Positions 1 through 64,000 of a stretch of DNA of 64,000 bases are shown here, one piece after another. This DNA comes from Roseinatronobacter sp. S2. GTDB taxonomy: Bacteria > Pseudomonadota > Alphaproteobacteria > Rhodobacterales > Rhodobacteraceae. The stretch covers positions 614,501-678,500 of the forward strand of contig NZ_CP121113.1 in the NCBI RefSeq assembly GCF_029581395.1. The letters are read 5' to 3'. Under the pieces are notes generated by a model. It ran no database searches. It had not been told where the DNA came from and saw only the letters and a program-made list of their open reading frames with translations. The translations under genes were made by a program, and so were the position numbers. The first letter of the stretch is position 1, and each line of letters starts with the position of its first letter.

Positions 1-52
1 ATTTTCAAGAACTGCGCATATTCTGTATCACGGGTGAATATAGGTGGGTGTG

Positions 53-841
53 ATGCAAAAAACTGACAATGTCAGACCGATAATTATCAAGCGCAAGAAG
101 GTAATAAGCGGCGGCGGGCACCATGGCGGTGCGTGGAAAGTGGCCTATGCGGACTTCGTGACCGCGATGATGGCGTTCTTCCTGATGCTCTGGCTGCTTG
201 GGTCTGCCGATGATGAACAACGCAAGGGCATTGCCGATTATTTTGCGCCCACCCTCAGCTTTCAAAGCCGGTCTTCGGGGGGCGATGGTGTTCTGGGCGG
301 CGATGCAATGTCCGAACAAACCTCGCTGACCGATGACGTTGCCACGCGCAGCCAGATAGAAGGCGAACAAGCCTTGCTTGAAGAACTGGCAGAAACATTT
401 CAGGCCATGTCGGGCCAAAGCGCGCTTCATGAACAAGCGCTCCAGCATGTGAATATCAAGCTGACCGATGAAGGGCTGGTTGTCGAAATCTTTGACCTGC
501 CGGATTCGCAGCTGTTCGATCCGCGCAGCGCGCAGGCCAACCCTGTGTTGATCGTTGTGCTGGATCTGCTGACAGAGGTGTTTGGCATGGTCATAAATCC
601 GGTCGCCATCCACGCACATTCTGCGGGGTTTCCGTCGGTTGTCCTGCAAAACCCGGTCTGGACGCTGACTGTTGATCGCGCGCAGGCGGTGCGGGAACTG
701 CTGACCGCCAGCGGGTTTCCAGAGCCGCGCATGAAGCGTGTCACTGGATATGCAGATCGCAACCTTGCCGTCCCGATGAACGCCATGGACACGCGCAATA
801 ACCGCCTTGAGGTTATTTTGCTGCGCACGATGCGGCGCTAA
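53..841 (+). CDS. motB: Flagellar motor protein MotB
   Basis: Stator protein that anchors the proton-driven MotA/MotB channel to peptidoglycan. The 262-residue product has a basic N-terminus, one membrane segment at about residues 30-50 carrying the essential aspartate (Asp34, in the string AYADFVTAMMAFF), then a linker and a C-terminal OmpA/MotB peptidoglycan-binding domain ending near RNNRLEVILLR. The ATG at 53 is preferred because AGGTGG lies just upstream; an in-frame GTG at 44 would overlap that site. No motA is visible; only 52 bases precede the gene. It starts a run of plus-strand flagellar genes. Confidence 0.93.
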   Translation: MQKTDNVRPIIIKRKKVISGGGHHGGAWKVAYADFVTAMMAFFLMLWLLGSADDEQRKGIADYFAPTLSFQSRSSGGDGVLGGDAMSEQTSLTDDVATRSQIEGEQALLEELAETFQAMSGQSALHEQALQHVNIKLTDEGLVVEIFDLPDSQLFDPRSAQANPVLIVVLDLLTEVFGMVINPVAIHAHSAGFPSVVLQNPVWTLTVDRAQAVRELLTASGFPEPRMKRVTGYADRNLAVPMNAMDTRNNRLEVILLRTMRR

Positions 842-914
842 CCGCTGGATTAGCGTGTTATTAACGCAGCCCATGCACAATGCAGATAAGAATCATGCTG
901 TGGATGGAGCGAAT

Positions 915-2228
915 ATGAGCATTTCGTCGTCGATGAACGCGGGCATTGCAGGCTTGCGGGCCAACTCTGCCCGATTGGGAACCATTTCGGACAATATCGC
1001 AAATTCGGCGACGCACGGGTACCGGCGTTCAGAAACCGCGTTTCATTCCATGGTCGTCGGGTCCGGTGTCGCGGGGCAGGGGGCATATTCAGCAGGGGGG
1101 GTGCGCTCTTCAACCTTTCGGCAGGTGGATCAGGGCGGCTCGCTTATCGGCACGCAGAATTCGACAGATATGGCCCTGTCAGGCCGCGGCTTTTTCCCTG
1201 TCACAACAGAACTCGGGGCGCGGCTGAATGACGGGACATCCCCGCTTTTGCTGTCACCGACCGGATCTTTCCGGCTGGACAGCACAGGTGTCATGCGCGA
1301 TTCTGCCGGAAATGCGCTTCTGGGGTGGCCGGTCGATGCCGACGGGTCCATGCCAGTCTACCCGCGCGACAACATATCCGGCTTGCGGCCTGTCCGGGTC
1401 GAGATGAACCAACAGGTTTTTGTTGAAACAAGCATGGTCAACCTTGGGGTGAACCTGCCTGCATCCGCAACATTGCCGGATGCATCAGGCGATTCTCATC
1501 TGATGACGATTGATTATTACAACGCGGTCGGGTTGCCAGGGAAACTCTCTCTTGAATTCACGCCCCAACTGGACCCCCTTGGTGCCACGAATACATGGTC
1601 ACTTGAGTTGACAGACCAAGGCACCGGTGCCGTATTAGGGACCTATACGGTTCAATTCAACGACGCATCGGGGGTCGGGGGTACGCTGCAATCGATCACC
1701 AGAACCAGTGTTGAAGGCGATGATTACGACCCGGCCACAGGGTCTTTTGAAATTGATGTGGGCGGGCAGCCGATCAACTTCTTTGTCGGATACTATGGCG
1801 AATATGGCGGCATGGTTCAGCGTGGCGTGAACTTCTCACCCGTCGGGGTGGAACAGAACGGCTTCGGGTCTGCCAATCTGGTTGGCTTGACGGTTGATGC
1901 CGCCGGAAACCTTGACGCAGTTTTTGATCAAGGCTTTCGCAGAACATTGTTTCGTATTCCAGTTGTGGATGTGCCCAATCCAAACGGCCTGACCGCACGG
2001 AACAACCAGACATTTCAATTATCGCGCGACAGTGGGCCGTTCTTCTTGTGGGACGCGGGAACCGGCCCCGTTGGTGAGGTTGTGGGCTACGCCTTGCAGG
2101 AATCCGCGACCGATGTTGCTGCAGAACTGACTGCTCTGATCCAGACGCAACGGGCGTATTCCTCGAACGCAAAGGTCATTCAGACCGTTGATGAAATGTT
2201 CCAGGAAACCACAAACATCAAACGCTGA
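915..2228 (+). CDS. flgE: Flagellar hook protein FlgE
   Basis: Structural subunit of the flagellar hook, exported by the flagellar type III system. The 437-residue product opens with the rod/hook N-terminal heptad region (SSMNAGIAGLRANSARL, then DNIANSATHGYRR), has a middle hook domain, and closes with the conserved C-terminal segment QTQRAYSSNAKVIQTVDEM. The start at 915 is chosen because it places the conserved N-terminus at residue 1; the open frame extends upstream to 807 without homology. It lies 73 bases after motB and 33 before flgK. Confidence 0.92.
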   Translation: MSISSSMNAGIAGLRANSARLGTISDNIANSATHGYRRSETAFHSMVVGSGVAGQGAYSAGGVRSSTFRQVDQGGSLIGTQNSTDMALSGRGFFPVTTELGARLNDGTSPLLLSPTGSFRLDSTGVMRDSAGNALLGWPVDADGSMPVYPRDNISGLRPVRVEMNQQVFVETSMVNLGVNLPASATLPDASGDSHLMTIDYYNAVGLPGKLSLEFTPQLDPLGATNTWSLELTDQGTGAVLGTYTVQFNDASGVGGTLQSITRTSVEGDDYDPATGSFEIDVGGQPINFFVGYYGEYGGMVQRGVNFSPVGVEQNGFGSANLVGLTVDAAGNLDAVFDQGFRRTLFRIPVVDVPNPNGLTARNNQTFQLSRDSGPFFLWDAGTGPVGEVVGYALQESATDVAAELTALIQTQRAYSSNAKVIQTVDEMFQETTNIKR

Positions 2229-2261
2229 CCCTTTTTCTGAGTATCCGAAAGGTAATCTGCC

Positions 2262-3707
2262 ATGTCCTTGTCGACAGCGCTTAATTCTGCAGCCAGCGGC
2301 TTGCAACTTTCTTCGCGCGGCGCGCAAGTCGTGGCCGACAACATTGCCAATGCCAATACCGAAGGATTTGGCGTCCGGTCACTTACCCAAGCCTCCCGGG
2401 TTACGGGCAGCGCGGGAAGCGGTGTTGTCATGACCGGCATTACCCGCGATTCCGACGCGGCCCTTCTGGGTGAAATTCGCGGGGCAAATGCCGCGCAGTC
2501 CCACGCTGCAAACCTGCTGGATTTCTGGACCAGCCTTGAAGCGGGCATCGGCTTGCCCGGTGATGCCGGCGCACTTGGAACCCATATCACCACGCTGGAA
2601 GAGGCCCTGAAACAGGCATCCATCCAGCCCGAATCTCAAGCCTCGTTACAAAAGGTGGTGTTGGCCGCCCAAGGACTGGTTACGAAAATCAATACTATCG
2701 ACACCAGCTTGCAAACGTCTCGCGACACCGCAGACGCAAGCATACAACGGGATGTGAACCGTCTGAACTCCATATTTGAGCAGATAGACAAGCTGAACTC
2801 CGACATTGCGCGTCAAAAACTGTCGGGTGGGTTCCCGCACGCACTGGAAGATGCGCGCCAGAATCTGATTGATCAGGCGTCTTCGATCATCCCCTTGAAA
2901 GAGGTTGCACGCCCCGATGGCAGGGTGATGGTTCTTGGCGCGGACGGAACGGTTTTCGTAGACCGGAATGTCACGCGGCTGGAATTCCAGCGCACGCCGC
3001 AGCCCACCGCCGCGGAAAGCGTGGCAACTGGCGATCTGGGACGGCTGGTTATCAACGGGCGCGACGTCAGCGCGACAAGTCCTTTGTTACAATCTGGCAG
3101 CATCGCAAGTGCCTTTCAGATCCGTGATGCGCTGGTTCCGCAGATACAACAGCAACTGGATGAATTCTCGGCTGATATTATAACCAGATTTTCAGAATCA
3201 GGGGTGGATCCTTCGATTCCCGTTGGCGGTTTCGGTCTTTTTGCCGTTGGTGCAGAAACCATGCTGCCCGCAGACCTGACGGGGATTTCGGGCCGCATTT
3301 CTTTGAACAGCGCGATTTCCCCGCAAGATAGCGACACGTTCTGGCGCATCAGGGATGGTCTTTATGCGCCAGCAATAGGTGCAGTGTCAGAAAACGCAGT
3401 CATCGCCCGCATGAGTGATGCGCTTCTTGCTGTCACGCCTGCTGCGTCGGGATCGGGTCCAAACGCGCAGGTTCAGGGCCATGCGGCGGCACTCCTGTCC
3501 CAGACGGCGGCACAGCGGCTGAACGCAGAATCCAAAACAGCCTATACATCCAGCCGCGCTGCGGCGTTGCAGGAGCTGTTTGGCGCTCGCGGTGTCGATA
3601 CCGATGCCGAGCTTCAGAAATTGCTTGTTCTGGAAAAAGCCTATGCTGCGAATGCACGCGTGATGGTCGCAGCAGACAGCATGTTGCGCACATTATTGGA
3701 GATGTAG
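2262..3707 (+). CDS. flgK: Flagellar hook-associated protein 1 FlgK
   Basis: Junction protein between hook and filament. The 481-residue product has the rod-family N-terminus (STALNSAASGLQLSSRGAQ, DNIANANTEGFGVRS), a coiled-coil-forming segment around residues 130-200, and the C-terminal motif LEKAYAANARVMVAADSMLRTLLEM. An AAAGG ribosome-binding site lies upstream of the ATG. Only two bases separate its stop from flgL, so translation is probably coupled. Confidence 0.92.
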   Translation: MSLSTALNSAASGLQLSSRGAQVVADNIANANTEGFGVRSLTQASRVTGSAGSGVVMTGITRDSDAALLGEIRGANAAQSHAANLLDFWTSLEAGIGLPGDAGALGTHITTLEEALKQASIQPESQASLQKVVLAAQGLVTKINTIDTSLQTSRDTADASIQRDVNRLNSIFEQIDKLNSDIARQKLSGGFPHALEDARQNLIDQASSIIPLKEVARPDGRVMVLGADGTVFVDRNVTRLEFQRTPQPTAAESVATGDLGRLVINGRDVSATSPLLQSGSIASAFQIRDALVPQIQQQLDEFSADIITRFSESGVDPSIPVGGFGLFAVGAETMLPADLTGISGRISLNSAISPQDSDTFWRIRDGLYAPAIGAVSENAVIARMSDALLAVTPAASGSGPNAQVQGHAAALLSQTAAQRLNAESKTAYTSSRAAALQELFGARGVDTDAELQKLLVLEKAYAANARVMVAADSMLRTLLEM

Positions 3708-3709
3708 AC

Positions 3710-4714
3710 ATGAAACCGCTCGCACTTGGGGATATGGCGCGCAGCCATTTGCTGCGGCAAAACAGCAATAGCGTGAAGCGCCAGATGACATCACTGCAAC
3801 ACGAACTGATATCAGGGCAGGTCAATGACAAGCTGCGTCGCACGGGCGGCGAAGCGGCGCTGTTGGCCAGTCTGCAACGATCAATGTCGATGTCGAAAAC
3901 AAACCAAACGAATGCTGTCACCATTTCAACCTTTCTGAATGCCCAGCAAGAGGCACTGAACAGGGTTTCTGACATTACAAAAGACAAGGCAGCCTACCTG
4001 ATCAGGCCGGAGTTGTTTTCGACAGATGATCGTCTATCGGGCGCGGTTGACCGTGCAGATGCTGCACTGCGCGACATCACAACACTTCTGAATTCCAGTT
4101 TGGGGGGCAAAAGTATCTTTGCAGGCAGGAATAGCGATAGCCCTGCCTTGCGCGATGTTGATGGCATGATCAGTAGTATTGTCAGTATAATTCCAGCGGA
4201 TGCGGACTATCAGACGATTGATCAAGTTGTCTCTGACTGGTTCGCGCCGGGTGGCGCCTTCGAACTTGAGGGATATATGGGCGGACCAGAGAAAGCCGAG
4301 GCGATCTCTCTTGGTGACGGGTACAATCTGCGCCTGGACCTGACTGCCAGTGATACTGCTATTCGCTCCATTCTGGCTGAATTGACAAAGGGTGCTGTTC
4401 TAAAGCAAGGACTTCTTTCTGATCAGCCGGACCAACAGCGCCTGCTTCTGCGCAATATTGGCGCAAATCTGTTCTCTGCGGCCTCGGCGCTACAGCTTAC
4501 GCAAGAGCATCTTGGTATAAAACAGGCGTATACCGAAGAGGCGCGCACAGAAGCGGACGCGTCCTATACGTCTTCTCAGATCGCGCTGAATGAACTGCTC
4601 GCGGTTGATGAATATGATGTGGCCTCGCGACTGCAGGATGCCATGGCGCGACTGGATAAGATTTATCTGATGACGGCGCGCTTGTCCCGGCTTTCCCTGA
4701 GTGAATATCTATGA
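3710..4714 (+). CDS. flgL: Flagellar hook-associated protein 3 FlgL (flagellin-like)
   Basis: Second hook-filament junction protein. The 334-residue product has an N-terminal flagellin-like helical region (MARSHLLRQNSNSVKRQM, then ISGQVNDK) and a C-terminal helical segment (EARTEADASYTSSQIALNELLAVDEYDVASRLQ) cut here into its two recognisable halves. The middle part contains the SIFAGRNSDSPAL string typical of FlgL. Third-position bases look less GC-rich than in the metabolic genes further right, by eye only. Its last four bases overlap the flgI start. Confidence 0.88.
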   Translation: MKPLALGDMARSHLLRQNSNSVKRQMTSLQHELISGQVNDKLRRTGGEAALLASLQRSMSMSKTNQTNAVTISTFLNAQQEALNRVSDITKDKAAYLIRPELFSTDDRLSGAVDRADAALRDITTLLNSSLGGKSIFAGRNSDSPALRDVDGMISSIVSIIPADADYQTIDQVVSDWFAPGGAFELEGYMGGPEKAEAISLGDGYNLRLDLTASDTAIRSILAELTKGAVLKQGLLSDQPDQQRLLLRNIGANLFSAASALQLTQEHLGIKQAYTEEARTEADASYTSSQIALNELLAVDEYDVASRLQDAMARLDKIYLMTARLSRLSLSEYL

Positions 4715-5820
4715 CGAAATTGCTCGCTGTTTTTCTATGGTGTGTGATTGCGCTGTCTGCACTGACGCCTGCTGCCGCCCAGACAAGACTGAAGGATCTT
4801 GTGGAGTTTGATGGTGTTCGTGGCAATGATCTGGTCGGATACGGGCTGGTCGTCGGCCTGAACGGAACCGGTGACGGGGTGCGCAACTCCCCTTTTACCG
4901 AAGAAATCATGGTGACAATTCTTGAACGGTTGGGGGTGAATGTCACGGGCGAGCAGTTCAGACCCCGCAATGTTGCGGCGGTTATTGTCACGGCGTCGCT
5001 GCCGCCCTTCGCCCGCGCAGGTTCACGTATAGATGTGTCCGTCTCGGCCATTGGTGATGCATCCAGTTTGCATGGCGGCACGCTTGTCATGACCCCCCTC
5101 AACGGGGCGGACGGGAACATCTATGCCGTGGCACAAGGCAGCATTCTGTCAGGGGGGGTCAGCATCGCGGGAGAGGCCGCCGCTGAAATTCGCGGCGTGC
5201 CAACCTCGGGTGTGATTCCGTTTGGTGGCCGCATCGAGCGCGAGGTCGAATTCGCATTGTCATCGTTGAGAACCTTGCGGTTGTCACTGAGAAACGCCGA
5301 CTTCTCGACAGCAGAAACGATTGAGCGCGCGATAAATGCGCAGGTGCAACGAAACATTGCGACGATGCTGGATTCTGGCACCGTTGAGATTGATGTGTCC
5401 CGTGCCAATGTTGCCTCAACAGCCCATCTGATCAGCCGGATTGAGAATATTCTGGTCGTGCCGCAAACGCGCGCCCGCGTTGTGATGGATCAGCGGTCCG
5501 GCACTGTGGTAATAGGCAGCGATGTTCAAATCAGCCATGTTGCGGTTTCGCAAGGCACATTGACGTTGCGTGTCGAAGAAGCGCCGCTTGTGGTGCAGCC
5601 CAATCCCTTCACCGAGGGAGAGGCCGTGGTGGTTCCAAGAACGCGGGTCGGGCTGGAGGATAATAACGAGCTTGCCTTGTTCGAGTTACCGGCCGCGACA
5701 ACACTTACCGATGTTGTTGAGGGTTTGACTGCGCTGGGCGTCGGGCCGAGGGAGTTGATCGATTTGCTAAGCACCATCCATGCGGCGGGTGCGCTGCATG
5801 CCGATCTGCTTATTCGTTGA
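4711..5820 (+). CDS. flgI: Flagellar P-ring protein FlgI
   Basis: Forms the periplasmic P ring around the flagellar rod. The 369-residue product has a Sec signal peptide (membrane segment about residues 4-22, ending PAAAQ) and the family hallmarks RLKDLVEFDGVRGNDLVGYG and GLVVGLNGTGDGV near the N-terminus, and the C-terminal IDLLSTIHAAGALHADLLI. The start overlaps the flgL stop (ATGA), consistent with one transcript motB-flgE-flgK-flgL-flgI. No flgA or flgH is visible within the window. Confidence 0.95.
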   Translation: MTKLLAVFLWCVIALSALTPAAAQTRLKDLVEFDGVRGNDLVGYGLVVGLNGTGDGVRNSPFTEEIMVTILERLGVNVTGEQFRPRNVAAVIVTASLPPFARAGSRIDVSVSAIGDASSLHGGTLVMTPLNGADGNIYAVAQGSILSGGVSIAGEAAAEIRGVPTSGVIPFGGRIEREVEFALSSLRTLRLSLRNADFSTAETIERAINAQVQRNIATMLDSGTVEIDVSRANVASTAHLISRIENILVVPQTRARVVMDQRSGTVVIGSDVQISHVAVSQGTLTLRVEEAPLVVQPNPFTEGEAVVVPRTRVGLEDNNELALFELPAATTLTDVVEGLTALGVGPRELIDLLSTIHAAGALHADLLIR

Positions 5821-6202
5821 GGGGGTAGCGAGTTCGCATCGTTTCGGGCTGGCCGTTCTTCCAGCGGTTTTGGGCGCCTGAAATACAAATGAAGGCATGG
5901 CTGTGTTCATGTGATCTACATGCACTGGTTCGTTACGGCACATAGTGTCGAGGGGGTGAAGGTTCACCTGCCCGGTCAAGGCAATGCCATGGGATGCCAA
6001 AACCTTGGCGGCCCAATGCGCGCGCGTCAGGTCGTAGGGCGGCCCCGTTTCCCCCTGCGCTGGGGCGGGAGGAGTGGATCGGGGCGGCGCGCATGGCCGC
6101 CCATGCCTGACCTTGTTCGTCTGCATTCAGGCGACAGATTCCAGCCTGTTCACAGCGCGTTCGAGGGGCCGAACACCGCTGCCCTGCATTCTGCGATATG
6201 CT
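5821..6202. other. 382-bp gap between convergent flgI and hutC; possible gene remnant
   Basis: No gene can be assigned. On the minus strand from about 6070 to 5880 there is a stretch whose translation looks protein-like (PYDLTRAHWAAKVLASHGIA followed by LTGQVNLHPLD), but there is no ribosome-binding site, no recognisable family, and the open frame runs on into the end of flgI. It may be a decayed gene. Unlike the other three convergent gaps of similar size in the window, it does not contain the dispersed 173-bp repeat. Confidence 0.35.
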
Positions 6203-6916
6203 TTATATGCCGGTTACCAGCCGGTGACCCTGTGCATGATACAGCTGCAATACCCCGATCAACCGTGCCTGCCGCCAGCTTGTTCGCGTGATCAGCAACG
6301 TTGGTGTGTCGGGTGCGGCGTGCAGGGCATCCGATACAGTTGGGGGGGCGCGCACAGCCTCGATTGTAATTTGCGCGCGCGTCAAGGGCACGTTCCGCAA
6401 CAGCCATTCATCTGCGGGCGTTGTTTCCAGTATGTCGCGCGATAGCCCCTGAACGGTTGCAGGCAGCAACCAGCGATGTTCGACCTGATGGGGCGCACCA
6501 TCGGCCAGATGCACCGCCGCGATAAACAAAAGCGGCGTCCCGGCAGGCAGGCCCAGTTCTGGCGCAAGCGTCGGGTCGGGCAGCCGTTCGCCCGCGTCCA
6601 GCAGTTGATACCCTGCGACATGCCCCGCCTTGCGGATTGCTTCGGCGATGATGGGCACATCAAGCGGGGCCTTGCGCACGGGATTGGCCGAAACGGTGGT
6701 CCCGCCCTTGCGCTTGCGGTCCAGAAATCCCGCTGTTGCCAGATCGCGCAGGGCACGCCCGACAGTGGAACGTGTGCAATCGTAATGCGCGGCCAGTTCC
6801 ACTTCGCGTGGAATCTGGTCGCCGGGTTTCCAGACACCCGACTGGATGCGCCCCAGAAGGTCGCGGCGAATGGCCTTCCAGTCGGCTTTTCCAGAGGGGC
6901 CAGAAGGGGGTGTCAC
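6203..6916 (-). CDS. hutC: GntR/HutC-type transcriptional regulator (probable histidine utilization repressor)
   Basis: A 237-residue GntR-family regulator: an N-terminal winged helix (about residues 12-75, with IPREVELAAHYDCTRSTVGR as the helix-turn-helix) followed by a UTRA ligand-binding domain (about 90-235, ending LQLYHAQGHRLVTG). HutC-type proteins repress hut genes and are relieved by urocanate; here that role is inferred from the neighbouring hutF and hutG. Its start overlaps the hutF stop by four bases, so both are on one transcript. A palindrome in the hutF-hutG gap is the candidate operator. Confidence 0.85.
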   Translation of the reverse strand: MTPPSGPSGKADWKAIRRDLLGRIQSGVWKPGDQIPREVELAAHYDCTRSTVGRALRDLATAGFLDRKRKGGTTVSANPVRKAPLDVPIIAEAIRKAGHVAGYQLLDAGERLPDPTLAPELGLPAGTPLLFIAAVHLADGAPHQVEHRWLLPATVQGLSRDILETTPADEWLLRNVPLTRAQITIEAVRAPPTVSDALHAAPDTPTLLITRTSWRQARLIGVLQLYHAQGHRLVTGI

Positions 6917-8292
6917 ATCACATCTCTCAATCGTGCCAGAACGCGCCGGTAGTCGGCGGTGATCGACGCCTTGTGGATATGCTCGCCCGCACGCACCATA
7001 TGCCGGCCCGCCGACCAGACATCAGCAATGCAGTGATTATCGCCCGAAAAAATCACTGTATCAAGGACCATATCCCCGCAGCGCCCCTCTAGGTCAGGTT
7101 GGTGCCCGTCCAGCGCGACAAGATCTGCCCACAAGCCTGTCGCAATCGATCCGGCGGCGCGTCCGGCAGCCTGTGCCCCGCCGGCTGCCGCGCCCTGCCA
7201 CAGAACCCGCCCGGTCGAGCATTCGCGGGTTGCCAGAACAGCGCGGCTGTGGTCGCGCAAACGTTGCGAATATTCCAGCCCGCGCAATTCTTCGGTCAGG
7301 GAAATGCGAATGTTTGAATCACTGCCAATGCCGAACCGCCCGCCATGTTCCAAAAACCGCGCACCGTCAAAAATGCCGTCACCAAGGCTGGCTTCGGTCA
7401 TCGGGCACAACCCTGCAACCGCGCTTGATCCGGCCAGCGCGACAGTTTCCGCCGGGGTCATCTGGGTGCAGTGGATCAGGCACCAACGATCCGACAGTGG
7501 CGCATTGTCCAGCAGCCATTCCACAGGCCGCGCGCCAAGTGCCGCGTGCACTTCGGTGACTTCTTCAAGCTGTTCGGCCAGATGCATATGCACAACGCGC
7601 GGCCCCGCAAGTTCGGCGCAGAACGCCAGATCATCCGGTTGCACAGCGCGCAGCGAATGGGGCGCAATGCCAAGGGCGCTGTCCGCAGGCAGGGCGGCAA
7701 GGGTTTTGTCCGTGGCGGCCACCAGTTGCGCGAACTGGTCGCGGGTATTGCCGAAACGCCGCTGGCCCGGTGCAAGGGGGCGGCGGTCGCACCCGCCAAA
7801 CCGGTACAGAACCGGCAGCAATGTCAGGCCCATGCCAGTTTGTTCGGCGGCGGCGCAAATGCCGTCGGCCATTTCCGACAATTTGTCATAGGGGCGGCCG
7901 TCAGGCTGGTGGTGCAGGTAGTGAAATTCCGCCAGCGCGCCGAACCCTGCCTGTAGCATTTCCATCTGCACCATGGCCGCAATCGCGCGGGCGTCATCGG
8001 GTGTCAAATGGTCCAGAAAGCGGAACATCAACCGCCGCCATGTCCAGAATGTGTCGCGCGGGTCGGGGCCGCGCGCTTCGGTCATGCCCGCCATGGCGCG
8101 CTGGAATGCGTGGCTGTGCAGGTTCACGGGCGCGGGCAAAAGCGTGTCTACTGCATGCCCTTGTCTGGGTGCATCGGCGGTGACGGACGCAATCCGCCCC
8201 AGCGCGTCAACATGCACCAGCACATCATTCGCCCATCCGTTTGGCAGCAAGGCCTGCCGTGCCCAAATCATCTGATCGTTTTTCATCTTCAT
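6913..8292 (-). CDS. hutF: Formimidoylglutamate deiminase HutF
   Basis: Cytosolic zinc amidohydrolase that converts N-formimino-L-glutamate to N-formyl-L-glutamate and ammonia in the five-step histidine pathway. Metal and substrate motifs of the family are visible: NLHSHAFQRAMAG near residue 55, VVHMHLAEQ, CLIHCTQM and GIGSDSNIRISLTEELR. Length of about 455-460 residues is normal for HutF. The exact start is unsure: ATG codons at 8292, 8286 and 8271 all lack a strong ribosome-binding site. The gene is read divergently from hutG, whose product takes the next step. Confidence 0.93.
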   Translation of the reverse strand: MKMKNDQMIWARQALLPNGWANDVLVHVDALGRIASVTADAPRQGHAVDTLLPAPVNLHSHAFQRAMAGMTEARGPDPRDTFWTWRRLMFRFLDHLTPDDARAIAAMVQMEMLQAGFGALAEFHYLHHQPDGRPYDKLSEMADGICAAAEQTGMGLTLLPVLYRFGGCDRRPLAPGQRRFGNTRDQFAQLVAATDKTLAALPADSALGIAPHSLRAVQPDDLAFCAELAGPRVVHMHLAEQLEEVTEVHAALGARPVEWLLDNAPLSDRWCLIHCTQMTPAETVALAGSSAVAGLCPMTEASLGDGIFDGARFLEHGGRFGIGSDSNIRISLTEELRGLEYSQRLRDHSRAVLATRECSTGRVLWQGAAAGGAQAAGRAAGSIATGLWADLVALDGHQPDLEGRCGDMVLDTVIFSGDNHCIADVWSAGRHMVRAGEHIHKASITADYRRVLARLRDVM

Positions 8293-8293
8293 A

Positions 8294-8322
8294 TTGACAC
8301 TGTTATTATGCTTACGCATATT
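8294..8322 (+). promoter_or_regulatory. hutG promoter with embedded palindrome
   Basis: TTGACA at 8294-8299 and CATATT at 8317-8322 are separated by 17 bases, a good sigma-70 arrangement for hutG. The spacer and -10 contain the inverted repeat TATGC-TTAC-GCATA (8307-8320). Its position between divergent hutF and hutG makes it a candidate HutC operator, but this is inference only. Confidence 0.5.
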
Positions 8323-8356
8323 AATGGCACGAACTTTACGCGAAGGGAATAGCCCA

Positions 8357-9169
8357 GTGCAAGACAGTGCCGCAGCCAGCCCGAAGGGTCAGCCCTTCTG
8401 CGTCCGTCAGGGCGGCAGCCCGCTGGTTCTGGCGATCCCGCATGCAGGCACGCATATCCCTGATGATGTGAGCATGGCGCTGAACGACACTGGCCGCGCC
8501 CTGTCGGATACCGACTGGCATATGGACCGTGTCTATGATGGGTTGCTGGATGATGTAACAGTCGTGTCGGCGCGGTTTCACCGCTATGTCATTGACGCCA
8601 ACCGCGACCCGTCCGGTGCCAGCCTGTATCCGGGGCAGAACACCACGGGGCTTGTGCCACTGACGGATTTTGACGCAAACCCCCTGTGGGCGCTTGAGCC
8701 GGATGCCGAAACGATTGACGCCCGCCGCGCCCGGTTCCATGCGCCCTATCATGCTGCACTGAGCGCAGAGCTGGCGCGCGTCAGGGCGCTGCACGGCTTT
8801 GCCATTCTATATGATTGCCATTCCATCCGGTCCGACATTCCGTTTCTGTTTGACGGCACATTGCCGGATTTCAATATCGGCACCAATCATGGTGTGACCT
8901 GTGCGCCAGCCCTTCAGGCGGTGGCCTTGCGCCATTGCGCGGCGGCGGCGGGGTTTAGCCATGTGGTGAATGGTCGCTTTGTGGGTGGCTGGACAACGCG
9001 CCATTATGGCCAGCCTGATCAGGGCATTCATGCCATCCAGATGGAGCTGGCCCAATCCACCTATATGCAGCAATCCCCGCCCTGGGCCTGGGATGACGAC
9101 CGCGCCGCGCGTTTGCGCGCGGTTCTGGGACCAATGTTGCGCGACATCGCGGCACTGGACCTGTCTTGA
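8357..9169 (+). CDS. hutG: N-formylglutamate deformylase HutG
   Basis: Hydrolyses N-formyl-L-glutamate to formate and L-glutamate, the last step after HutF. The protein of about 270 residues shows N-formylglutamate amidohydrolase motifs: LAIPHAGTHIPDD, HRYVIDANRDPSG, LYDCHSIRSDIPF, GGWTTRHYGQP and IQMELAQSTYM. The open frame begins at a TTG inside the promoter; GTG at 8357, nine bases after GAAGGG, is the more plausible start, with ATG 8324 as an alternative. It is followed after 35 bases by a TRAP solute receptor, suggesting a shared transcript. Confidence 0.92.
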   Translation: MQDSAAASPKGQPFCVRQGGSPLVLAIPHAGTHIPDDVSMALNDTGRALSDTDWHMDRVYDGLLDDVTVVSARFHRYVIDANRDPSGASLYPGQNTTGLVPLTDFDANPLWALEPDAETIDARRARFHAPYHAALSAELARVRALHGFAILYDCHSIRSDIPFLFDGTLPDFNIGTNHGVTCAPALQAVALRHCAAAAGFSHVVNGRFVGGWTTRHYGQPDQGIHAIQMELAQSTYMQQSPPWAWDDDRAARLRAVLGPMLRDIAALDLS

Positions 9170-9204
9170 ATACAACTGAAGAAACCCCAACAAGGAGTGA
9201 CACT

Positions 9205-10176
9205 ATGAAACATATCACCAGATCACTATGCGCGCTGACGCTGTCGGCGGTGGCACTTGGTGCGCCCGCACTGGCACAGGAACGCGTGTTTGTCGGCATC
9301 GCGACCGGCGGCACCGGCGGCACATATTACCCGCTGGGCGGCATGCTGGCGCAGCTGATTTCCAACACCGCAGAACTGGAAGGCAAGCGTATTTCCGCAA
9401 CGGCCGAAACCGGTAACGCATCGGTGGCAAATGCCGGTCTGCTGGCACAGGGCGAGATTGAGACGGCCTTTATCGCCGCCGATATTCTGGATGCCGCCTA
9501 TCGTGGCGCCAACCAGTTCGAAGGCAATGCTGCCGAAAACATTCGCGCGCTAGGCTCGCTTTATCCCGAAACCGTGCAGCTTGTGGCACGCGCGGGCGCC
9601 AATGTGACCAGCTTTGCCGATATGGCCGGAAAATCCGTATCGTCCGGGTCGCCGGGTTCGGGGCAGTGGCAGCTTCTGGGCGACCTGCTGGAAGCCCACG
9701 GCATGACCCGCGAGGACGTGTCTGAAGATTATTCGTCCTTCGCGCAATCGGCGGACAAGCTGCGCGATGGCAATCTGGATGCGTCGCTGATTACTGCGGG
9801 TATTCCCACAGCGTCGATCACCGAACTGGCCAATGGCCATGATATCACTGTGGTGCCGCTGTCGGGTGCGGAAATTGCGGCGCTTCAGGAAGTGCAGCCA
9901 TATTACGCATCGGTCACGCTGCCCGCAGGCACTTATCGCGGCATAGACGCGGATGTGGAAACGCTGGCCGTGCGCGCAATCTGGGCCACACATGCCGATC
10001 TGGACGAAGATCTGGCCTATGCCATGGTCAAGGCACTGTATGAAAACACCGAAACGCTGGCGCAGGTCCATGTCATGGGCGGCCAGATTTCGCTGGAAAC
10101 CGCGCTGGAATCGGTATCGGTGCCGCTGCACCCCGGTGCGGAACGCTTCTACCGTGAAATGGGCCTGATCGAGTGA
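9205..10176 (+). CDS. TAXI family TRAP transporter solute-binding protein
   Basis: Periplasmic receptor of a TRAP transporter of the TAXI subgroup. The 323-residue product has a Sec signal peptide (about residues 1-23, ending ALAQ) and the TAXI fingerprint GIATGGTGGTYYPLGG right after it; later GSPGSGQWQLLGDLLEAHGM is also typical. The start at 9205 is preferred over 9166 because AAGGAG sits eight bases upstream and the signal peptide then begins at residue 1. Its stop overlaps the DUF1850 gene. The link to hut genes suggests a histidine-pathway compound or glutamate as solute, which is inference. Confidence 0.93.
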   Translation: MKHITRSLCALTLSAVALGAPALAQERVFVGIATGGTGGTYYPLGGMLAQLISNTAELEGKRISATAETGNASVANAGLLAQGEIETAFIAADILDAAYRGANQFEGNAAENIRALGSLYPETVQLVARAGANVTSFADMAGKSVSSGSPGSGQWQLLGDLLEAHGMTREDVSEDYSSFAQSADKLRDGNLDASLITAGIPTASITELANGHDITVVPLSGAEIAALQEVQPYYASVTLPAGTYRGIDADVETLAVRAIWATHADLDEDLAYAMVKALYENTETLAQVHVMGGQISLETALESVSVPLHPGAERFYREMGLIE

Positions 10177-10646
10177 TCGGCTTTGGCAAGTGCCGCGTGT
10201 TTGCGCTTGCCATCCTGATTTTGGTCATGGGCGGCCCTGCTGCCGCCCATGACTGCACGCCGCGCGCGCTTGATGTGATCCATGTGCAAGATGGCACGAC
10301 GCTGGCAAGTTTGCCCGCGCAACCCTTCACGCTGGTCTGGCGCAATTCCGTGACCCATAGCCTGGTTCAGGCCGATTATATCCTTGGCCCGCAGGGCCAG
10401 ATCATCCAGATCGCGGAACGGTTTGCGGCCCATGGCCCCGGCATGGCCCATGATGGCGCAGGCTGGCGGATCGAGGGCGGGCAGATGGTGATCGACCTGC
10501 ACCGCGACGTCGGGCGGCTGATCCTGCGCAGTGCGCCCGCGCATGAAAACCGCCTGATCGCAGGCGACACGGTGATCGACCTGACCCAGTGGCCCGCCAC
10601 CCCGCTTGAAATACGTTCGCCCGATTGCAAGGACCCCCCGCCATGA
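10173..10646 (+). CDS. DUF1850 domain protein, TAXI-TRAP accessory
   Basis: A 157-residue protein with an N-terminal hydrophobic segment (about residues 9-24, likely signal peptide). The string FTLVWRNSVTHSLVQADYIL followed by RFAAHGPGM matches DUF1850. Proteins of this family are usually encoded between the receptor and fused permease of TAXI-TRAP systems, as here; their exact role is unknown. GTG start at 10173 overlaps the receptor stop, and its own stop overlaps the permease start (ATGA). Confidence 0.85.
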   Translation: MIGFGKCRVFALAILILVMGGPAAAHDCTPRALDVIHVQDGTTLASLPAQPFTLVWRNSVTHSLVQADYILGPQGQIIQIAERFAAHGPGMAHDGAGWRIEGGQMVIDLHRDVGRLILRSAPAHENRLIAGDTVIDLTQWPATPLEIRSPDCKDPPP

Positions 10647-12871
10647 GCACATCTGCCCCCAAAAGCGACCTGACCGCCGCCGAAATGGAAGCGCTGGTTC
10701 GCAAATATGACAGCGAAACCAATTTTCGCCGCCTGACGGGTGTGACAGGGCTTGTGGTGACGCTGGCCTGCATCGTGCTGAGTGTGTTTCACATTTACAC
10801 ATCGGGTTTCGGGCTGCTGAATGAAGTCATGCACAGATCTGTGCATATGAGTTTCATCATGCCGCTGGTGTTTTTGTTGTTTCCGCGCACGCGTGCGGAA
10901 AAACCGGCGCGCGCATGGGGGTTCGGGCTGGCATTCGCGGCGTTCTATGTCTTTTTGGGCGTGCAACTGGCCGATGCCCTGACAGGGCGCATACCAGACA
11001 TGGCGCGCTGGGGGCTGATTGGCGTCAGCTTCGCGCTGGCGCTGACCGCGCTGCCCATCAACGCGCTGGGCGGGCAGGGCAACCGTGTGTCGGTGATGGA
11101 CTGGCCGCTGGCCATCGCGGGTGGCGGGTCATCGCTGTATCTGATTGTATTTTTCGATTCGATCTTCATTCAGAATGTCGGGTTCCCGCAGCCGCTGGAT
11201 TATGTGATGGGCCTGCTGGCCATTATCATGGTGCTGGAAGCCGCCCGCCGCACCATGGGCGAGGTGCTGCCCGTTATCGGCACATTGGCACTGCTTTACG
11301 CAATTTTTGGCCCCTATTTGCCGGGTGATCTGGCACATCGGGGCTATAATATCATCCGGCTGGTCAATCACCTGTATCTGGGCACCGAGGGGATTTACGG
11401 CATTGCCATCGGGGTGGTGGCGACATTCGTGTTTCATTTCGTGCTGTTCGGGGTGCTGGCGCAGAAATCGGGGCTGGGTCAGTTGTTCATTGATCTGGCC
11501 AGCATTGTCGCAGGCCGCTACGCGGGCGGGCCTGCCAAGGTGGCGGTGGTGTCATCGGGGTTTTTTGGCATGATCTCCGGCTCTCCGGTGGCGAATACGG
11601 TGACGACGGGTGCCTTCACCATTCCGATGATGAAGGCCAAGGGGTTTTCAGGCCGGTTTGCCGCCGCGACCGAAGCCTCGGCCAGTTGTGGCGGGCAGGT
11701 GACCCCGCCCATCATGGGGGCGGCCGCGTTTGTGATGACCGAAATGCTGGGCGTGCCTTATAACGAGTTGATCCTGATTGCCATTATTCCCGCCGCATTT
11801 CATTACCTGTCCACGCTGTTCATGGTGCATCTGGAAGCGAAACGCCTGAATCTGGAAGGGATTGCGCCCGACAAACTGCCGCAATTCATGGATGTTCTTG
11901 CGCGGTCGTGGCACCTGTTCATTCCGCTTATTGTCATGGTCACGCTGCTGTTGATGAAATTCACCCCGTTTCTTGCGGCCTTCTGGGGGATTATCCTGAC
12001 GATCGTATGTTCCTTTATTCCGGTCACGCTGCAACTTGTGGGTTTGGGGCGGCGCATGGATGCCAGCAGCGCACTGACCCCGATGAAGTTGCAGGACGCG
12101 CTGAAAAGCGGCGCGCAGCAATCCATCGCCATCACGGCGGCCTGTGCTTGTGTGGGCTTCATTCTGGGGGTCACAACGCTGACGGGTATGGGGTTCAAAT
12201 TCTCTGGTGCGGTGATTGACGGTGCCGCATGGATGGGGGCCACGATTTCCGCACTGGACCCGCTGGGTTTCTTGTCGCAGAACGGCACAACGCTGTTTTT
12301 CGCGCTGATTTTCGTGGCGATTGCCTGCATCATCATGGGCGCGGGGATTCCCACAACGCCCACCTATATCATCCTTGCCGCCATCGCAGCACCCGCCTTG
12401 CAGCAACTGGGCGTGCCGCTTCTGGCCACGCATTTCTTCGTGTTCTATTACGGGGTTCTGGCCGATATTACGCCGCCGGTGGCCTTGGCCGCCTATGCGG
12501 GTGCAGGGATTGCGAAATCCGACCCCATGAAAACCGGCATGACGGCGTTCCGCCTGTCCATGGGCAAGGCGTTGGTGCCGATGATGTTCATCTATGCGCC
12601 CGCGCTGTTGTTCATTGATTTCACATGGTGGGATTTTATGCTGGCGCTGTCGTCAGGGGTGCTGTCCATCGTGGCGCTGTCGGTGGCCTATATCGGGTTT
12701 TTCAAGACAAGTGTGGAACGGTGGGAAAAATGGGTGCTTAGCCTTGCCGGGCTGGCCTTGGTCGCCCACGACCTGACGACGATTGTTCTAAGTGCAACGG
12801 TGGTGCTGGCGATCTTGTGGCGCAACAGTCGCAAGCCGCCCGATACAGGCGTGCCGCGACCGCAAGACTGA
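10643..12871 (+). CDS. TRAP transporter fused 4TM/12TM permease
   Basis: Membrane component of the TAXI-TRAP system, 742 residues, combining the small (DctQ-like) and large (DctM-like) subunits in one chain. Many hydrophobic segments are visible from residue 35 on; the DctM signature region GFFGMISGSPVANTVTTGAF and CGGQVTPPIMGAAAFVM lie near residue 300-360, and a second half with GAGIPTTPTYIILAAIAAPA near 565. ATG at 10643 overlaps the DUF1850 stop, which decides it over the upstream TTG/ATG frame start at 10625. A terminator follows directly. Confidence 0.95.
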   Translation: MSTSAPKSDLTAAEMEALVRKYDSETNFRRLTGVTGLVVTLACIVLSVFHIYTSGFGLLNEVMHRSVHMSFIMPLVFLLFPRTRAEKPARAWGFGLAFAAFYVFLGVQLADALTGRIPDMARWGLIGVSFALALTALPINALGGQGNRVSVMDWPLAIAGGGSSLYLIVFFDSIFIQNVGFPQPLDYVMGLLAIIMVLEAARRTMGEVLPVIGTLALLYAIFGPYLPGDLAHRGYNIIRLVNHLYLGTEGIYGIAIGVVATFVFHFVLFGVLAQKSGLGQLFIDLASIVAGRYAGGPAKVAVVSSGFFGMISGSPVANTVTTGAFTIPMMKAKGFSGRFAAATEASASCGGQVTPPIMGAAAFVMTEMLGVPYNELILIAIIPAAFHYLSTLFMVHLEAKRLNLEGIAPDKLPQFMDVLARSWHLFIPLIVMVTLLLMKFTPFLAAFWGIILTIVCSFIPVTLQLVGLGRRMDASSALTPMKLQDALKSGAQQSIAITAACACVGFILGVTTLTGMGFKFSGAVIDGAAWMGATISALDPLGFLSQNGTTLFFALIFVAIACIIMGAGIPTTPTYIILAAIAAPALQQLGVPLLATHFFVFYYGVLADITPPVALAAYAGAGIAKSDPMKTGMTAFRLSMGKALVPMMFIYAPALLFIDFTWWDFMLALSSGVLSIVALSVAYIGFFKTSVERWEKWVLSLAGLALVAHDLTTIVLSATVVLAILWRNSRKPPDTGVPRPQD

Positions 12872-12888
12872 CGGTTTGCCCAAATGAC

Positions 12889-12919
12889 AAGGCCCGCACC
12901 TGAAACCGGTGCGGGCCTT
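12889..12919. terminator. Bidirectional intrinsic terminator
   Basis: A perfect 12-bp inverted repeat, AAGGCCCGCACC and GGTGCGGGCCTT, with a seven-base loop, flanked by A and T runs on either side. It lies between the convergent ends of the TRAP permease and the exported RidA gene, so it can serve both. Confidence 0.85.
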
Positions 12920-12942
12920 TATCCTGGGTCATTGGTGCCGCA

Positions 12943-13431
12943 TCAGGGACGCACGGCCACCACTTCGATTTCAACCAGCCAATGCGGGTTTGCCAGACCG
13001 GCCACTTCAAACACCGAACGGGTGGGCAGGTTGGGCTGGTCTTCGGTGCCAAAGAACTGGACATAGCCATCCATGAAACCGCCGAAATCCATCTGGCCGC
13101 TGTCATCGGCCACCAGATAGACCTGCATTTTCACGACATCCGACATCGTCAGGTCCAGATCTTCCAGCGTGCTGTTGATCCGCCCCAGAACGGAGATGGT
13201 CTGCGCTTCGGTGTCGCCGAATGCCGCTGCGGTGTTGGGTTCCGCGTCCGTGTTCGTGACACCGGGGACCGCGCCGCTAAGGTAGACCAGTGTTGCATCT
13301 GCCGGAATTTCAACGGCGCGCAGGATTGGGAAATCTGATCCCGGATTTTTGTGGCGCACGACTTCGGCCTGCGCGACACCGCCCAGCAAAAGGGATGCAG
13401 CAAGTGCCGGAAGAAGGGTTTTGTTCAACAT
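12943..13431 (-). CDS. Exported RidA family (YjgF/YER057c/UK114) protein
   Basis: A 162-residue protein with a clear Sec signal peptide (residues 1-22, LLPALAASLLLGGVAQA) followed by a RidA fold: LVYLSGAVPG, TISVLGRINSTLEDLDL and the conserved arginine segment LPTRSVFEVAGL ahead of LVEIEVVAV. Classical RidA proteins are cytosolic and hydrolyse reactive enamines/imines; a secreted one next to an exported flavin amine oxidase and cytochrome c suggests it clears imine products in the periplasm (inference). The start at 13431 puts the signal peptide at residue 1. It is the last of three minus-strand genes. Confidence 0.9.
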   Translation of the reverse strand: MLNKTLLPALAASLLLGGVAQAEVVRHKNPGSDFPILRAVEIPADATLVYLSGAVPGVTNTDAEPNTAAAFGDTEAQTISVLGRINSTLEDLDLTMSDVVKMQVYLVADDSGQMDFGGFMDGYVQFFGTEDQPNLPTRSVFEVAGLANPHWLVEIEVVAVRP

Positions 13432-13521
13432 ATCTCGTTCCTTGATGATGAAAGTAATCCTGGCGGCCAGCCACACGGGACCGGCCACCACTTTTGTATG
13501 AGGTGTCAAGACGCGTGTTCG

Positions 13522-13923
13522 TCAGCGCGTCTGGGACACCATTTCAGGCGTCGCCGGATCGTCGGGGTAATCGTTGCCGAAACTTGTCCGGATGTAATTG
13601 ACCACTTCGGCAATCTGTTCGTCATCCAGCACGCCGCGCAGGGGCGGCATGGCCGCCTGACCGTGCAGCGTCAGCATGACGGCATATTCCGGGTATTCCA
13701 GCGTCGGGTTGTCCGCCAGTGCGGGATAGCTGGCCGCGCCGGTTGCCCCTTGGCCATCCGGCATGTGACAGCTTGCGCAGACGGCCTTGTAGATGCCTTC
13801 GCCGGTTTGCTGTGTCAGCACATTGCGGCTTTCGAACCACGCGGCGCTTTCATCGGCGATGGCGGGGACCGCCGCGATGCTTGCTGCGAACAGGGCGGGG
13901 GTGAATAGTTGGTGCATGCGCAT
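13522..13923 (-). CDS. Small periplasmic c-type cytochrome
   Basis: A 133-residue monoheme cytochrome c: signal peptide at about residues 1-23 (ending PAIA), heme-binding CASCH motif at about 49-53, and a later methionine-containing segment (QAAMPPLRGVLDDEQIAEVVNYIR) that fits the distal Met ligand and C-terminal helix of class I cytochromes. It starts four bases after the flavin oxidase stop, so it is likely the electron acceptor of that enzyme, by analogy with the cytochrome used by the flavin enzyme NicA2. That pairing is inferred. Confidence 0.9.
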   Translation of the reverse strand: MRMHQLFTPALFAASIAAVPAIADESAAWFESRNVLTQQTGEGIYKAVCASCHMPDGQGATGAASYPALADNPTLEYPEYAVMLTLHGQAAMPPLRGVLDDEQIAEVVNYIRTSFGNDYPDDPATPEMVSQTR

Positions 13924-13926
13924 CGG

Positions 13927-15525
13927 TTATTCTCCTGCTGCGGCGATTGCGGTTTCGTTCAGGCGGCGGATGGCATCCAGCGACGACAGAACCGCCCCTT
14001 CCATCCATGCAGGAAGATAGGACAGATGCTCGCCCGCGCAGACAATCCGGCGGTCCATCGCCACCGCATCATCATATTGGGCCTCCTTGTCCTGCCACAG
14101 CCCGTAGCAGCCCAGTGTCCACGGCACACGGTGCCATGCCACGGAAACCCCTGCCTTGAATTCTTCGGCCATTTGCGGGTGAATCTGGCTGCCCCATTCC
14201 ACGGTGCGGCGCACGCGGTCTTCGGGTTCGATTGACGAATACTGATACGCCAGCGCCCCCCAGGAATAGGCCCCCAGAACAACGCCGGGTTTGTCCGACA
14301 GATAGTCATTCGACGGATAGGAGATTTGCGAGATGGGCAGGTCGGTATAGGTGGTCCCGCCGTAGATATGCTCGTCCTCTTCCCAGAAGCGGCGCTTGAA
14401 TTCCAGCCCGACCTTGATGGATGCCGCGTAGTGCATGGTCTGGATCACGTTCGCCAGCGGGCCAGAGAAGTCATGGTCAATCTGGCTCAGAATCGAGAAG
14501 GGAATCGTGCAGACGCAATAATCCGCGCTGGCAGTTTCTTCTGCGCCATCATTTTCCAGATCCTCATAGGTGACCGACACGCCATCATCATCCTGCCGGA
14601 TCTGGGTGACGCGTTTGCGATAGCGCACCAGATCGCCTAGGTTGTCGGCCATGGCACGCGCAATCATGTCCATACCGCCCTTGGGCTGAAAAATGGGCAT
14701 GGACCCGTTCAATGCCTCGCTGGTGGCAAGGCGCGACCACAGGCCGGAATCCAGCAAGGTGGACAGGTCCAGAATTTCATTGGCAATAGGCGCGCCATCG
14801 ACACCACCACCGGGCGGGCGTTCATAGCCGCGGCGCGAACTGGCGTCATTGCCGGACACATAGGCGTTGTCACTGTTCAGCGCGCCAAAGGTGCGCAGAC
14901 CGGCCAGCAGGTTTTCCTTGTCTTCATCCGACAGCACCTGATCCAGCGCGCCCTGATCGGTGACCTTGGACAGCAGGTCGGAAATATGGCCACGGAAATC
15001 GGCGTTGATTTCGCGGTAGCGCACGGGCTTTCCGTCAAATGCGTCGACCGAATGCACATAGGCATGGTTGTTGATCTGGATCAGCGGTTCCAGTTCAACA
15101 CCCAGCCTGCGGCAATAGTCCAGAATGCCATAATGGTTATAGGGCACACGCCACGGACCGGGGTTGAAGTAATTGCCTTCTGCAAAATCCACGGTCTGGG
15201 TAAAGCCACCCAATTCTTCATAGGTGTCGCCTGCGCGCATGGTCCAGCAGCGCCCGCCTGCCACATCGCGGAATTCCAGCACTTCGACATCATAGCCTGC
15301 GTCGCGCAATTCCATCGCGGCGATCATACCGGCGATTCCAGCCCCAAGAACAAGCACTTTTGTCCCTTCCGGAGCACGTTCAAGTTGTATAGGCCCATCA
15401 TAAGGTGACGCATGCGCGACCCCCATCATACCCATGGCCTGATACATTGCCGCGGCGCCACCAGCGGCGCCGACCATCGTCAGGAATTCCCGCCTTGATG
15501 GATTAGGTGTTGAATTATCAGCCAA
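13927..15525 (-). CDS. Tat-exported flavin monoamine oxidase family protein
   Basis: A 532-residue FAD-dependent amine or amino-acid oxidase/dehydrogenase. It has a twin-arginine signal (SRREFLTMVGAAGGAAAMY), the dinucleotide fold VLVLGAGIAGMIAAMELRDAG at about residues 55-75, a following GGRCWT, and the C-terminal FAD segment CAGEHLSYLPAWMEGAVLSS. The start is a TTG at 15523-15525, preceded by an excellent AAAGGAGG; the ATG 21 bases upstream (15546) overlaps that site. Substrate is unknown. The tightly packed cytochrome c and secreted RidA downstream suggest it acts as a periplasmic dehydrogenase rather than an oxygen-using oxidase. Confidence 0.88.
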   Translation of the reverse strand: MADNSTPNPSRREFLTMVGAAGGAAAMYQAMGMMGVAHASPYDGPIQLERAPEGTKVLVLGAGIAGMIAAMELRDAGYDVEVLEFRDVAGGRCWTMRAGDTYEELGGFTQTVDFAEGNYFNPGPWRVPYNHYGILDYCRRLGVELEPLIQINNHAYVHSVDAFDGKPVRYREINADFRGHISDLLSKVTDQGALDQVLSDEDKENLLAGLRTFGALNSDNAYVSGNDASSRRGYERPPGGGVDGAPIANEILDLSTLLDSGLWSRLATSEALNGSMPIFQPKGGMDMIARAMADNLGDLVRYRKRVTQIRQDDDGVSVTYEDLENDGAEETASADYCVCTIPFSILSQIDHDFSGPLANVIQTMHYAASIKVGLEFKRRFWEEDEHIYGGTTYTDLPISQISYPSNDYLSDKPGVVLGAYSWGALAYQYSSIEPEDRVRRTVEWGSQIHPQMAEEFKAGVSVAWHRVPWTLGCYGLWQDKEAQYDDAVAMDRRIVCAGEHLSYLPAWMEGAVLSSLDAIRRLNETAIAAAGE

Positions 15526-15554
15526 AATGGCCTCCTTTAGTTTCATGTCCGGAA

Positions 15555-15633
15555 ACATTTTGTGACGGGTGCGACATTTTGTCAAGCAAAGCGCCCTGCT
15601 AATACCGGCTGAAATCATTCCCTGACGGAATGA
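15555..15633 (-). promoter_or_regulatory. Promoter of the amine oxidase operon with repeated sites
   Basis: On the minus strand TTGACA (15580-15585) and CAAAAT (15557-15562) are spaced by 17 bases. The nine-base direct repeat ACATTTTGT (plus strand) occurs at 15555-15563 and 15574-15582, overlapping both promoter elements. Just upstream lies a perfect inverted repeat, TCATTCC-CTGAC-GGAATGA (15615-15633). These look like regulator sites; the regulator is unknown. The rest of the 253-base gap up to the RpiR gene shows nothing else I can name. Confidence 0.5.
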
Positions 15634-15778
15634 ACCAACGCCAAACAGGTGATCAACCATAGATTGATTTCCCGCATGTGGCGGGCGTATTGCAATCTGC
15701 GGTTCAGATGATGACAGTTCGGGTCAGGTGCATCGGGGAACGCCGCTATTTATGTGCCCTGCGGGCCGCGATGGTTAT

Positions 15779-16714
15779 CTAGTCCCCAAGCGGCAGCGGA
15801 ACCGTGCGCCCGTGATATGCCGTCAGCGAAGCGCGCACGCGGCGCAGATATTCGGAACTCAGTTCTGGGCGCTCGCGGGCGACGGACAAGGCCAGCGCGT
15901 CCAGCACAATCAGCAGTGAAAACCGGATGGCGGTTGGCTTGAAAATATCGGGATGTTCGGGAATCGCGAATGTGATCGGTATTGCCGCCAGTTGCGCCAG
16001 CCGGCTGTTGGGGCTGGTGATCGCGATGGTGGTTGCGCCATAGCTGTTGGCAATCTTTGTCGCTGCAATCATGGCGTCCACCTCGCCGCTGGCGGAAAAG
16101 ACCACCAGCACATCCTTGGCCCCCAATGTCGCGGCCTGCATTTGTGCCTGATAGCTGTCATTGACATAGGATGCAGGAATCCCGATTCGGAACAGGCGGT
16201 TTGCCGTTTCCATGGCCATCATGGACGACCCGCCCCCGATCCCTGCTGCAAGCGTGCGCCGACCTGTGCTTAGCGCGTGTTTTGCGGCTTCCATCTGGGT
16301 GTGGTCCAGTTGGTGGCGCAACATGGCGGCTGCCGAATGGAATGCCGACAGCACATCATCTACGGCGGTTTCTGTGCCGGTCGGGTGGTCGCCGGGGTCC
16401 GTGTCGAAATACTGCATGCTGACGGCAAGGTTCTGTGCCAGCCGCAGCTTGAATTCACGAAAGCCGTCACTGCCCAGCGACCGGCAAAACCTGACCACTG
16501 TTGGCGTGCTGACACCGGCGCCCGCTGCCAGTTCGGCAATGGTCATATTGCTGATCCGCATCAGATTGGCCTTGACGTAATCGGCCACTTTCTGTTCGCG
16601 CGCGGCCAGCTTGCCATCCAGCCTGTCCAGTGCACTGATGACATCCACGACACCGATCTGCGCACGGTTTTGCAGTTTCACGTTGGGGGGCGGTGTCGGG
16701 TTGTCGGCTTTCAT
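15779..16714 (-). CDS. MurR/RpiR family transcriptional regulator
   Basis: A 311-residue regulator with an N-terminal RpiR helix-turn-helix (about residues 30-105; MTIAELAAGAGVSTPTVVRF) and a C-terminal SIS domain (about 135-275; AAGIGGGSSMMAMETANRLF, VVFSASGEVDAMIAATKIA). SIS domains usually sense phosphosugars, but several RpiR proteins control amino-acid or other catabolic genes. It is divergent from the M81 peptidase operon, so it probably controls that cluster. Candidate operators lie in the shared gap and again ahead of dppA. Confidence 0.9.
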   Translation of the reverse strand: MKADNPTPPPNVKLQNRAQIGVVDVISALDRLDGKLAAREQKVADYVKANLMRISNMTIAELAAGAGVSTPTVVRFCRSLGSDGFREFKLRLAQNLAVSMQYFDTDPGDHPTGTETAVDDVLSAFHSAAAMLRHQLDHTQMEAAKHALSTGRRTLAAGIGGGSSMMAMETANRLFRIGIPASYVNDSYQAQMQAATLGAKDVLVVFSASGEVDAMIAATKIANSYGATTIAITSPNSRLAQLAAIPITFAIPEHPDIFKPTAIRFSLLIVLDALALSVARERPELSSEYLRRVRASLTAYHGRTVPLPLGD

Positions 16715-16726
16715 AGCGGCTCCAAT

Positions 16727-16856
16727 ATGAAACTTAGCTTCATTTCTATGGCGTTTTTGCGGAAATCTGCAATAAATTTGTCCCTAAAAGGAACTTCAGT
16801 TACAAATTACACTTGTTAGCCCGAATTTTGCTGATATATGTAACGCAATTACAAAT
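16727..16856. promoter_or_regulatory. Divergent control region with candidate RpiR operator
   Basis: The 197-base gap between the RpiR gene and the M81 peptidase gene holds a palindrome TGTAA-CGCAA-TTACA at 16839-16853, which resembles the known HexR (RpiR family) pattern TGTAAT-N-ATTACA. A related half-site, TTACAAATTACA, lies at 16800-16811, so TTACAAAT occurs at 16800-16807 and 16849-16856. Near the regulator start there is also ATGAA-N7-TTCAT (16727-16743). Confidence 0.5.
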
Positions 16857-16911
16857 ACGCGGCGCCGCATCATACCGCAGCGCTTGTGCAAGTCCGGAAG
16901 GGAACTGACTG

Positions 16912-18381
16912 ATGAAAGTGTTCTGTGCGTCCATAGCAACCGAGACGAACACATTCTCGCCCTTGCGCACAGACCTGTCGGATTTTCACGAAAGCTTCTA
17001 TGCGCCCCCCGGCAAGCACCCTGAAACGCCGACATTATGTTCGGCCGTGTTTCCCGAATTGCGGGCGCGCGCGCAGCGTGGCGAGATTGAGCTGGTCGAA
17101 GGGACCGCCACATGGGCCGAGCCTGCCGGTCTGGTCAGTGCGCAGACATGGGCGCATTTGCGCGACGAAGTGCTGGGGCAGTTACGCGCAGCCATGCCGG
17201 TGCAGGCCGTGGTCATGGGGCTGCATGGCGCGATGATTGCACAGGATTGCGTGGATTGCGAAGGCGAATTGCTGGCTGAAATCCGCAAGATTGTGGGCCC
17301 TGATGTCAAGATTGGCGCCAGTTTCGACCCGCACAGCCACCTGAGCGCCGCGCGCGTGGACAATGCTGACATTATCACCGTGTTCAAGGAATTCCCGCAT
17401 ACGGATTTTGTCGAAGCGGGCGTGGCTTGTGTGGACCTGACGCTGCGCGCCGCGCGCGGGGAAATCCGGCCGGTGATTTCGGTGTTCGATGTGCGCATGA
17501 TTGATGTGCTGCCCACCAGCCGTGCCCCGATGCGCGGTTTTGTGGACCGTATGCGCGCGCTGGAAGATGCAGGCGCGGCCCTGTCCATTTCTGTGATACA
17601 CGGGTTCATGGCTGGCGATTCCCCTGATCTGGGGGTCAAGATGGTGGTCATTACCGATGATGCGCAAGCGGCAGGTGATGCATTGGCGCGTAAACTGGGG
17701 CAGGAATTATTCACCTTTCGCGGGCGCGCGCGCCCCGATTTTCTGGACCCGCGCGCAGCGCTGGACAAGGTGGCGAAATCCGGCAGCGGGCCAGTGGTCG
17801 TTGCCGATGTCTGGGACAATCCCGGTGGCGGGGTGCCGGGCGATTCCACCATCATTTTGCGCCATGCGCTGGATATGGGGCTGCGCGATATTGCCTTTGG
17901 CACCATCTGGGACCCGATGGCCGTGCGCATATGTCATGCCGCAGGCGAAGGGGCGCTGTTGAAACTGCGTTTCGGCGGCAAGACATCTGATGTGGCGGGT
18001 GATCCGGTCGATGCGGTGGTGCGTGTTGTGCGCGTGCAGCGCGATGCGGTCCAAAGTTTCGGGGCTTCTGTCGTGCCGCTGGGCGACAGTGCCGTGATTG
18101 AATTTCAGGGCGTTCAGGTGGTTCTGAACTCCACCCGTTCACAAGCATTCTCGCCGGATTTGTTCACCAATCTGGGGATTGATATCGCGAACAAGCGCGC
18201 GTTGATCGTGAAATCCACCAATCACTTTCACGGGGCGTTTGCGCCGGTTGCCGCAGAGATTTTGTATTGCGCCGTTGACGGGCCGTATCCGAATGACCCG
18301 CGCCGCACGGAATACAAGCACCTGACCCGCGCAATCTGGCCCATTGTGGCAGACCCGCACGGCACAGACGGGGGTGGATGA
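16912..18381 (+). CDS. M81 family metallopeptidase (MlrC-like)
   Basis: A 489-residue protein of the MlrC/M81 family, zinc-dependent peptidases named after a microcystin-degrading enzyme and widespread near peptide transporters. Family strings are visible: the N-terminal IATETNTFSPLRT, VMGLHGAMIAQDCVDCEGEL, ASFDPHSHLSA, and the MlrC C-terminal part with VADVWDNPGGGVPGDST and IVKSTNHFHGAFAPVA. GAAGGGA precedes the ATG. Its stop overlaps the PLP-enzyme start. It likely hydrolyses an imported peptide or amide; the substrate is unknown. Confidence 0.92.
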   Translation: MKVFCASIATETNTFSPLRTDLSDFHESFYAPPGKHPETPTLCSAVFPELRARAQRGEIELVEGTATWAEPAGLVSAQTWAHLRDEVLGQLRAAMPVQAVVMGLHGAMIAQDCVDCEGELLAEIRKIVGPDVKIGASFDPHSHLSAARVDNADIITVFKEFPHTDFVEAGVACVDLTLRAARGEIRPVISVFDVRMIDVLPTSRAPMRGFVDRMRALEDAGAALSISVIHGFMAGDSPDLGVKMVVITDDAQAAGDALARKLGQELFTFRGRARPDFLDPRAALDKVAKSGSGPVVVADVWDNPGGGVPGDSTIILRHALDMGLRDIAFGTIWDPMAVRICHAAGEGALLKLRFGGKTSDVAGDPVDAVVRVVRVQRDAVQSFGASVVPLGDSAVIEFQGVQVVLNSTRSQAFSPDLFTNLGIDIANKRALIVKSTNHFHGAFAPVAAEILYCAVDGPYPNDPRRTEYKHLTRAIWPIVADPHGTDGGG

Positions 18382-19433
18382 TGTTTGCGCAGATTGCGAC
18401 CCCCGCCGTGCTGGTCGATCTGGATATTGCGCAAGCAAATATCGACAGGTTTCAGGCGCATGCCACGCGTGCCGGTGTGGCGGTGCGCCCGCATATAAAG
18501 ACGCATAAGCTGCCAATGCTGGCCCATGCCCAGATCAGGGCGGGTGCGGTCGGGATAACATGCCAGAAGCTGTCCGAAGCCCGCGCGATGATTTCGCAAG
18601 GCGGGATCGCGGATATTCTGATCACCTATAATATTGTCGGCAATGACAAGCTGTCGGAGCTGCGCGCCTTGGCCCAGAAGGTGCGCGTGCGCGTGACCGC
18701 TGACAGTCAGGATGTGGTCGCGGGCCTGTCGCGTGCCTTCGCGGATGCGCCGCAGCCGCTGGATGTGCTGGTCGAATGTGACACGGGTGCGGGGCGCTGC
18801 GGGGTTCTGACACCTGATGCCGCCTGCGCGCTGGCGCAAACCATCGCACAGGCACCGGGCTTGCGCTTTGGCGGGCTGATGACTTATCCGCCTGCGAATG
18901 CGGTGCACCATGTGTCCGACTGGCTGACGCAGGCCGCGCAGCGTTGCGAAGGGGCGGGGCTGCCTGTGTCTGTGATTTCAACCGGTGGGTCGCCCGATAT
19001 GTGGGCGGTGCAATCCTTGCCATGGCCTACGGAATACCGCGCAGGCACCTATGTTTATAATGATCGTTCGCTGGTGGCGCGCGGGGTGTGCGACTGGGGT
19101 GCCTGCGCGCTGACAGTGCTGGCAACGGTTGTGTCCGTGCCCGCCCCCGACCGCGCGGTGATCGATGCGGGCAGCAAGGTGCTGTCATCCGATCTGCTGG
19201 GCCTGACGGGGCATGGCCATGTTCTGGGCCGGCCTGATATTTCCATCGCGGCACTGTCTGAAGAGCATGGCATTTTGCATGCCGACACCATCGCGCTGAA
19301 GGTCGGTGACCGCGTGCGCATTGTTCCCAATCACGCCTGCGTGGTGGCGAACCTGCTGGACCGCGTGCATCTGCTGCGCGCAGGCGTGCCGCAGGGCGAA
19401 ACGCAGGTGACAGCACGGGGGCAGGTCTGGTGA
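18378..19433 (+). CDS. D-serine dehydratase/D-threonine aldolase family PLP enzyme
   Basis: A 351-residue fold-type III (alanine racemase-like) PLP enzyme. The PLP lysine is in RPHIKTHKLPML near residue 45; STGGSPDMWAV and the C-terminal metal motif IVPNHACVVANL (His and Cys) match the metal-dependent D-threonine aldolase/D-serine dehydratase family. It would cleave or deaminate a D-hydroxy amino acid. ATG at 18378 overlaps the peptidase stop. A RidA gene follows, fitting removal of the enamine/imine such a dehydratase releases. Confidence 0.9.
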   Translation: MMFAQIATPAVLVDLDIAQANIDRFQAHATRAGVAVRPHIKTHKLPMLAHAQIRAGAVGITCQKLSEARAMISQGGIADILITYNIVGNDKLSELRALAQKVRVRVTADSQDVVAGLSRAFADAPQPLDVLVECDTGAGRCGVLTPDAACALAQTIAQAPGLRFGGLMTYPPANAVHHVSDWLTQAAQRCEGAGLPVSVISTGGSPDMWAVQSLPWPTEYRAGTYVYNDRSLVARGVCDWGACALTVLATVVSVPAPDRAVIDAGSKVLSSDLLGLTGHGHVLGRPDISIAALSEEHGILHADTIALKVGDRVRIVPNHACVVANLLDRVHLLRAGVPQGETQVTARGQVW

Positions 19434-19491
19434 ATGGCCCGACTGACGAAAGCCGCAGCAATTCTGACAAAACCAAAACAGGAGTGACAAG

Positions 19492-19884
19492 ATGACACTG
19501 GAACGCATCGGGGTATCGCGCACAGGCGCAGGTGGCCAATCCTTGCCGTTTTCACCGGCAGTTCGGGCGGGGGATATGATATATGTCTCTGGTCAGGTCG
19601 CCATGAAAGAGAATGGCGAGATTGAACCGGGCGGTATCGAGGCGCAGACGCGGCGCACCATGGAAAACCTGAAAGCGGTGCTGGAACTGGCAGGATGCAG
19701 TTTTGATGATGTCGTCAAGGCGAATTGCTGGCTGGATGATCCGCGCGATTTCTGGACGTTCAACCGCGTCTATGCCGAATATTTCCCGAATGGCGGCCCT
19801 GCGCGTTCAACTGTTCAGGCCACGCTGATGGTCGATGCCAAGGTCGAGGTTGATGTGATCGTCTACAAACCGCAGGCGAAATAG
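19492..19884 (+). CDS. RidA family enamine/imine deaminase
   Basis: A 130-residue cytosolic RidA protein without signal peptide. Conserved parts: [10 protein letters not shown], the [28 protein letters not shown] stretch (here named only by its ends, about residues 52-80), and the arginine motif [20 protein letters not shown]. RidA proteins hydrolyse 2-aminoacrylate and related imines formed by PLP dehydratases, so it fits directly downstream of the D-serine/threonine-type enzyme. AGGAG lies about six bases before the ATG. Confidence 0.92.
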
Positions 19885-19911
19885 CAGCAGGCCAGTGCCA
19901 ATGGCAGGCTG

Positions 19912-21003
19912 ATGGTGGGGGCGTATCCTATGACAGAAGATTTGGACATGCCGGTGGATGAGGGCGCGCTGTTGCGCATATCCGGTCTGAAAAAGCATTT
20001 CCCGATCACGTCGGGTGTGTTGCAGCGCACAACCGGCCATGTGCGCGCGGTCGAGGATGTTACGCTGTCCATCCAGTCGGGCGAAACGCTGGCGCTTGTC
20101 GGTGAATCGGGCTGCGGCAAAAGCACGGCGGGCCGGTTGATCCTGCGGCTGATCGAAGCCACATCAGGCAGCGTTACCTTTCAGGGGCGCGATGTCCGCG
20201 GCCTGGACAGTCGCGCCCTGCGCGCCTTGCGGCGCGACATGCAGATCATTTTCCAAGACCCGTTTTCGTCGCTGAACCCGCGCATGCGGGTGCGCGATCT
20301 GATTGCCGAACCGATTGTGTTTCACAAACTGGTGCGCGGACGTGCGCAGGTTGAGGCCCGCGTTGATGAATTGATGCAGATTGTGGGCCTGTCGCCCGCG
20401 CATCGCGACAAGTTCCCGCATGAATTCAGCGGTGGCCAGCGCCAGCGTATCGGGATCGCGCGGGCCTTGGCGGTGCAGCCCAAATTCATTGTTTGCGATG
20501 AACCGATTTCGGCGCTGGATGTGTCCATTCAGGCGCAGGTGCTGAACCTGTTGTCGCAGTTGCAACGGGATTTCGGCCTGACATATCTGTTCATTTCGCA
20601 TGATCTTAGTGTTGTGCGCTATGTCAGTGACCGCGTGGCGGTCATGTATCTGGGCAGGATTGTGGAACTGGCCGACACGGCGGCCCTGTTCGAAGAACCC
20701 CGCCATCCTTATACTGCGGCGCTGCTGTCTGCCATTCCCGTGCCCGACCCCACCTTGACGCGTGACGGGCGTGTGATCCTGTCAGGCGATGTGCCAAGCC
20801 CGTCCGATCCGCCGCAGGGCTGCCCCTTTCACCCGCGCTGCACCTATGCGCAGGATATTTGCCGCACCGCAGTGCCGGAGTTGCGCGCCGTGGCGCGCGC
20901 ATCCGGCAGGCAGGGTGCCGTTGCGTGCCATCTGGCGGATGATCTGACACTTGCGGGCATTCCGACACCTGCGCCGCAGGCTGCAACAGGGGGAACGACA
21001 TGA
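19912..21003 (+). CDS. Dipeptide/oligopeptide ABC transporter ATP-binding protein (DppF/OppF type)
   Basis: A 363-residue ATPase of a peptide importer. Walker [10 protein letters not shown] (about residue 65), signature [15 protein letters not shown], Walker [19 protein letters not shown], and the oligopeptide-transporter C-terminal domain with [15 protein letters not shown] are all present. The start may be ATG 19912 or ATG 19930. Its last four bases overlap the permease gene. The gene order here (F-C-D-A-B) departs from the usual A-B-C-D-F. Confidence 0.93.
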
Positions 21004-21905
21004 CCTCGTTTGGCCCCAAATCCGCGCCAGAAGGTGACCCGATGACATCACGACCGCCCGATGACAAAAGGCCAGCCGTCCCTGCATGGCTGATGCGCCT
21101 GAACGGTCGCATTCTGTTTGGCGGTGCCTTGGTGTTGCTGGTTGTCATCATCGCGGTAGCTGCACCGCTGCTGGCGACCCATGATCCGCTGCGCGTGCGC
21201 ATGTCGGGGCGGTTGCTGCCACCGGGGGCCGAACACTGGCTGGGAACCGACAATAACGGCCGCGATATTTACAGCCGCATATTATATGGCGCGCGCGTGT
21301 CGGTGCTGGTGGGCGGGGCCGTGGTGGTTCTGTCCACGCTGATCGGGGCGTTTATCGGGTTGGTGTCCGGCTATTTCCGCCGCCTTGACGGGGTGTTCAT
21401 GCGCTTCATGGATGCGCTTATGACATTTCCGTCCATCCTGCTGGCGATTGCGATTGTGGCCGCATTGGGGGCCAGCACCCAGAATGTTGTGATCGCGCTG
21501 ACGATCAGTTTTATCCCGCATACGGCGCGCGTGGTGCGCGGCAAGGTGTTAAGCGTGCGCGAGGAAACCTATGTCGAATCCGCGCGCGCGGTGGGATTGG
21601 GCGACTGGCTGATTATCCGGCGCTACATCCTGCCCAATGTCATGGCACCGTTGATGGTGCAGGCCACCTTCATTCTGGCGCTGGCCATCATTGCAGAAGC
21701 GGGCCTTAGTTATGTTGGCGCGGGCACGCCGCCGCCGCAGCCCAGTTGGGGCAATATTCTGGCCGACGGGCGGTCCTACCTGCACAACGCGTGGTGGATG
21801 ACCACCTTTCCGGGGCTGTTCATCATGGTGTCGGTGTTGGGCCTGAATATTATGGGCGACGGCCTGCGCGATATGCTTGATCCCCGCATGGAGGCCGGAC
21901 AATGA
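21000..21905 (+). CDS. Dipeptide/oligopeptide ABC transporter permease (DppC type)
   Basis: A 301-residue inner-membrane permease. The N-terminal cytoplasmic and first membrane segment are followed by the DppC hallmark EHWLGTDNNGRDIYSRILYGAR cut here to its core GTDNNGRDIYSRI, then a binding-protein-dependent transport domain with the EAA loop around ESARAVGLGDWLIIRRYILP. About six membrane segments. An in-frame ATG at 21042 is an alternative start. Overlaps both neighbours by four bases. Confidence 0.92.
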   Translation: MTSFGPKSAPEGDPMTSRPPDDKRPAVPAWLMRLNGRILFGGALVLLVVIIAVAAPLLATHDPLRVRMSGRLLPPGAEHWLGTDNNGRDIYSRILYGARVSVLVGGAVVVLSTLIGAFIGLVSGYFRRLDGVFMRFMDALMTFPSILLAIAIVAALGASTQNVVIALTISFIPHTARVVRGKVLSVREETYVESARAVGLGDWLIIRRYILPNVMAPLMVQATFILALAIIAEAGLSYVGAGTPPPQPSWGNILADGRSYLHNAWWMTTFPGLFIMVSVLGLNIMGDGLRDMLDPRMEAGQ

Positions 21906-22954
21906 ATGCACCCGCATCAAAGCAAGGTGAACAACCCGTCCCCAACGTGCTGGAAGTTGAAGACCTGCAAACCCATTTCCGCGCCAAAGGCAAGGTGTTG
22001 AAAGCGGTGGATGGTGTCAGCTTCTCGATTGCGGCGGGGGAAACGGTGGCCTTGGTCGGTGAGTCCGGTTGCGGCAAAAGCGTCACCGCGCTGTCACTGC
22101 TGCGCCTGATTTCAGAACCGCCGGGCCGGATTGTGGGCGGGGCTGTCCGGCTGGATGGCGAGGATTTGCTGACAAAAACCCAGACCCAGATCGAAGATAT
22201 CCGCGGCAACCGCGCCGCGATGATCTTTCAGGAACCGCTGACTGCATTGAACCCCATCCTGCGTGTGGGGCACCAACTGGCCGAGGTTATCCGCCGCCAC
22301 CATCCGCACCGCAAATCGCAAGCGCGCGATGATGTGCTGGACATGTTGCGCAAGGTCGGAATTTCGGACCCGAAGGGGCGCTTGAATGCCTATCCGCATC
22401 AGTTAAGCGGCGGTATGCGGCAACGTGTGATGATCGCAATGGCGCTGTTGTCGAACCCGCGGCTGCTGATTGCGGATGAACCGACCACCGCGCTGGATGT
22501 CACCATTCAGGCGCAGATTCTGGACCTGATGCGCGATTTGCGCGACCAGTTGGGCACGGCGATGTTGCTGATTACCCATGATCTGGGCGTGGTGGCGGAA
22601 ATGGCGGACCGCGTGGTTGTGATGTATGCGGGGCGGGTGGTTGAACAGGCCCCCGTGCGCGAATTGTTCGCCAACCCCGCACACCCCTACACGCTTGGAC
22701 TGATGCGCTCGACCCCGAACCTGACAACGCAGCGCGGCCAGTTGGCAGCGATCCCGGGGCTGGTGCCCACGCTGGCCGATATGGACGGCATAGTTGGATG
22801 CAAATTCGCCGACCGATGCAGCTTTGCGACCCCGCAATGCCATGCGTCGGACCCGCCGCTAACCACTATGGGCAAGGACCGTCAGGTGCGGTGCTGGCAT
22901 TCCGCGCAAGTCCTGCAACAGACGGTGGCACAGCAGGCGGCGGCACAGATTTAA
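21902..22954 (+). CDS. Dipeptide/oligopeptide ABC transporter ATP-binding protein (DppD type)
   Basis: A 350-residue ATPase, partner of the DppF-type protein. Walker [10 protein letters not shown], the DppD-type segment [20 protein letters not shown], signature [15 protein letters not shown], Walker [19 protein letters not shown], and a cysteine-containing C-terminal domain ([15 protein letters not shown]) are visible. It overlaps the permease stop by four bases. A 143-base gap with a candidate operator separates it from dppA. Confidence 0.93.
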
Positions 22955-23002
22955 GAATGGTTGTCGGGGTCGCAGCCGATGATCGGGGGATGACGGGCAT
23001 AT

Positions 23003-23019
23003 TTGTAATTAAAATACAA
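23003..23019. promoter_or_regulatory. Candidate RpiR-family operator ahead of dppA
   Basis: The 17-base near-palindrome TTGTAATTAAAATACAA (one mismatch) lies 79 bases before the dppA start. Its core ATTTGTAATT (23001-23010) is the exact reverse complement of AATTACAAAT at 16847-16856 ahead of the M81 peptidase gene, and the arrangement resembles the known HexR operator. This suggests that dppA has its own promoter under the same regulator. Confidence 0.5.
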
Positions 23020-23097
23020 AAATATGTTGATATACCCCAAATATCTGCGAAAGTGTGAAGCTAAGATACATAATAATCACCAACGGGAGAGAATGAC

Positions 23098-24660
23098 ATG
23101 AGAAAGCTTTTGAGTTCGACAAGCGCCATCGTTCTGACAGGCGGTATTGCGTTTGCAGGCGCGGCGCATGCCGCATGCGACGGCACTTATGGCGGGGTGC
23201 TGAATATCGCAGGGCCGCTGCCACTTGTGACGCTGGATCACATGATGATCACACAAGAACCGACGGCCCCCAGAAATGCCGTCTATGAACAGCTTGTCGC
23301 ACTGGACGCCAATCTTGCGCCGCAGCCTGCACTGGCAACCGAATGGCAACTCAGTGATGATGGCCTGACATGGACATTCACATTGCGCGAAGGGGTGCAG
23401 TTCCATAACGGCAAGATACTGGACGCCGAAGATGTTGTCGCATCTTGGGAACGCTACAGCGAAGTCGGGTCGCGCCGGTTCGAGTTGGCCGATGTGGACC
23501 GCGTTGAAGCTGTGGACGCCCTGACCGTCGCGGTGCATCTGTCGCAGCCCTACGGGGCCTTGCTGGAATCCATTTCGGCCATGTCCGGGGCATGGGCCAT
23601 CATGCCCGCAGACATCGCGCGCGAACTGGGCAGTGACCGCGCGGACCGTGCGGAACATGTGGTTGGCACGGGGCCGTATATGGTCAAGGAAATCGTGCCG
23701 GAAATCCGCACCACGCTGGAACGGTTCGACGCCTATACCCGCCATGACGGCGAGGCCAGCTATAACGCCGGTCCGCGCTGCGCCTATTTTGACGAGGTGA
23801 ATTTTGTCCATATTGCGGACCCGTCCACCCGCGTGTCTGCCCTGCTGACCGGCGAAGTTGATCTGGCAATTCAGGTTCCCGGTGATGAAGCCGACCGCCT
23901 GATTGCCGCAGAAAACACCCAAGTGGTTCCCACCAGCCCCGGTGCGCGCGTGTATTTCAAGTTCAATGTCGCAGGCGGCGTGTTTGCGGATTATCCGCTG
24001 TTGCGTGACGCGGTGCGCGCGGGTCTGGACACCGAAGAACTGATGTGGGGGTTCGGCCCGTCCGATTATTGGCGCGTGAACAACACCCCGCGTTTCCAGG
24101 AACCCCAATGGCCATGGATTGACCAGTCCCACCATTTCCCCAACGACATGGAACTTGCGCAGCAACTGGTCGAGGAGTCGGGCTATCAAGGCGAGGAAAT
24201 CCGCTTTCTGGTGGTTCCGGGTGGGGCAACCGGCTGGGAAAAAGCCCCTGCCATGGATCAGTATTTGCGTGATCTGGGCCTGAATGTGCGCATGGAAAAT
24301 CTGGACTCGGCGACGTTTGGCACCGTGCGGCGCGATCTGGACGCATGGGAGTTGAAAGGCGCAGGCGGCGGGTCGCTTGTGGGCCTGCGGTATCTGGATT
24401 CCAGTGGCGTTGACCGCAACGGCGACCCATGGCCGAACCTGCCAGATGGCTGGTATGATGTGCTGGACCGCGCCATCAACGGCGAAGATCAGGACGCCCG
24501 CGCACAGGCCGCGCAGGAGTTCTATGAGCTTCAGGCCGAATTCAACAACGAGATATGGACAGGTGACATCTTTGTCATCATGGGCGCAAACAGCAACCTG
24601 CGTAACATATCCGAGAATGACAGCACCGCGTCTTTCTGGAATATCTGGCGCGAGGAATAA
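23098..24660 (+). CDS. Peptide ABC transporter substrate-binding protein (DppA type)
   Basis: A 520-residue periplasmic family 5 solute-binding protein. Signal peptide at about residues 1-22 (ending AGAAHA). Family signature region NAVYEQLVALDANLAPQPAL then LREGVQFHNGKILDAEDVVASW is clear. GGGAGAG precedes the ATG. It supplies substrate for the Dpp-type importer encoded around it, and by context probably binds peptides cut by the M81 peptidase or containing D-amino acids (inference). A hairpin follows the stop. Confidence 0.93.
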   Translation: MRKLLSSTSAIVLTGGIAFAGAAHAACDGTYGGVLNIAGPLPLVTLDHMMITQEPTAPRNAVYEQLVALDANLAPQPALATEWQLSDDGLTWTFTLREGVQFHNGKILDAEDVVASWERYSEVGSRRFELADVDRVEAVDALTVAVHLSQPYGALLESISAMSGAWAIMPADIARELGSDRADRAEHVVGTGPYMVKEIVPEIRTTLERFDAYTRHDGEASYNAGPRCAYFDEVNFVHIADPSTRVSALLTGEVDLAIQVPGDEADRLIAAENTQVVPTSPGARVYFKFNVAGGVFADYPLLRDAVRAGLDTEELMWGFGPSDYWRVNNTPRFQEPQWPWIDQSHHFPNDMELAQQLVEESGYQGEEIRFLVVPGGATGWEKAPAMDQYLRDLGLNVRMENLDSATFGTVRRDLDAWELKGAGGGSLVGLRYLDSSGVDRNGDPWPNLPDGWYDVLDRAINGEDQDARAQAAQEFYELQAEFNNEIWTGDIFVIMGANSNLRNISENDSTASFWNIWREE

Positions 24661-24677
24661 GCACCAGTCAAGCGATT

Positions 24678-24704
24678 GGCCTGCCGGTAGACCACCGGCA
24701 GGCC
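24678..24704 (+). terminator. Hairpin between dppA and dppB
   Basis: Perfect 11-bp stem GGCCTGCCGGT / ACCGGCAGGCC with a five-base loop, 17 bases after the dppA stop and 22 before the dppB start. No T-run follows, so it is more likely an mRNA 3'-end stabiliser or partial attenuator that raises receptor over permease levels than a full terminator. Confidence 0.65.
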
Positions 24705-24726
24705 GCCCCCTTAGGAGCGCGCCCCA

Positions 24727-25665
24727 ATGACCGCATATATCCTGCGCCGATTGCTGGGAACAATTCCCATCATCCTGATTGTCGGTGTGATTACCTTTTT
24801 TCTGGTCCAGCTGTCGCCCGGTGATCCGGCGATGTTCTATGTCTCGCCGGATGCGCCCCCCGACGAGGTGGACCGCGTCCGCGAACGGCTGGGGCTGGAC
24901 CAGCCCGTCATGACGCGTTTTACCTTCTGGTTGGGAGAGGTGTTTCAGGGCAATCTGGGCGTGTCCTTTCATCAAAACCGGCCCGTGCTGGACGCGTTCA
25001 TGGATGCGCTGCCGGTAACCTTGTGGCTGGCGGGGTTGTCCATGATCATCGCGCTGGTCGTGGGCATTCCGGTCGGGCTGCTGTCGGCGCTGCACCCCAA
25101 TGGCGCGGTTGACCGTTTCAGCACGATTTTTGTGTTCATCGGCGTGTCGATGCCCAATTTCTGGCTGGGCATGCTACTGGTGCTGTTGTTTTCGGTGACA
25201 CTTGGCCTGTTGCCAGCGCAGGGGTTCAACACGAACAGTGCATGGGGCGGGTTTCGCAGCCTGTTATTACCCGCGATTACGCTGGGCTATTCCCAGGCGG
25301 CGCTGATCGCGCGCATGACACGCTCCAGCATGCTGGAGGTGATGCGTCAGGACTATGTCCAGACCGCCCGCGCCAAGGGGCTGCGCGGTCATGTTGTGCT
25401 GGGCAAACATGCCTTTGGCAATGCGCTGAACCCGATTGTCACCGTGATCGGGCTGGCCATCGGGTCACTTGTCGCGGGGTCTGCCGTGGTGGAAGTGGTG
25501 TTCAACCTGCCGGGGATTGGCCGTCTGGTGGTCGATTCCGTCATGCGGCGCGATTATCCGATGATTCAGGGAATACTGCTGCTGACTGCGGGGATGATCA
25601 TTCTGGTCAATCTGCTGACGGATTTGCTGTATGCGCTTCTGGACCCGCGCATCCGGTATGACTGA
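24727..25665 (+). CDS. Dipeptide/oligopeptide ABC transporter permease (DppB type)
   Basis: A 312-residue permease with about six membrane segments. The N-terminus YILRRLLGTIPIILIVGVIT followed by FFLVQLSPGDPA is the DppB hallmark, and QTARAKGLRGHVVLGKHAFGN is the EAA loop. The end GILLLTAGMIILVNLLTDLL precedes the conserved YALLDPRIRY. It completes the importer. Unusually it is encoded last, after the receptor gene. Confidence 0.93.
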   Translation: MTAYILRRLLGTIPIILIVGVITFFLVQLSPGDPAMFYVSPDAPPDEVDRVRERLGLDQPVMTRFTFWLGEVFQGNLGVSFHQNRPVLDAFMDALPVTLWLAGLSMIIALVVGIPVGLLSALHPNGAVDRFSTIFVFIGVSMPNFWLGMLLVLLFSVTLGLLPAQGFNTNSAWGGFRSLLLPAITLGYSQAALIARMTRSSMLEVMRQDYVQTARAKGLRGHVVLGKHAFGNALNPIVTVIGLAIGSLVAGSAVVEVVFNLPGIGRLVVDSVMRRDYPMIQGILLLTAGMIILVNLLTDLLYALLDPRIRYD

Positions 25666-25691
25666 GCCGCGGGAATAATCGGGGTGTTTTG

Positions 25692-25712
25692 GGGGCGGCC
25701 ATGTGCTGCCCC
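25692..25712 (+). terminator. Probable terminator of the dpp operon
   Basis: Stem GGGGCGGC / GCTGCCCC (one G-U pair) with a five-base loop CATGT lies 27 bases after the dppB stop and is followed by the modestly T-rich TCTTAAGTTT. Confidence 0.5.
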
Positions 25713-25820
25713 TCTTAAGTTTCCAGCGACGGTGTGGCGTGCGCTTTATTCTGGGGCTTGCATTCATCGTGTTCAGCGCGCATTCAGATAGGCGTGACAC
25801 AGCCTTTGGAACCAGCATCA

Positions 25821-26828
25821 ATGTCATTGGCGGCCCTTGGATGGTCGGCGTTTTTTGATGATCAGGTGCAATCCGATGAAATGCCTTTGGCGCGCGTGCG
25901 GATCGCCACAGTGCACCGTGCCAGAATGACAGCCATTTCGCAGCACGGGCCAGTCCGGCTGATCCTGCCTGCGCGCGCCAACACCGCTGATTTTGCCGTG
26001 GGTGATTGGGTGCTGGTTGACGCGGATACGCAAATGGTGGTGCGCAGGCTGGACCGGATCGCGCTGCTGCGCAGGCGGGTCGAAGGCGGGCGCATGCCGC
26101 AGCTGATTGCGGCCAATGTCGACACGCTGTTCATCACCACATCATGCAATGACGACCTGAACCCCGCGCGGCTGGAACGCTATCTGGCCCTTGCGAATGA
26201 GGCGGGCACCAATCCCGTGATCGTGCTGACCAAGGCCGATCAGGTTGCTGACGTTGAACCCTTTATGGCGCAGGTCGCAGGGCTGCAACGCGGGCTGGCG
26301 GTTGTGGCCCTGAATGCAACCGCGCCGGACGCGGCCACGGCGCTTGCGCCATGGTGCGGCGCGGGGCAGACGGTTGCATTGGTCGGATCATCTGGTGTGG
26401 GCAAGTCGTCCTTGCTGAACACCCTTGCGGGCAAGTCGGGCGATGATGCGCAACTGACCGGCGGTATTCGCGAAGCCGATGCCAAGGGCCGCCACACAAC
26501 CACGTCGCGGTCGCTGCATCCGGTTGTGGGTGGCGGTTGGGTGATCGACACGCCCGGTATGCGCACATTGCACATGGGTGACAGTCTGGCCGGACTGGAC
26601 CAGTTGTTTGCGGAAATCACCGAACTTGCGCCCCAGTGCCGCTTTCGCGACTGCACCCATGACCACGAACCCGGATGCGCCGTTCAGGCGGCTGTCGCCT
26701 CGGGCGTGCTGGACGCCGCGCGCGTGGGGCGGTGGCGCAAACTTCAGGACGAAAACCGCATGAACACCCCTGTGCAAACCGGCCCGCGCGGCAACAAGAC
26801 CACCAAACCCGGCGGCAAGCGCCGCTAG
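25821..26828 (+). CDS. rsgA: Ribosome small subunit-dependent GTPase A
   Basis: Circularly permuted GTPase that helps mature the 30S subunit. The 335-residue product has an OB-fold N-terminus, then the motifs in permuted order: G4 VLTKADQ (about residue 138), G1 [12 protein letters not shown] (about 192), G2/G3 region with RHTTTS and VIDTPGMR, and the C-terminal zinc motif [14 protein letters not shown]. The ATG at 25821 gives the normal start; the frame is open upstream without homology. It is probably a stand-alone gene. Confidence 0.95.
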
Positions 26829-26971
26829 GGCCGCATACCGCGTTCAGACCAGCCGCACGGGTGACGCGGCGTGACCGAATTTTGCGGTGGAACTGCCCGT
26901 ATTTGACCCCATATACGAAGAAGCGGGCGGCACCCCTGCTGTCGTCCATGTGTAAATTCGGAGAGATGTTG

Positions 26972-27430
26972 ATGCAGCTTCAGGTGAACGGGACAACCCA
27001 TGATCTGGATGTCGAGGGGGACATGCCACTTCTGTGGGTGCTGCGCGATGTGTTGAATGTTACAGGCCCGAAATACGGCTGCGGGATCGCGCAATGCGGG
27101 GCCTGCACTGTGAATGTGGACGGCGAAGCGATGCGGTCGTGCCAACTGCCTGTGTCCGATGTCTGGGGGGCCGTGACCACAATCGAAGGGCTGGCGGCGG
27201 GGGGCACGCTTCATCCTGTGCAGGCCGCGTGGATAGCCCATCAGGTCGCGCAATGCGGCTATTGCCAGTCCGGCCAGATCATGCAGGCCATCGACCTGCT
27301 GGACCGCAACCCCGCCCCGTCCGATGCAGATATTGATGATGTCATGTCGGGCAATCTGTGCCGTTGCGCCACCTATCCACGCATTCGCGCCGCCATTCAT
27401 GATGCCGCCGCCACGATGCAGGAGGGCTAG
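26972..27430 (+). CDS. iorA: [2Fe-2S] small subunit of an isoquinoline 1-oxidoreductase-type molybdenum hydroxylase
   Basis: A 152-residue iron-sulfur subunit. The plant-type ferredoxin motif [20 protein letters not shown] and the second cluster motif [12 protein letters not shown] with [13 protein letters not shown] are complete, so both [2Fe-2S] sites should form. ATG 26972 is preferred to ATG 26966 because GGAGAG would be too close to the latter. The partner large subunit begins four bases downstream. There is no FAD subunit gene, which is normal for the isoquinoline oxidoreductase subgroup. No signal peptide is seen. Confidence 0.9.
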
Positions 27431-27433
27431 ATC

Positions 27434-29677
27434 ATGGGCCGCGCAAAAACCATTGCCCGCCGCACATTCCTGATCGGGTCTGCGGCCATTGCGGGGGGTG
27501 TCGCGTTCGGGGCCTATACTGTTGCGCGCCCCATCCCGAACCCGCTGCTGGACCGCATCGGCGAAGGAGAGGCCGCGTTGACGCCTTTTGTCATAATCAC
27601 CGGTGATGGGATTACATTGATTGTGCCCCGCGCCGATATTGGCCAGGGCATTGAATCGCTGCAAGCGCATCTGATCGCGGAAGAGCTGGACATAGACCCG
27701 CATTCCGCAACGCTGGACCCCGGTCAACCCCATGCCGCCTATCATAATTCCGCACTGGCAGCAGATGGCGTGCCGTTTCCGCATTACCATGACGGGGCCA
27801 TTGCGCGTATCGCGCGGGCCGGTGCGGCGGCTGGTGCGCGGGTCATGGGGTTGCAGTTCACGGGCGGGTCAACATCAACTGCCGATCTGCATGTGGCCTT
27901 GCGTCAGGCGGGGGCAAATGCGCGCGAAACCCTGAAACAGGCCGCGGCCAACCGCACGGGACTGGCACGCAGCGATCTGCGCACGAATGATGGCGCGGTC
28001 ATCCTGCCTGATGACACGCGCATTCCCTATACCGACCTTGCCGCAGATGCCGCCGCGATAGATTTGATCGAAGATGTGCCCCTGCGCATGCCCGCGCAGT
28101 GGCGCTTGCTGGGCAAACCGGTGCAGCGCACGGATAGTGTCGCGAAATCCACAGGGGCCATGACATATGGCGTTGATGTGCGTCTGCCCGATATGCTGTT
28201 TGCCACGATCCGGCGCAACCCCGGCATTGGCGGGGCCGTTCTGTCGGTGGATGATGCAGCCGCGCGGGCCATGCCCGGAGTGCGCGCTGTGGTGCCGGTG
28301 TCGGGCGGCATTGGTGTGATTGCCGACAATACATGGCGTGCGTTCAATGCCGCGCAGGCCGTCACTGTCACATGGGGCGCGCCAGACTATCCTGCCACAT
28401 CGGCAGAGATGTGGCGTGTGCTGGAAGGGGCGGGAACCCGCGCCAACCGCAACAGCCGCCTGCGCAATGATGGCAAGGTTGATGACGTGCTGGCGCAATC
28501 GCAGGTGCTAAGCGCGCAATATCGCGCCCCCTTCATCGCGCATGCCGCGCTGGAGCCGTTAAGCGCAACGGTGCTGTATACCCCCCAACGGCTGGAAATC
28601 TGGACCGCAACGCAGGTTCCTGCGGTTCTGCGCGACAAGGCGGCCGAACTGGCGGGGCTGCCACGCGATGCGGTGACGCTGCACCTGTTGCATGCCGGTG
28701 GCAGTTTCGGGCGGCGGCTGGATATTGATTATGTGCTGCCCGCGATTGAACTTGCCATGACAGTGCCGGGCACGCCGGTTCAGACCACCCTGACCCGTGA
28801 AGAGGACATGACCCATGATTTCCCCCGCCCGATGCATCTGGCGCGGGCGCGCGGGGCTGTGCAGGACGGGCGTGTCCATGCCTTTGATATGGATGCCATC
28901 AGCCCGTCTGTGGTGGACAGCTGGTTCGGGCGTATCATGTTCGCGCCCCCCGGCCCTGATGCGCTGATTGTGCTGGGGGCCTATGACCAGCCCTTCGCCA
29001 TTCCGAACTACCGTGTGACCGGATACAAGGCGCCGCCACTGGTGCCGGTGGGCTCATGGCGTGCGCCCGGTGCCTGTGCCAATACGTTTTTCCATGACTG
29101 TTTCCTTGATGAACTGATCCACGCGGCAGGGGCCGACCCGCTGGAAGAACGGCTGCGCCTGATCACGCATCCCGAGTCCCGACGCGTGCTGGAAGCGGTG
29201 GGCGAGATGTCGGGCTGGTCGGGGCCGCAGTTGGGCCAGGGGCGCGGGCGCGGGGTGGCCTATGCCTATGCGCATGGTGTGCCCATTGCCGCTGTGGTCG
29301 ATGTTGCCATGACGGATGCAGGCATCAAGGTTGAGCGCGCATGGATTGCGGGGGAATGCGGCACGGTCTACGACCCCGTCAACGCCGAAGCGCAGGTCAC
29401 AGGCAGTTTTCTGTGGGGGTTGGGCCATGCGATGGATGCGGAACTGACCTATGAGGACCACGCGCCGGTGCAGACGAATTTTGACCGGTTTCGCGGCTTG
29501 CAAATGTATCAGACGCCGCGCCTTGAGGTTCGTTTGCTGGGGCAGGCAGATCATGTGCGGGGCTTGGGCGAGCCTGCAACCTGCGCGGCCGCCCCCGCGC
29601 TTGGCAATGCCATATTTGCCGCGACCGGCACGCGCTTGCGCGAAATGCCCTTCAGCAAGGGAATGCAGTTTGCCTGA
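27434..29677 (+). CDS. iorB: Molybdopterin-binding large subunit of an isoquinoline 1-oxidoreductase-type hydroxylase
   Basis: A 747-residue xanthine dehydrogenase-family subunit with a twin-arginine signal at the N-terminus (ARRTFLIGSAAIAGGVAFG), so the enzyme is probably periplasmic. Molybdenum-cofactor segments seen: HAGGSFGRRLDIDY, GSWRAPGACANTFFHD and the C-terminal GLGEPATCAAAPALGNAI. Members oxidise N-heterocycles or aldehydes, passing electrons to a cytochrome or quinone; the substrate here cannot be read. The small subunit has no signal and would be exported as a complex with this one. Confidence 0.9.
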   Translation: MGRAKTIARRTFLIGSAAIAGGVAFGAYTVARPIPNPLLDRIGEGEAALTPFVIITGDGITLIVPRADIGQGIESLQAHLIAEELDIDPHSATLDPGQPHAAYHNSALAADGVPFPHYHDGAIARIARAGAAAGARVMGLQFTGGSTSTADLHVALRQAGANARETLKQAAANRTGLARSDLRTNDGAVILPDDTRIPYTDLAADAAAIDLIEDVPLRMPAQWRLLGKPVQRTDSVAKSTGAMTYGVDVRLPDMLFATIRRNPGIGGAVLSVDDAAARAMPGVRAVVPVSGGIGVIADNTWRAFNAAQAVTVTWGAPDYPATSAEMWRVLEGAGTRANRNSRLRNDGKVDDVLAQSQVLSAQYRAPFIAHAALEPLSATVLYTPQRLEIWTATQVPAVLRDKAAELAGLPRDAVTLHLLHAGGSFGRRLDIDYVLPAIELAMTVPGTPVQTTLTREEDMTHDFPRPMHLARARGAVQDGRVHAFDMDAISPSVVDSWFGRIMFAPPGPDALIVLGAYDQPFAIPNYRVTGYKAPPLVPVGSWRAPGACANTFFHDCFLDELIHAAGADPLEERLRLITHPESRRVLEAVGEMSGWSGPQLGQGRGRGVAYAYAHGVPIAAVVDVAMTDAGIKVERAWIAGECGTVYDPVNAEAQVTGSFLWGLGHAMDAELTYEDHAPVQTNFDRFRGLQMYQTPRLEVRLLGQADHVRGLGEPATCAAAPALGNAIFAATGTRLREMPFSKGMQFA

Positions 29678-29707
29678 TTTCCGGCTGCTGGCGTGATGTG
29701 GTTTTTT

Positions 29708-29885
29708 GCGGACCCAAAAGTGCGGAGCAAAGGCCGCAGGCCGCCGCGCCATCGGCGGGCCGTCCCGCGGCCTGCCGATACCCGCTGGCTGCACGCCAAG
29801 TCTTGGGTGTTCGGGTGTGCCGCCTGTATAAAGTGAACTTCTATAACGTTGGATCGGCAGACCCCGGCCCGCCGATAGCGCGGGC
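29708..29885 (-). repeat. Dispersed intergenic repeat, copy 1
   Basis: About 178 bases, inverted relative to copies 2 and 3 (41543-41715 and 62759-62931). It has an outer perfect inverted repeat ATCGGCGGGCCG (29751-29762) / CGGCCCGCCGAT (29865-29876) and an inner one CTGCCGAT (29772-29779) / ATCGGCAG (29853-29860). The centre holds a conserved GAAGTTCACTTTATACAGG on the minus strand. It fills the gap between convergent iorB and dnaE2. No transposase or good open frame is present. Confidence 0.85.
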
Positions 29886-29944
29886 TTTGTGCGCTTTTAC
29901 TCCGCGCTTCTGGTCGTGCTGATGCCCGCATCGCGCCGAAACGA

Positions 29945-32900
29945 TCAATGAAAATCACGGCTTGGGAACAGGCGCTTGGCCTGTTCGCGCGGGTGGTGTG
30001 CGCGCGGCGGGTAGCGCGGCGGGCGTGGCGCGTCATCGGCTTGCGGTGCGGTAAGGCCGATGTCGTGGTCCATCGGGTGGCCAAGCTCGGACAGGCGATG
30101 TGACAGATCGTCGATCTGATCGGCAATCAGATGTGCAACACGCCCTTCGCGTTCCAGCCGCCCTGTCACCCGCAGCAGCCGCCCGCCCATGACAACCCGC
30201 CGGAAGCGGGCATAGGTTTTGGGCCAGACCACCACATTGCACACGCCTGTTTCATCCTCCAGCGTCAGGAAAATAACGCCCGATGCCGTGCCGGGGCGCT
30301 GGCGGGTGATGACCAGACCGCAGACCGACATGCGCCCAAGGGGGGCGGTGACAAGCTGGTCATGCGGGGTCAGGCCGGGGGTGGCGGGGCGCAACAGTTC
30401 CATCGGATGGGCGCGCAGGCTTAGGCGCAGGGCGATGTAATCTTCGACCATCTCCTCGCCCAGATGCATGGCGGGCAGGGAAACGGGCGGCTCGCGCAGC
30501 CCCTCGCCATCAATCGGGTCGGCAAAAAGGGGCAGGGGCGCGGGCGCGTGAATGGCACGCACCGCCCAAAGGGCCGCGCGCCGTGTCAGGCCCTGACCCA
30601 TGAAAGCATCGGATTCGGCCAGACGTTCCAGCACGGCAGGCGCGACACCGGCGCGCAACCACAGGCTTTCGGGGTCGGGATAGCCATTGCCGCGCGCGGC
30701 GACAATCCAGTCCGCATCGTCCTTGCGGAACCCCTTGATCTGGCGAAACCCCAGCCGCAGCGCCAGCGCGCCATCGCCGCGCCGTTCCAGAAGATTGTCC
30801 CATCCCGAATGGTTCACGCAGACCGGGCGCACATCCACACCATGTTCGCGCGCATCGCGCACAATCTGGGCGGGGGCGTAAAACCCCATGGGCTGGCTGT
30901 TCAGCAACGCACAGGCAAAAACTGCCGGATGGTGGCATTTCAACCATGATGACACATAGGTCAGCATGGCAAAGGCGGCTGCATGGCTTTCGGGAAAGCC
31001 GTAATCGGCAAATCCTTCGATCTGGGCAAAACAGGCATCGGCCACATCACGCCCGTAGCCGTTTGCCAGCATGCCTTGAACAAAACGCTCCCGATGCGCG
31101 CCAATCGTGCCCATACGCCGGAAGGATGCCAGCGAACGGCGCAGTTTGTCGGCTTCTTCTGCGGTGTAGCCTGCGCCCACAACGGCAATCTGCATGGCCT
31201 GTTCCTGAAACAGCGGCACACCCAGCGTCTTGCGCGTGACCTGTTCCAGCGCGGGGCCAAAGGGTTCGGGGGATTCCAGCCCCTGACGGCGGCGGATATA
31301 GGGTTTGACCATGCCGCCCTGAATAGGTCCGGGGCGCACAATGGCCACTTCGATCACAAGATCATAGAATGTGCGCGGCCGCATGCGGGGCAGGAAATTC
31401 ATCTGCGCGCGGCTTTCCACCTGAAACACGCCCACGGCATCAGCGCGGCACAGCATGTCATAGGTGGCGCTGTCTGCCTGTGGCACGGTGTCCAGCGTCA
31501 GGCTGGTGTGTTCATGGGTTTGCAGCAACTCGAACGCCTTGCGAATGCAGGTCAGCATGCCCAGCGACAGGATGTCGATTTTCAGGATACCCAGCGCGTC
31601 AATATCATCCTTGTCCCATTCGATGACGGTGCGCCCCTCCATCGCGGCGTTCTCAATAGGGCATAATTCGTCCAGCCTGCCTTTGGTAATGACGAAGCCG
31701 CCGACATGCTGGCTAAGATGGCGCGGAAACCCGATAATTTCCCCGATCAGGCGCAGGGTCAGGGACAGGCGGCTGTCGCGCGGGTCCAGCCCCAGTTCGC
31801 GCAGGCGCGCGGGGTCCGCACCAGTATTGGACTGGCCCCAGATCTGGCCCGACAGCGCGGTGGTGACATCGGCACTTAGCCCCATGACCTTGCCCACCTC
31901 GCGGATGGCGGCGCGGGTGCGGAAATGAATGACCGTGGCGCACAGCCCGGCGCGGTCGCGGGTGTAGCGGTCATATATCCACTGGATTACCTCCTCTCGG
32001 CGTTCATGTTCGAAATCCACGTCAATATCGGGCGGTTCGGCGCGGTGGCGCGAAATAAAACGTTCAACCACCATGCCAATCATGTCGGGGCTGACATCAG
32101 TGATGCCCAGCAGATAGCACAGGATAGAATTTGCCGCCGACCCGCGCCCCTGACACAGGATGCCGCGCGACCGTGCGTGCGCTACAATATCATGCACTGT
32201 CAGGAAATAGGCGGCGTAGTTCAGGTCCGCCACCAGCGCCAGTTCCTTGTCCATCAGCCCCTGCACCCGCGCAGATGCACCCTGTGGGTAGCGCCGTGCC
32301 ATACCTTCGCGGGCCAGCCGTTCCAGCCGCGCTTGCGGGGCTTCGCCCTGTGCCACCTCGTCGGGGTAGTCATAGCTTAGCTGCCCCAGATCGAAGCCGC
32401 AGCGCGCCGCAATGTCCAGCGTGCGCCGCAGCGCGGCAGGGTGGTTGCGATACAGGCGCGTCATGTCGGCATGGCCCTTCAGGCGGCGTTCCGCATTGGG
32501 CAGGGCGCGGGTGCCGATCCGGTCGATGGTGATCCCTTCGCGCAGGCATGTCAGCACATCGGCCAGGGGCCTGCGCGCGGCGCGGTGCATCAGCACATCG
32601 CCCAGCGCCACCATGGGGGTGCTGGCGCGCAAGGCCATCCGCGCGCAGGCATCAAACCACGCCTGATCACTGCCGTCATAACGCGGGGGCGCGCCCAGAA
32701 ACACCTGCCCGGGATAGCGCGATTGCAGCGTCTTCAGCGGGGCTGTGGCGTTTGCCAGTTCCGTGGGGGGCAGGGCAATCAGGATCATGCCCTGACAGCC
32801 GGTTTCAAGGTCGCGCAATGTCAGGTGGCACCCCCCTTTGGGCGCGCGGCGCTTGCCCTGTGTCAGCAGCCGCGCCAGCCGGTGATAGGCCGCGCGGTCG

Positions 32901-33250
32901 GTGGGCAGGGCAACCCAGTCCACTGCGCAATCATGCAGCACCAGCCGCGCGCCCACAATCAGCTTCGGCAAAACCGGCAGGTCGGCATGCGGCAATTCAT
33001 GCGCCGAAACCTGCTGGCGTGATGACGCGTCCATGCGCGTGGCGGACCGCACCGGCAGGCCCTTGCCCGCATCCTCGTGCAGGGTTTTCAGGGCCGACCA
33101 TGCGCGCACCACACCCGCCAGTGAATTGCGGTCCGTGATGGCAATGGCCGCCAGCCCCAGTTCGGCGGCGCGCAAAACCAGTTCTTCGGGATGCGATGCG
33201 CCCGTCAGGAAGGTGAAATTCGATGTCACGCATAATTCGGCATAGCTCAT
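29945..33250 (-). CDS. dnaE2: Error-prone DNA polymerase III alpha subunit DnaE2 (ImuC)
   Basis: A 1101-residue C-family polymerase acting in damage-induced mutagenesis. It has an N-terminal PHP domain (YAELCVTSNFTFLTGASHPE), the polymerase active-site aspartates in PDIDVDFEHERREEVI, and near the C-terminus a helix-hairpin-helix region and an OB fold (SVCGLVITRQRPGTASG, VIFLTLEDETGVCNVVVW). Length and the imuA-imuB neighbourhood distinguish it from the replicative DnaE. Its ATG overlaps the imuB stop by four bases. The polymerase needs ImuA and ImuB partners encoded upstream. Confidence 0.95.
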   Translation of the reverse strand: MSYAELCVTSNFTFLTGASHPEELVLRAAELGLAAIAITDRNSLAGVVRAWSALKTLHEDAGKGLPVRSATRMDASSRQQVSAHELPHADLPVLPKLIVGARLVLHDCAVDWVALPTDRAAYHRLARLLTQGKRRAPKGGCHLTLRDLETGCQGMILIALPPTELANATAPLKTLQSRYPGQVFLGAPPRYDGSDQAWFDACARMALRASTPMVALGDVLMHRAARRPLADVLTCLREGITIDRIGTRALPNAERRLKGHADMTRLYRNHPAALRRTLDIAARCGFDLGQLSYDYPDEVAQGEAPQARLERLAREGMARRYPQGASARVQGLMDKELALVADLNYAAYFLTVHDIVAHARSRGILCQGRGSAANSILCYLLGITDVSPDMIGMVVERFISRHRAEPPDIDVDFEHERREEVIQWIYDRYTRDRAGLCATVIHFRTRAAIREVGKVMGLSADVTTALSGQIWGQSNTGADPARLRELGLDPRDSRLSLTLRLIGEIIGFPRHLSQHVGGFVITKGRLDELCPIENAAMEGRTVIEWDKDDIDALGILKIDILSLGMLTCIRKAFELLQTHEHTSLTLDTVPQADSATYDMLCRADAVGVFQVESRAQMNFLPRMRPRTFYDLVIEVAIVRPGPIQGGMVKPYIRRRQGLESPEPFGPALEQVTRKTLGVPLFQEQAMQIAVVGAGYTAEEADKLRRSLASFRRMGTIGAHRERFVQGMLANGYGRDVADACFAQIEGFADYGFPESHAAAFAMLTYVSSWLKCHHPAVFACALLNSQPMGFYAPAQIVRDAREHGVDVRPVCVNHSGWDNLLERRGDGALALRLGFRQIKGFRKDDADWIVAARGNGYPDPESLWLRAGVAPAVLERLAESDAFMGQGLTRRAALWAVRAIHAPAPLPLFADPIDGEGLREPPVSLPAMHLGEEMVEDYIALRLSLRAHPMELLRPATPGLTPHDQLVTAPLGRMSVCGLVITRQRPGTASGVIFLTLEDETGVCNVVVWPKTYARFRRVVMGGRLLRVTGRLEREGRVAHLIADQIDDLSHRLSELGHPMDHDIGLTAPQADDAPRPPRYPPRAHHPREQAKRLFPSRDFH

Positions 33251-34710
33251 GCGAATTCACCCTGCACATACCAGCCGGGGGTTTGGGGTGTATGAAACAG
33301 CCACAGCCTGCGGCCTTGGCGGGTGTGAATGCACCAGTAATCGCGCATGCCTGTCCGCCAGTTCGGGTCGTCGAACCACCATTCCGGCGCAATGCGTTCC
33401 GGCCCGATGGCGCGCGCTGTGTGCAGGTGCATGCGCCGCCAGCGAAACCGCGTGGGCGGTGTGGGGCCTGTGGCCGCGATGGGTTCTGGCGCAAACAGGT
33501 GCAGGGGGCGGGGCTGGCCACTGCGCCAGCCGCTTTCCGGCGCGCTATGGGCTGCGGGTGCAATCAGGAAGCTGCGTTCGGGGATGTGGCTGTCTGCGGG
33601 CAGAAACCGCCGCACGTTTTCCAGCCCGATGCGGGTGCCGATGCGGGTAACCAGATCAGCCAGCCGGTCGGGGGTTTGCGATGTGGTGCCTAATCCGGTT
33701 TGCTGCGCAGCCAGCGGTTCTGTCAGTGTGGCCTCCAGCCTGATCTGATCAATGCCAAAACCGGCCTCGACCGTAGCGACACCGCGTTCGAACAAGGGCA
33801 GGATGCGGGCCGCGTCACGCATGGCGGCGGCCAGCCGCAATTCCACTTGCTGGCTGCCCTGATCCACCCGCCGCAAGGTCAGCACCAATGCGCGTGCGCC
33901 TGTCCCCTGCGCGTGCAGTTTGGCACATAGCGCGTCCAGCAGGCGGCCGGTGGCGGCCATGACATCGCCGACCAGACCAATCGGGTCAGGCAGGGTCAGG
34001 CGCACGCCGTAATGTGGCGGGTCCAGCGCGGGGGTGACAGGTTCGGGCATATGGCCCAGCGCCTGATCCAGCCGCATCATCAGGGCGGGGCCAAAGCGAC
34101 GGGCCAGCGGTGCGCGTGCTGTGTCCGACACCTCGCGGATGGTGCGCAGCCCCAGTCGTTGCAGTGCGGTGCAGGTCGCATCATCCAGCCGCAGCGCGGC
34201 CACCGGCAATGTGTCCAGCGGTTGTTCTGCCTGCGTGCCATAATGCGCCCGCGCCCATGCCGCGCCGCGTGTGCAGCCAAGCCCCAGCTGCAGGTCCAGC
34301 CCTGCCGTGCCCAGCCGCGCACGGATATTTGCCAAAAGCGCCCCCTCGCCCCCCCACAGATGGGCCGATCCGCTGATATCCAGCACCAGCCCGTCCGTGC
34401 CGTCATACCCCACCCAAGGACACCAACGCATAGCCCAGCGGCGCAGTGCCACCAGGAATCGGGCATCCAGATCAGGCCGCGCGGGGTGGCACACGATGTC
34501 GGGGCAAAAGGCGCGCGCATCGGCCAGCGACATGCCGCAGTGCAACCCCGCCTGTTCGGCATGGCTGTTGAGGCAATACAGCCGTTCGCTGTTGTCTTGC
34601 CGAAAGGTTAGCGCAAAAGGCCCATCAACCGGATGCACCCGCAAAACCCGATCTGTCGCCAGTCGGGGGAACCATATGCAGATGACGCGTTTCTGAATCC
34701 CATCGAACAT
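33247..34710 (-). CDS. imuB: ImuB, catalytically inactive Y-family polymerase homologue
   Basis: A 487-residue adaptor of the ImuA-ImuB-DnaE2 mutasome, which recruits the polymerase to the beta clamp. The N-terminus RVICIWFPRLATDRVLRV is typical. The Y-family catalytic acidic residues are missing or changed (WFPRL instead of the first Asp motif; DISGSAHLWG in place of the Asp-Glu pair), as known for ImuB. Its start lies inside imuA, an overlap of 86 bases. A candidate SOS box sits 15 bases upstream of the ATG. Confidence 0.93.
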   Translation of the reverse strand: MFDGIQKRVICIWFPRLATDRVLRVHPVDGPFALTFRQDNSERLYCLNSHAEQAGLHCGMSLADARAFCPDIVCHPARPDLDARFLVALRRWAMRWCPWVGYDGTDGLVLDISGSAHLWGGEGALLANIRARLGTAGLDLQLGLGCTRGAAWARAHYGTQAEQPLDTLPVAALRLDDATCTALQRLGLRTIREVSDTARAPLARRFGPALMMRLDQALGHMPEPVTPALDPPHYGVRLTLPDPIGLVGDVMAATGRLLDALCAKLHAQGTGARALVLTLRRVDQGSQQVELRLAAAMRDAARILPLFERGVATVEAGFGIDQIRLEATLTEPLAAQQTGLGTTSQTPDRLADLVTRIGTRIGLENVRRFLPADSHIPERSFLIAPAAHSAPESGWRSGQPRPLHLFAPEPIAATGPTPPTRFRWRRMHLHTARAIGPERIAPEWWFDDPNWRTGMRDYWCIHTRQGRRLWLFHTPQTPGWYVQGEFA

Positions 34711-35212
34711 GCCAGGCCCCGGTTGTTCCTGATTTGTTCTTAATAATTTCCCAGCGCATCAGAGTCGAGTCGCTTCTGTTCACATCCAGCACAGGGGCGG
34801 CGTGCCAACGTGTTTCAGCGGCATTGGACCCCATTCCTTCGGGGATGATACACAATCCGGTGGTGTTTCCTGCACGGGCGGCCAGTTGCAGCCTGCGCCC
34901 CTCGCGCAGATCCAGCGCGCGGGTGATCACGATCACGACCAAGGGCACCGCCCCGTCCTTCAGCGCCTCTTCTGCTACGGCCAGCGTGTCGGTCTGGGTG
35001 CCGGTATTGGCCAGCAGCAGCCGCGCAGGGTCCATCATGGCGGCCAGACCGGGCGGGTGCAGGGCATCTGCCTGCCAGCTTTCGCACACCCACAGCACCG
35101 CGCCGTCCATCCTTGCAGCAAGGATGGTCGCAAAAGCCGTGGCGCCCGCGCCAAATACTTCATGGACACGGGCGGCGCGCAGCAGGAATGACGGGGCCGG
35201 ATCACTGGACAT
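34625..35212 (-). CDS. imuA: ImuA, RecA-like mutagenesis accessory protein
   Basis: First gene of the imuA-imuB-dnaE2 cassette. The product of about 195 residues resembles the RecA-related ImuA/SulA-like family: LRAARVHEVFGAGATAFATI near the N-terminus, GAVLWVCESWQADALHPPGL, and PLVVIVITRALDLREGRRLQ. ATG 35212 or GTG 35230 may be the start; neither has a strong ribosome-binding site. The C-terminal 86 bases are also the start of imuB in another frame. The promoter must lie in the 100-base gap shared with the divergent ABC transporter. Confidence 0.88.
   Translation of the reverse strand: MSSDPAPSFLLRAARVHEVFGAGATAFATILAARMDGAVLWVCESWQADALHPPGLAAMMDPARLLLANTGTQTDTLAVAEEALKDGAVPLVVIVITRALDLREGRRLQLAARAGNTTGLCIIPEGMGSNAAETRWHAAPVLDVNRSDSTLMRWEIIKNKSGTTGAWHVRWDSETRHLHMVPPTGDRSGFAGASG
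34725..34739 (-). promoter_or_regulatory. Candidate LexA (SOS) box inside imuA ahead of imuB
   Basis: GTTC-N7-GTTC (plus strand GTTCCTGATTTGTTC) matches the alphaproteobacterial LexA direct-repeat box. It lies within the imuA coding sequence, 15 bases upstream of the imuB start. No equivalent box is seen upstream of imuA. About two chance matches are expected in a window of this size, so the position is the only support. Confidence 0.45.
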
Positions 35213-35250
35213 GTGATCAATATATGGCACGGGTGCAGGTGTTTCAAACC

Positions 35251-35297
35251 GCCAGATTGCCAGATTGCCAGCCGTATCAGTCTGGCATCAGTCTGGC
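35251..35297. repeat. Short tandem repeats in the imuA/ABC-transporter promoter gap
   Basis: GCCAGATT occurs twice in tandem (35251-35258, 35259-35266) followed by GCCAG, and ATCAGTCTGGC occurs twice in tandem (35276-35286, 35287-35297). GCCAGA and TCTGGC are complementary, so the two arrays can pair. They sit between divergent imuA and the ABC transporter genes and may bind a regulator. Confidence 0.6.
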
Positions 35298-35339
35298 ACC
35301 TGACAAGAAACTGTTACAAACCCCTGCTATCGCGCAGTC

Positions 35340-36413
35340 ATGATGTCACATATGCCAGATACACGTCGCTTGGCCTTGCGCGCCACGGATATTGCCAAAT
35401 CCTTTGGTGATACACAGGTGTTGCGCAATATTGCCCTTGATCTTGAACCCGGCGAAGTGGTCGCACTGCTTGGCCCTTCCGGCTGCGGCAAGACCACATT
35501 GCTGCGCATTGCTGCAGGATTGTTAAGCGCCAGTTCCGGCCAGATGCAGATAGCAGGCACGCGCGTGGTCGATGGCAGCCGGTTCAACGCCCCACCAGAG
35601 GCGCGCGGCATTGGCATGGTGTTCCAGGATTACGCAATCTGGCCGCATCTGAGCGTGCTGGACAATGTGGCCTTTCCGCTGCGTATGCGCAAACTGGGCC
35701 GCACAGCCCGCGAAGACCGCGCAAAGCGCGCGCTGGACCGTGTGGGGCTGTTGCATCTTGCAGACCGTTTTCCCGGAACATTGTCAGGGGGCCAACAGCA
35801 GCGCGTGGCACTGGCCCGCGCGATTGTGGCCGAACCGCCGCTGGTGTTGTTTGATGAACCGCTGTCAAATCTGGACCGCGAATTGCGCGAAGGGTTGGCA
35901 CTGGAGATGGGCGCATTGCTGCGCGATCTGGGCTTGTCTGCCATCTATGTCACGCATGACCAATCCGAAGCCTTTACCATTGCCGACCGTGTCGCCGTCA
36001 TGCTGGGTGGTGAAATCGCGCAGATCGACACGCCAGAGCAGCTTTTTGCCGCCCCTTCATCGGTAGAGGTGGCGCAGTTTCTGAATATCGGCGCCCTGAT
36101 CGAAGGGCGGATGTGCAACGCGCGCGGCTTTACCTGCAACCGCGACCGGCTAAGCGTGCCTGTGCGTGTCGGGTCCGCACCCGAAGGGCCAGCGCGCATC
36201 TTGATCCCGCGCACCGCCATTCGACCGGATGCCCAAGGCGCGCTGATGGCGCAGGTTCTGCGCTGCCAGTTTCAGGGGGACCGCTATCTTCTGCATCTGG
36301 GCCTTGAGGGCGACACGACAAACCTTGTCTGCCCGACCGACCACGCTGTGGCTGTCCACAGTATGATCCCGCTTGCGATTGATGCCGATCGCCTGCGCCT
36401 TTTCCCGCATTAA
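35340..36413 (+). CDS. Fbp/Pot-type ABC transporter ATP-binding protein
   Basis: A 357-residue ATPase: Walker A GPSGCGKTT (about residue 45), Q-loop GMVFQDYAIWPHLSVLDNV, signature LSGGQQQRVALARAI, Walker B LVLFDEPLSNLDRELRE, His loop VTHDQSEAF, and a C-terminal TOBE-like domain (about 270-355). This composition is that of iron(III) (FbpC), spermidine or phosphonate importers. The start may be 35340 or ATG 35352. The next gene, a receptor, starts 25 bases after its stop. Confidence 0.9.
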   Translation: MMSHMPDTRRLALRATDIAKSFGDTQVLRNIALDLEPGEVVALLGPSGCGKTTLLRIAAGLLSASSGQMQIAGTRVVDGSRFNAPPEARGIGMVFQDYAIWPHLSVLDNVAFPLRMRKLGRTAREDRAKRALDRVGLLHLADRFPGTLSGGQQQRVALARAIVAEPPLVLFDEPLSNLDRELREGLALEMGALLRDLGLSAIYVTHDQSEAFTIADRVAVMLGGEIAQIDTPEQLFAAPSSVEVAQFLNIGALIEGRMCNARGFTCNRDRLSVPVRVGSAPEGPARILIPRTAIRPDAQGALMAQVLRCQFQGDRYLLHLGLEGDTTNLVCPTDHAVAVHSMIPLAIDADRLRLFPH

Positions 36414-36438
36414 CTATCTTCACAAAGGACTGCTTTTC

Positions 36439-37398
36439 ATGCTTCGCACAACTGCACTTGCCGCCTCTATCGGCCTTTTGGGCACCATGGCCCATGCCGA
36501 TACACTGACCTTCTACACCGCTGGCCCCGGCGGGCTGGCCGATGCGCTGGCCGAAGCCTTTGAGGCAGAAACGGGAATTACCGTGAATGTGTTTCAGGCC
36601 AGCACTGGTCAGGTCATGGCACGGCTGGAAGCCGAAGAGGCCAACCCGCAGGCCGATGTCGTGGTGTCGGCAAGCTGGGGGTCGGCGGAAGAAATGCACG
36701 CACGCGGCCTGTTGATGGAATACACATCTGCACATGCTGAAACGGTTCCTGATTTCCTGAAGCACAGCCATTATGCCGCGCAGGGTGTTTCCGCGCTGGC
36801 GATGGTCTGGAACAGCCAAAGCGACGTTCCGCGCCCCGAAGAATGGTCCGACCTGACTGATGAGGTGTATCGCGACCTGGTCACCATGCCGGACCCGTCG
36901 CAATCGGGCGCGGCCTTCGATCTGGTTGCGGGCCTTGAGGCCGCGATGGGGGACGACGCATGGGACTTGCTGGCCGCGCTGGCAGATAACGACATGATCG
37001 TGCCCGGCCCCAATGCGGCAGCGCTTAATCCGGTATTGCAAGGGGCCAAGGCCGTGGTTTTCGGAGCGGTGGATTACATCAGCTACGGGCAGGCGGCATC
37101 AGGTGAGTCGATAGAAGTTATCTCGCCCGCCAGTGGCACCGTGATCGCGCCGCGCCCGATGATGATCCTTGAATCGACTGCGAATGCGGACAGCGCCAGG
37201 GCATTTGTCGATTTCGTGTTGTCAGACGCCGGACAGGCCCTTGTTGCGCAAACATATCTGATGCCCGCGCGCACAGATGTTGAAGGGCTGCGTCCGGGTA
37301 TCAATGACCTGACCATTATTGATGTTGATGCGGATGCCGCCACCGCGCGCCGCGACGAAATTATCGCACGCTTCAACGAAACCGTGATCAACCGCTGA
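36439..37398 (+). CDS. ABC transporter extracellular solute-binding protein (iron(III)/FbpA-like family)
   Basis: A 319-residue periplasmic receptor with a short signal peptide (residues 1-20, ending TMAHA), followed by TLTFYTAGPGGLADALAEAF, typical of family 1/FbpA receptors. A Tyr pair in VDYISYGQ occupies the region where iron-binding FbpA proteins carry ligand tyrosines, but it is not the adjacent Tyr-Tyr, so iron is only one possibility; phosphonate or polyamine is another. AAAGGA precedes the ATG. A hairpin follows the stop. Confidence 0.85.
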   Translation: MLRTTALAASIGLLGTMAHADTLTFYTAGPGGLADALAEAFEAETGITVNVFQASTGQVMARLEAEEANPQADVVVSASWGSAEEMHARGLLMEYTSAHAETVPDFLKHSHYAAQGVSALAMVWNSQSDVPRPEEWSDLTDEVYRDLVTMPDPSQSGAAFDLVAGLEAAMGDDAWDLLAALADNDMIVPGPNAAALNPVLQGAKAVVFGAVDYISYGQAASGESIEVISPASGTVIAPRPMMILESTANADSARAFVDFVLSDAGQALVAQTYLMPARTDVEGLRPGINDLTIIDVDADAATARRDEIIARFNETVINR

Positions 37399-37417
37399 TC
37401 TGACAAGACTGCGGCGT

Positions 37418-37444
37418 ATGGCCCCTGCCGTGTTCGGGGGCCAT
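37418..37444 (+). terminator. Hairpin between receptor and permease genes
   Basis: ATGGCCCC / GGGGCCAT stem with an 11-base loop, beginning 20 bases after the receptor stop. It ends two bases before the GTG at 37447, so it could also affect translation of the permease. No T-run follows. Confidence 0.55.
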
Positions 37445-37446
37445 GC

Positions 37447-39144
37447 GTGTTCAAGCGAAAGCCCTTGCCCATGTTGCGCGCGCAATCTGTTCTGACCACC
37501 CTGGCCGCAGTTGCGCTGCTGGTCCTTGTGGGCCTGCCGGTGGTGTTTATCCTGCTGCAAGCCGTGTTTCCCGATTTCGCGCGCGGATCATTTGCGGGGG
37601 CATTTTCGAAACTTGCCATTCTGACCGAAAATGACCGCCTGCTGATGCAGGCGCGCAATACGCTGATGCTGGCCTTTTCGGTGATGTTCGGGTGTCTGGT
37701 CTTTGGTCTGCCTGTTGGTGTGCTGCGCGGGCTGTTTCATGTGCCGGGTGCGCGCATCTGGGATGTGGTGTTTCTGATCCCGTTTCTGATTCCGCCCTTC
37801 ATTGCGGCCATCGCGTGGATGATGACGCTGCAACCGCGCGGCTATCTGTTCCAGTTGCTGGGGTTTGATCTGGGGGGCTTTTTGTTCAGCTTTACAGGTG
37901 TGGCGTTCGTCATGACGCTGAACCTGTTTCCACTGGTCTATTTTGCGGTATCGCGCGCGCTGGAAATGGTGGGCGGGCGCTTTGCATCTGCCGCGCGGGT
38001 GCATGGCGCGCGGCCGGTTCAGGCGTTTTTCCTGATTACGCTGCCCCTGTCGATACCGGCGATTGCTGCCAGCCTGCTGATCGTTTTCGCCATGTCGATC
38101 GAGGAATTCGGAACCCCCGCCGCACTGGCCGCGCGCACAGGGTTTGATGTGCTGGTTACGGGCATTTATACGCGGTTGTCAGACTGGCCTATCGACATGT
38201 CAGGTGCAGCACTTGGGTCAACCATGCTGATGGCCATGGTGCTGGCGGCGTTTGCCTTGCAGAACTGGATCGCGACACGCCGGTCCTATATCAGCCAGAC
38301 GGGCAAACCTGCCGATCTGGAAAAAACCGATCTGGGGGCCTGGCGCTGGCCGGTGATTGGGGTGTTTTCACTGGTGGCGCTGATTGGCGTGGTGATCCCG
38401 CTGGCGGCAATTGCTGTGACGTCACTTACCGGCACGATTTCGGGGGGGCTTGCGTGGTCCAACCTTGATACGCGCCATTATGTGCCCCTTTTCCAGAAAG
38501 GCAGCCGCGCCACACAGGCCCTTATAACAAGCGGCTGGCTGGCCGTGGTGACCGCATTTGCCACTGCGGTGATTGGCGGGTTGGTCGCGTATATCGTGGT
38601 GCGCGGCACCGGGCGGGGGCGGGCCATCATGGACGGGCTGTCGGTCCTGCCCAATGCAATCCCTGCGATTGTGCTGGCGGTGGGGATCATCCTTGCATGG
38701 AATTCGCCGTTTCTGCCGCTTACACTGTATGGCACGGCGGGCATTTTGCTGATTGCCTATATCGGTATCCTGCTGCCCTATCCGATCCGCTATGCGGTGG
38801 CGCGGCTGCGCCAGATTTCAGGCTCGCTTGATGATGCGGCGCGTGTGGCTGGCGCAACGCAGATGGGCAGTTTGCGTCACATCACCCTGCCGCTGATGGC
38901 ACCGTCACTGATTGCGGCGATGATGCTTGTCTTTGCCATTGCATCGCGTGAATTGGTGGCGTCTATCATGCTGGCCCCGGCGGGGCTGCGCACTGTGGGA
39001 ACTTTTGTCTTCGCGCAGTTCGAGCAAGGCTCTGTTCAGACAGGCATGGCGATGAGCATGGTTGCGATCACCATCACCTCGGGTATCTTGCTGGTGGTCA
39101 ACCTGTGGCTTGCGCGACAGGGAAGCAGCGCATTTTCCGGCTGA
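37447..39144 (+). CDS. Fbp-type ABC transporter permease with two fused transmembrane domains
   Basis: A 565-residue permease with about 12 membrane segments in two homologous halves, each with its EAA-type loop (ASAARVHGARPVQAFFLITLP in the first half; DDAARVAGATQMGSLRHITLP in the second). This fused layout is standard for FbpB-like iron(III) and related importers. The start may be GTG 37447 or ATG 37471; the hairpin adjoining the GTG makes the ATG worth considering. It completes the three-gene importer. Confidence 0.9.
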   Translation: MFKRKPLPMLRAQSVLTTLAAVALLVLVGLPVVFILLQAVFPDFARGSFAGAFSKLAILTENDRLLMQARNTLMLAFSVMFGCLVFGLPVGVLRGLFHVPGARIWDVVFLIPFLIPPFIAAIAWMMTLQPRGYLFQLLGFDLGGFLFSFTGVAFVMTLNLFPLVYFAVSRALEMVGGRFASAARVHGARPVQAFFLITLPLSIPAIAASLLIVFAMSIEEFGTPAALAARTGFDVLVTGIYTRLSDWPIDMSGAALGSTMLMAMVLAAFALQNWIATRRSYISQTGKPADLEKTDLGAWRWPVIGVFSLVALIGVVIPLAAIAVTSLTGTISGGLAWSNLDTRHYVPLFQKGSRATQALITSGWLAVVTAFATAVIGGLVAYIVVRGTGRGRAIMDGLSVLPNAIPAIVLAVGIILAWNSPFLPLTLYGTAGILLIAYIGILLPYPIRYAVARLRQISGSLDDAARVAGATQMGSLRHITLPLMAPSLIAAMMLVFAIASRELVASIMLAPAGLRTVGTFVFAQFEQGSVQTGMAMSMVAITITSGILLVVNLWLARQGSSAFSG

Positions 39145-39307
39145 AGGTCTGCGCGCGCCCTCGCATGTGGGGCATTTGAAAAAGAGGATAGACTTGTCCG
39201 GTCCAAAATTGCAATAAATGCAAAATCATACAGCTTTTCAATATGTCAGCGCGCGGCTGAAACGCCGCAGACATGTTGTCCAGGCGACAGATGAAAGGAC
39301 AACCGGC

Positions 39308-40795
39308 ATGGGCTATATACTGGCGCTTGATCAGGGCACGACATCCAGCCGCGGCATCGTGTTTGATGCGCAAATGCGGATTGCGGCCATCGCGCAGGAA
39401 GAATTCCCGCAGCATTACCCCGCATCCGGCTGGGTGGAACATGATCCGTCGGATCTGTGGGCGACCACGGCGGCAACGGCCCGTTCGGCGATTGAAAAGG
39501 CGGGACTGCATGCCAGTGATATTGCCGCCATCGGCATCACCAACCAGCGCGAAACGACCCTGATCTGGGACCGCAAGACCGGCAAGCCCATTCATAACGC
39601 CATTGTCTGGCAGGACCGCCGCACCGCCGATTTCTGTGCGCAACTGCGCGCAGACGGGCATGAGCAGATGATCACGGCCCGCACAGGGCTGCTGGCCGAC
39701 CCCTATTTTTCCGCAACCAAGGTCAAGTATATTCTTGATCACGTTGACGGGTCGCGCGAACGGGCACGCAAGGGCGAGCTGGCCTTTGGCACGGTGGACA
39801 GCTGGCTTATCTGGAACCTGACCGGCGGGCGCGTGCATGCGACCGATGCCACGAATGCCGCGCGCACCATGCTTTATGACATCCACAAGGGCCGCTGGAG
39901 TCGCACCATCTGCGGCCTGCTGGATATTCCTATGGAATTGCTGCCCGATGTGCGCGATTGCGCGGCGGATTTCGGCACCACGCGCGCCGATCTGTTCGGG
40001 CGCGAAATCCCCATCCTCGGGGTTGCAGGTGACCAGCAGGCCGCGACAATCGGGCAGGCGTGTTTCAGCCCTGGCATGCTGAAATCCACCTATGGAACGG
40101 GCTGCTTTGCGGTGCTGAACACGGGCAAAACGCCGGTGGCGTCCAGCAACAAACTGCTGACGACCATTGCCTACCAACTGGACGGAACGCCCACCTACGC
40201 GCTGGAAGGGTCCATTTTCATTGCGGGCGCTGTGGTGCAATGGCTGCGTGACGGGATCAAGATTATCCGCGCCGCCCCTGAAACCCAAGGACTGGCCGAG
40301 CAGGCAGACCCAAGCCAGGACCTGATCCTTGTGCCCGCCTTCGTGGGGCTTGGTGCACCCTACTGGAAGCCCGAAGTGCGCGGGGCCATATTCGGCCTGA
40401 CGCGCAATTCCGGCCCTGCGGAATTTGCCCGCGCGGCGCTGGAATCGGTGGGCTACCAGACCCGCGATTTGCTGGAAGCGATGCAGGCCGATTGGGCGCG
40501 CGACGGCGCGCAGCCGGTTTTGCGCGTGGATGGCGGCATGGCTGCAAATGATTATGCGATGCAGTTCCTGTCCGATATTATCGGCGCACCCGTTGACCGA
40601 CCGCAGGTGCTGGAAACCACAGCGCTGGGGGCTGCATGGCTGGCAGGCATGCGCGCGGGCGTCTGGCCGGATATGGACGAATTCGCCAAGGGCTGGGCGG
40701 TTGAACGCCAGTTCGCCCCGCAGATGAGTGAGGGGCCGCGCAAGGCGCGCTATGACCGCTGGACACGGTCGGTCAATGCCGTGTTGGGGGTGTGA
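39308..40795 (+). CDS. glpK: Glycerol kinase
   Basis: ATP-dependent phosphorylation of glycerol to sn-glycerol 3-phosphate. The 495-residue product is full length for the FGGY family: N-terminal [40 protein letters not shown], and the second-domain [14 protein letters not shown] and [20 protein letters not shown]. The ATG at 39308 follows AAAGGA; the frame is open upstream from 39218 without homology. No other glp gene is near. The 163-base gap upstream is AT-rich enough to hold its own promoter. Confidence 0.96.
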
Positions 40796-40880
40796 CAGCG
40801 CCCGCGCGCATGCAAAAACGTGACAGGGGGGCGTTTCCTGCTAGGTTTGCGTCATGACAAGACAGATCACAGGAAACCCC

Positions 40881-41474
40881 ATGCGAAAACTGCAATCCCA
40901 AGGCGTCCATCACATCACCATCATCGGGGCCGACCGGCAGACATCGATTGATTTCTGGGAAGGCGTGTTGGGGATGCCGTTTGTGTTCGACCAGCCCAAC
41001 CTTGACGCGCCGAATGAGGGGCATTTGTATTTTGACCCCGGCGACGGGCGATTGATCACCATCTTTACCAACGAGTCCCGCAAACCCGACCCGTCGCGCA
41101 CCCCCACAGGTATTGGCTGTGTGCATCATCTGGCCTTTGCCGTGTCCAAGGCCACGTTCAGTCAGGCCGTTGCGCGGCTGGATGAGCGCGGCATAACCCA
41201 TAGTGGTGTTAAGGATCGCGGGTTCATGGATTCCATCTATTTCAAGGACCCGCTTGGTCTGTTGATCGAACTGGCCAGCTACCGTTTTGAACCGCCCCAC
41301 GGCTTTACCCACGCCCAGGTGTTGCTGGAAGCGCATAAGATCAGGGTGGCGCGTGGCGAATATAATATTGCCGAAATCCATCTGGCGGATGCGATAGAAA
41401 ATCTGGCCACATATGGGCGCGAGTCGCTGTCGCAGGATCGCAGTGCGAAAGACCCTTACCGCTCTGGAATATGA
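40881..41474 (+). CDS. VOC superfamily (glyoxalase/dioxygenase-like) protein
   Basis: A 197-residue vicinal oxygen chelate protein: GVHHITIIGADRQTSIDFWE at the N-terminus, HHLAFAVSKATFSQAVARL at the start of the second module, and LLIELASYRFEPP with the C-terminal metal-ligand glutamate. The N-terminal His pair, second-module His and Glu are consistent with a metal site. Function (glyoxalase, ring cleavage or resistance) cannot be chosen. ATG 40881 follows AGGA; ATG 40854 is an alternative. Confidence 0.85.
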   Translation: MRKLQSQGVHHITIIGADRQTSIDFWEGVLGMPFVFDQPNLDAPNEGHLYFDPGDGRLITIFTNESRKPDPSRTPTGIGCVHHLAFAVSKATFSQAVARLDERGITHSGVKDRGFMDSIYFKDPLGLLIELASYRFEPPHGFTHAQVLLEAHKIRVARGEYNIAEIHLADAIENLATYGRESLSQDRSAKDPYRSGI

Positions 41475-41542
41475 CCGGATAAGGTGAAATGGTCTGGTGG
41501 GGTGATTGTTGCGCTATTACTGACATTGTGGCCATGGATGAA

Positions 41543-41715
41543 GCCCGCGCCAGCGGTGGGCCGGGGTCTGCCGATCCGGCGTTGGTGAAGTTCACTTTAT
41601 ACAGGCTGCATACTCCTGTGTTCAAAGGCTTGGCGTGTCGCTGGCCAAATCGGCAGGCCGCGGGACGGCCCACCGATGGCGCGGCGGGCTGCGCCCTTGA
41701 TTCCGCGCCTTGGGC
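41543..41715 (+). repeat. Dispersed intergenic repeat, copy 2
   Basis: 173 bases, about 90% identical to copy 3 by eye and clearly related to copy 1. Outer stem CGGTGGGCCG (41554-41563) / CGGCCCACCG (41666-41675), inner stem CTGCCGAT (41568-41575) / ATCGGCAG (41649-41656), and GTGAAGTTCAC palindrome in the loop. It lies between convergent VOC and GNAT genes; the remainder of the 300-base gap shows nothing else. Confidence 0.88.
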
Positions 41716-41774
41716 ATTCCACATGACCGCATAAGGCCAAAATCAGCCGTAGATTTTGCGCCGCGCAGGTGCAG

Positions 41775-42287
41775 TCACCCAGCCGGATGCCGCCAGATAT
41801 CCAGCGGGCCGAAATGCGGGTGCGGGTGCGTTCCGTCCGGTGTGCAACCCAATCGCTGCGCCAGCGCGCGGGATCGCAGGTTGTCTGGCGCAATCAGGCT
41901 GACAGCGGTTGTCCAGCCCAGATCGTCATAGGCATGTGCGCGGGTGGCGCACGCGGCCTCGACGGCGAACCCGTGCCCCTCAGTGGTGCCATCCCATAAC
42001 TGCCACGCGATTTCAGGTTCGGGCCAGCCTTCGGGGTAAAATGGCCCCGCCGCCCCGATCACCGCGCCGGTATCACGCCGGACCATCACAAACACCCCGA
42101 AGCCGCGCATATGCCAGTGGCCCAGCGTTGTGCAAAAGCGGTTCCATGCCAGTATCCGGTCGGGCTGACCGCCGGTGAACCGCGCGCGGTCTGACATGAA
42201 ATAGGCCGCAAACGCCGGAAAATCCTGCGCACAGGGCGCGCGCAGGATCAGGCGTTCGGTTTCCAGTTGCGGGGTGCCCGTCAGCAT
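41775..42287 (-). CDS. GNAT family N-acetyltransferase (RimJ/RimL-like)
   Basis: A 170-residue acetyltransferase. ETERLILRAPCAQDFPAFAAYF at the N-terminus is typical of the RimJ/RimL branch, and the acetyl-CoA region follows as VIGAAGPFYPEGWPEPEIAW and GHGFAVEAACATRAHAYD, with NLRSRALAQRLGC in the C-terminal part. Target unknown. It starts five bases after the stop of the aldehyde dehydrogenase gene upstream, so it is the last gene of the metF-aldehyde dehydrogenase transcript. Confidence 0.9.
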   Translation of the reverse strand: MLTGTPQLETERLILRAPCAQDFPAFAAYFMSDRARFTGGQPDRILAWNRFCTTLGHWHMRGFGVFVMVRRDTGAVIGAAGPFYPEGWPEPEIAWQLWDGTTEGHGFAVEAACATRAHAYDDLGWTTAVSLIAPDNLRSRALAQRLGCTPDGTHPHPHFGPLDIWRHPAG

Positions 42288-42292
42288 TGGCC

Positions 42293-43756
42293 CTAGCCTG
42301 CCATATGCACGGTTTTGACTTCCAGATAATTCTCCAGCCCTTCCGGCCCGCCTTCGCGGCCCATACCGGATTCGCGGTATCCGCCAAACGGGTGTTTGGG
42401 GTCCACGATCAGCCCGTTCACCGTCAGCCCACCCGTGCGCATGCGCCGCGCGAAGGCAAAGCCGCGTTCGGGGTCGCCCGAATAGACCGCGCCGTTCAAG
42501 CCGTAAGGCGTGGCATTGGCCTTGCGCGCGGCGTCATCTTCATCACTATAGCCGATGACGGACACGACAGGCCCGAAGATTTCTTCCTGCGCAATCGCCA
42601 TGTCGGGCGTCACATCGGTGAACACGGTGGGTTCGACATAGAACCCTTTGTCAAACCCGCGCGGGCGCCCGCCGCCACAGGCCAATGTTGCCCCGCCTGC
42701 GCGCCCCGCTGCAATATACCCCTCGACCCGTTCGCGTTGCCGGCCCATGGCCAACGGTCCCATCTGGGTGGCAGGGTCGGCTGGGTCGCCCAGTTTCAGT
42801 GCCTGAACGGCGGGCAGGAACATGTCCAGAAATTCGCGCTTGCGCGCTTCCGGCACCAGAAGGCGCGTCAGCGAAAAGCAGACCTGCCCTGTGATGGGCA
42901 TGGAATAGACCATCAGGCTGGGCATTGCCTTGGCGAAATCGGCATCCGGCAACAGCACTGCTGCGGATTTGCCGCCAAGTTCCAGCGACACCCGCGCCAG
43001 CCGGTCGGAACACACCCGCATGATATGCTTGCCCACAGCCGTTGATCCGGTGAAGGCCACCTTTTCGACATCGCGGTGACGGATCAGGTGGTCGCCCGCT
43101 TCGCGCCCTGCGGGCACAAGGTTGAACACCCCGCGCGGCAGGCCCGCCTGTTCAATACATTCGGCCAGAATATAGGCTTCCAGCGGGGTTTCCGGCGACG
43201 GTTTGGCCACCATGGTGCAGCCAGCGGCCAGCCCTGCTGCAATCTTGTAGGACAGCAGCACCATGGGCGCATTCCACGGTGAAATCGCCGCGCAAACGCC
43301 CACGGGTTCGCGCAACACGCGCACTTCGCCCCCGTCATCGCGGTGGCGGATATCGGTGAAGGCGTAGCTTTCGATCAGGTCCGCATAATGGTTGAACAGC
43401 GTTGCGTTCTGCGGCACCAGTTTGCGCGTCAGGCTGATGGGCGCGCCGACCTGCGTGGTCCACGCCCATGCAATTTCATCCAGCCGCGCGGTGATCAGGC
43501 TGCCCACGCGGCGCAAATAGCTTGCGCGTTCCTGCGCGGGCATGCGCGGCCATGGCCCATCATCGAAGGCACGGCGCGCGGCGGCAACAGCGCGGTCCAT
43601 ATCGGCGGCACTGGCTTCGGGGTAGCTGAACAGCAGCTTTTCGGTGACGGGCGAGATGACATCAAGCCTGCGGTCACCTTGCGGGGCGGTCCATTCTCCA
43701 TTGATGAAAAAGCTGTCCGGCGCTTTCACAATGCGCCCTTTGTCCAGTTTAACCAT
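42293..43756 (-). CDS. NAD(P)-dependent aldehyde dehydrogenase
   Basis: A 487-residue aldehyde dehydrogenase superfamily enzyme. The coenzyme motif VEKVAFTGSTAVGKHIM, the general base glutamate in VSLELGGKSAAVLL and the catalytic cysteine in ITGQVCFSLTRLLVP are all present; EEIFGPVVSVIGY and the C-terminal HPFGGYRESGMGREGG are typical. It oxidises an aldehyde to an acid. Located between metF-like and GNAT genes in the same direction. Substrate unknown; one of two aldehyde dehydrogenases in the region. Confidence 0.93.
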   Translation of the reverse strand: MVKLDKGRIVKAPDSFFINGEWTAPQGDRRLDVISPVTEKLLFSYPEASAADMDRAVAAARRAFDDGPWPRMPAQERASYLRRVGSLITARLDEIAWAWTTQVGAPISLTRKLVPQNATLFNHYADLIESYAFTDIRHRDDGGEVRVLREPVGVCAAISPWNAPMVLLSYKIAAGLAAGCTMVAKPSPETPLEAYILAECIEQAGLPRGVFNLVPAGREAGDHLIRHRDVEKVAFTGSTAVGKHIMRVCSDRLARVSLELGGKSAAVLLPDADFAKAMPSLMVYSMPITGQVCFSLTRLLVPEARKREFLDMFLPAVQALKLGDPADPATQMGPLAMGRQRERVEGYIAAGRAGGATLACGGGRPRGFDKGFYVEPTVFTDVTPDMAIAQEEIFGPVVSVIGYSDEDDAARKANATPYGLNGAVYSGDPERGFAFARRMRTGGLTVNGLIVDPKHPFGGYRESGMGREGGPEGLENYLEVKTVHMAG

Positions 43757-43812
43757 CGGCTATTCCCCCCCCGTGTGGTGCTGTTCTATTGGCCAGACAT
43801 TTTGCGCGTTGC

Positions 43813-44706
43813 CTATCCTACGACGCGGCGCAACCGTCCGGCGTTTTGCTGTTGCGCCCATTCCGCGCAAGCCTTGATGCCCCCCAGCGGGAAGAAATGC
43901 ACCTGATCGGGCGTGTTTTCCGGTTGGCTGGCCTGCGCATCGCGCAATTCCTGCAACATCTGGTCGGGCGTGTAGGGCACCAGCAGTTTGCTCAGGTCGC
44001 GGGCACGTTTTTTCAGCACATTCAGCGACGGGCCAACACCGCAGGCAATGGCAAATTTGATCAGGGTCTGCAATTTCGCGGGTCCGGCAAGGCCCACATG
44101 AACGGGCAGGGTGATGTCTTGCGCGCGCAGACGCGCGATCCAGTCAAAGACGGGCTGCCCTTCAAAAGCGAACTGGGTGATGATGGCCATATCCACGCCA
44201 GTGTCGCGGGCATAGTGCTGTTTCCAGCGCAGGGCTGCATCGGTTTCGGCATGTCCGCCATCAGCGTCAATGTCGCGGTTGCCTTCGGGGTGGCCTGCGA
44301 CATGCAGACGGGTGTAGCCCGCATCCTGAAACGCGCCGGTTTGCAGCAGATCCATGGACGATGCGAATGCGCCCGCAGGTTTGGGAATGCCGCCTGCCAG
44401 CACCAGCGCCTGATCAACCCCCGCATCAGAGCGGTAGCGGTCAATCCAGTCCTTCAGCGTGGCCAGATCAGGGATGGAGCGCGCGGGAAAATGCGGCATG
44501 ACAGAAAAACCTTCATCATGCAGGCGTCGGGCGGTGTCGACCATGTCCTGAATGGGGGTGCCGTCAATATGCGCGATATAAACGCGTGTGCCTGCGGGCA
44601 GCAGTGCGCGGAAATCGGGCACTTTGGCGGCGGTGCGTGGCATCACCTCTATTGACCATCCCGCCAGAAGATCATCCGGCACGCCTGTTGTATGGTTGGT
44701 ATTCAC
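43813..44706 (-). CDS. Methylenetetrahydrofolate reductase-like protein
   Basis: A 297-residue FAD TIM-barrel protein resembling MetF: WSIEVMPRTAAKVPD carries the conserved N-terminal glutamate, HFPARSIPD and LVLAGGIPKPAG form the next strands, and HVAGHPEGNRDID and IITQFAFEGQPVFDWI follow. It probably interconverts methylene- and methyl-THF. Placed beside an aldehyde dehydrogenase and a GntR gene, it may serve a catabolic C1 or O-demethylation route rather than methionine synthesis (inference). The GTG at 44706 with GGGAGG upstream is chosen as start. Confidence 0.82.
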   Translation of the reverse strand: MNTNHTTGVPDDLLAGWSIEVMPRTAAKVPDFRALLPAGTRVYIAHIDGTPIQDMVDTARRLHDEGFSVMPHFPARSIPDLATLKDWIDRYRSDAGVDQALVLAGGIPKPAGAFASSMDLLQTGAFQDAGYTRLHVAGHPEGNRDIDADGGHAETDAALRWKQHYARDTGVDMAIITQFAFEGQPVFDWIARLRAQDITLPVHVGLAGPAKLQTLIKFAIACGVGPSLNVLKKRARDLSKLLVPYTPDQMLQELRDAQASQPENTPDQVHFFPLGGIKACAEWAQQQNAGRLRRVVG

Positions 44707-44739
44707 TATCGTTCCCTCCCCGCGATATATGCTTGATGA

Positions 44740-44808
44740 ATACATACATATAGTGAAATAGCAATAAAAATCAATTTTTGGCTATATATATAAGATTCAT
44801 GTATACAT
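44740..44808 (-). promoter_or_regulatory. Promoter region of metF-like operon with two ATGTAT(A/G)CAT-like sites
   Basis: The perfect palindrome ATGTATACAT lies at 44799-44808, directly followed by AAG; a one-off site, ATGTATGTAT on the minus strand, lies at 44740-44749. The stretch between is very AT-rich. Similar sites occur ahead of livK (54581-54590) and dctP (57604-57613). The FCD-type GntR product encoded next door is the likely binder. Confidence 0.5.
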
Positions 44809-44814
44809 AAGCAG

Positions 44815-45567
44815 CTATCCGATAACCAGTCCCAACGCTGCAAGCTGCGGCCCTTGTGCGGGGTGGGCTGCGAAAATCTGCTGGACATTGGCGCGCGCAG
44901 CACCTGTGTGTTCGCGCGCAAGCGCTTCGGCGCGCGCACCCTGACGTGCGGCGATTGCGTCTATCATGGCGTGATGCTGCGCATGCGCAGGTGCAAGGGT
45001 CGAGACCAGTGCTTCTATCTGCGTCTTGTAGGGCAGAAATGCCGACGGGGCGGCGAAGGGCAGGCGCACCACCCGCGCGATTTCTTCTTCAAGCACCTTG
45101 CTGCCTGCCAGTTTGGCCAGTGCCTGATGAAAGGCGTCGTTCAATTGCGAGTAGCGGTCAAGATCAGTGTCATCCGGTCTGGTTCCGAAACACGAATCCA
45201 GTTGCGACAACAGGCACCCGATCTTTGCCATCCGTTCTGGGCAAACCCCGCGTTCTGCGGCCAGCCGCGCGGCTGTCCCTTCCAGCACGCCGCGCAATTC
45301 GATCATGTCCAGCACATCGGCGACCGCGAAGCTGCGCACGACAAAACCGCCCGCGCGGGTGCGCACCAACAGCCCTTCTTCGGCCAGTCGTGACAGGGCT
45401 TCGCGCACGGGGGTGCGTGAAATGGCAAGTTCTTCGGCCAGTGACACTTCATAAAGGCGCGTTCCGCCGGGATAATCGCCGTTCAGAATGCGCTGGCGCA
45501 GGGCGATCTGCGCGCGCAATGCGTGGGTGCGCGCGCCTTGGCGGTTTGTGGCTGCTCCGTCCATGAT
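44815..45567 (-). CDS. GntR family transcriptional regulator, FCD (FadR) subfamily
   Basis: A 250-residue regulator: N-terminal winged helix (about residues 12-75; GTRLYEVSLAEELAISRTPV then REALSRLAEEGLL) and an all-helical FCD effector domain (about 85-220; ELRGVLEGTAARLAAERG, NDAFHQALAKLAGSKVLEEE, HHAMIDAIAARQGARAEAL). FCD domains bind carboxylates, often metal-assisted. ATG 45567 follows a G-rich ribosome-binding site; ATG 45585 is possible. It sits between the liv-aldehyde dehydrogenase-SPFH genes and metF and probably controls them. Confidence 0.92.
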   Translation of the reverse strand: MMDGAATNRQGARTHALRAQIALRQRILNGDYPGGTRLYEVSLAEELAISRTPVREALSRLAEEGLLVRTRAGGFVVRSFAVADVLDMIELRGVLEGTAARLAAERGVCPERMAKIGCLLSQLDSCFGTRPDDTDLDRYSQLNDAFHQALAKLAGSKVLEEEIARVVRLPFAAPSAFLPYKTQIEALVSTLAPAHAQHHAMIDAIAARQGARAEALAREHTGAARANVQQIFAAHPAQGPQLAALGLVIG

Positions 45568-45592
45568 TCCCCCCCTTTCAGCCATCAGGTTC

Positions 45593-47137
45593 CTAGTCGT
45601 CGCTGTCGCGCCGCCGCCTGCGTGTATCGTCATAGCGGATGTCGTCATGCACCCGTTCCAGCAGACGGTTCAGCCCCGGTGCGTGGACGGTCTGTTCCAG
45701 AACCGATTCCAGCGCTTGCAGGATGGCCCCGCGTGACCCTTCGACGCTGCCCACTTGCGTGACGTTGATGTTGCCGATCTTTTCGGCGGGTTTGACCATT
45801 TCGGCCACGATCTTGGGCATGGCTTCCAGTCGCGCCATTTCGGCTTCATGGGCCAGTGCTTCGGGCGAGCGGCTGTTTTCAGCCTTGATATGTGCCTCCA
45901 GCGCGGTGGTTTCGGCGTGGCGTTGTTTCAGATGGGCCTGCGCGTCCAGATCGGCGGTTTCCAAACGGTCTGCCGCGGTCTTGCGGTTCGCAGCAGCGGC
46001 AATTTCGCTGCGACGCGCGGCGGCTTCGGCATCTGCTTCGGCGGCGATCAGCGACAGGGCGCGGCGGCGCTGGGCCTCGGCCTCGGCGCGGGCGGTTTCC
46101 ACTGCTTCATGTGCACGCACTGCATCGGCGCGGGCCAGATCGGCCTCTGCCATGGCGCGGCTTTCTTCCTGACTTTTGTTGGCCACCATCACCGCGCGGT
46201 CTTGCTCGGCAATTTCAAGCGCGCGGGCGCGGGTGATTTCGGCCTCTCGGATGGCCTGTTCACGGGCAATGTCGGCGGTGCGAATGCCCTGCTCCATGCC
46301 AATGCGTGCTTCGGCGGCGGCGCGTTCGGCATCGGCCTTGGAACGGGCAACTTCGGCAATCTGCGCTGACATCAATGCCTCGATCTGTTGGGCCTGTGCA
46401 ATTTCGGCGCGGCGTTCTTCCAGATCAATATCCAGCTGGCGGCGCGCGGCTTCCATTGCGGCGCGGCGCACGCTGACCTGTGTTTCGCCCTCAATCTCGG
46501 CGCGGTCACGTTTGGATTGTGCGATCACCTGCGTCAGTTTGCGCAACCCTTCCGCATTGAAGGCGTTGTTTTCGTCCAGCGCGGCAAAGGGCGTCTGGTC
46601 CAGCGCGGTCAGCGCAACCGCATCCAGTTGCAGGCCATAGCGGGTGACATGCGGGGCAATGGCGTCACGGATGGCGCTGGCGAATTCCGCGCGCGCTTCG
46701 TGCAGGTCATCCATGCTGGAACGCGCGGCGACAGCGCGCATGGCGTCAATGAACATCCCTTCGACAAGGGCGCGCAATTCTTCGGGCTGGAAACTGCGGC
46801 GGCCAAGGGCCTGGGCCGCGCGTGCCACAGCCGCATCTTCGGGGGGCACCGACAGATAAAACTCCGCGCCCACGTCAATGCGCAGCCTGTCGCGTGTGAT
46901 CAGGGCATGTTCCCCTGCGCGCTGCACATCCAGCCGGATGGATTGCATGTTGACGCGCGCCACTTCGTGAAACCACGGCAGCGACAGAACGCCGCCTTCG
47001 ATTACAACGCGCCGTCCGCCGATGCCGGTGCGCACCAGACTGACCGCGTTGCTGGCGCGTTCATAGAAGGCAGCGGCCAGCGCAACCAGCGCGGCCAGTA
47101 CCACGATCAGTACGATGATCCAGAAAATAGTTGTCAT
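45593..47137 (-). CDS. SPFH/band 7 (flotillin-like) membrane protein
   Basis: A 514-residue flotillin-type scaffold: one N-terminal membrane segment (about residues 4-24), an SPFH domain (about 30-220, with VEGMFIDAMRAVAARSSMDD), then a long Ala/Glu/Arg-rich coiled coil (about 225-410) and a short arginine-rich tail (RRRRRDSDD). Flotillins organise membrane microdomains. No NfeD partner is encoded nearby. Its position between an SDR-fold gene and a GntR gene in an uptake/catabolic run is unusual. Confidence 0.9.
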   Translation of the reverse strand: MTTIFWIIVLIVVLAALVALAAAFYERASNAVSLVRTGIGGRRVVIEGGVLSLPWFHEVARVNMQSIRLDVQRAGEHALITRDRLRIDVGAEFYLSVPPEDAAVARAAQALGRRSFQPEELRALVEGMFIDAMRAVAARSSMDDLHEARAEFASAIRDAIAPHVTRYGLQLDAVALTALDQTPFAALDENNAFNAEGLRKLTQVIAQSKRDRAEIEGETQVSVRRAAMEAARRQLDIDLEERRAEIAQAQQIEALMSAQIAEVARSKADAERAAAEARIGMEQGIRTADIAREQAIREAEITRARALEIAEQDRAVMVANKSQEESRAMAEADLARADAVRAHEAVETARAEAEAQRRRALSLIAAEADAEAAARRSEIAAAANRKTAADRLETADLDAQAHLKQRHAETTALEAHIKAENSRSPEALAHEAEMARLEAMPKIVAEMVKPAEKIGNINVTQVGSVEGSRGAILQALESVLEQTVHAPGLNRLLERVHDDIRYDDTRRRRRDSDD

Positions 47138-47170
47138 CCTCTTGGTCCTCTCTCGCCAGCGTCGCTTATG

Positions 47171-47962
47171 TCAAAGCCCGTCCAGGCTGGTCATTATTCG
47201 GGCACAAAGCCCCCCGTCTGCGGCCAGATTGGCCCCTGTCAGGCCCTGTGACAGGTCCGACAGTAGAAACAGTGCCGCGCGTGCGGCGGTGTCAGTGCCT
47301 GATGCGGCGTCCCGCCCGCTGGCGGCCACGATGTCGGGCGGCAAGCGTCCGTCATGGCTGGCAGGGGTCAGGGCGTTCAGGCGAATGGCGCGGTCTGCCC
47401 ATCGGTTGCATTGCGCCATGACCCAAGCCTGCATTGCCCAGCCTGCGGTGCGCGGTGCGCGGTCCGGTTCGGCGGCAAGCCCCCAGCGCGCAACGAACGC
47501 GTCCAGATCATCCCAGCGCAGCGCCGCCGCCGCGCGGGTTTCGCCAAGCTGCGTTTGCCATGTGGCATGCGGGGGTGCCGCGCGGGCCAGCAGGGCCGCA
47601 CCATGGGCCAGCTTCGGTGCCAGTGCCCGTGCCAGATGGCGCGGGGCAAGCAGCGCGCGGGCAAGTGTGTGTTCCGGCCCGCCGGTGCCAGCGTCCGGCA
47701 GCAGGGCCAGACCATCAAGGCCATCCGGCAGGGCGTGCGCTGCGGCATCAAGCGCGGCGGGGTCGCATAAATCCGCATGATACAGCGCCGCCAGCCCGTC
47801 AAATACCTTGCGGTCATCGACGCCCAGCACTTCGGCACCGGCGGCTTGCGCATAGCGCGCCACCGCCTGCCCCAAGCCGCTGCCGGACCCCAGCACAACG
47901 ACCCGCTTGCCCGCAAGCAGCAGGGGCGGGACATTCGCAAGGGGGGGCAATGCGGCGGGCAT
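47171..47962 (-). CDS. Divergent SDR-fold protein, likely lacking the catalytic Tyr-Lys pair
   Basis: A 263-residue short-chain dehydrogenase-like protein. The coenzyme motif is GSGSGLGQAVARYAQAAGA near residue 25, and the C-terminal WADRAIRLNALTPA matches the SDR consensus. Counting back from there, the position of the YxxxK motif reads PRTAG, in the string RAPRTAGWAMQAWVMAQ, so the catalytic Tyr and Lys appear absent. The protein may bind NAD(P) without classical catalysis. It overlaps the aldehyde dehydrogenase stop by one base and so is co-transcribed. Confidence 0.8.
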   Translation of the reverse strand: MPAALPPLANVPPLLLAGKRVVVLGSGSGLGQAVARYAQAAGAEVLGVDDRKVFDGLAALYHADLCDPAALDAAAHALPDGLDGLALLPDAGTGGPEHTLARALLAPRHLARALAPKLAHGAALLARAAPPHATWQTQLGETRAAAALRWDDLDAFVARWGLAAEPDRAPRTAGWAMQAWVMAQCNRWADRAIRLNALTPASHDGRLPPDIVAASGRDAASGTDTAARAALFLLSDLSQGLTGANLAADGGLCARIMTSLDGL

Positions 47963-49434
47963 CAGAACACCGGCGGGAACGGACGGCCGCCACGGTCCAG
48001 CGTGATCCAGCGCGTCTCGGTGAATGTTTCCACTGACCAGCGCCCGCCATGCCGCCCCAGCCCCGACGCCTTGGACCCGCCAAAAGGCACATGTGGTTCA
48101 TCATTCACGGATGAGCAATTCACATGGCACATGCCGGTTTCCAGACGGCGCGCAATGGACAGGGCGCGGGCCTCATCGCGGGTCATGACACCGGCGGACA
48201 GGCCGTATTCGGTGTCATTATTGATGGCGATGGCTTCTTCATCGGTGCGAAACGGGATGACAGGCACAACCGGCCCGAAGGTTTCATCCTGATAGATCAG
48301 CATGTCGGGGGTTACGCCCGTCAGGATGGTGGGTTCGACAAAGCGGCCCTTGACGCCGCCGCCCACAACAACCTGCGCGCCCTTGGCAATGGCATCGTCC
48401 AGCTGTTCCTTGACGCGGGCTACCTGCCGGTCATTGATCAACGGGCCGATGACATTGGCCTTGTCGGCGGTATCGCCCACTTTCAGCTTGGCCGCGCGGG
48501 CTGCGAATTTTTCCAGAAACTCGGCGAAAATGCTTTCATGCACCAGCACCTTTTCAACGCTCATGCAGATCTGGCCCTGATGCATGAAGCTGCCGAAATT
48601 GGCGGCCTGCGTGGCGCGTTCCATATCGGCATCTTCCAGCACGATCAGGCTGTCCTTGCCGCCCAGTTCCACGCAGCATTTTTTCAGATGCGCGCCGCAT
48701 TTCGCGGCAATCGCGCGACCCACAGGTGTGGAGCCGGTGAAGGACACGCCCTTGACGCGCGGGTTCTCAATCATCTCGTCGCCCATTTCTGCGACTGTGT
48801 CGCGCGAACAGGTGATGACATTGAACACGCCTGCGGGAATGCCAGCTTCTTCCAGCACTTCGGCAAAGAAGATACCGCCCAGATAAGGCGTATCCTCGGA
48901 CGGTTTCAGCACAATCGTGTTGCCGGATGCAAGCGCGAAGGCAAAGCCGCGCGCGGTCAGAATGCCGGGGAAGTTCCACGGGCTGATCACGGAAATCACC
49001 CCCATCGGAAAACGCTGCGCAGTGGACAGTTTGCCATATTCGCTGGGCATAATTTCGCCCGATGCGGCATAAAGGATCGCGCCCGCAGAACGGAACACTT
49101 CGGGGATGTAATGCGCTTCAAACGCGCCTTTGCCATACCAGCCGCCGCCTTCGGCCTGAATGGCGGCAATGAAATCAGGTGCGCGGCGTTCAAACACATC
49201 GGCAATGCGGTGCATCAGCTTGGCGCGTTCGGTGTATTTGGTCGCGGCCCAATCGGGAAATGCCTGATGTGCGGCGTCAATCGCTGCACGCGCATCGGCG
49301 CGTGTGCCGTCGGGCGCTTCGGCCCAAAGGCTGCCGTCATTGGGGTTCAGGTCGGCAAAATTGCGCGCGGCCTTGACCCATTGGCCACCAATATACATGC
49401 CGCGCAGGGTTTTGGGGTGTTTTGCATCCAGCAT
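47962..49434 (-). CDS. Aldehyde dehydrogenase (vanillin/benzaldehyde dehydrogenase-like)
   Basis: A 490-residue aldehyde dehydrogenase. VKGVSFTGSTPVGRAIAAKC, CCVELGGKDSLIVLEDAD (base glutamate) and HQGQICMSVEKVLVHES (catalytic cysteine) are intact; MGVISVISPWNFPGILTARG and VPFGGSKASGLGRHGGRW are present. The shape resembles benzaldehyde/vanillin dehydrogenases, but this is a family impression. ATG 49434 gives the normal N-terminus. It follows livF by one base on the minus strand, linking import to aldehyde oxidation. Confidence 0.92.
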   Translation of the reverse strand: MLDAKHPKTLRGMYIGGQWVKAARNFADLNPNDGSLWAEAPDGTRADARAAIDAAHQAFPDWAATKYTERAKLMHRIADVFERRAPDFIAAIQAEGGGWYGKGAFEAHYIPEVFRSAGAILYAASGEIMPSEYGKLSTAQRFPMGVISVISPWNFPGILTARGFAFALASGNTIVLKPSEDTPYLGGIFFAEVLEEAGIPAGVFNVITCSRDTVAEMGDEMIENPRVKGVSFTGSTPVGRAIAAKCGAHLKKCCVELGGKDSLIVLEDADMERATQAANFGSFMHQGQICMSVEKVLVHESIFAEFLEKFAARAAKLKVGDTADKANVIGPLINDRQVARVKEQLDDAIAKGAQVVVGGGVKGRFVEPTILTGVTPDMLIYQDETFGPVVPVIPFRTDEEAIAINNDTEYGLSAGVMTRDEARALSIARRLETGMCHVNCSSVNDEPHVPFGGSKASGLGRHGGRWSVETFTETRWITLDRGGRPFPPVF

Positions 49435-49435
49435 T

Positions 49436-50659
49436 CTATCTCTCCGTGCGGTCGAATTGCGTTGATCCGGGGCGGCGGCGGTAGATCTCCACCTTGCCGC
49501 CCGACAGGGGGACGGTGTGGTCCGGCGGTGCAGCGCCCGCGCGCGGTTCTGCCGCGGTCGTGTGCGGTGCCATTGTGGCCAGACGCGATGCAGGGCGCAG
49601 GGGCGGCAGGAACGCATTCGGGCTGGTGGTGGGGTTGCATGCCGCGCGGGCAGCATCCTCCATCTCGGCCAGTATTTTGCGCAAGGGGTCCGATGTGGCG
49701 GGTTTATCGGGCCTTTTTTGCGGCGATGCCGGGGCGGCGGGAATGCGCGACGGGATCACGGATGCATTGCGCGGCGGGTGCGATTGTTGCGCGGCCCGCG
49801 ACACCAGCGCGTTGATGTCCAGCCCCGACACTGCTGCGGCAGATTGCGTGCTTGTCGCCTTTTGCCGGACTTGCATCGCTGGTGGTGTTGCAGGTTGGGC
49901 AGGGGCCGCCGGTTTTATGGATTGCGCGGGTGCTGATTTCGCCGCCCCCGCACCCAGATAGGCGGCCTGAACCGCAGGGTCATTGCGCAACACATCGGCG
50001 CGTTCTTCACGCAGGATTTCGCCGTTTTCCAGCAGGTAGCCCCGGTCCGCAATCCCAAGGCTAAGGCGCGCGTTCTGTTCTACCAGCAAAATGCCAAGCC
50101 CCGCTTCGCGCACGGCCTTCAGGTTCTGGAACAATTCCTTGGACAACAGCGGCGACAACCCAAGCGAGGGTTCGTCCAGCATCAGGATTGTCGGGTTCGA
50201 CATCATCGCGCGGCCAATGGCGACCATCTGCTGCTCGCCGCCCGACATGGTGCGCACGGTCTGGTTTGCGCGTTCGGCCAGTTTGGGGAACAGGTCGATC
50301 AGGCGGTCGTAATTGGCCTGCGCATCTTCGCGGGCGCGGTCGGGGTTGGCACCCAGCATCAGGTTTTCGCGCACCGTCAGGTCACCAAACACGCCGCGCC
50401 CTTCGGGCACCAGCGCCACGCCGCGTTCCACCACCTTATGCGGCGGCAGGCCCAGCAGGTTTTCGCCATTCATGGTCATGGCGCCCGTCACCTGACCTTC
50501 GCAAATGCCGGATATGGATTTCAGGACCGTGGATTTGCCCGCACCATTCGCGCCCAGAATGACAACAATTTCGCCCGGTTTCGTGGTCAGGCTGACCCCG
50601 TCCAGCGCGCGGTGTTTGCCATAGGTGACGCTTAGGCCATGCAGTTCAAGCATCTTCAT
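49436..50659 (-). CDS. livF: LivF-type branched-chain ABC transporter ATPase with a 170-residue C-terminal extension
   Basis: The first 237 residues are a standard LivF ATPase: Walker A GANGAGKST (residues 36-44), LVPEGRGVFGDLTVRENL, signature MSGGEQQMVAIGRAM, Walker B ILMLDEPSLGLSP, ending AVQAAYLGAG. Then about 170 further residues follow, Ala/Pro/Ser-rich, closing with the more ordered PLSGGKVEIYRRRPGSTQF. Normal LivF proteins stop near residue 235-240. Two ATGs (50659, 50653) are possible starts, both overlapping livG. Confidence 0.9.
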   Translation of the reverse strand: MKMLELHGLSVTYGKHRALDGVSLTTKPGEIVVILGANGAGKSTVLKSISGICEGQVTGAMTMNGENLLGLPPHKVVERGVALVPEGRGVFGDLTVRENLMLGANPDRAREDAQANYDRLIDLFPKLAERANQTVRTMSGGEQQMVAIGRAMMSNPTILMLDEPSLGLSPLLSKELFQNLKAVREAGLGILLVEQNARLSLGIADRGYLLENGEILREERADVLRNDPAVQAAYLGAGAAKSAPAQSIKPAAPAQPATPPAMQVRQKATSTQSAAAVSGLDINALVSRAAQQSHPPRNASVIPSRIPAAPASPQKRPDKPATSDPLRKILAEMEDAARAACNPTTSPNAFLPPLRPASRLATMAPHTTAAEPRAGAAPPDHTVPLSGGKVEIYRRRPGSTQFDRTER

Positions 50660-51380
50660 CAGCCCCCAGATATGCGCGGATAACTTCGGCATCTGACAAG
50701 ACATCGGCGGGTGTGCCTTCGGCAATCTTGGTGCCTGATGACATGACCACGCAGCGGTCGCACAGGCTGCGGATGGCATCCATCACATGTTCCACCAGTA
50801 TAACCGTGCGCCCTTCTTCGCGCAGCGAACGGATCAATTCGATGCCGGTTTGCAATTCCGTGGGGTTCAGCCCTGCCAGCCATTCGTCCAGCAACAGCAC
50901 TTCCGGCTCGCAGGCCAGCGCGCGCGCCAACTCTACCCGTTTGGTGTTGATATATGTCAGCGATGACACGGGCACGGTCATGACAGCGCCAAGGCCCACG
51001 CGTTCCAGCAGCGATTCCGCATAGCGTTCTGCCTCGCCCTTCCAGCGGCGGCGGTGGCCGAAGGCGGCACCTGCCACAACATTTTCAATGACAGTCAGTT
51101 CCGGCAGCAGGCGCACCAGCTGGAATGTGCGCGCAACCCCCATCTGCGCGATGCGGTGTGCGGGCTTGCCCGCCACATCCTGCCCGTTCAGCCGTATCAT
51201 GCCCGCACTTGGCGGGAACGTTCCCGAAATCATGTTGATCATCGTGGATTTGCCGGACCCGTTGGGACCGATGATGCCCAGAACCTCGTGCTCGGTGACA
51301 TCGAAGCTCATGTCATTGACCGCGACCAACCCGCCGAAGCGTTTGGTCACATTGCGCACTTCCAGAACAACGCGTGCCAT
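50646..51380 (-). CDS. livG: LivG-type branched-chain ABC transporter ATPase
   Basis: A 244-residue ATPase: VTKRFGGLVAVNDMSFDV at the N-terminus, Walker A GPNGSGKSTMINMI, GVARTFQLVRLLPELTVIEN (the LivG-specific segment), an unusual signature region LTYINTKRVELARALACEPE in place of LSYGQQR, Walker B VLLLDEWLAGLNPTE, and VILVEHVMDAI. DEW-for-DEP in Walker B keeps the catalytic glutamate. The signature loop change should be checked. Partners are LivF and the permeases LivM/LivH in the same run. Confidence 0.9.
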   Translation of the reverse strand: MARVVLEVRNVTKRFGGLVAVNDMSFDVTEHEVLGIIGPNGSGKSTMINMISGTFPPSAGMIRLNGQDVAGKPAHRIAQMGVARTFQLVRLLPELTVIENVVAGAAFGHRRRWKGEAERYAESLLERVGLGAVMTVPVSSLTYINTKRVELARALACEPEVLLLDEWLAGLNPTELQTGIELIRSLREEGRTVILVEHVMDAIRSLCDRCVVMSSGTKIAEGTPADVLSDAEVIRAYLGADEDA

Positions 51381-52307
51381 TCAGTGCCCCCCTTGCCCGA
51401 AACGGCGTTTCAACCGTGCCTGAAGCCCGACAACCCCGCCCGGCAACACATAAACGATCAACAAAAAGGCCAGACCCAGCAGCAAAAGCGTTTGGTTGGG
51501 GGCATGGCGCGAAATGAATTCCCACAACAGCGTGAAGGGAATGACCCCCGCAAGCGGACCCCACAGGCGCCCCGTTCCGCCCAGAAGTGCCATGATCACC
51601 ACCTGAAAGGATAGCAGCGGGGCAAAGGCGGTTGACGGTTCAATATAGATGTAGCGCGGTGCCAGCATGGCCCCCACTGTGGCCGCCGCAGCCCCTGACA
51701 CCATGAACAACAGCACCTTGGCCAGTGCCGTGTTGATGCCCGAATGTTTGGCCACGGTTTCATCATTGCCGATGATACGCAGCGCAAACCCCAGCCGCGA
51801 GCGCCCGATCAGCCAGCCCACCAGAAACACCAGCGCCGCCATGCCCAGCAACTGCCAGTAGATGTGACTTTCAGTGATGGATGTCAGAACATACATGCCG
51901 CGCTGGCCAGTGCGGTTTTGCACCCATGTCACCAACTGGCGCACCAGTTCGGCAAGGCCCAGTGTGAAGATGACGAAATACACCCCTGACAGGCGCAGCG
52001 TGACCATGCCCACCAGCCCCGCAAGCCCCGCGCCCAGCACAGCCGCGATCATGGGCAGTGACCAATACGGCATTGTCTGAAACCCGTAGCCGGTAACGAA
52101 GGTGCCAAGGCCGAAAAACGCCGCCGTCGCCAGAGAGATGTAATGCGTAGGCCCCGAAAACAACGCCCAGCTTGTGGCCAGCACAGTGAACATGGCCATG
52201 GTTGTGGCGATCGACAGAATGTAGCCCGTGTCATAAAATGGCAGCAATGCCACCACCCCGAAGGCCAGCGCGGACAGGATCAGGTTTCGGATATCGCGCG
52301 TGCTCAT
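51381..52307 (-). CDS. livM: LivM-type branched-chain ABC transporter permease
   Basis: A 308-residue permease with about nine to ten membrane segments. SLATAAFFGLGTFVTGYGFQ and GRSRLGFALRIIGNDETVAK followed by GINTALAKVLLFMVSG are LivM hallmarks, and LLGGTGRLWGPLAGVIPFTL lies in the C-terminal half. Its stop touches the livG start. Works with LivH to move the substrate delivered by the LivK-type receptor. Confidence 0.92.
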   Translation of the reverse strand: MSTRDIRNLILSALAFGVVALLPFYDTGYILSIATTMAMFTVLATSWALFSGPTHYISLATAAFFGLGTFVTGYGFQTMPYWSLPMIAAVLGAGLAGLVGMVTLRLSGVYFVIFTLGLAELVRQLVTWVQNRTGQRGMYVLTSITESHIYWQLLGMAALVFLVGWLIGRSRLGFALRIIGNDETVAKHSGINTALAKVLLFMVSGAAAATVGAMLAPRYIYIEPSTAFAPLLSFQVVIMALLGGTGRLWGPLAGVIPFTLLWEFISRHAPNQTLLLLGLAFLLIVYVLPGGVVGLQARLKRRFGQGGH

Positions 52308-53173
52308 GTTGGTTTCTTTCCGAACAGACCTTGGGGGCGGAACAGCAAGATGCCCAGAAACAGCACATAAGCCGCCGCCAGCGTCAGGCCGGGGTCGATG
52401 ACCCGCGCCACGAAGGTTTCCGCGATCCCCAGAATAAGTGCGGCCACGATTGTGCCGCGAATATCGCCCACGCCGCCCATGATGACGATGATCAGCGCCT
52501 TCATGGTGAACAGCACCCCGACGGACGCATCCAGCGTGAAGAACATGGAAATAAGTGCCCCGCCCGTTGCGGTGACCGCGCCCCCCAACCCGAAAGCCAG
52601 CGCGGATACTGCCGTGACATCAATGCCCACCAGCCGCGCGGATTCCGGGCTGACGGCCACCGCGCGCATGCGCAGACCGGCGCGCGTATAGCTTAGCCAC
52701 AGCCACAGCCCCGCCGCGATAAGGGATGCAATGCTAAAGGCCACAACACGGTTCTGCCCGTAGGATGACCCGAAAATATCGACACGCTGCGCAAGGTAGG
52801 AATAGTTGAAATACCCGCCGCCGAACATCCAGCTCATGATGCCGACCAGCGCGAAGGACAGCCCGAACGTGGCCAGAATGCTGTCCACTTCCAGCGCGCC
52901 GCGTGATTTCGCGCGTTTGACCAGCGGGCGCAGCATGATCCGGTAAATCAGCCAGTTCACCACAAACGCCACGGGTGCCACCACAATAAGCGCGGCAATC
53001 GGGCTGACCTGACCGGCGGTATAGACCCAGAACGCGGCAAACCCGCCAGCGACCAGCATTTCGCCATTGGCCAGATTCATGATGCGGGCAACGCCATATT
53101 GCAGATTCAGCCCCATCGCAATCAATGCGTAGGTTCCGCCCAGCAACAGGCCGGTTATCAGGATGAAAAACAT
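52304..53173 (-). CDS. livH: LivH-type branched-chain ABC transporter permease
   Basis: A 289-residue permease. GLLLGGTYALIAMGLNLQYG followed by GVARIMNLANGEMLVAGGFA is the LivH signature; SYTRAGLRMRAVAVSPESARLVGI is the cytoplasmic loop, and MKALIIVIMGGVGDIRGTIV follows. About eight membrane segments. It overlaps livM by four bases and follows livK after a 70-base gap holding a hairpin. Confidence 0.92.
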   Translation of the reverse strand: MFFILITGLLLGGTYALIAMGLNLQYGVARIMNLANGEMLVAGGFAAFWVYTAGQVSPIAALIVVAPVAFVVNWLIYRIMLRPLVKRAKSRGALEVDSILATFGLSFALVGIMSWMFGGGYFNYSYLAQRVDIFGSSYGQNRVVAFSIASLIAAGLWLWLSYTRAGLRMRAVAVSPESARLVGIDVTAVSALAFGLGGAVTATGGALISMFFTLDASVGVLFTMKALIIVIMGGVGDIRGTIVAALILGIAETFVARVIDPGLTLAAAYVLFLGILLFRPQGLFGKKPT

Positions 53174-53206
53174 TCTTGTTCCATTCGCGCCGTGGTCGAG
53201 GCAATT

Positions 53207-53236
53207 TGCGGCAGGGCGGTTTGACCCTGCCGCAAG
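53207..53236 (-). terminator. Hairpin between livK and livH
   Basis: Perfect 11-bp stem TTGCGGCAGGG / CCCTGCCGCAA with an eight-base loop, eight bases after the livK stop. No long T-run follows on the minus strand, so partial read-through into livHMGF is likely, giving more receptor than permease. Confidence 0.65.
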
Positions 53237-53243
53237 CTGTGCA

Positions 53244-54452
53244 TCAGTCCCAGCCGTCTTTCAGGACGACATCGGAAACACCGTCACGCCCCCGTGCGGC
53301 AACGCCACGGAATACGCCGTCCTGCCACTGGCCAACGGTCCAGTAGCGTTCATTGTCGTTCATATCGTTGAACTGGACTGGCCCAAGCACGGTTTCATAG
53401 CTGTTGGAACTGTCTTGCAGGTATTCCATGACCACAGCGCGATCCCTGGACCCGGTGGCTTCAATCGCCTGACCAAGAATTTCCAGCGTGGCATAGGTGG
53501 ATGCAGACGCCCAGAAATCCGGCCCTTGGCCGCTAAGGTCTTCATGCGCGGTGGCAAATGCCTGAAATGCGGGGTCGTCGGGATTTACGCCGCCCATGCC
53601 CAGCACCCCTTCGGCCTGTTGCCCGAAACGGCCATAATAGGACGGAAACGCAGTCGCCACGGCGGTAAAGAAGACTGATGGCGAAAAGTCCTGCACGATG
53701 GCCTGATCCGTCAGCGCAAATGTATCGCCCGGATAGGACCACGCGATAAAGGCATCAGGGTTCGCGGCCTTGGCCCCGTCGATGATGGGCGCGATGTCCT
53801 GCGTGCCCAGCGGATAAGATGTCTGGTAGACAATCTCGAACCCGTTTTCTTCCAGCACGGCGCGCGAAATGCCTGCCATCTCAATGCCGAAAGCATCTGC
53901 AACATTGACCAATGCGACACGGTTGCCAATGTCACCGGCTTCGCGCAGGTCTACCAGAACCTGTGCGGTATCTTCGGCCATCACACTGGTGCGGCCCAGC
54001 ACGAAGAACATGCCCGGAAATTGCGCCGACAGTTCGGGTTGCTGGTTGGTGACGTTAGACCCCGTGATCTGCGGATAGCCAAGCTGGCTGAAGATGGGGG
54101 CCGCCGCAAGGTTCAGGCCGGTCGAATAGGGCGCAACCATAAAATCCACACGGTCTTGCGTGGCCATGCGCTGGGCTGCCTGAATGGCCTGCTGCGGGTT
54201 TGTCTGATCGTCATATTCGATCAGTTCAATCAGCGCAGGCCCATCGGCAAGCTGCAACCCGCCTGCTGCGTTCGTCTGCTCCACCCAAAGCCGCACAGCG
54301 GGCCAATGCGTGACATCTGCACCGCCTGCAAGCGGGCCGGTTTTGGGCGCTGCCGCCCCGAATTTAAGAACATCCTGGGCTAATGCGGCGCCAAGGCTTC
54401 CCATCATCACCGCCAAAGCGGCAACTGTTGTCATCAGTGATCTGCGTTTCAT
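53244..54452 (-). CDS. ABC transporter substrate-binding protein, LivK/amide-type
   Basis: A 402-residue periplasmic receptor of the branched-chain/aromatic-acid family. Signal peptide at about residues 1-25 (ending GAALAQ), then LKFGAAAPKTGPLAGGADVT, LIEYDDQTNPQQAIQAAQRM and VALVNVADAFGIEMAGISRA. Receptors of this kind bind amino acids, amides or aromatic acids; the neighbouring aldehyde dehydrogenase suggests an aromatic or carboxylate ligand (inference). The promoter gap upstream carries an ATGTATACAA site. Confidence 0.9.
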   Translation of the reverse strand: MKRRSLMTTVAALAVMMGSLGAALAQDVLKFGAAAPKTGPLAGGADVTHWPAVRLWVEQTNAAGGLQLADGPALIELIEYDDQTNPQQAIQAAQRMATQDRVDFMVAPYSTGLNLAAAPIFSQLGYPQITGSNVTNQQPELSAQFPGMFFVLGRTSVMAEDTAQVLVDLREAGDIGNRVALVNVADAFGIEMAGISRAVLEENGFEIVYQTSYPLGTQDIAPIIDGAKAANPDAFIAWSYPGDTFALTDQAIVQDFSPSVFFTAVATAFPSYYGRFGQQAEGVLGMGGVNPDDPAFQAFATAHEDLSGQGPDFWASASTYATLEILGQAIEATGSRDRAVVMEYLQDSSNSYETVLGPVQFNDMNDNERYWTVGQWQDGVFRGVAARGRDGVSDVVLKDGWD

Positions 54453-54580
54453 GTTTTCTCCTCCCTAAAACACGGAAATTCAATCTTCACGTTGTCGCTG
54501 GCCTGCTTTCCCCTGCGTTGTAGCCCCCCCCTTGGCCTGCACTGCGGGCCGGTAACTTCTGAACCTCTTCAAGTTCAAAT

Positions 54581-54590
54581 ATGTATACAA
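54581..54590. promoter_or_regulatory. Candidate GntR operator ahead of livK
   Basis: ATGTATACAA (TGTATACA palindrome at 54582-54589) lies 129 bases before the livK start in the 226-base gap between dctM and livK. It matches the sites ahead of the metF-like gene and dctP. The rest of the gap is AT-rich with no gene. Confidence 0.45.
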
Positions 54591-54678
54591 GATGCACTAT
54601 TAATCAGCGCAATCAAGCCCGAAACACAAGAATATCAAAGCGCAATGTACACAAACTTGCCCCTTGTCCGTCGATGGA

Positions 54679-55989
54679 TCAGCCGCGCCCCATCATCGTA
54701 TTCGGCAGATATAGCGCGATGTCCGGAAACAGGATCAGCAGGAACACACAGACCGCCATTGCGATCCAGAACGGGATGATCCCGCGATAGATCTTGCCCA
54801 ATGGCACATGCTGCGCAACGCCCTTGACGACAAACACATTCATCCCCACCGGCGGGCTGATCAGCCCCATTTCCACAACCACCACCATGATGATGCCGAA
54901 CCAGATCGGGTCATAGCCCAGCGTTGTTATGATCGGCAGCACGATGGGCACGGTCAGCACCAGCATGGCAAACCCTTCCATGAACGTGCCCAGCACAATG
55001 TAGACGGCGATGATGATCAGCAAGATCGCCAGCGCAGGCACCGCCAGTTCCCCGATGGATGTTGCAAGGTTCATCGGAATGCGGGTCAGCGCCAGAAAGG
55101 GCGCGAAGAAATGCGCGCCAATCAGGATGAAGAAGACCATTGCCGTGGTGCGGATGGTGTCCAGCAGCGCCGAAAAGAAACGCTTGATCGACAGGTTGCC
55201 GGACCAAAGCGCGTGCAGGAATGTCAGAAACGCGCCGACAGATGCGGCCTCGGCCACAGTGAAGACGCCTGTATAAATGCCGCCGATCACGATGGTCACG
55301 ATGAACAGTAACGCGCCGGAATTCAGCAGCACCGAAAAGCGTTCGCGCATGGGCGTTCTGGGGCCTGTGGGGCCAGCGTCGGGGTTCAGGCGGGTCACGA
55401 CAAATACTGTTGCAACGAACAGCAGTGTCAGCAACAGGCCCGGCAGAAACCCTGCCAGAAACAGCCTGCCCACGGATTGTTCGGTCAGCAAGGCGTAAAC
55501 GATCAGCACGGTCGATGGCGGGATCAGAATGCCCAATGTGCCACCTGCCGCGATGGAGCCCGTGGCAAGGCCCGCGTCATATTTGTAACGTTCCATTTCC
55601 GGCAGGGACACTTTGCCCATTGTCGCCGCCGCCGCAATGGACGACCCCGACAGTGCGGCGAACCCCGCGCAGGACAGGATTGTGGCGGATGCCAGCCCGC
55701 CGCGCCGGTGCCCGACCCATGAATACGCGGTTTTGTATAACCCCGTGCCCATGCCCGACACTGTCGCAAATGCGCCCATCAGCACGAATAGCGGCACCAC
55801 ACTAAGGCTGAACACCGCAGAATAGGAATAAGGAAACGCGCCAAGCACATTCATGGCCGCGCCGGGTGAATTCAGAACAGCAATGCCGCCCGCGCCCACA
55901 AGCATCATTGCAAGCCCGATGGGCATGCGCAGGGCAAGCAGCGCGAAAAGCGCAGCAAAGCCGATCAAACCGGCCATCAAGGGTGTCAT
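54679..55989 (-). CDS. dctM: TRAP transporter large permease DctM
   Basis: A 436-residue 12TM TRAP permease. MLVGAGGIAVLNSPGAAMNV near the N-terminus, GFAALSGSSIAAAATMGKVS, GGTLGILIPPSTVLIVYALL and GLISPPVGMNVFVVKGVAQH are the DctM signatures. Overlaps the DctQ gene by four bases. Together with DctQ and DctP it imports a carboxylate, driven by a sodium gradient. Confidence 0.95.
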   Translation of the reverse strand: MTPLMAGLIGFAALFALLALRMPIGLAMMLVGAGGIAVLNSPGAAMNVLGAFPYSYSAVFSLSVVPLFVLMGAFATVSGMGTGLYKTAYSWVGHRRGGLASATILSCAGFAALSGSSIAAAATMGKVSLPEMERYKYDAGLATGSIAAGGTLGILIPPSTVLIVYALLTEQSVGRLFLAGFLPGLLLTLLFVATVFVVTRLNPDAGPTGPRTPMRERFSVLLNSGALLFIVTIVIGGIYTGVFTVAEAASVGAFLTFLHALWSGNLSIKRFFSALLDTIRTTAMVFFILIGAHFFAPFLALTRIPMNLATSIGELAVPALAILLIIIAVYIVLGTFMEGFAMLVLTVPIVLPIITTLGYDPIWFGIIMVVVVEMGLISPPVGMNVFVVKGVAQHVPLGKIYRGIIPFWIAMAVCVFLLILFPDIALYLPNTMMGRG

Positions 55990-56492
55990 TTAGTGTCCTG
56001 TCTGTCTTTTTCCGGTCCGGCCAGCGCTTTTGCCGCTTCCAGCAGCAGCACCATGGCGAACAGTCCGGCAGAAATTGCGACCGCGAACTGGAACGGGTGT
56101 TTGGGAATGCGCATCATGTTGGTGATGTCGCCCCAGCGCAGGCTGCCCGCGGCATAAAGATAGGCCCGCCACGCAACGAACCCCAAAAGGGCGGCCCCCG
56201 TCAGATGCACCAGCACTGTCAGCCAGCGCATTGACGGGTGGTCCAGCCAGCGCGCGAAAATATCAACGGAAACATGCCCGCGCACAATGGCCGTGTAGGG
56301 CAGGCCAAACGCCACGATCAGCGACATGGCAAGTTCGGTCAGTTCATAGCCGCCCCGAAAGGGGCGACCAAAGAAGTAGCGCATGGTGATTTCATAAATC
56401 ACCAGAAACATAAGCCCGACCAGCACCAGACCGCCCGCATACGCGATTAGCCGCAATAGCCGTTCGAACCAGCGTTCGATCTGTGCCAGCAT
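55986..56492 (-). CDS. dctQ: TRAP transporter small permease DctQ
   Basis: A 168-residue four-helix membrane protein: LIAYAGGLVLVGLMFLVIYE, RYFFGRPFRGGYELTELAMS, and the FAWRAYLYAAGSLRWGD-like C-terminal half (VAWRAYLYAAGSLRWGDITN). Fits the DctQ family in size and order between dctP and dctM. Confidence 0.9.
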   Translation of the reverse strand: MLAQIERWFERLLRLIAYAGGLVLVGLMFLVIYEITMRYFFGRPFRGGYELTELAMSLIVAFGLPYTAIVRGHVSVDIFARWLDHPSMRWLTVLVHLTGAALLGFVAWRAYLYAAGSLRWGDITNMMRIPKHPFQFAVAISAGLFAMVLLLEAAKALAGPEKDRQDTK

Positions 56493-56501
56493 GACCCTGC
56501 C

Positions 56502-57542
56502 TTAGTCTACTTCGACGCCGGCAACTGCCAGCAATGCGCGCCCGTCAATGCCCTGCGCCTCCATCTCCGCGACCCATTCTGCATAGATCGGGGACAAGGT
56601 TTCAAGGATGCGCGCCTGTTCTTCTTCTGACAGTTCGATCACTTCCTTGTTCGGGTCGTTGCGCACGAATTCCACGCTTTCATCAGCGCGGTCCAGGTAG
56701 GCTTGTGTTGCCTTCTGGCTAAGCTCAATGCCGGTCAGGCGGTCAAGCAGGGCCTGATGTTCTTCGCTCAGGTTGTTGTAGCTGCCTTCATTCATGACCA
56801 CGGTGAACTGTGAACGCCCGAAAATCGGGCCGGGGATGGTGTAGTAATTCGCAACTTCATGCATGCGGAAATCAAGGATCGTGGTGAAAGGCACCATCGC
56901 GCCATCAATCACGCCGCGTTCCAGTTGCGGATACAGTTCGGTGATGGGCATGGCGACAGGGGTGCCGCCCATCTTTTCAATCTGGCCCGCTTGTGCCGCC
57001 GAAGGCGACCGCAGGATCATGCCTGCGATATCGTCCAGATTGCGGATGGGCTTGTCGCGTGTGTAGATGCCCGCGTCATCTGCCGCCCAGAGTGCCAGAA
57101 CCTTCAGCCCGTCGAATTCGGGGTCCAGATAGCCATTATCCAGCAGGTTCCACATCAATTCCGTGGTTTCGATGCCATCACTGGACAGGCCGGGCAGTTC
57201 TATCATCTGCGTGCGCGGAAACTGTGGTGATGTGTAGCCCGGCAGGCTGAACGCCATGTCCACAGTGCCTTCTTGCGCCTGACGGATCAGTTCCGGCGCG
57301 CCGCCGCCAAGCTGCATGGACGGATACAGGGTCAGTGTCAGCTCCCCGTTCGATTCCGCCTCGATCTCGGCGGCAAGGGGTTCCAGAATGTTGGTATAGA
57401 TAATGTGGCTTGGTCCGACAAATGTATGCAAACGCAATTCTGTTTGCGCCAAGGCCGGAAGTGCTGCGAAAAGCCCGACACCAAGTGCCAGACCCGCAGT
57501 TGTAGTGCGCAAAGCGCCCTTAAGACGGTAAGTGTTATTCAT
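56502..57542 (-). CDS. dctP: TRAP transporter solute-binding protein DctP
   Basis: A 346-residue periplasmic DctP-type receptor. Signal peptide at about residues 1-32 (ending ALPALAQ); LTLTLYPSMQLGGGAPELIR, GMILRSPSAAQAGQIEKMGG (with the conserved arginine that binds the solute carboxylate) and ITELYPQLERGVIDGAMVPF are typical. ATG 57542 gives the signal peptide; the frame is open upstream without homology. The solute is an organic acid of unknown identity. Confidence 0.92.
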   Translation of the reverse strand: MNNTYRLKGALRTTTAGLALGVGLFAALPALAQTELRLHTFVGPSHIIYTNILEPLAAEIEAESNGELTLTLYPSMQLGGGAPELIRQAQEGTVDMAFSLPGYTSPQFPRTQMIELPGLSSDGIETTELMWNLLDNGYLDPEFDGLKVLALWAADDAGIYTRDKPIRNLDDIAGMILRSPSAAQAGQIEKMGGTPVAMPITELYPQLERGVIDGAMVPFTTILDFRMHEVANYYTIPGPIFGRSQFTVVMNEGSYNNLSEEHQALLDRLTGIELSQKATQAYLDRADESVEFVRNDPNKEVIELSEEEQARILETLSPIYAEWVAEMEAQGIDGRALLAVAGVEVD

Positions 57543-57603
57543 GATTTCCTCCCTCTGTAGCGGCGATACCCGATAAGTTATCTGAGCTGCGGCGCTGTGG
57601 CCA

Positions 57604-57616
57604 ATGTATGCATAAG
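57604..57616. promoter_or_regulatory. Candidate GntR operator ahead of dctP
   Basis: ATGTATGCATAAG differs by one base from ATGTATACATAAG at 44799-44811 near the gntR gene. It lies 62 bases before the dctP start, in the 150-base gap after the LysR gene, and may place the TRAP genes under the same regulator. Confidence 0.5.
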
Positions 57617-57692
57617 TTAAAGCAGATTTCAAATATAGCGATGCTCAAGGGTCATTGATTTCACAATAAAGTCATAAGCCCAACGCAATCCG

Positions 57693-58955
57693 CTATCTTT
57701 TTTGTGTCTTGATGCGTGTCGATGATTCCTGAAGAAATTCCAGAAAATTCCGTTGTAACCGGTTGGGCAGGGCTGAACTTAGTGATGTGATTCCAATGAC
57801 CCTGTGCGCATCTTCCAGCGCGAAATCCAGCGGCACCAACAAGCCCTGCGTGTATTCATATTCGATCTGGCTAAGGGAAATCAGTGTCAGCGCGTCAGAG
57901 TCCATAAGCAAGCCGCGCACAACCACAAGCGAGCCTGTCTCGACATGGCCCCGCGCGGGGTCTTCCAGCCCGTGCTGCGCTGAAAGCCGTTCAAAAACAT
58001 GGCGGGCGGGTGCATCGCGTCGCGGCAGTATCCATGGAAAACGCGCCAGATCGGCGCCCTGAAGATTGCACCCCGCCAGCGGATGCCCTGCACGGGCCAC
58101 GATGCACAGCGAATCCTTGAACAACGCGCGTTCCTCCAGTCCTTTTGCCCTATCGGCCCCGCGCAATGCCCCGATGATGAAGTCGCACGCGCCAAGCCGC
58201 ATTTGCTGAACCAGTGCATCATACGCGCCATCAATAATTTCGATTCGCGCAGCGGGGTGGCGGGCCATCAGGTTCACCACCGCGCGCGGAACAAGCTGCG
58301 TGCGCGCAAGCGGCAGGGCACCGATCACCAGATGGCTGTCGAACACGCCTGCACGTTCGCGCAGTTCCGCCTGCGCCAGCGTTATTTCATTCAGCGCAAG
58401 GCTTGCTTGTTCGGCCAGCCGTTGCCCCGCCGCCGTCAGGGTGCGCTTTCGTTGCCCGCCTTCAAACAGGGGCTGGCCTGCAATGCGTTCAATGTCGCGA
58501 CATGCGCGCTGCACCGAGGATTCGGCTTGTCCCAGTTTTCGGGCGGCCGCCGCAAAACTGCCCGATGTGGCGAATGCAGATACCGCCCTGAGTTGCGCCG
58601 TGCTGGCAAAGCGCACCAGCATGTCCCCCGCCTGTGCGCGGTCGGTCGCTTTGCGCCCCTTCAGGGCGGGCCCGGTGGCGCGCAGATGCTCCAGCGCCCT
58701 GCGGGCACGCTTGACGACAATTTCGCCTTCTGGTGTGGCGGTGACATTGTTCCCCGACCGCTCTATCAGGCGGGCACCAAACACTTCGGACAGTTTCGCG
58801 ACGGCCTGTGATGCTGCGGGTTGCGATATATGCACCTTGTTGGCCGCAGCGGTCAAAGAACTTTCACTGACAGCCACATCAAGAAGCCGCAGGTGCCGCA
58901 GGTTCGGCAGCATGATTGCGGATATGTCTTCGACAACACCTTCGCGCGCTTTCAT
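57693..58955 (-). CDS. LysR-type regulator with two tandem helix-turn-helix domains
   Basis: A 420-residue protein, about 110 longer than a usual LysR regulator. A first winged helix spans about residues 15-85 (SESSLTAAANKVHISQPAAS, ARLIERSGNNVTATPEG). A second spans about 110-185 (QLRAVSAFATSGSFAAAARK, PLFEGGQRKRTLTAAGQRLA). A substrate-binding domain follows (SHLVIGALPLARTQLVPRAV onward). The start ATG 58955 follows a G-rich ribosome-binding site. It is upstream of dctPQM in the same direction and divergent from the TauE/SafE gene; a perfect 16-bp tandem repeat lies just upstream. Confidence 0.9.
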   Translation of the reverse strand: MKAREGVVEDISAIMLPNLRHLRLLDVAVSESSLTAAANKVHISQPAASQAVAKLSEVFGARLIERSGNNVTATPEGEIVVKRARRALEHLRATGPALKGRKATDRAQAGDMLVRFASTAQLRAVSAFATSGSFAAAARKLGQAESSVQRACRDIERIAGQPLFEGGQRKRTLTAAGQRLAEQASLALNEITLAQAELRERAGVFDSHLVIGALPLARTQLVPRAVVNLMARHPAARIEIIDGAYDALVQQMRLGACDFIIGALRGADRAKGLEERALFKDSLCIVARAGHPLAGCNLQGADLARFPWILPRRDAPARHVFERLSAQHGLEDPARGHVETGSLVVVRGLLMDSDALTLISLSQIEYEYTQGLLVPLDFALEDAHRVIGITSLSSALPNRLQRNFLEFLQESSTRIKTQKR

Positions 58956-58970
58956 CCTGTCCCCCCCCCG

Positions 58971-59002
58971 TCTTGCAGAAACCAGATCTTGCAGAAACCA
59001 GA
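58971..59002. repeat. Perfect 16-bp tandem repeat upstream of the LysR gene
   Basis: TCTTGCAGAAACCAGA occurs twice back to back (58971-58986 and 58987-59002), followed by a partial third unit starting CATTGCA. It begins 16 bases upstream of the LysR start, a place suited to autoregulation. The rest of the 260-base divergent gap is AT-rich. Confidence 0.75.
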
Positions 59003-59215
59003 CATTGCAAAATTCAAACCTGCACCCAGGCATAAGGAAAATGCAATGATAACTTGTTATGCTTTCTTGGAAGAATGATTATCCTATTGTATATAATAAA
59101 AATAATCTTTCACACATCATAGAATAAAAGCGGGTTATTCGTGCGTCATGCAGGCTTGCAATCCCTGCGCGGCCATATGATCTTGTGTCTGGATCATGCC
59201 ATTGGGGGGGAGTTT

Positions 59216-59950
59216 GTGTTAAGTATCGTGCTGGCGATCCTGGCTGTGGCCTTGGGTGGCATCATGAAAGGTGCAATCGGGGCAGGTGTTCCCATCATTG
59301 CGGCACCCGCCCTGACAATGGTGTTCGGGGTGCAAACAGCCGTGGCGATTCTGGTCGTCCCTAATTTGCTAAGCAATGTCTGGCAGGCATGGGCCTATCG
59401 CGACAAGGCCCTGTCGCGGCGCTTTCTGGTGCTGTTTGCGGGCGGTGGAATGATTGGTGTCGTATTGGGGACATACCTGCTGGCGTCGTTGCCACAGGAA
59501 ACATTATCGTTGCTGGTCGCATTTTCCGTGATGGGATATATCACGCTACGGCTGGCCAAACCGGGCTGGGTTCTGGGGCGCGCGACAGCGGACCGTTTCA
59601 GCGGTGTTGCGGGAACATTGGGTGGCCTGTTGCAAGGGGCCACCGGAATTTCCGCACCAGCATCGATTACCTATCTGAATGCCATGCGCCTGCCGAGAGA
59701 GGCATTTATCGGAACCGTATCCATTTTCTTTGTTGCCATGACCGCGGCCCAGATCCCCGCACTTTGGAGTGTGGGGATATTGACGGGCGAACGGCTGGCC
59801 ATGGGGTTTGTGGCGCTGGGCATCGTTTTTGTGTTCATGCCGCTGGGCACATGGCTGGGGCGCAGAACATCGCCCAAGGTGTTTGACATCACCATGTTGG
59901 TTGTTCTGGGGGTGATTGCAGCAAAAATACTGATTGAAACCCTGTTCTGA
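59216..59950 (+). CDS. TauE/SafE family membrane transporter
   Basis: A membrane protein of about 244 residues of the TauE/SafE (DUF81) family, with two repeats marked by GGIMKGAIGAGVPIIAAPAL and GGLLQGATGISAPASITYLN. Members export sulfite, sulfoacetate or related anions. GTG 59216 after a G-rich stretch is taken as start; the frame stays open upstream to 59141 with ATG 59177 another choice. The AEC carrier gene follows after 24 bases. Confidence 0.88.
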   Translation: MLSIVLAILAVALGGIMKGAIGAGVPIIAAPALTMVFGVQTAVAILVVPNLLSNVWQAWAYRDKALSRRFLVLFAGGGMIGVVLGTYLLASLPQETLSLLVAFSVMGYITLRLAKPGWVLGRATADRFSGVAGTLGGLLQGATGISAPASITYLNAMRLPREAFIGTVSIFFVAMTAAQIPALWSVGILTGERLAMGFVALGIVFVFMPLGTWLGRRTSPKVFDITMLVVLGVIAAKILIETLF

Positions 59951-59974
59951 CCCAATCAACTGGATAGCCCGGCA

Positions 59975-60904
59975 ATGACCCTGATTGAGATATTCCTGCC
60001 TGTTTTTGCGGTCATCGGATTGGGGTTTGTGGCCATACGCACCCGCTATCTTGATCCCGCAACGGTGCAGCCATTGGGCACTGTGGTCATCCGCATTGCG
60101 CTGCCCGCGTTGATTTTGCTGGCACTGGCCGGAACGCCCGCACAAGGCGCGCTGAACACCGGGTTCTTGCTGGCTTATGCGGCGGGATCGCTGGGGACGA
60201 TGCTGATCTGCATGGCCATTGCGCGGTATGTTCTGGGGTTGTCACGGACAGTGACTGCGGTTGTGGGGTTGGCCGTGTCCATGGCCAATAGCGGCTTCAT
60301 GGGGTTGCCCATCGGACAGGCGCTGATGGGCGCGGAGCTGGCCACATTGATTCTGGCGCATTGCATGATCGTCGAGAATGTCCTGATTCTGCCGCTGGCT
60401 CTTTTGCTGATTGCGCTGGCGGCACAGGGTGATGTGCAGCAGACGCGGCGCAAGATTATGTCGGATCTGCTGCGCAACCCGCTGCTGATCGCATTGCTTG
60501 TCGGGTTGGCAATATCGTTTGCGGGCATTGAACTGCCAGAACTTGCCCGTGACACGCTGGCATTTCTGGCGCGTATTTCCGGCCCGCTGGCGCTGCTGGT
60601 GATCGGGGGAATGCTGGCAAGCCTGCCCGCGCAGGGGCGGGTGACGGTGGTGGGGCTTATGGTCGCGGGCAAGCTGGTATTGCACCCGCTGACGGTATGG
60701 GGGGCGACGGGCCTTGTTTCCGGCATCGGCGGGATGATGGCGATGGGGGCGGTGTTGTTCGCGGCCATGCCGATGATCACAATCTTCCCGCTTTTGGGGG
60801 CAAAAGCGGGGCAGGGGCAGTTGAGTGCATATGGCTTGCTGGTGGCCACGCTGTGCAGTTTTGCGACCCTGCCTGTCGTGGTGTATTTGCTGGGCATCGC
60901 CTGA
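59975..60904 (+). CDS. AEC (auxin efflux carrier) family transporter
   Basis: A 309-residue carrier with about ten membrane segments in two halves (FLPVFAVIGLGFVAIRTRYL at the N-terminus, VGLAVSMANSGFMGLPIGQA and MPMITIFPLLGAKAGQGQLS). Bacterial AEC proteins move malonate, malate or aromatic acids. Two different efflux-type carriers side by side suggest handling of an acidic intermediate. A strong imperfect hairpin lies after its stop. Confidence 0.92.
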   Translation: MTLIEIFLPVFAVIGLGFVAIRTRYLDPATVQPLGTVVIRIALPALILLALAGTPAQGALNTGFLLAYAAGSLGTMLICMAIARYVLGLSRTVTAVVGLAVSMANSGFMGLPIGQALMGAELATLILAHCMIVENVLILPLALLLIALAAQGDVQQTRRKIMSDLLRNPLLIALLVGLAISFAGIELPELARDTLAFLARISGPLALLVIGGMLASLPAQGRVTVVGLMVAGKLVLHPLTVWGATGLVSGIGGMMAMGAVLFAAMPMITIFPLLGAKAGQGQLSAYGLLVATLCSFATLPVVVYLLGIA

Positions 60905-60924
60905 GTTTGGGATGTCCGGATCAA

Positions 60925-60959
60925 GCGGGGCGAGCGCGTATCGCACGCGCGCCCCCCGC
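60925..60959 (+). terminator. Imperfect hairpin between AEC and ThDP enzyme genes
   Basis: Two 15-base arms (60925-60939, 60945-60959) pair with two mismatches around an ATCGC loop; the inner six pairs are GCGCGT/ACGCGC. Without a T-run it may be an attenuator or partial terminator before the ThDP gene. Confidence 0.45.
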
Positions 60960-60978
60960 ATAACAAAGGGAGAATGTC

Positions 60979-62676
60979 ATGCATAAGCCGCAAGTTTCGG
61001 CAGGGGCTGCGCTGCTGGCGCGGCTGAAATCCGTGGGCGTCGATTATATTTTTGCAAATTCCGGCACGGATTTTCCACCCATCATCGAGGGGCTTGCAGA
61101 AGCCACCGCCAAGGGCATGCCACTGCCTCATGCGCTGACGATCCCGCATGAACATGCTGCCATGGGTATGGCGCACGGGTATTATCTGGCCACGGGGCGG
61201 GCACAGGCGGTCATCGCGCATACGGATGTGGGCCTTGCGAATTGCGCCATCGGGGCGCTGAATGCCTATGTGGAACATGTGCCGATCCTGCTGTTTTCGG
61301 GCCGCACGCCGACTGTTGAAAAGGGCCGTTTCGGGGCGCGGACGGTGCCCATTGGCTGGGGGCAGGAAATGCGCGACCAGACATCGCTGGTGCGCGAAGC
61401 CACCAAATGGGATTATGAATTACGCTTTCCCGAACAGGTGCCCGATCTTGTGGACAGGGCGCACGCCATCGCATCATCCACGCCGCGCGGTCCGGTTTAT
61501 GTGTCGCTGCCGCGCGAAGTGCTGTGCGAACCCTGCCCCACTGAAGGGGTGGATGCCCCGCCCAGGATGCGGGCACATGGCGCGCATGCCGCCCCGGATG
61601 ACATTGCCGAACTGGCCCGGTTGATTGCGCAGGCAAAATTTCCTGTGATCTTCGCGCAGCGTGGTGCAGGCAACGCGCAAGGCTTTGCCGCGCTGGACAG
61701 GATGGCGCGGGACTGGGCGATTCCTGTGTGCCAGTACTGGGCCAACCAGCTTGCGCTTGCGACCGACCACCCGATGGCGGCCCCCGCAGATGGCGGCCCC
61801 CTGCTGGCGCGCGCCGATCTGGTGATCTGTCTGGATACGCTGGCACCATGGATGCCCGCCGCACATGAACCGCACGCGGACGCAAAGGTGGTGCAGATTG
61901 GTCCGAACCCGTTGTCACAACGCACGCCAATTCGCAATTTCCGCGCGGATATGGCCCTGTCCAGCGATGTGGCGCCAGCGCTTCTGGCGTTGGAGCGGGC
62001 CTTGGCATCGCATGCACCGGACGCTGGCGTGGCCGCGCGGTTTGATGACATCGCCGCCAGCAATCGGGCGGCGCGCAACGCAGCCCTTGTGGCCGCCGCG
62101 CCCGATGACGCGCAGGGCATGACCAAGGACCAGATCGCGCGCATGGTGTCGGATGCCCTGCAAGGCGATGATGCGACCGTCTTTTCCGAACTGGGCTGCC
62201 CGATGGCATCCATGCGTCTGACCCATGCGCAGGCGTGGTATCAAGAACCCCATGCGGGCGGGCTTGGCTGGTCGTTGCCAGCGGCCATGGGGTTGCAACT
62301 GGCCGCGCCCGACAGGCTTGTTGTCGCCACGATGGGGGACGGGACATATATGTTCGCAAATCCTGTGGTCTGTCACCAGATTGCAGAGGCGCTGAACCTG
62401 TCCATTCTGATTGTGGTGCTGAACAACAATGAATGGGGTGCGGTGCGGCAATCGGTGGTAGGCCTGTATCCTGATGGCTATGCCGCACGCGCCAATCAGG
62501 TGCCGCTGACGGGCCTTGCGCCCAGCCCCGATTTTACGATGGTCGCGCAAGCGTCCCGTGCGTTGGCCATGAAGGCTGCGGACCACGCGCAATTCGCCGA
62601 TGCGTTGCAAAAGGCGCTGGTCCATATTCGCGCGCGCAAGGGCGCGGCCTTGATCGATGTGCGCACACGGCCTTGA
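60979..62676 (+). CDS. Thiamine diphosphate-dependent enzyme (acetolactate synthase/benzoylformate decarboxylase-like)
   Basis: A 565-residue ThDP enzyme with three domains. The N-terminal domain has the catalytic glutamate in TIPHEHAAMGMAHGY (about residue 52). The C-terminal domain has the ThDP-binding motif MGDGTYMFANP followed by LNNNEWGAVRQ, with GGLGWSLPAAMGLQLA before it. Reaction could be decarboxylation of a 2-oxo acid (benzoylformate type) or a carboligation; sequence alone does not decide. GGGAGAA precedes the ATG. It lies 334 bases from the convergent YciI-LigB genes. Confidence 0.88.
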   Translation: MHKPQVSAGAALLARLKSVGVDYIFANSGTDFPPIIEGLAEATAKGMPLPHALTIPHEHAAMGMAHGYYLATGRAQAVIAHTDVGLANCAIGALNAYVEHVPILLFSGRTPTVEKGRFGARTVPIGWGQEMRDQTSLVREATKWDYELRFPEQVPDLVDRAHAIASSTPRGPVYVSLPREVLCEPCPTEGVDAPPRMRAHGAHAAPDDIAELARLIAQAKFPVIFAQRGAGNAQGFAALDRMARDWAIPVCQYWANQLALATDHPMAAPADGGPLLARADLVICLDTLAPWMPAAHEPHADAKVVQIGPNPLSQRTPIRNFRADMALSSDVAPALLALERALASHAPDAGVAARFDDIAASNRAARNAALVAAAPDDAQGMTKDQIARMVSDALQGDDATVFSELGCPMASMRLTHAQAWYQEPHAGGLGWSLPAAMGLQLAAPDRLVVATMGDGTYMFANPVVCHQIAEALNLSILIVVLNNNEWGAVRQSVVGLYPDGYAARANQVPLTGLAPSPDFTMVAQASRALAMKAADHAQFADALQKALVHIRARKGAALIDVRTRP

Positions 62677-62758
62677 TTTCAGCTTGTGATACGGGTTTGT
62701 TCAGATCTGGTTGAATGGCCGGTTTATGGCCTTTTGCGGTCATTCGCGCGGGGACTAA

Positions 62759-62931
62759 GCCCGCGCCAGCGGTGGGCCGGGGTCTGCCGATCCGACGCCA
62801 GTGAAGTTCACTTTATGCAGGCGGCATACTCCCAAGATCAAAGGCTTGGCCTGTCATCAGCCAAATCGGCAGGCCGCGGGACGGCCCACCGATGGCGCGG
62901 CGGGCTGCGCCCTTGATTCCGCGCCTTGGGC
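62759..62931 (+). repeat. Dispersed intergenic repeat, copy 3
   Basis: 173 bases, about 90% identical to copy 2 with most differences confined to the loop side (around 62795-62845). Outer stem CGGTGGGCCG (62770-62779) / CGGCCCACCG (62882-62891). It lies between convergent ThDP-enzyme and YciI genes; nothing else is seen in the 334-base gap. Confidence 0.88.
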
Positions 62932-63010
62932 GCTTTCCTGATGTCCCCTTCAGGCCAGTATCAACCAGCCTTGCGTGTCCGCCTGACGCGATCAAGCCTT
63001 GGCGCTGGCC

Positions 63011-63331
63011 TCATCCGACGGTCAGGGGCGTAATGCGGTCGGCGCGGAATGTATCGGCCAGCCGTGTCAGGGTGATGTCGCGCACCACGCCGCCCTTGGC
63101 AAACGGGTCCCCTTCGGCAAAGGCGCGGGCATTTTCTGCGCTATCGGCCTGTAAAATGCCGAAATTGCCAATTCCCTGGCCCGCGTCATTCCAAAGCGCA
63201 CTGCCCGTCAGCACCACCGCCAGACCATCCCCGCCGGACGCGACCCAGTCGCGATGTTGCGGGCGCAATTCGTCGCGCAATGCGGCCACCATTGGACCGT
63301 CATTGTGCTTGCAGATCATCAGAAAGAACAT
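63011..63331 (-). CDS. YciI family protein
   Basis: A 106-residue protein with the ferredoxin-like YciI fold: MFFLMICKHNDGPMVAALRD, LRPQHRDWVASGG (conserved His), and FAEGDPFAKGGVVRDITLTR, which is typical. YciI proteins include muconolactone isomerase-like enzymes in aromatic pathways. Its ATG overlaps the stop of the LigB-type dioxygenase gene, so the two are co-expressed; a ring-cleavage product is the likely substrate (inference). Confidence 0.88.
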   Translation of the reverse strand: MFFLMICKHNDGPMVAALRDELRPQHRDWVASGGDGLAVVLTGSALWNDAGQGIGNFGILQADSAENARAFAEGDPFAKGGVVRDITLTRLADTFRADRITPLTVG

Positions 63332-64000
63332 CAGCGCGTATTCTCCAGCAAAACCATGCCTGCGCCGGTCATGGATGCGGGCGCGAAATAATGGTCGAAC
63401 AATGTGGTGACGGTGTCATCCATACACCCGCGCATGACCAGCCACATGATAAGCTCTGCGCCCTCGGACCCGAACTCCTCGACGTAATCTTCGCGGGACA
63501 TGGTGCGGTAGCGTTCGGGGTTGGACCCGATGCGCGCAATCCATTCGCGGTCGGCGGTCGGGTTGATGAACCCTGCGCGTGCGCCCTGCAACTGATGCGA
63601 CAGCCCGCCGGTGCCCATGACCAGCACTTTTTCATCCGTCGGATAGCTTTCAATAGCGCGGCGCAACAGGCGCCCCAGATCCCACATGCGTTGTGGTGTG
63701 GGTATCGGATACTGGATTGTATTGATCAAAATGGGCACAACCTTGACCGGCCACGCATCCGGCCTGCCGAATGTCAGCTCCATCGGGACTTGCAGCCCGT
63801 GATCCACGTCCAGTTCGCGGCAGATCAGGGGGTCGAAATGCCCCTCGACCATGCGATCGGCCAAGTGCCAGGCAAACGCGTCCGCGCCCTGAAAATCCGG
63901 CACCGGACGCGGCCCCCAGCCTTCATCCGCAGGGCGATAATTCTCGGACACCCCAAGCGCGAGTGTCGGCACACGGTCCAGAAAGAAGGAATTGCCGTGG
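63331..64000 (-). CDS. LigB-type extradiol dioxygenase, C-terminal part (cut by the window end)
   Basis: The last 223 or so codons of a protocatechuate 4,5-dioxygenase beta subunit-type (LigB family) class III extradiol enzyme. Visible parts include HGNSFFLDRVPTLALG at the edge, LDVDHGLQVPMELTFG, the catalytic-base histidine in GTGGLSHQLQGARAGFIN, and EEFGSEGAELIMWLVMRG, which should hold the third iron ligand. The N-terminal iron histidines lie beyond the window. No fused alpha domain follows, unlike gallate dioxygenase DesB, so a separate small subunit may exist outside. Cleaves a catecholic acid such as protocatechuate. Confidence 0.87.
   Translation of the reverse strand, partial: HGNSFFLDRVPTLALGVSENYRPADEGWGPRPVPDFQGADAFAWHLADRMVEGHFDPLICRELDVDHGLQVPMELTFGRPDAWPVKVVPILINTIQYPIPTPQRMWDLGRLLRRAIESYPTDEKVLVMGTGGLSHQLQGARAGFINPTADREWIARIGSNPERYRTMSREDYVEEFGSEGAELIMWLVMRGCMDDTVTTLFDHYFAPASMTGAGMVLLENTR

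Follow-up and report, generated by a model that had tools for sequence, protein, structure and literature searches.

Why do copies of one short repeat lie between the 3′ ends of convergent genes, and what kind of element is it? The question is raised by a 64,000-nucleotide stretch of the Roseinatronobacter sp. S2 genome (the window), in which an initial annotation, made from the letters alone, marked a 173-bp repeat in three convergent gaps and took it for a non-autonomous element that either targets or is tolerated at such ends, or works as a two-way transcription stop. The host is an alkaline-spring bacterium with a genome of 4,445,845 bases in six contigs, of which the main chromosome (C1) holds 3,479,920; its genus stands in the Rhodobacteraceae in record titles and in the Paracoccaceae at NCBI. 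Six circular contigs are described in the available part of the genome report (PMC10508151), so the host's own copies sit in a finished assembly. All three copies were present where the initial annotation had placed them, between the genes it had named (an iorB-like molybdopterin-binding protein and a dnaE2-like DNA polymerase III alpha type, a VOC-family glyoxalase and a GNAT protein, and a ThDP (TPP) enzyme and a YciI (YCII) protein), in convergent gaps of 267, 300 and 334 bp:

29708..29885, minus strand: copy 1 core, between the iorB-like and dnaE2-like genes (169.5 bits, profile positions 40–246)
41543..41715, plus strand: copy 2 core, between the VOC and GNAT genes (262.7 bits)
62759..62931, plus strand: copy 3 core, between the TPP-enzyme and YciI genes (267.8 bits)

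The three align with a mean column identity of 86% across 224 columns. Allowing up to three mismatches, the 3′ motif of the element matched three times in the window (0.05 expected) and the 5′ motif seven times (0.11 expected); six of the latter matches fall inside the three copies, in each of which the two arms are alike, and one, at 61795, is unrelated.

Across the genome, the 3′ motif with up to three mismatches occurs at 115 places (57 forward, 58 reverse) and the 5′ motif at 106. A profile built from 30 copies identified at least 106 full-length copies (≥120 bits) in stretches around 112 listed places; this is a lower bound, with up to ~15 further motif places outside the stretches examined, and short or partial forms occur besides. 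Of 86 exact 3′ motifs among the matches listed, C1, which makes up 78% of the genome, carries 84. When copies are anchored on the core (101 and 100 of the 106 for the two sides), conservation extends from ~41 bp to its left to ~40 bp to its right. The length of 173 bp is thus apt for the core, but most copies are longer: in 82 of the 106, the core is flanked by two recognisable inverted arms of ~18 bp, which fall into two types, TGGCCTTTTGCGGTCATT and TGGCCTGAAGGGGACGTT. These arms, like the family-wide structure and the exchange of occupants described below, had no place in the initial annotation. In the window, the arms of copy 1 are poor (9 and 12 of 18 positions), and those of the other two copies are as follows:

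41510..41527, plus strand: copy 2 left outer arm, degenerate (12 of 18 to type A)
41722..41739, minus strand: copy 2 right outer arm (16 of 18 to type A)
62727..62744, plus strand: copy 3 left outer arm, type A (18 of 18)
62940..62957, minus strand: copy 3 right outer arm, type B (16 of 18)

The case for the arms as a selected base-paired stem is weak: in the 82 of 106 copies, left and right arms pair weakly above chance (11.5 versus 11.0 pairs; 37 of 5000 permutations), and the excess of flank complementarity over mismatched pairs is slight for copies of other genera (mean rank 0.41, n = 69) and barely present for the host's own (mean rank 0.47, n = 104). In some short forms the centre is missing, in a manner compatible with deletion between ATCGG repeats, and at one site (L226) the outer palindrome stands alone. 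One variant copy (L178:2890-3100) carries an inner loop that, by eye, is the reverse complement of the usual one, and forms a near-perfect hairpin.

The location bias seen in the window extends to the whole genome. With genes predicted by a codon-usage finder made for this analysis rather than taken from annotation, 81 of the 106 full copies lie in convergent gaps, 23 in tandem gaps, 2 in divergent gaps and none inside a predicted gene. Among control gaps, drawn from the window and two 20-kb stretches chosen where no copy was listed, 10 of 87 are convergent, and 3 of these 10 carry the element; with those three left out, the convergent bias has a Fisher p of 1e-22. Copies are therefore not spread evenly over gap types, and the description of the element as non-coding and non-autonomous also stands, whereas the statement that it never lies inside an operon or promoter is true of the window but not of the genome, given the tandem and divergent copies. 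In tandem gaps of the host, the element is generally closer to the upstream stop codon than to the next start; 29 tandem copies in other genomes lie at a median of 66 bp from the upstream stop and 173 bp from the next start. The orientation of the element relative to the tandem genes is the same in 9 and opposite in 14 cases in the host (hand count), and the same in 19 and opposite in 10 in other genomes. Seventy copies from 35 genomes of other genera, taken among the best-scoring matches, comprise 39 in convergent, 24 in tandem and 6 in divergent gaps and 1 unclassified, and the 39 convergent among 69 classified copies compare with 10 of 132 other gaps at the same loci (Fisher p 5e-14).

How widely the element occurs depends on the search. 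A near-exact pattern was found in 13 of 394 family genomes and 9 of 37 genus genomes, which suggested restriction to the genus; a two-mismatch pattern gave between 0 and 113 matches per genome within the genus, although it misses diverged copies. By blastn, relatives were detected in 23 of the 37 genus genomes, and the sequences matched in seven further genera turned out to represent this ~164-nt element too, with changes that are coherent. The covariance-model search of relatives that the initial annotation had proposed places the element across many genera, with matches in at least 119 of 295 family genomes and at least 118 of 294 genera (E up to 1e-5), although absences are uncertain, the survey having scored the best nine or fewer candidates per genome under strict filters. 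Every listed match covers the full model. Plasmid records yielded partial matches in 4 of 72,556, and the phage records searched yielded none. No Rfam family exceeded its threshold at the element, and sub-threshold hits vary from copy to copy; we attribute the hit to ar45 (17 bits) to chance, since other copies match other families. A SorX small RNA (RF02784, above the gathering score) lies at L279:2988-3062 on the minus strand, with a copy of the element ~1.2 kb away. Our literature search, mostly of open-access journals, found no description of this repeat family. Arms are a typical feature in the host's clade, occur patchily in other genera and may be an older, separate repeat. Outer palindromes like those of the host's clade flank some copies in other genera (L345, L357, L353).

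The core has a near-constant length of ~165 nt and folds into a long two-part hairpin (P1 and P2) followed by a small 3′ hairpin (P3), which in copy 2 map as follows (P1 and P2 from the structure on alignment A2, mapped by hand):

41547..41562, plus strand: 5′ strand of the outer core helix P1
41565..41575, plus strand: 5′ strand of the inner helix P2
41649..41659, plus strand: 3′ strand of P2
41667..41682, plus strand: 3′ strand of P1
41686..41696, plus strand: small 3′ hairpin P3 (GGSC-loop-GSCC), with compensatory G-C/C-G change
41703..41708, plus strand: CCGCGC, alternative partner of the P1 3′ strand (helix 141-147/169-174)

In a 50-sequence alignment (A2), the 31 pairs of P1, P2 and P3 are formed in 93.7% of cells. 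Double-sided changes affect 13 pairs and 100 cells, compared with a shuffled mean of 27 (0 of 500 shuffles as high) and with 2–34 cells in slid-helix controls; the aligned sequences are related, and these counts are not of independent events. We took the counts from A2 rather than from A3, which was fitted to the covariance model. RNAalifold, given no structural input, predicted P1- and P2-like helices in which 9 of 23 pairs are doubly changed in at least one sequence. Within the host genome, compensatory pairs are strong for P3 alone, and the main evidence of covariation comes from other genera. Predicted fold energies of the three window copies with 45-bp flanks range from −118 to −140 kcal/mol. 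With pair 25/117 left out, G-U pairs outnumber A-C mismatches by 59 to 12 (14 versus 4 columns, p 0.03), and the folded molecule is therefore probably a single strand of one polarity, most simply RNA, with single-stranded DNA as the alternative. In 96.6% of cells, a second CCGCGC farther downstream could also pair with the 3′ strand of P1, so two mutually exclusive folds are possible; in copy 2, it is the GCGC(GG) end of this strand that has the alternative pairing.

Comparison with relatives bears on how the copies persist. A close relative represented by a metagenome-assembled genome (MAG; coassembly_bin.17, here bin.17) has 73 elements in the loci compared, 61 with a complete interior, and 53 of the 61 lie at a distinct site where the host has a full copy (flanks ~95% identical). 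At 21 of these 53 shared sites the copy has been retained: the ortholog is the nearest own copy (>90% identical), and its orientation is without exception the same. At the other 32 it has been replaced, 17 times by an inverted copy and 15 times by one in the same orientation. Ordered by likeness to the ortholog, the inverted copies come 10th to 101st; 4 of the 15 replaced same-orientation copies rank 2nd to 8th, with identities of 0.87–0.93, and may be partly retained. A first pass over all relatives under looser rules gave 47 same-orientation pairs (23 nearest) and 29 inverted ones (0 nearest). When 12 own sites were compared with the isolate HJB301 (13 comparisons), no copy was nearest to its ortholog and 8 were inverted, so replacement is not solely a MAG artefact. 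Inversion in situ between the arms was rejected, the inverted copies never being the ortholog's nearest (0 of 17 in bin.17; 0 of 29 in all relatives), and independent new insertion at the same site is disfavoured by the 53 of 61 bin.17 copies at own full-copy sites and a further 3 at short or cut ones. The remaining five have no flank match to the own loci, which were chosen for having copies, and their sites may be unoccupied in the host; in the more distant HJB301, 11 of 26 elements have no flank match at all (hand count). The sites are old and seem rarely gained; the sequence that occupies them changes.

The limits of the replaced tract fall within the arms. In the 20 bp outside the arms, likeness to the ortholog is 0.59–0.68 for replaced copies, compared with 0.31 for random and 0.80 for retained ones, and in the first six arm bases it is ~0.82, compared with 0.70 and 0.86; outer flank and first six bases therefore stay with the site. 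Over arm bases 7–18, replaced copies are nearer to background (0.54–0.69, compared with 0.51–0.52 for random and 0.85–0.89 for retained), and these bases mostly move. The interiors are mosaics as well: among 104 own copies, linkage disequilibrium falls from an r2 of 0.31 at 1–2 bp to 0.016 at 25–49 bp (chance ~0.01), all four gametes occur in 1024 of 1326 pairs of variable sites, and alleles made of multi-base blocks occur in free combination. Recurrent mutation where sites are saturated could lower linkage disequilibrium, but alone gives no distance dependence.

Three individual loci may record further rearrangements. A tandem gap is filled by the element in bin.17 and empty in the host (L132:1680-1710, L076:1210-1368), with a 10-bp direct repeat, AGCCCGCGCC, at the ends of the insert; since this repeat equals the element's own left end, insertion and deletion are not separable here. 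At L072:1493-1737 of bin.17, one copy joins the flanks of two oppositely oriented own copies ~290 kb apart (L204, L214), the outcome expected of recombination between copies, though misassembly of the MAG is also possible. After the stop codon of the ThDP gene in a relative (L257, genome G421), the orthologous copy is interrupted by DNA with a frame that by eye is IS21-type IstA-like, and its remaining left end has the orientation opposite to that of the own copy.

The reading that we put first, and to which we give an even chance, is an old, non-coding, non-autonomous repeat of the REP/MITE kind that is tolerated at gene 3′ ends and whose copies are exchanged via their inverted arms. The ~165-nt core would act as one strand of fixed polarity, folded and most likely RNA, and is framed in the host's clade by the inverted ~18-bp arms. 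Copies would persist at gene 3′ ends, and most of all where two genes converge, since an insertion at such a place would do little damage. The sequence of each occupant would be repeatedly overwritten by ectopic exchange with other copies, through gene conversion or template switching and perhaps set off by the hairpins; such exchange would keep the copies within each genome similar. The outer arms would bound the exchanged tract and, being inverted repeats, would allow an incoming copy to land in either orientation. Of this account, the structure with its covariation, the distribution, the location bias and the replacement in roughly random orientation are observed, whereas RNA in place of single-stranded DNA, gene conversion as the route of exchange and tolerance as the reason for the location are inferred. 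Several observations count against this account. The arms are short for RecA-type exchange. Near-identical copies (≥95%) amount to 7 pairs among the 104 own copies and 2 among the 61 of bin.17, fewer donors than expected if about a third of the sites had been overwritten recently. Partial conversion should leave differences clustered, yet clustering reached significance (p < 0.05) in only 3 of 22 pairs. Finally, conservation of the structure in 118 genera suggests that the element may have a function and not simply be tolerated.

That conservation is hard to square with an absence of function and keeps in play, as a tentative alternative, a family-wide selfish structured element that serves as the single-strand substrate of a putative exchange system: a trans-acting enzyme would excise ~165-nt cassettes and reinsert them among ~100 fixed sites, with the palindromic arms as attachment sites. 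A palindromic target would by itself give random orientation, and the exchange boundary within the arms, the strand-specific fold kept by compensatory change, the bare palindrome at L226 and the site filled in bin.17 but empty in the host are all consistent with such homing. On the other hand, no enzyme was found, the Y1/RAYT transposases being the one family tested, bare targets look rare, and the mosaic interiors would need conversion as well.

A two-way transcription stop, or a protector of mRNA 3′ ends, that is useful to the host at convergent genes is less probable and in our judgement unlikely. The convergent bias in the host and in other genera, together with the very stable folds of conserved structure, would suit such a role, and when the core is included in a lax scan, a hairpin with a T-rich tail is found at 114 of 162 gene ends, so that this part of the initial annotation is conceivable. 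Yet the tails in the core run to only about three successive T, and the element does not appear to substitute for absent terminators: in the stretch from the stop codon to the core, terminator-like hairpins occur at 41 of the 162 gene ends with the element, no rarer than at convergent ends without it (23 of 84 within 120 nt, 15 of 84 within 60 nt), and these counts do not support replacement of intrinsic terminators. Moreover, one strand matters, as the G-U and A-C counts indicate, yet orientation to the genes is about even, which does not favour a two-way stop. In one relative (L260, genome G426), the same ThDP-enzyme and YciI genes converge, their stop codons overlap and the element is absent from between them; this counts against such a stop and is possibly an ancestral or deleted state. 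After the GNAT gene, element-free relatives (L235, L236, L237, L242) share another repeated terminator-like motif, resembling CAAATATCCTCAGGGGGTGAATTGG ... GAGGGGGCGCGAGCGCCCCCTT.

A multi-copy trans-acting small RNA or a chromosome-organising site is more doubtful still: the near-constant length, the covariation over many genera and the concentration of exact 3′ motifs on the main chromosome would fit, but no conserved promoter-like flank was seen by eye in other genera, two-mismatch counts vary widely within the genus, and orientation is about random.

The preferred reading, a tolerated REP/MITE-like repeat with exchanged copies, places the element beside several known families. REP/BIME elements and REPINs with their RAYT transposases are likewise high-copy intergenic palindromes at gene 3′ ends, both convergent and tandem. 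REP and REPIN units are short palindromes of 20–40 bp with a GTAG or CGTC tag, in contrast to the ~165-nt core described here. The title of a 1988 review reportedly asks whether REPs evolve by gene conversion. G-T pairing in REP elements has been used as an argument for RNA function, and the available part of the same source does not report copies being replaced at shared sites with random orientation, as seen here (PMC3733652). A RAYT partner was rejected: the Y1_Tnp domain (PF01797) is over its cut-off in 2 of 37 genus genomes (G399, G414), neither rich in copies, and in none of the copy-rich host genome (G000), G394 and G421; the host has one 30-residue fragment just below the cut-off (22.6 of 23 bits). 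The pneumococcal RUP, BOX and SPRITE repeats are non-autonomous, folded and over-represented between convergent genes, with SPRITE repeats listed as 15 convergent and 15 upstream of a CDS and the convergent enrichment explained by tolerance, according to the accessible sections of one study (PMC3049150). Their host group is unrelated, and the element described here differs in its conservation over many genera with compensatory change. Yersinia YPAL repeats are non-coding MITEs of similar size, transcribed with their neighbours. The same is stated of Yersinia ERIC and of Neisseria Correia/NEMIS elements in the portions available of two papers (PMC3733652, PMC3049150). From these MITEs our element differs in that no related transposase or clear target duplication was found.

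As in MITEs generally, the copies are short, numerous and devoid of coding capacity. Terminal inverted repeats are present in the 82 of 106 own copies and patchy in other genera. In the one occupied/unoccupied pair, a 10-bp direct repeat, identical to the element's own end, is a possible target-site duplication. An autonomous transposon with the same ends did not emerge: by eye, no close arm pair was seen among 100 of 142 arm matches listed, and two loose pairs (two mismatches; C1:1632423/1634029 and 1625109/1628796) are within chance, given 26 control matches. The repeat thus looks like an uncatalogued family of a known kind with unusual behaviour, namely fixed sites with swapped occupants.

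A repeat that is present in 118 of 294 sampled genera and has no matching Rfam family would otherwise be read as noise at gene 3′ ends. Its fixed sites, with swapping and randomly oriented occupants, make the persistence of REP/MITE-like repeats, whether by transposition, gene conversion or host function, a question that can be tested in a cultured strain with a closed genome.
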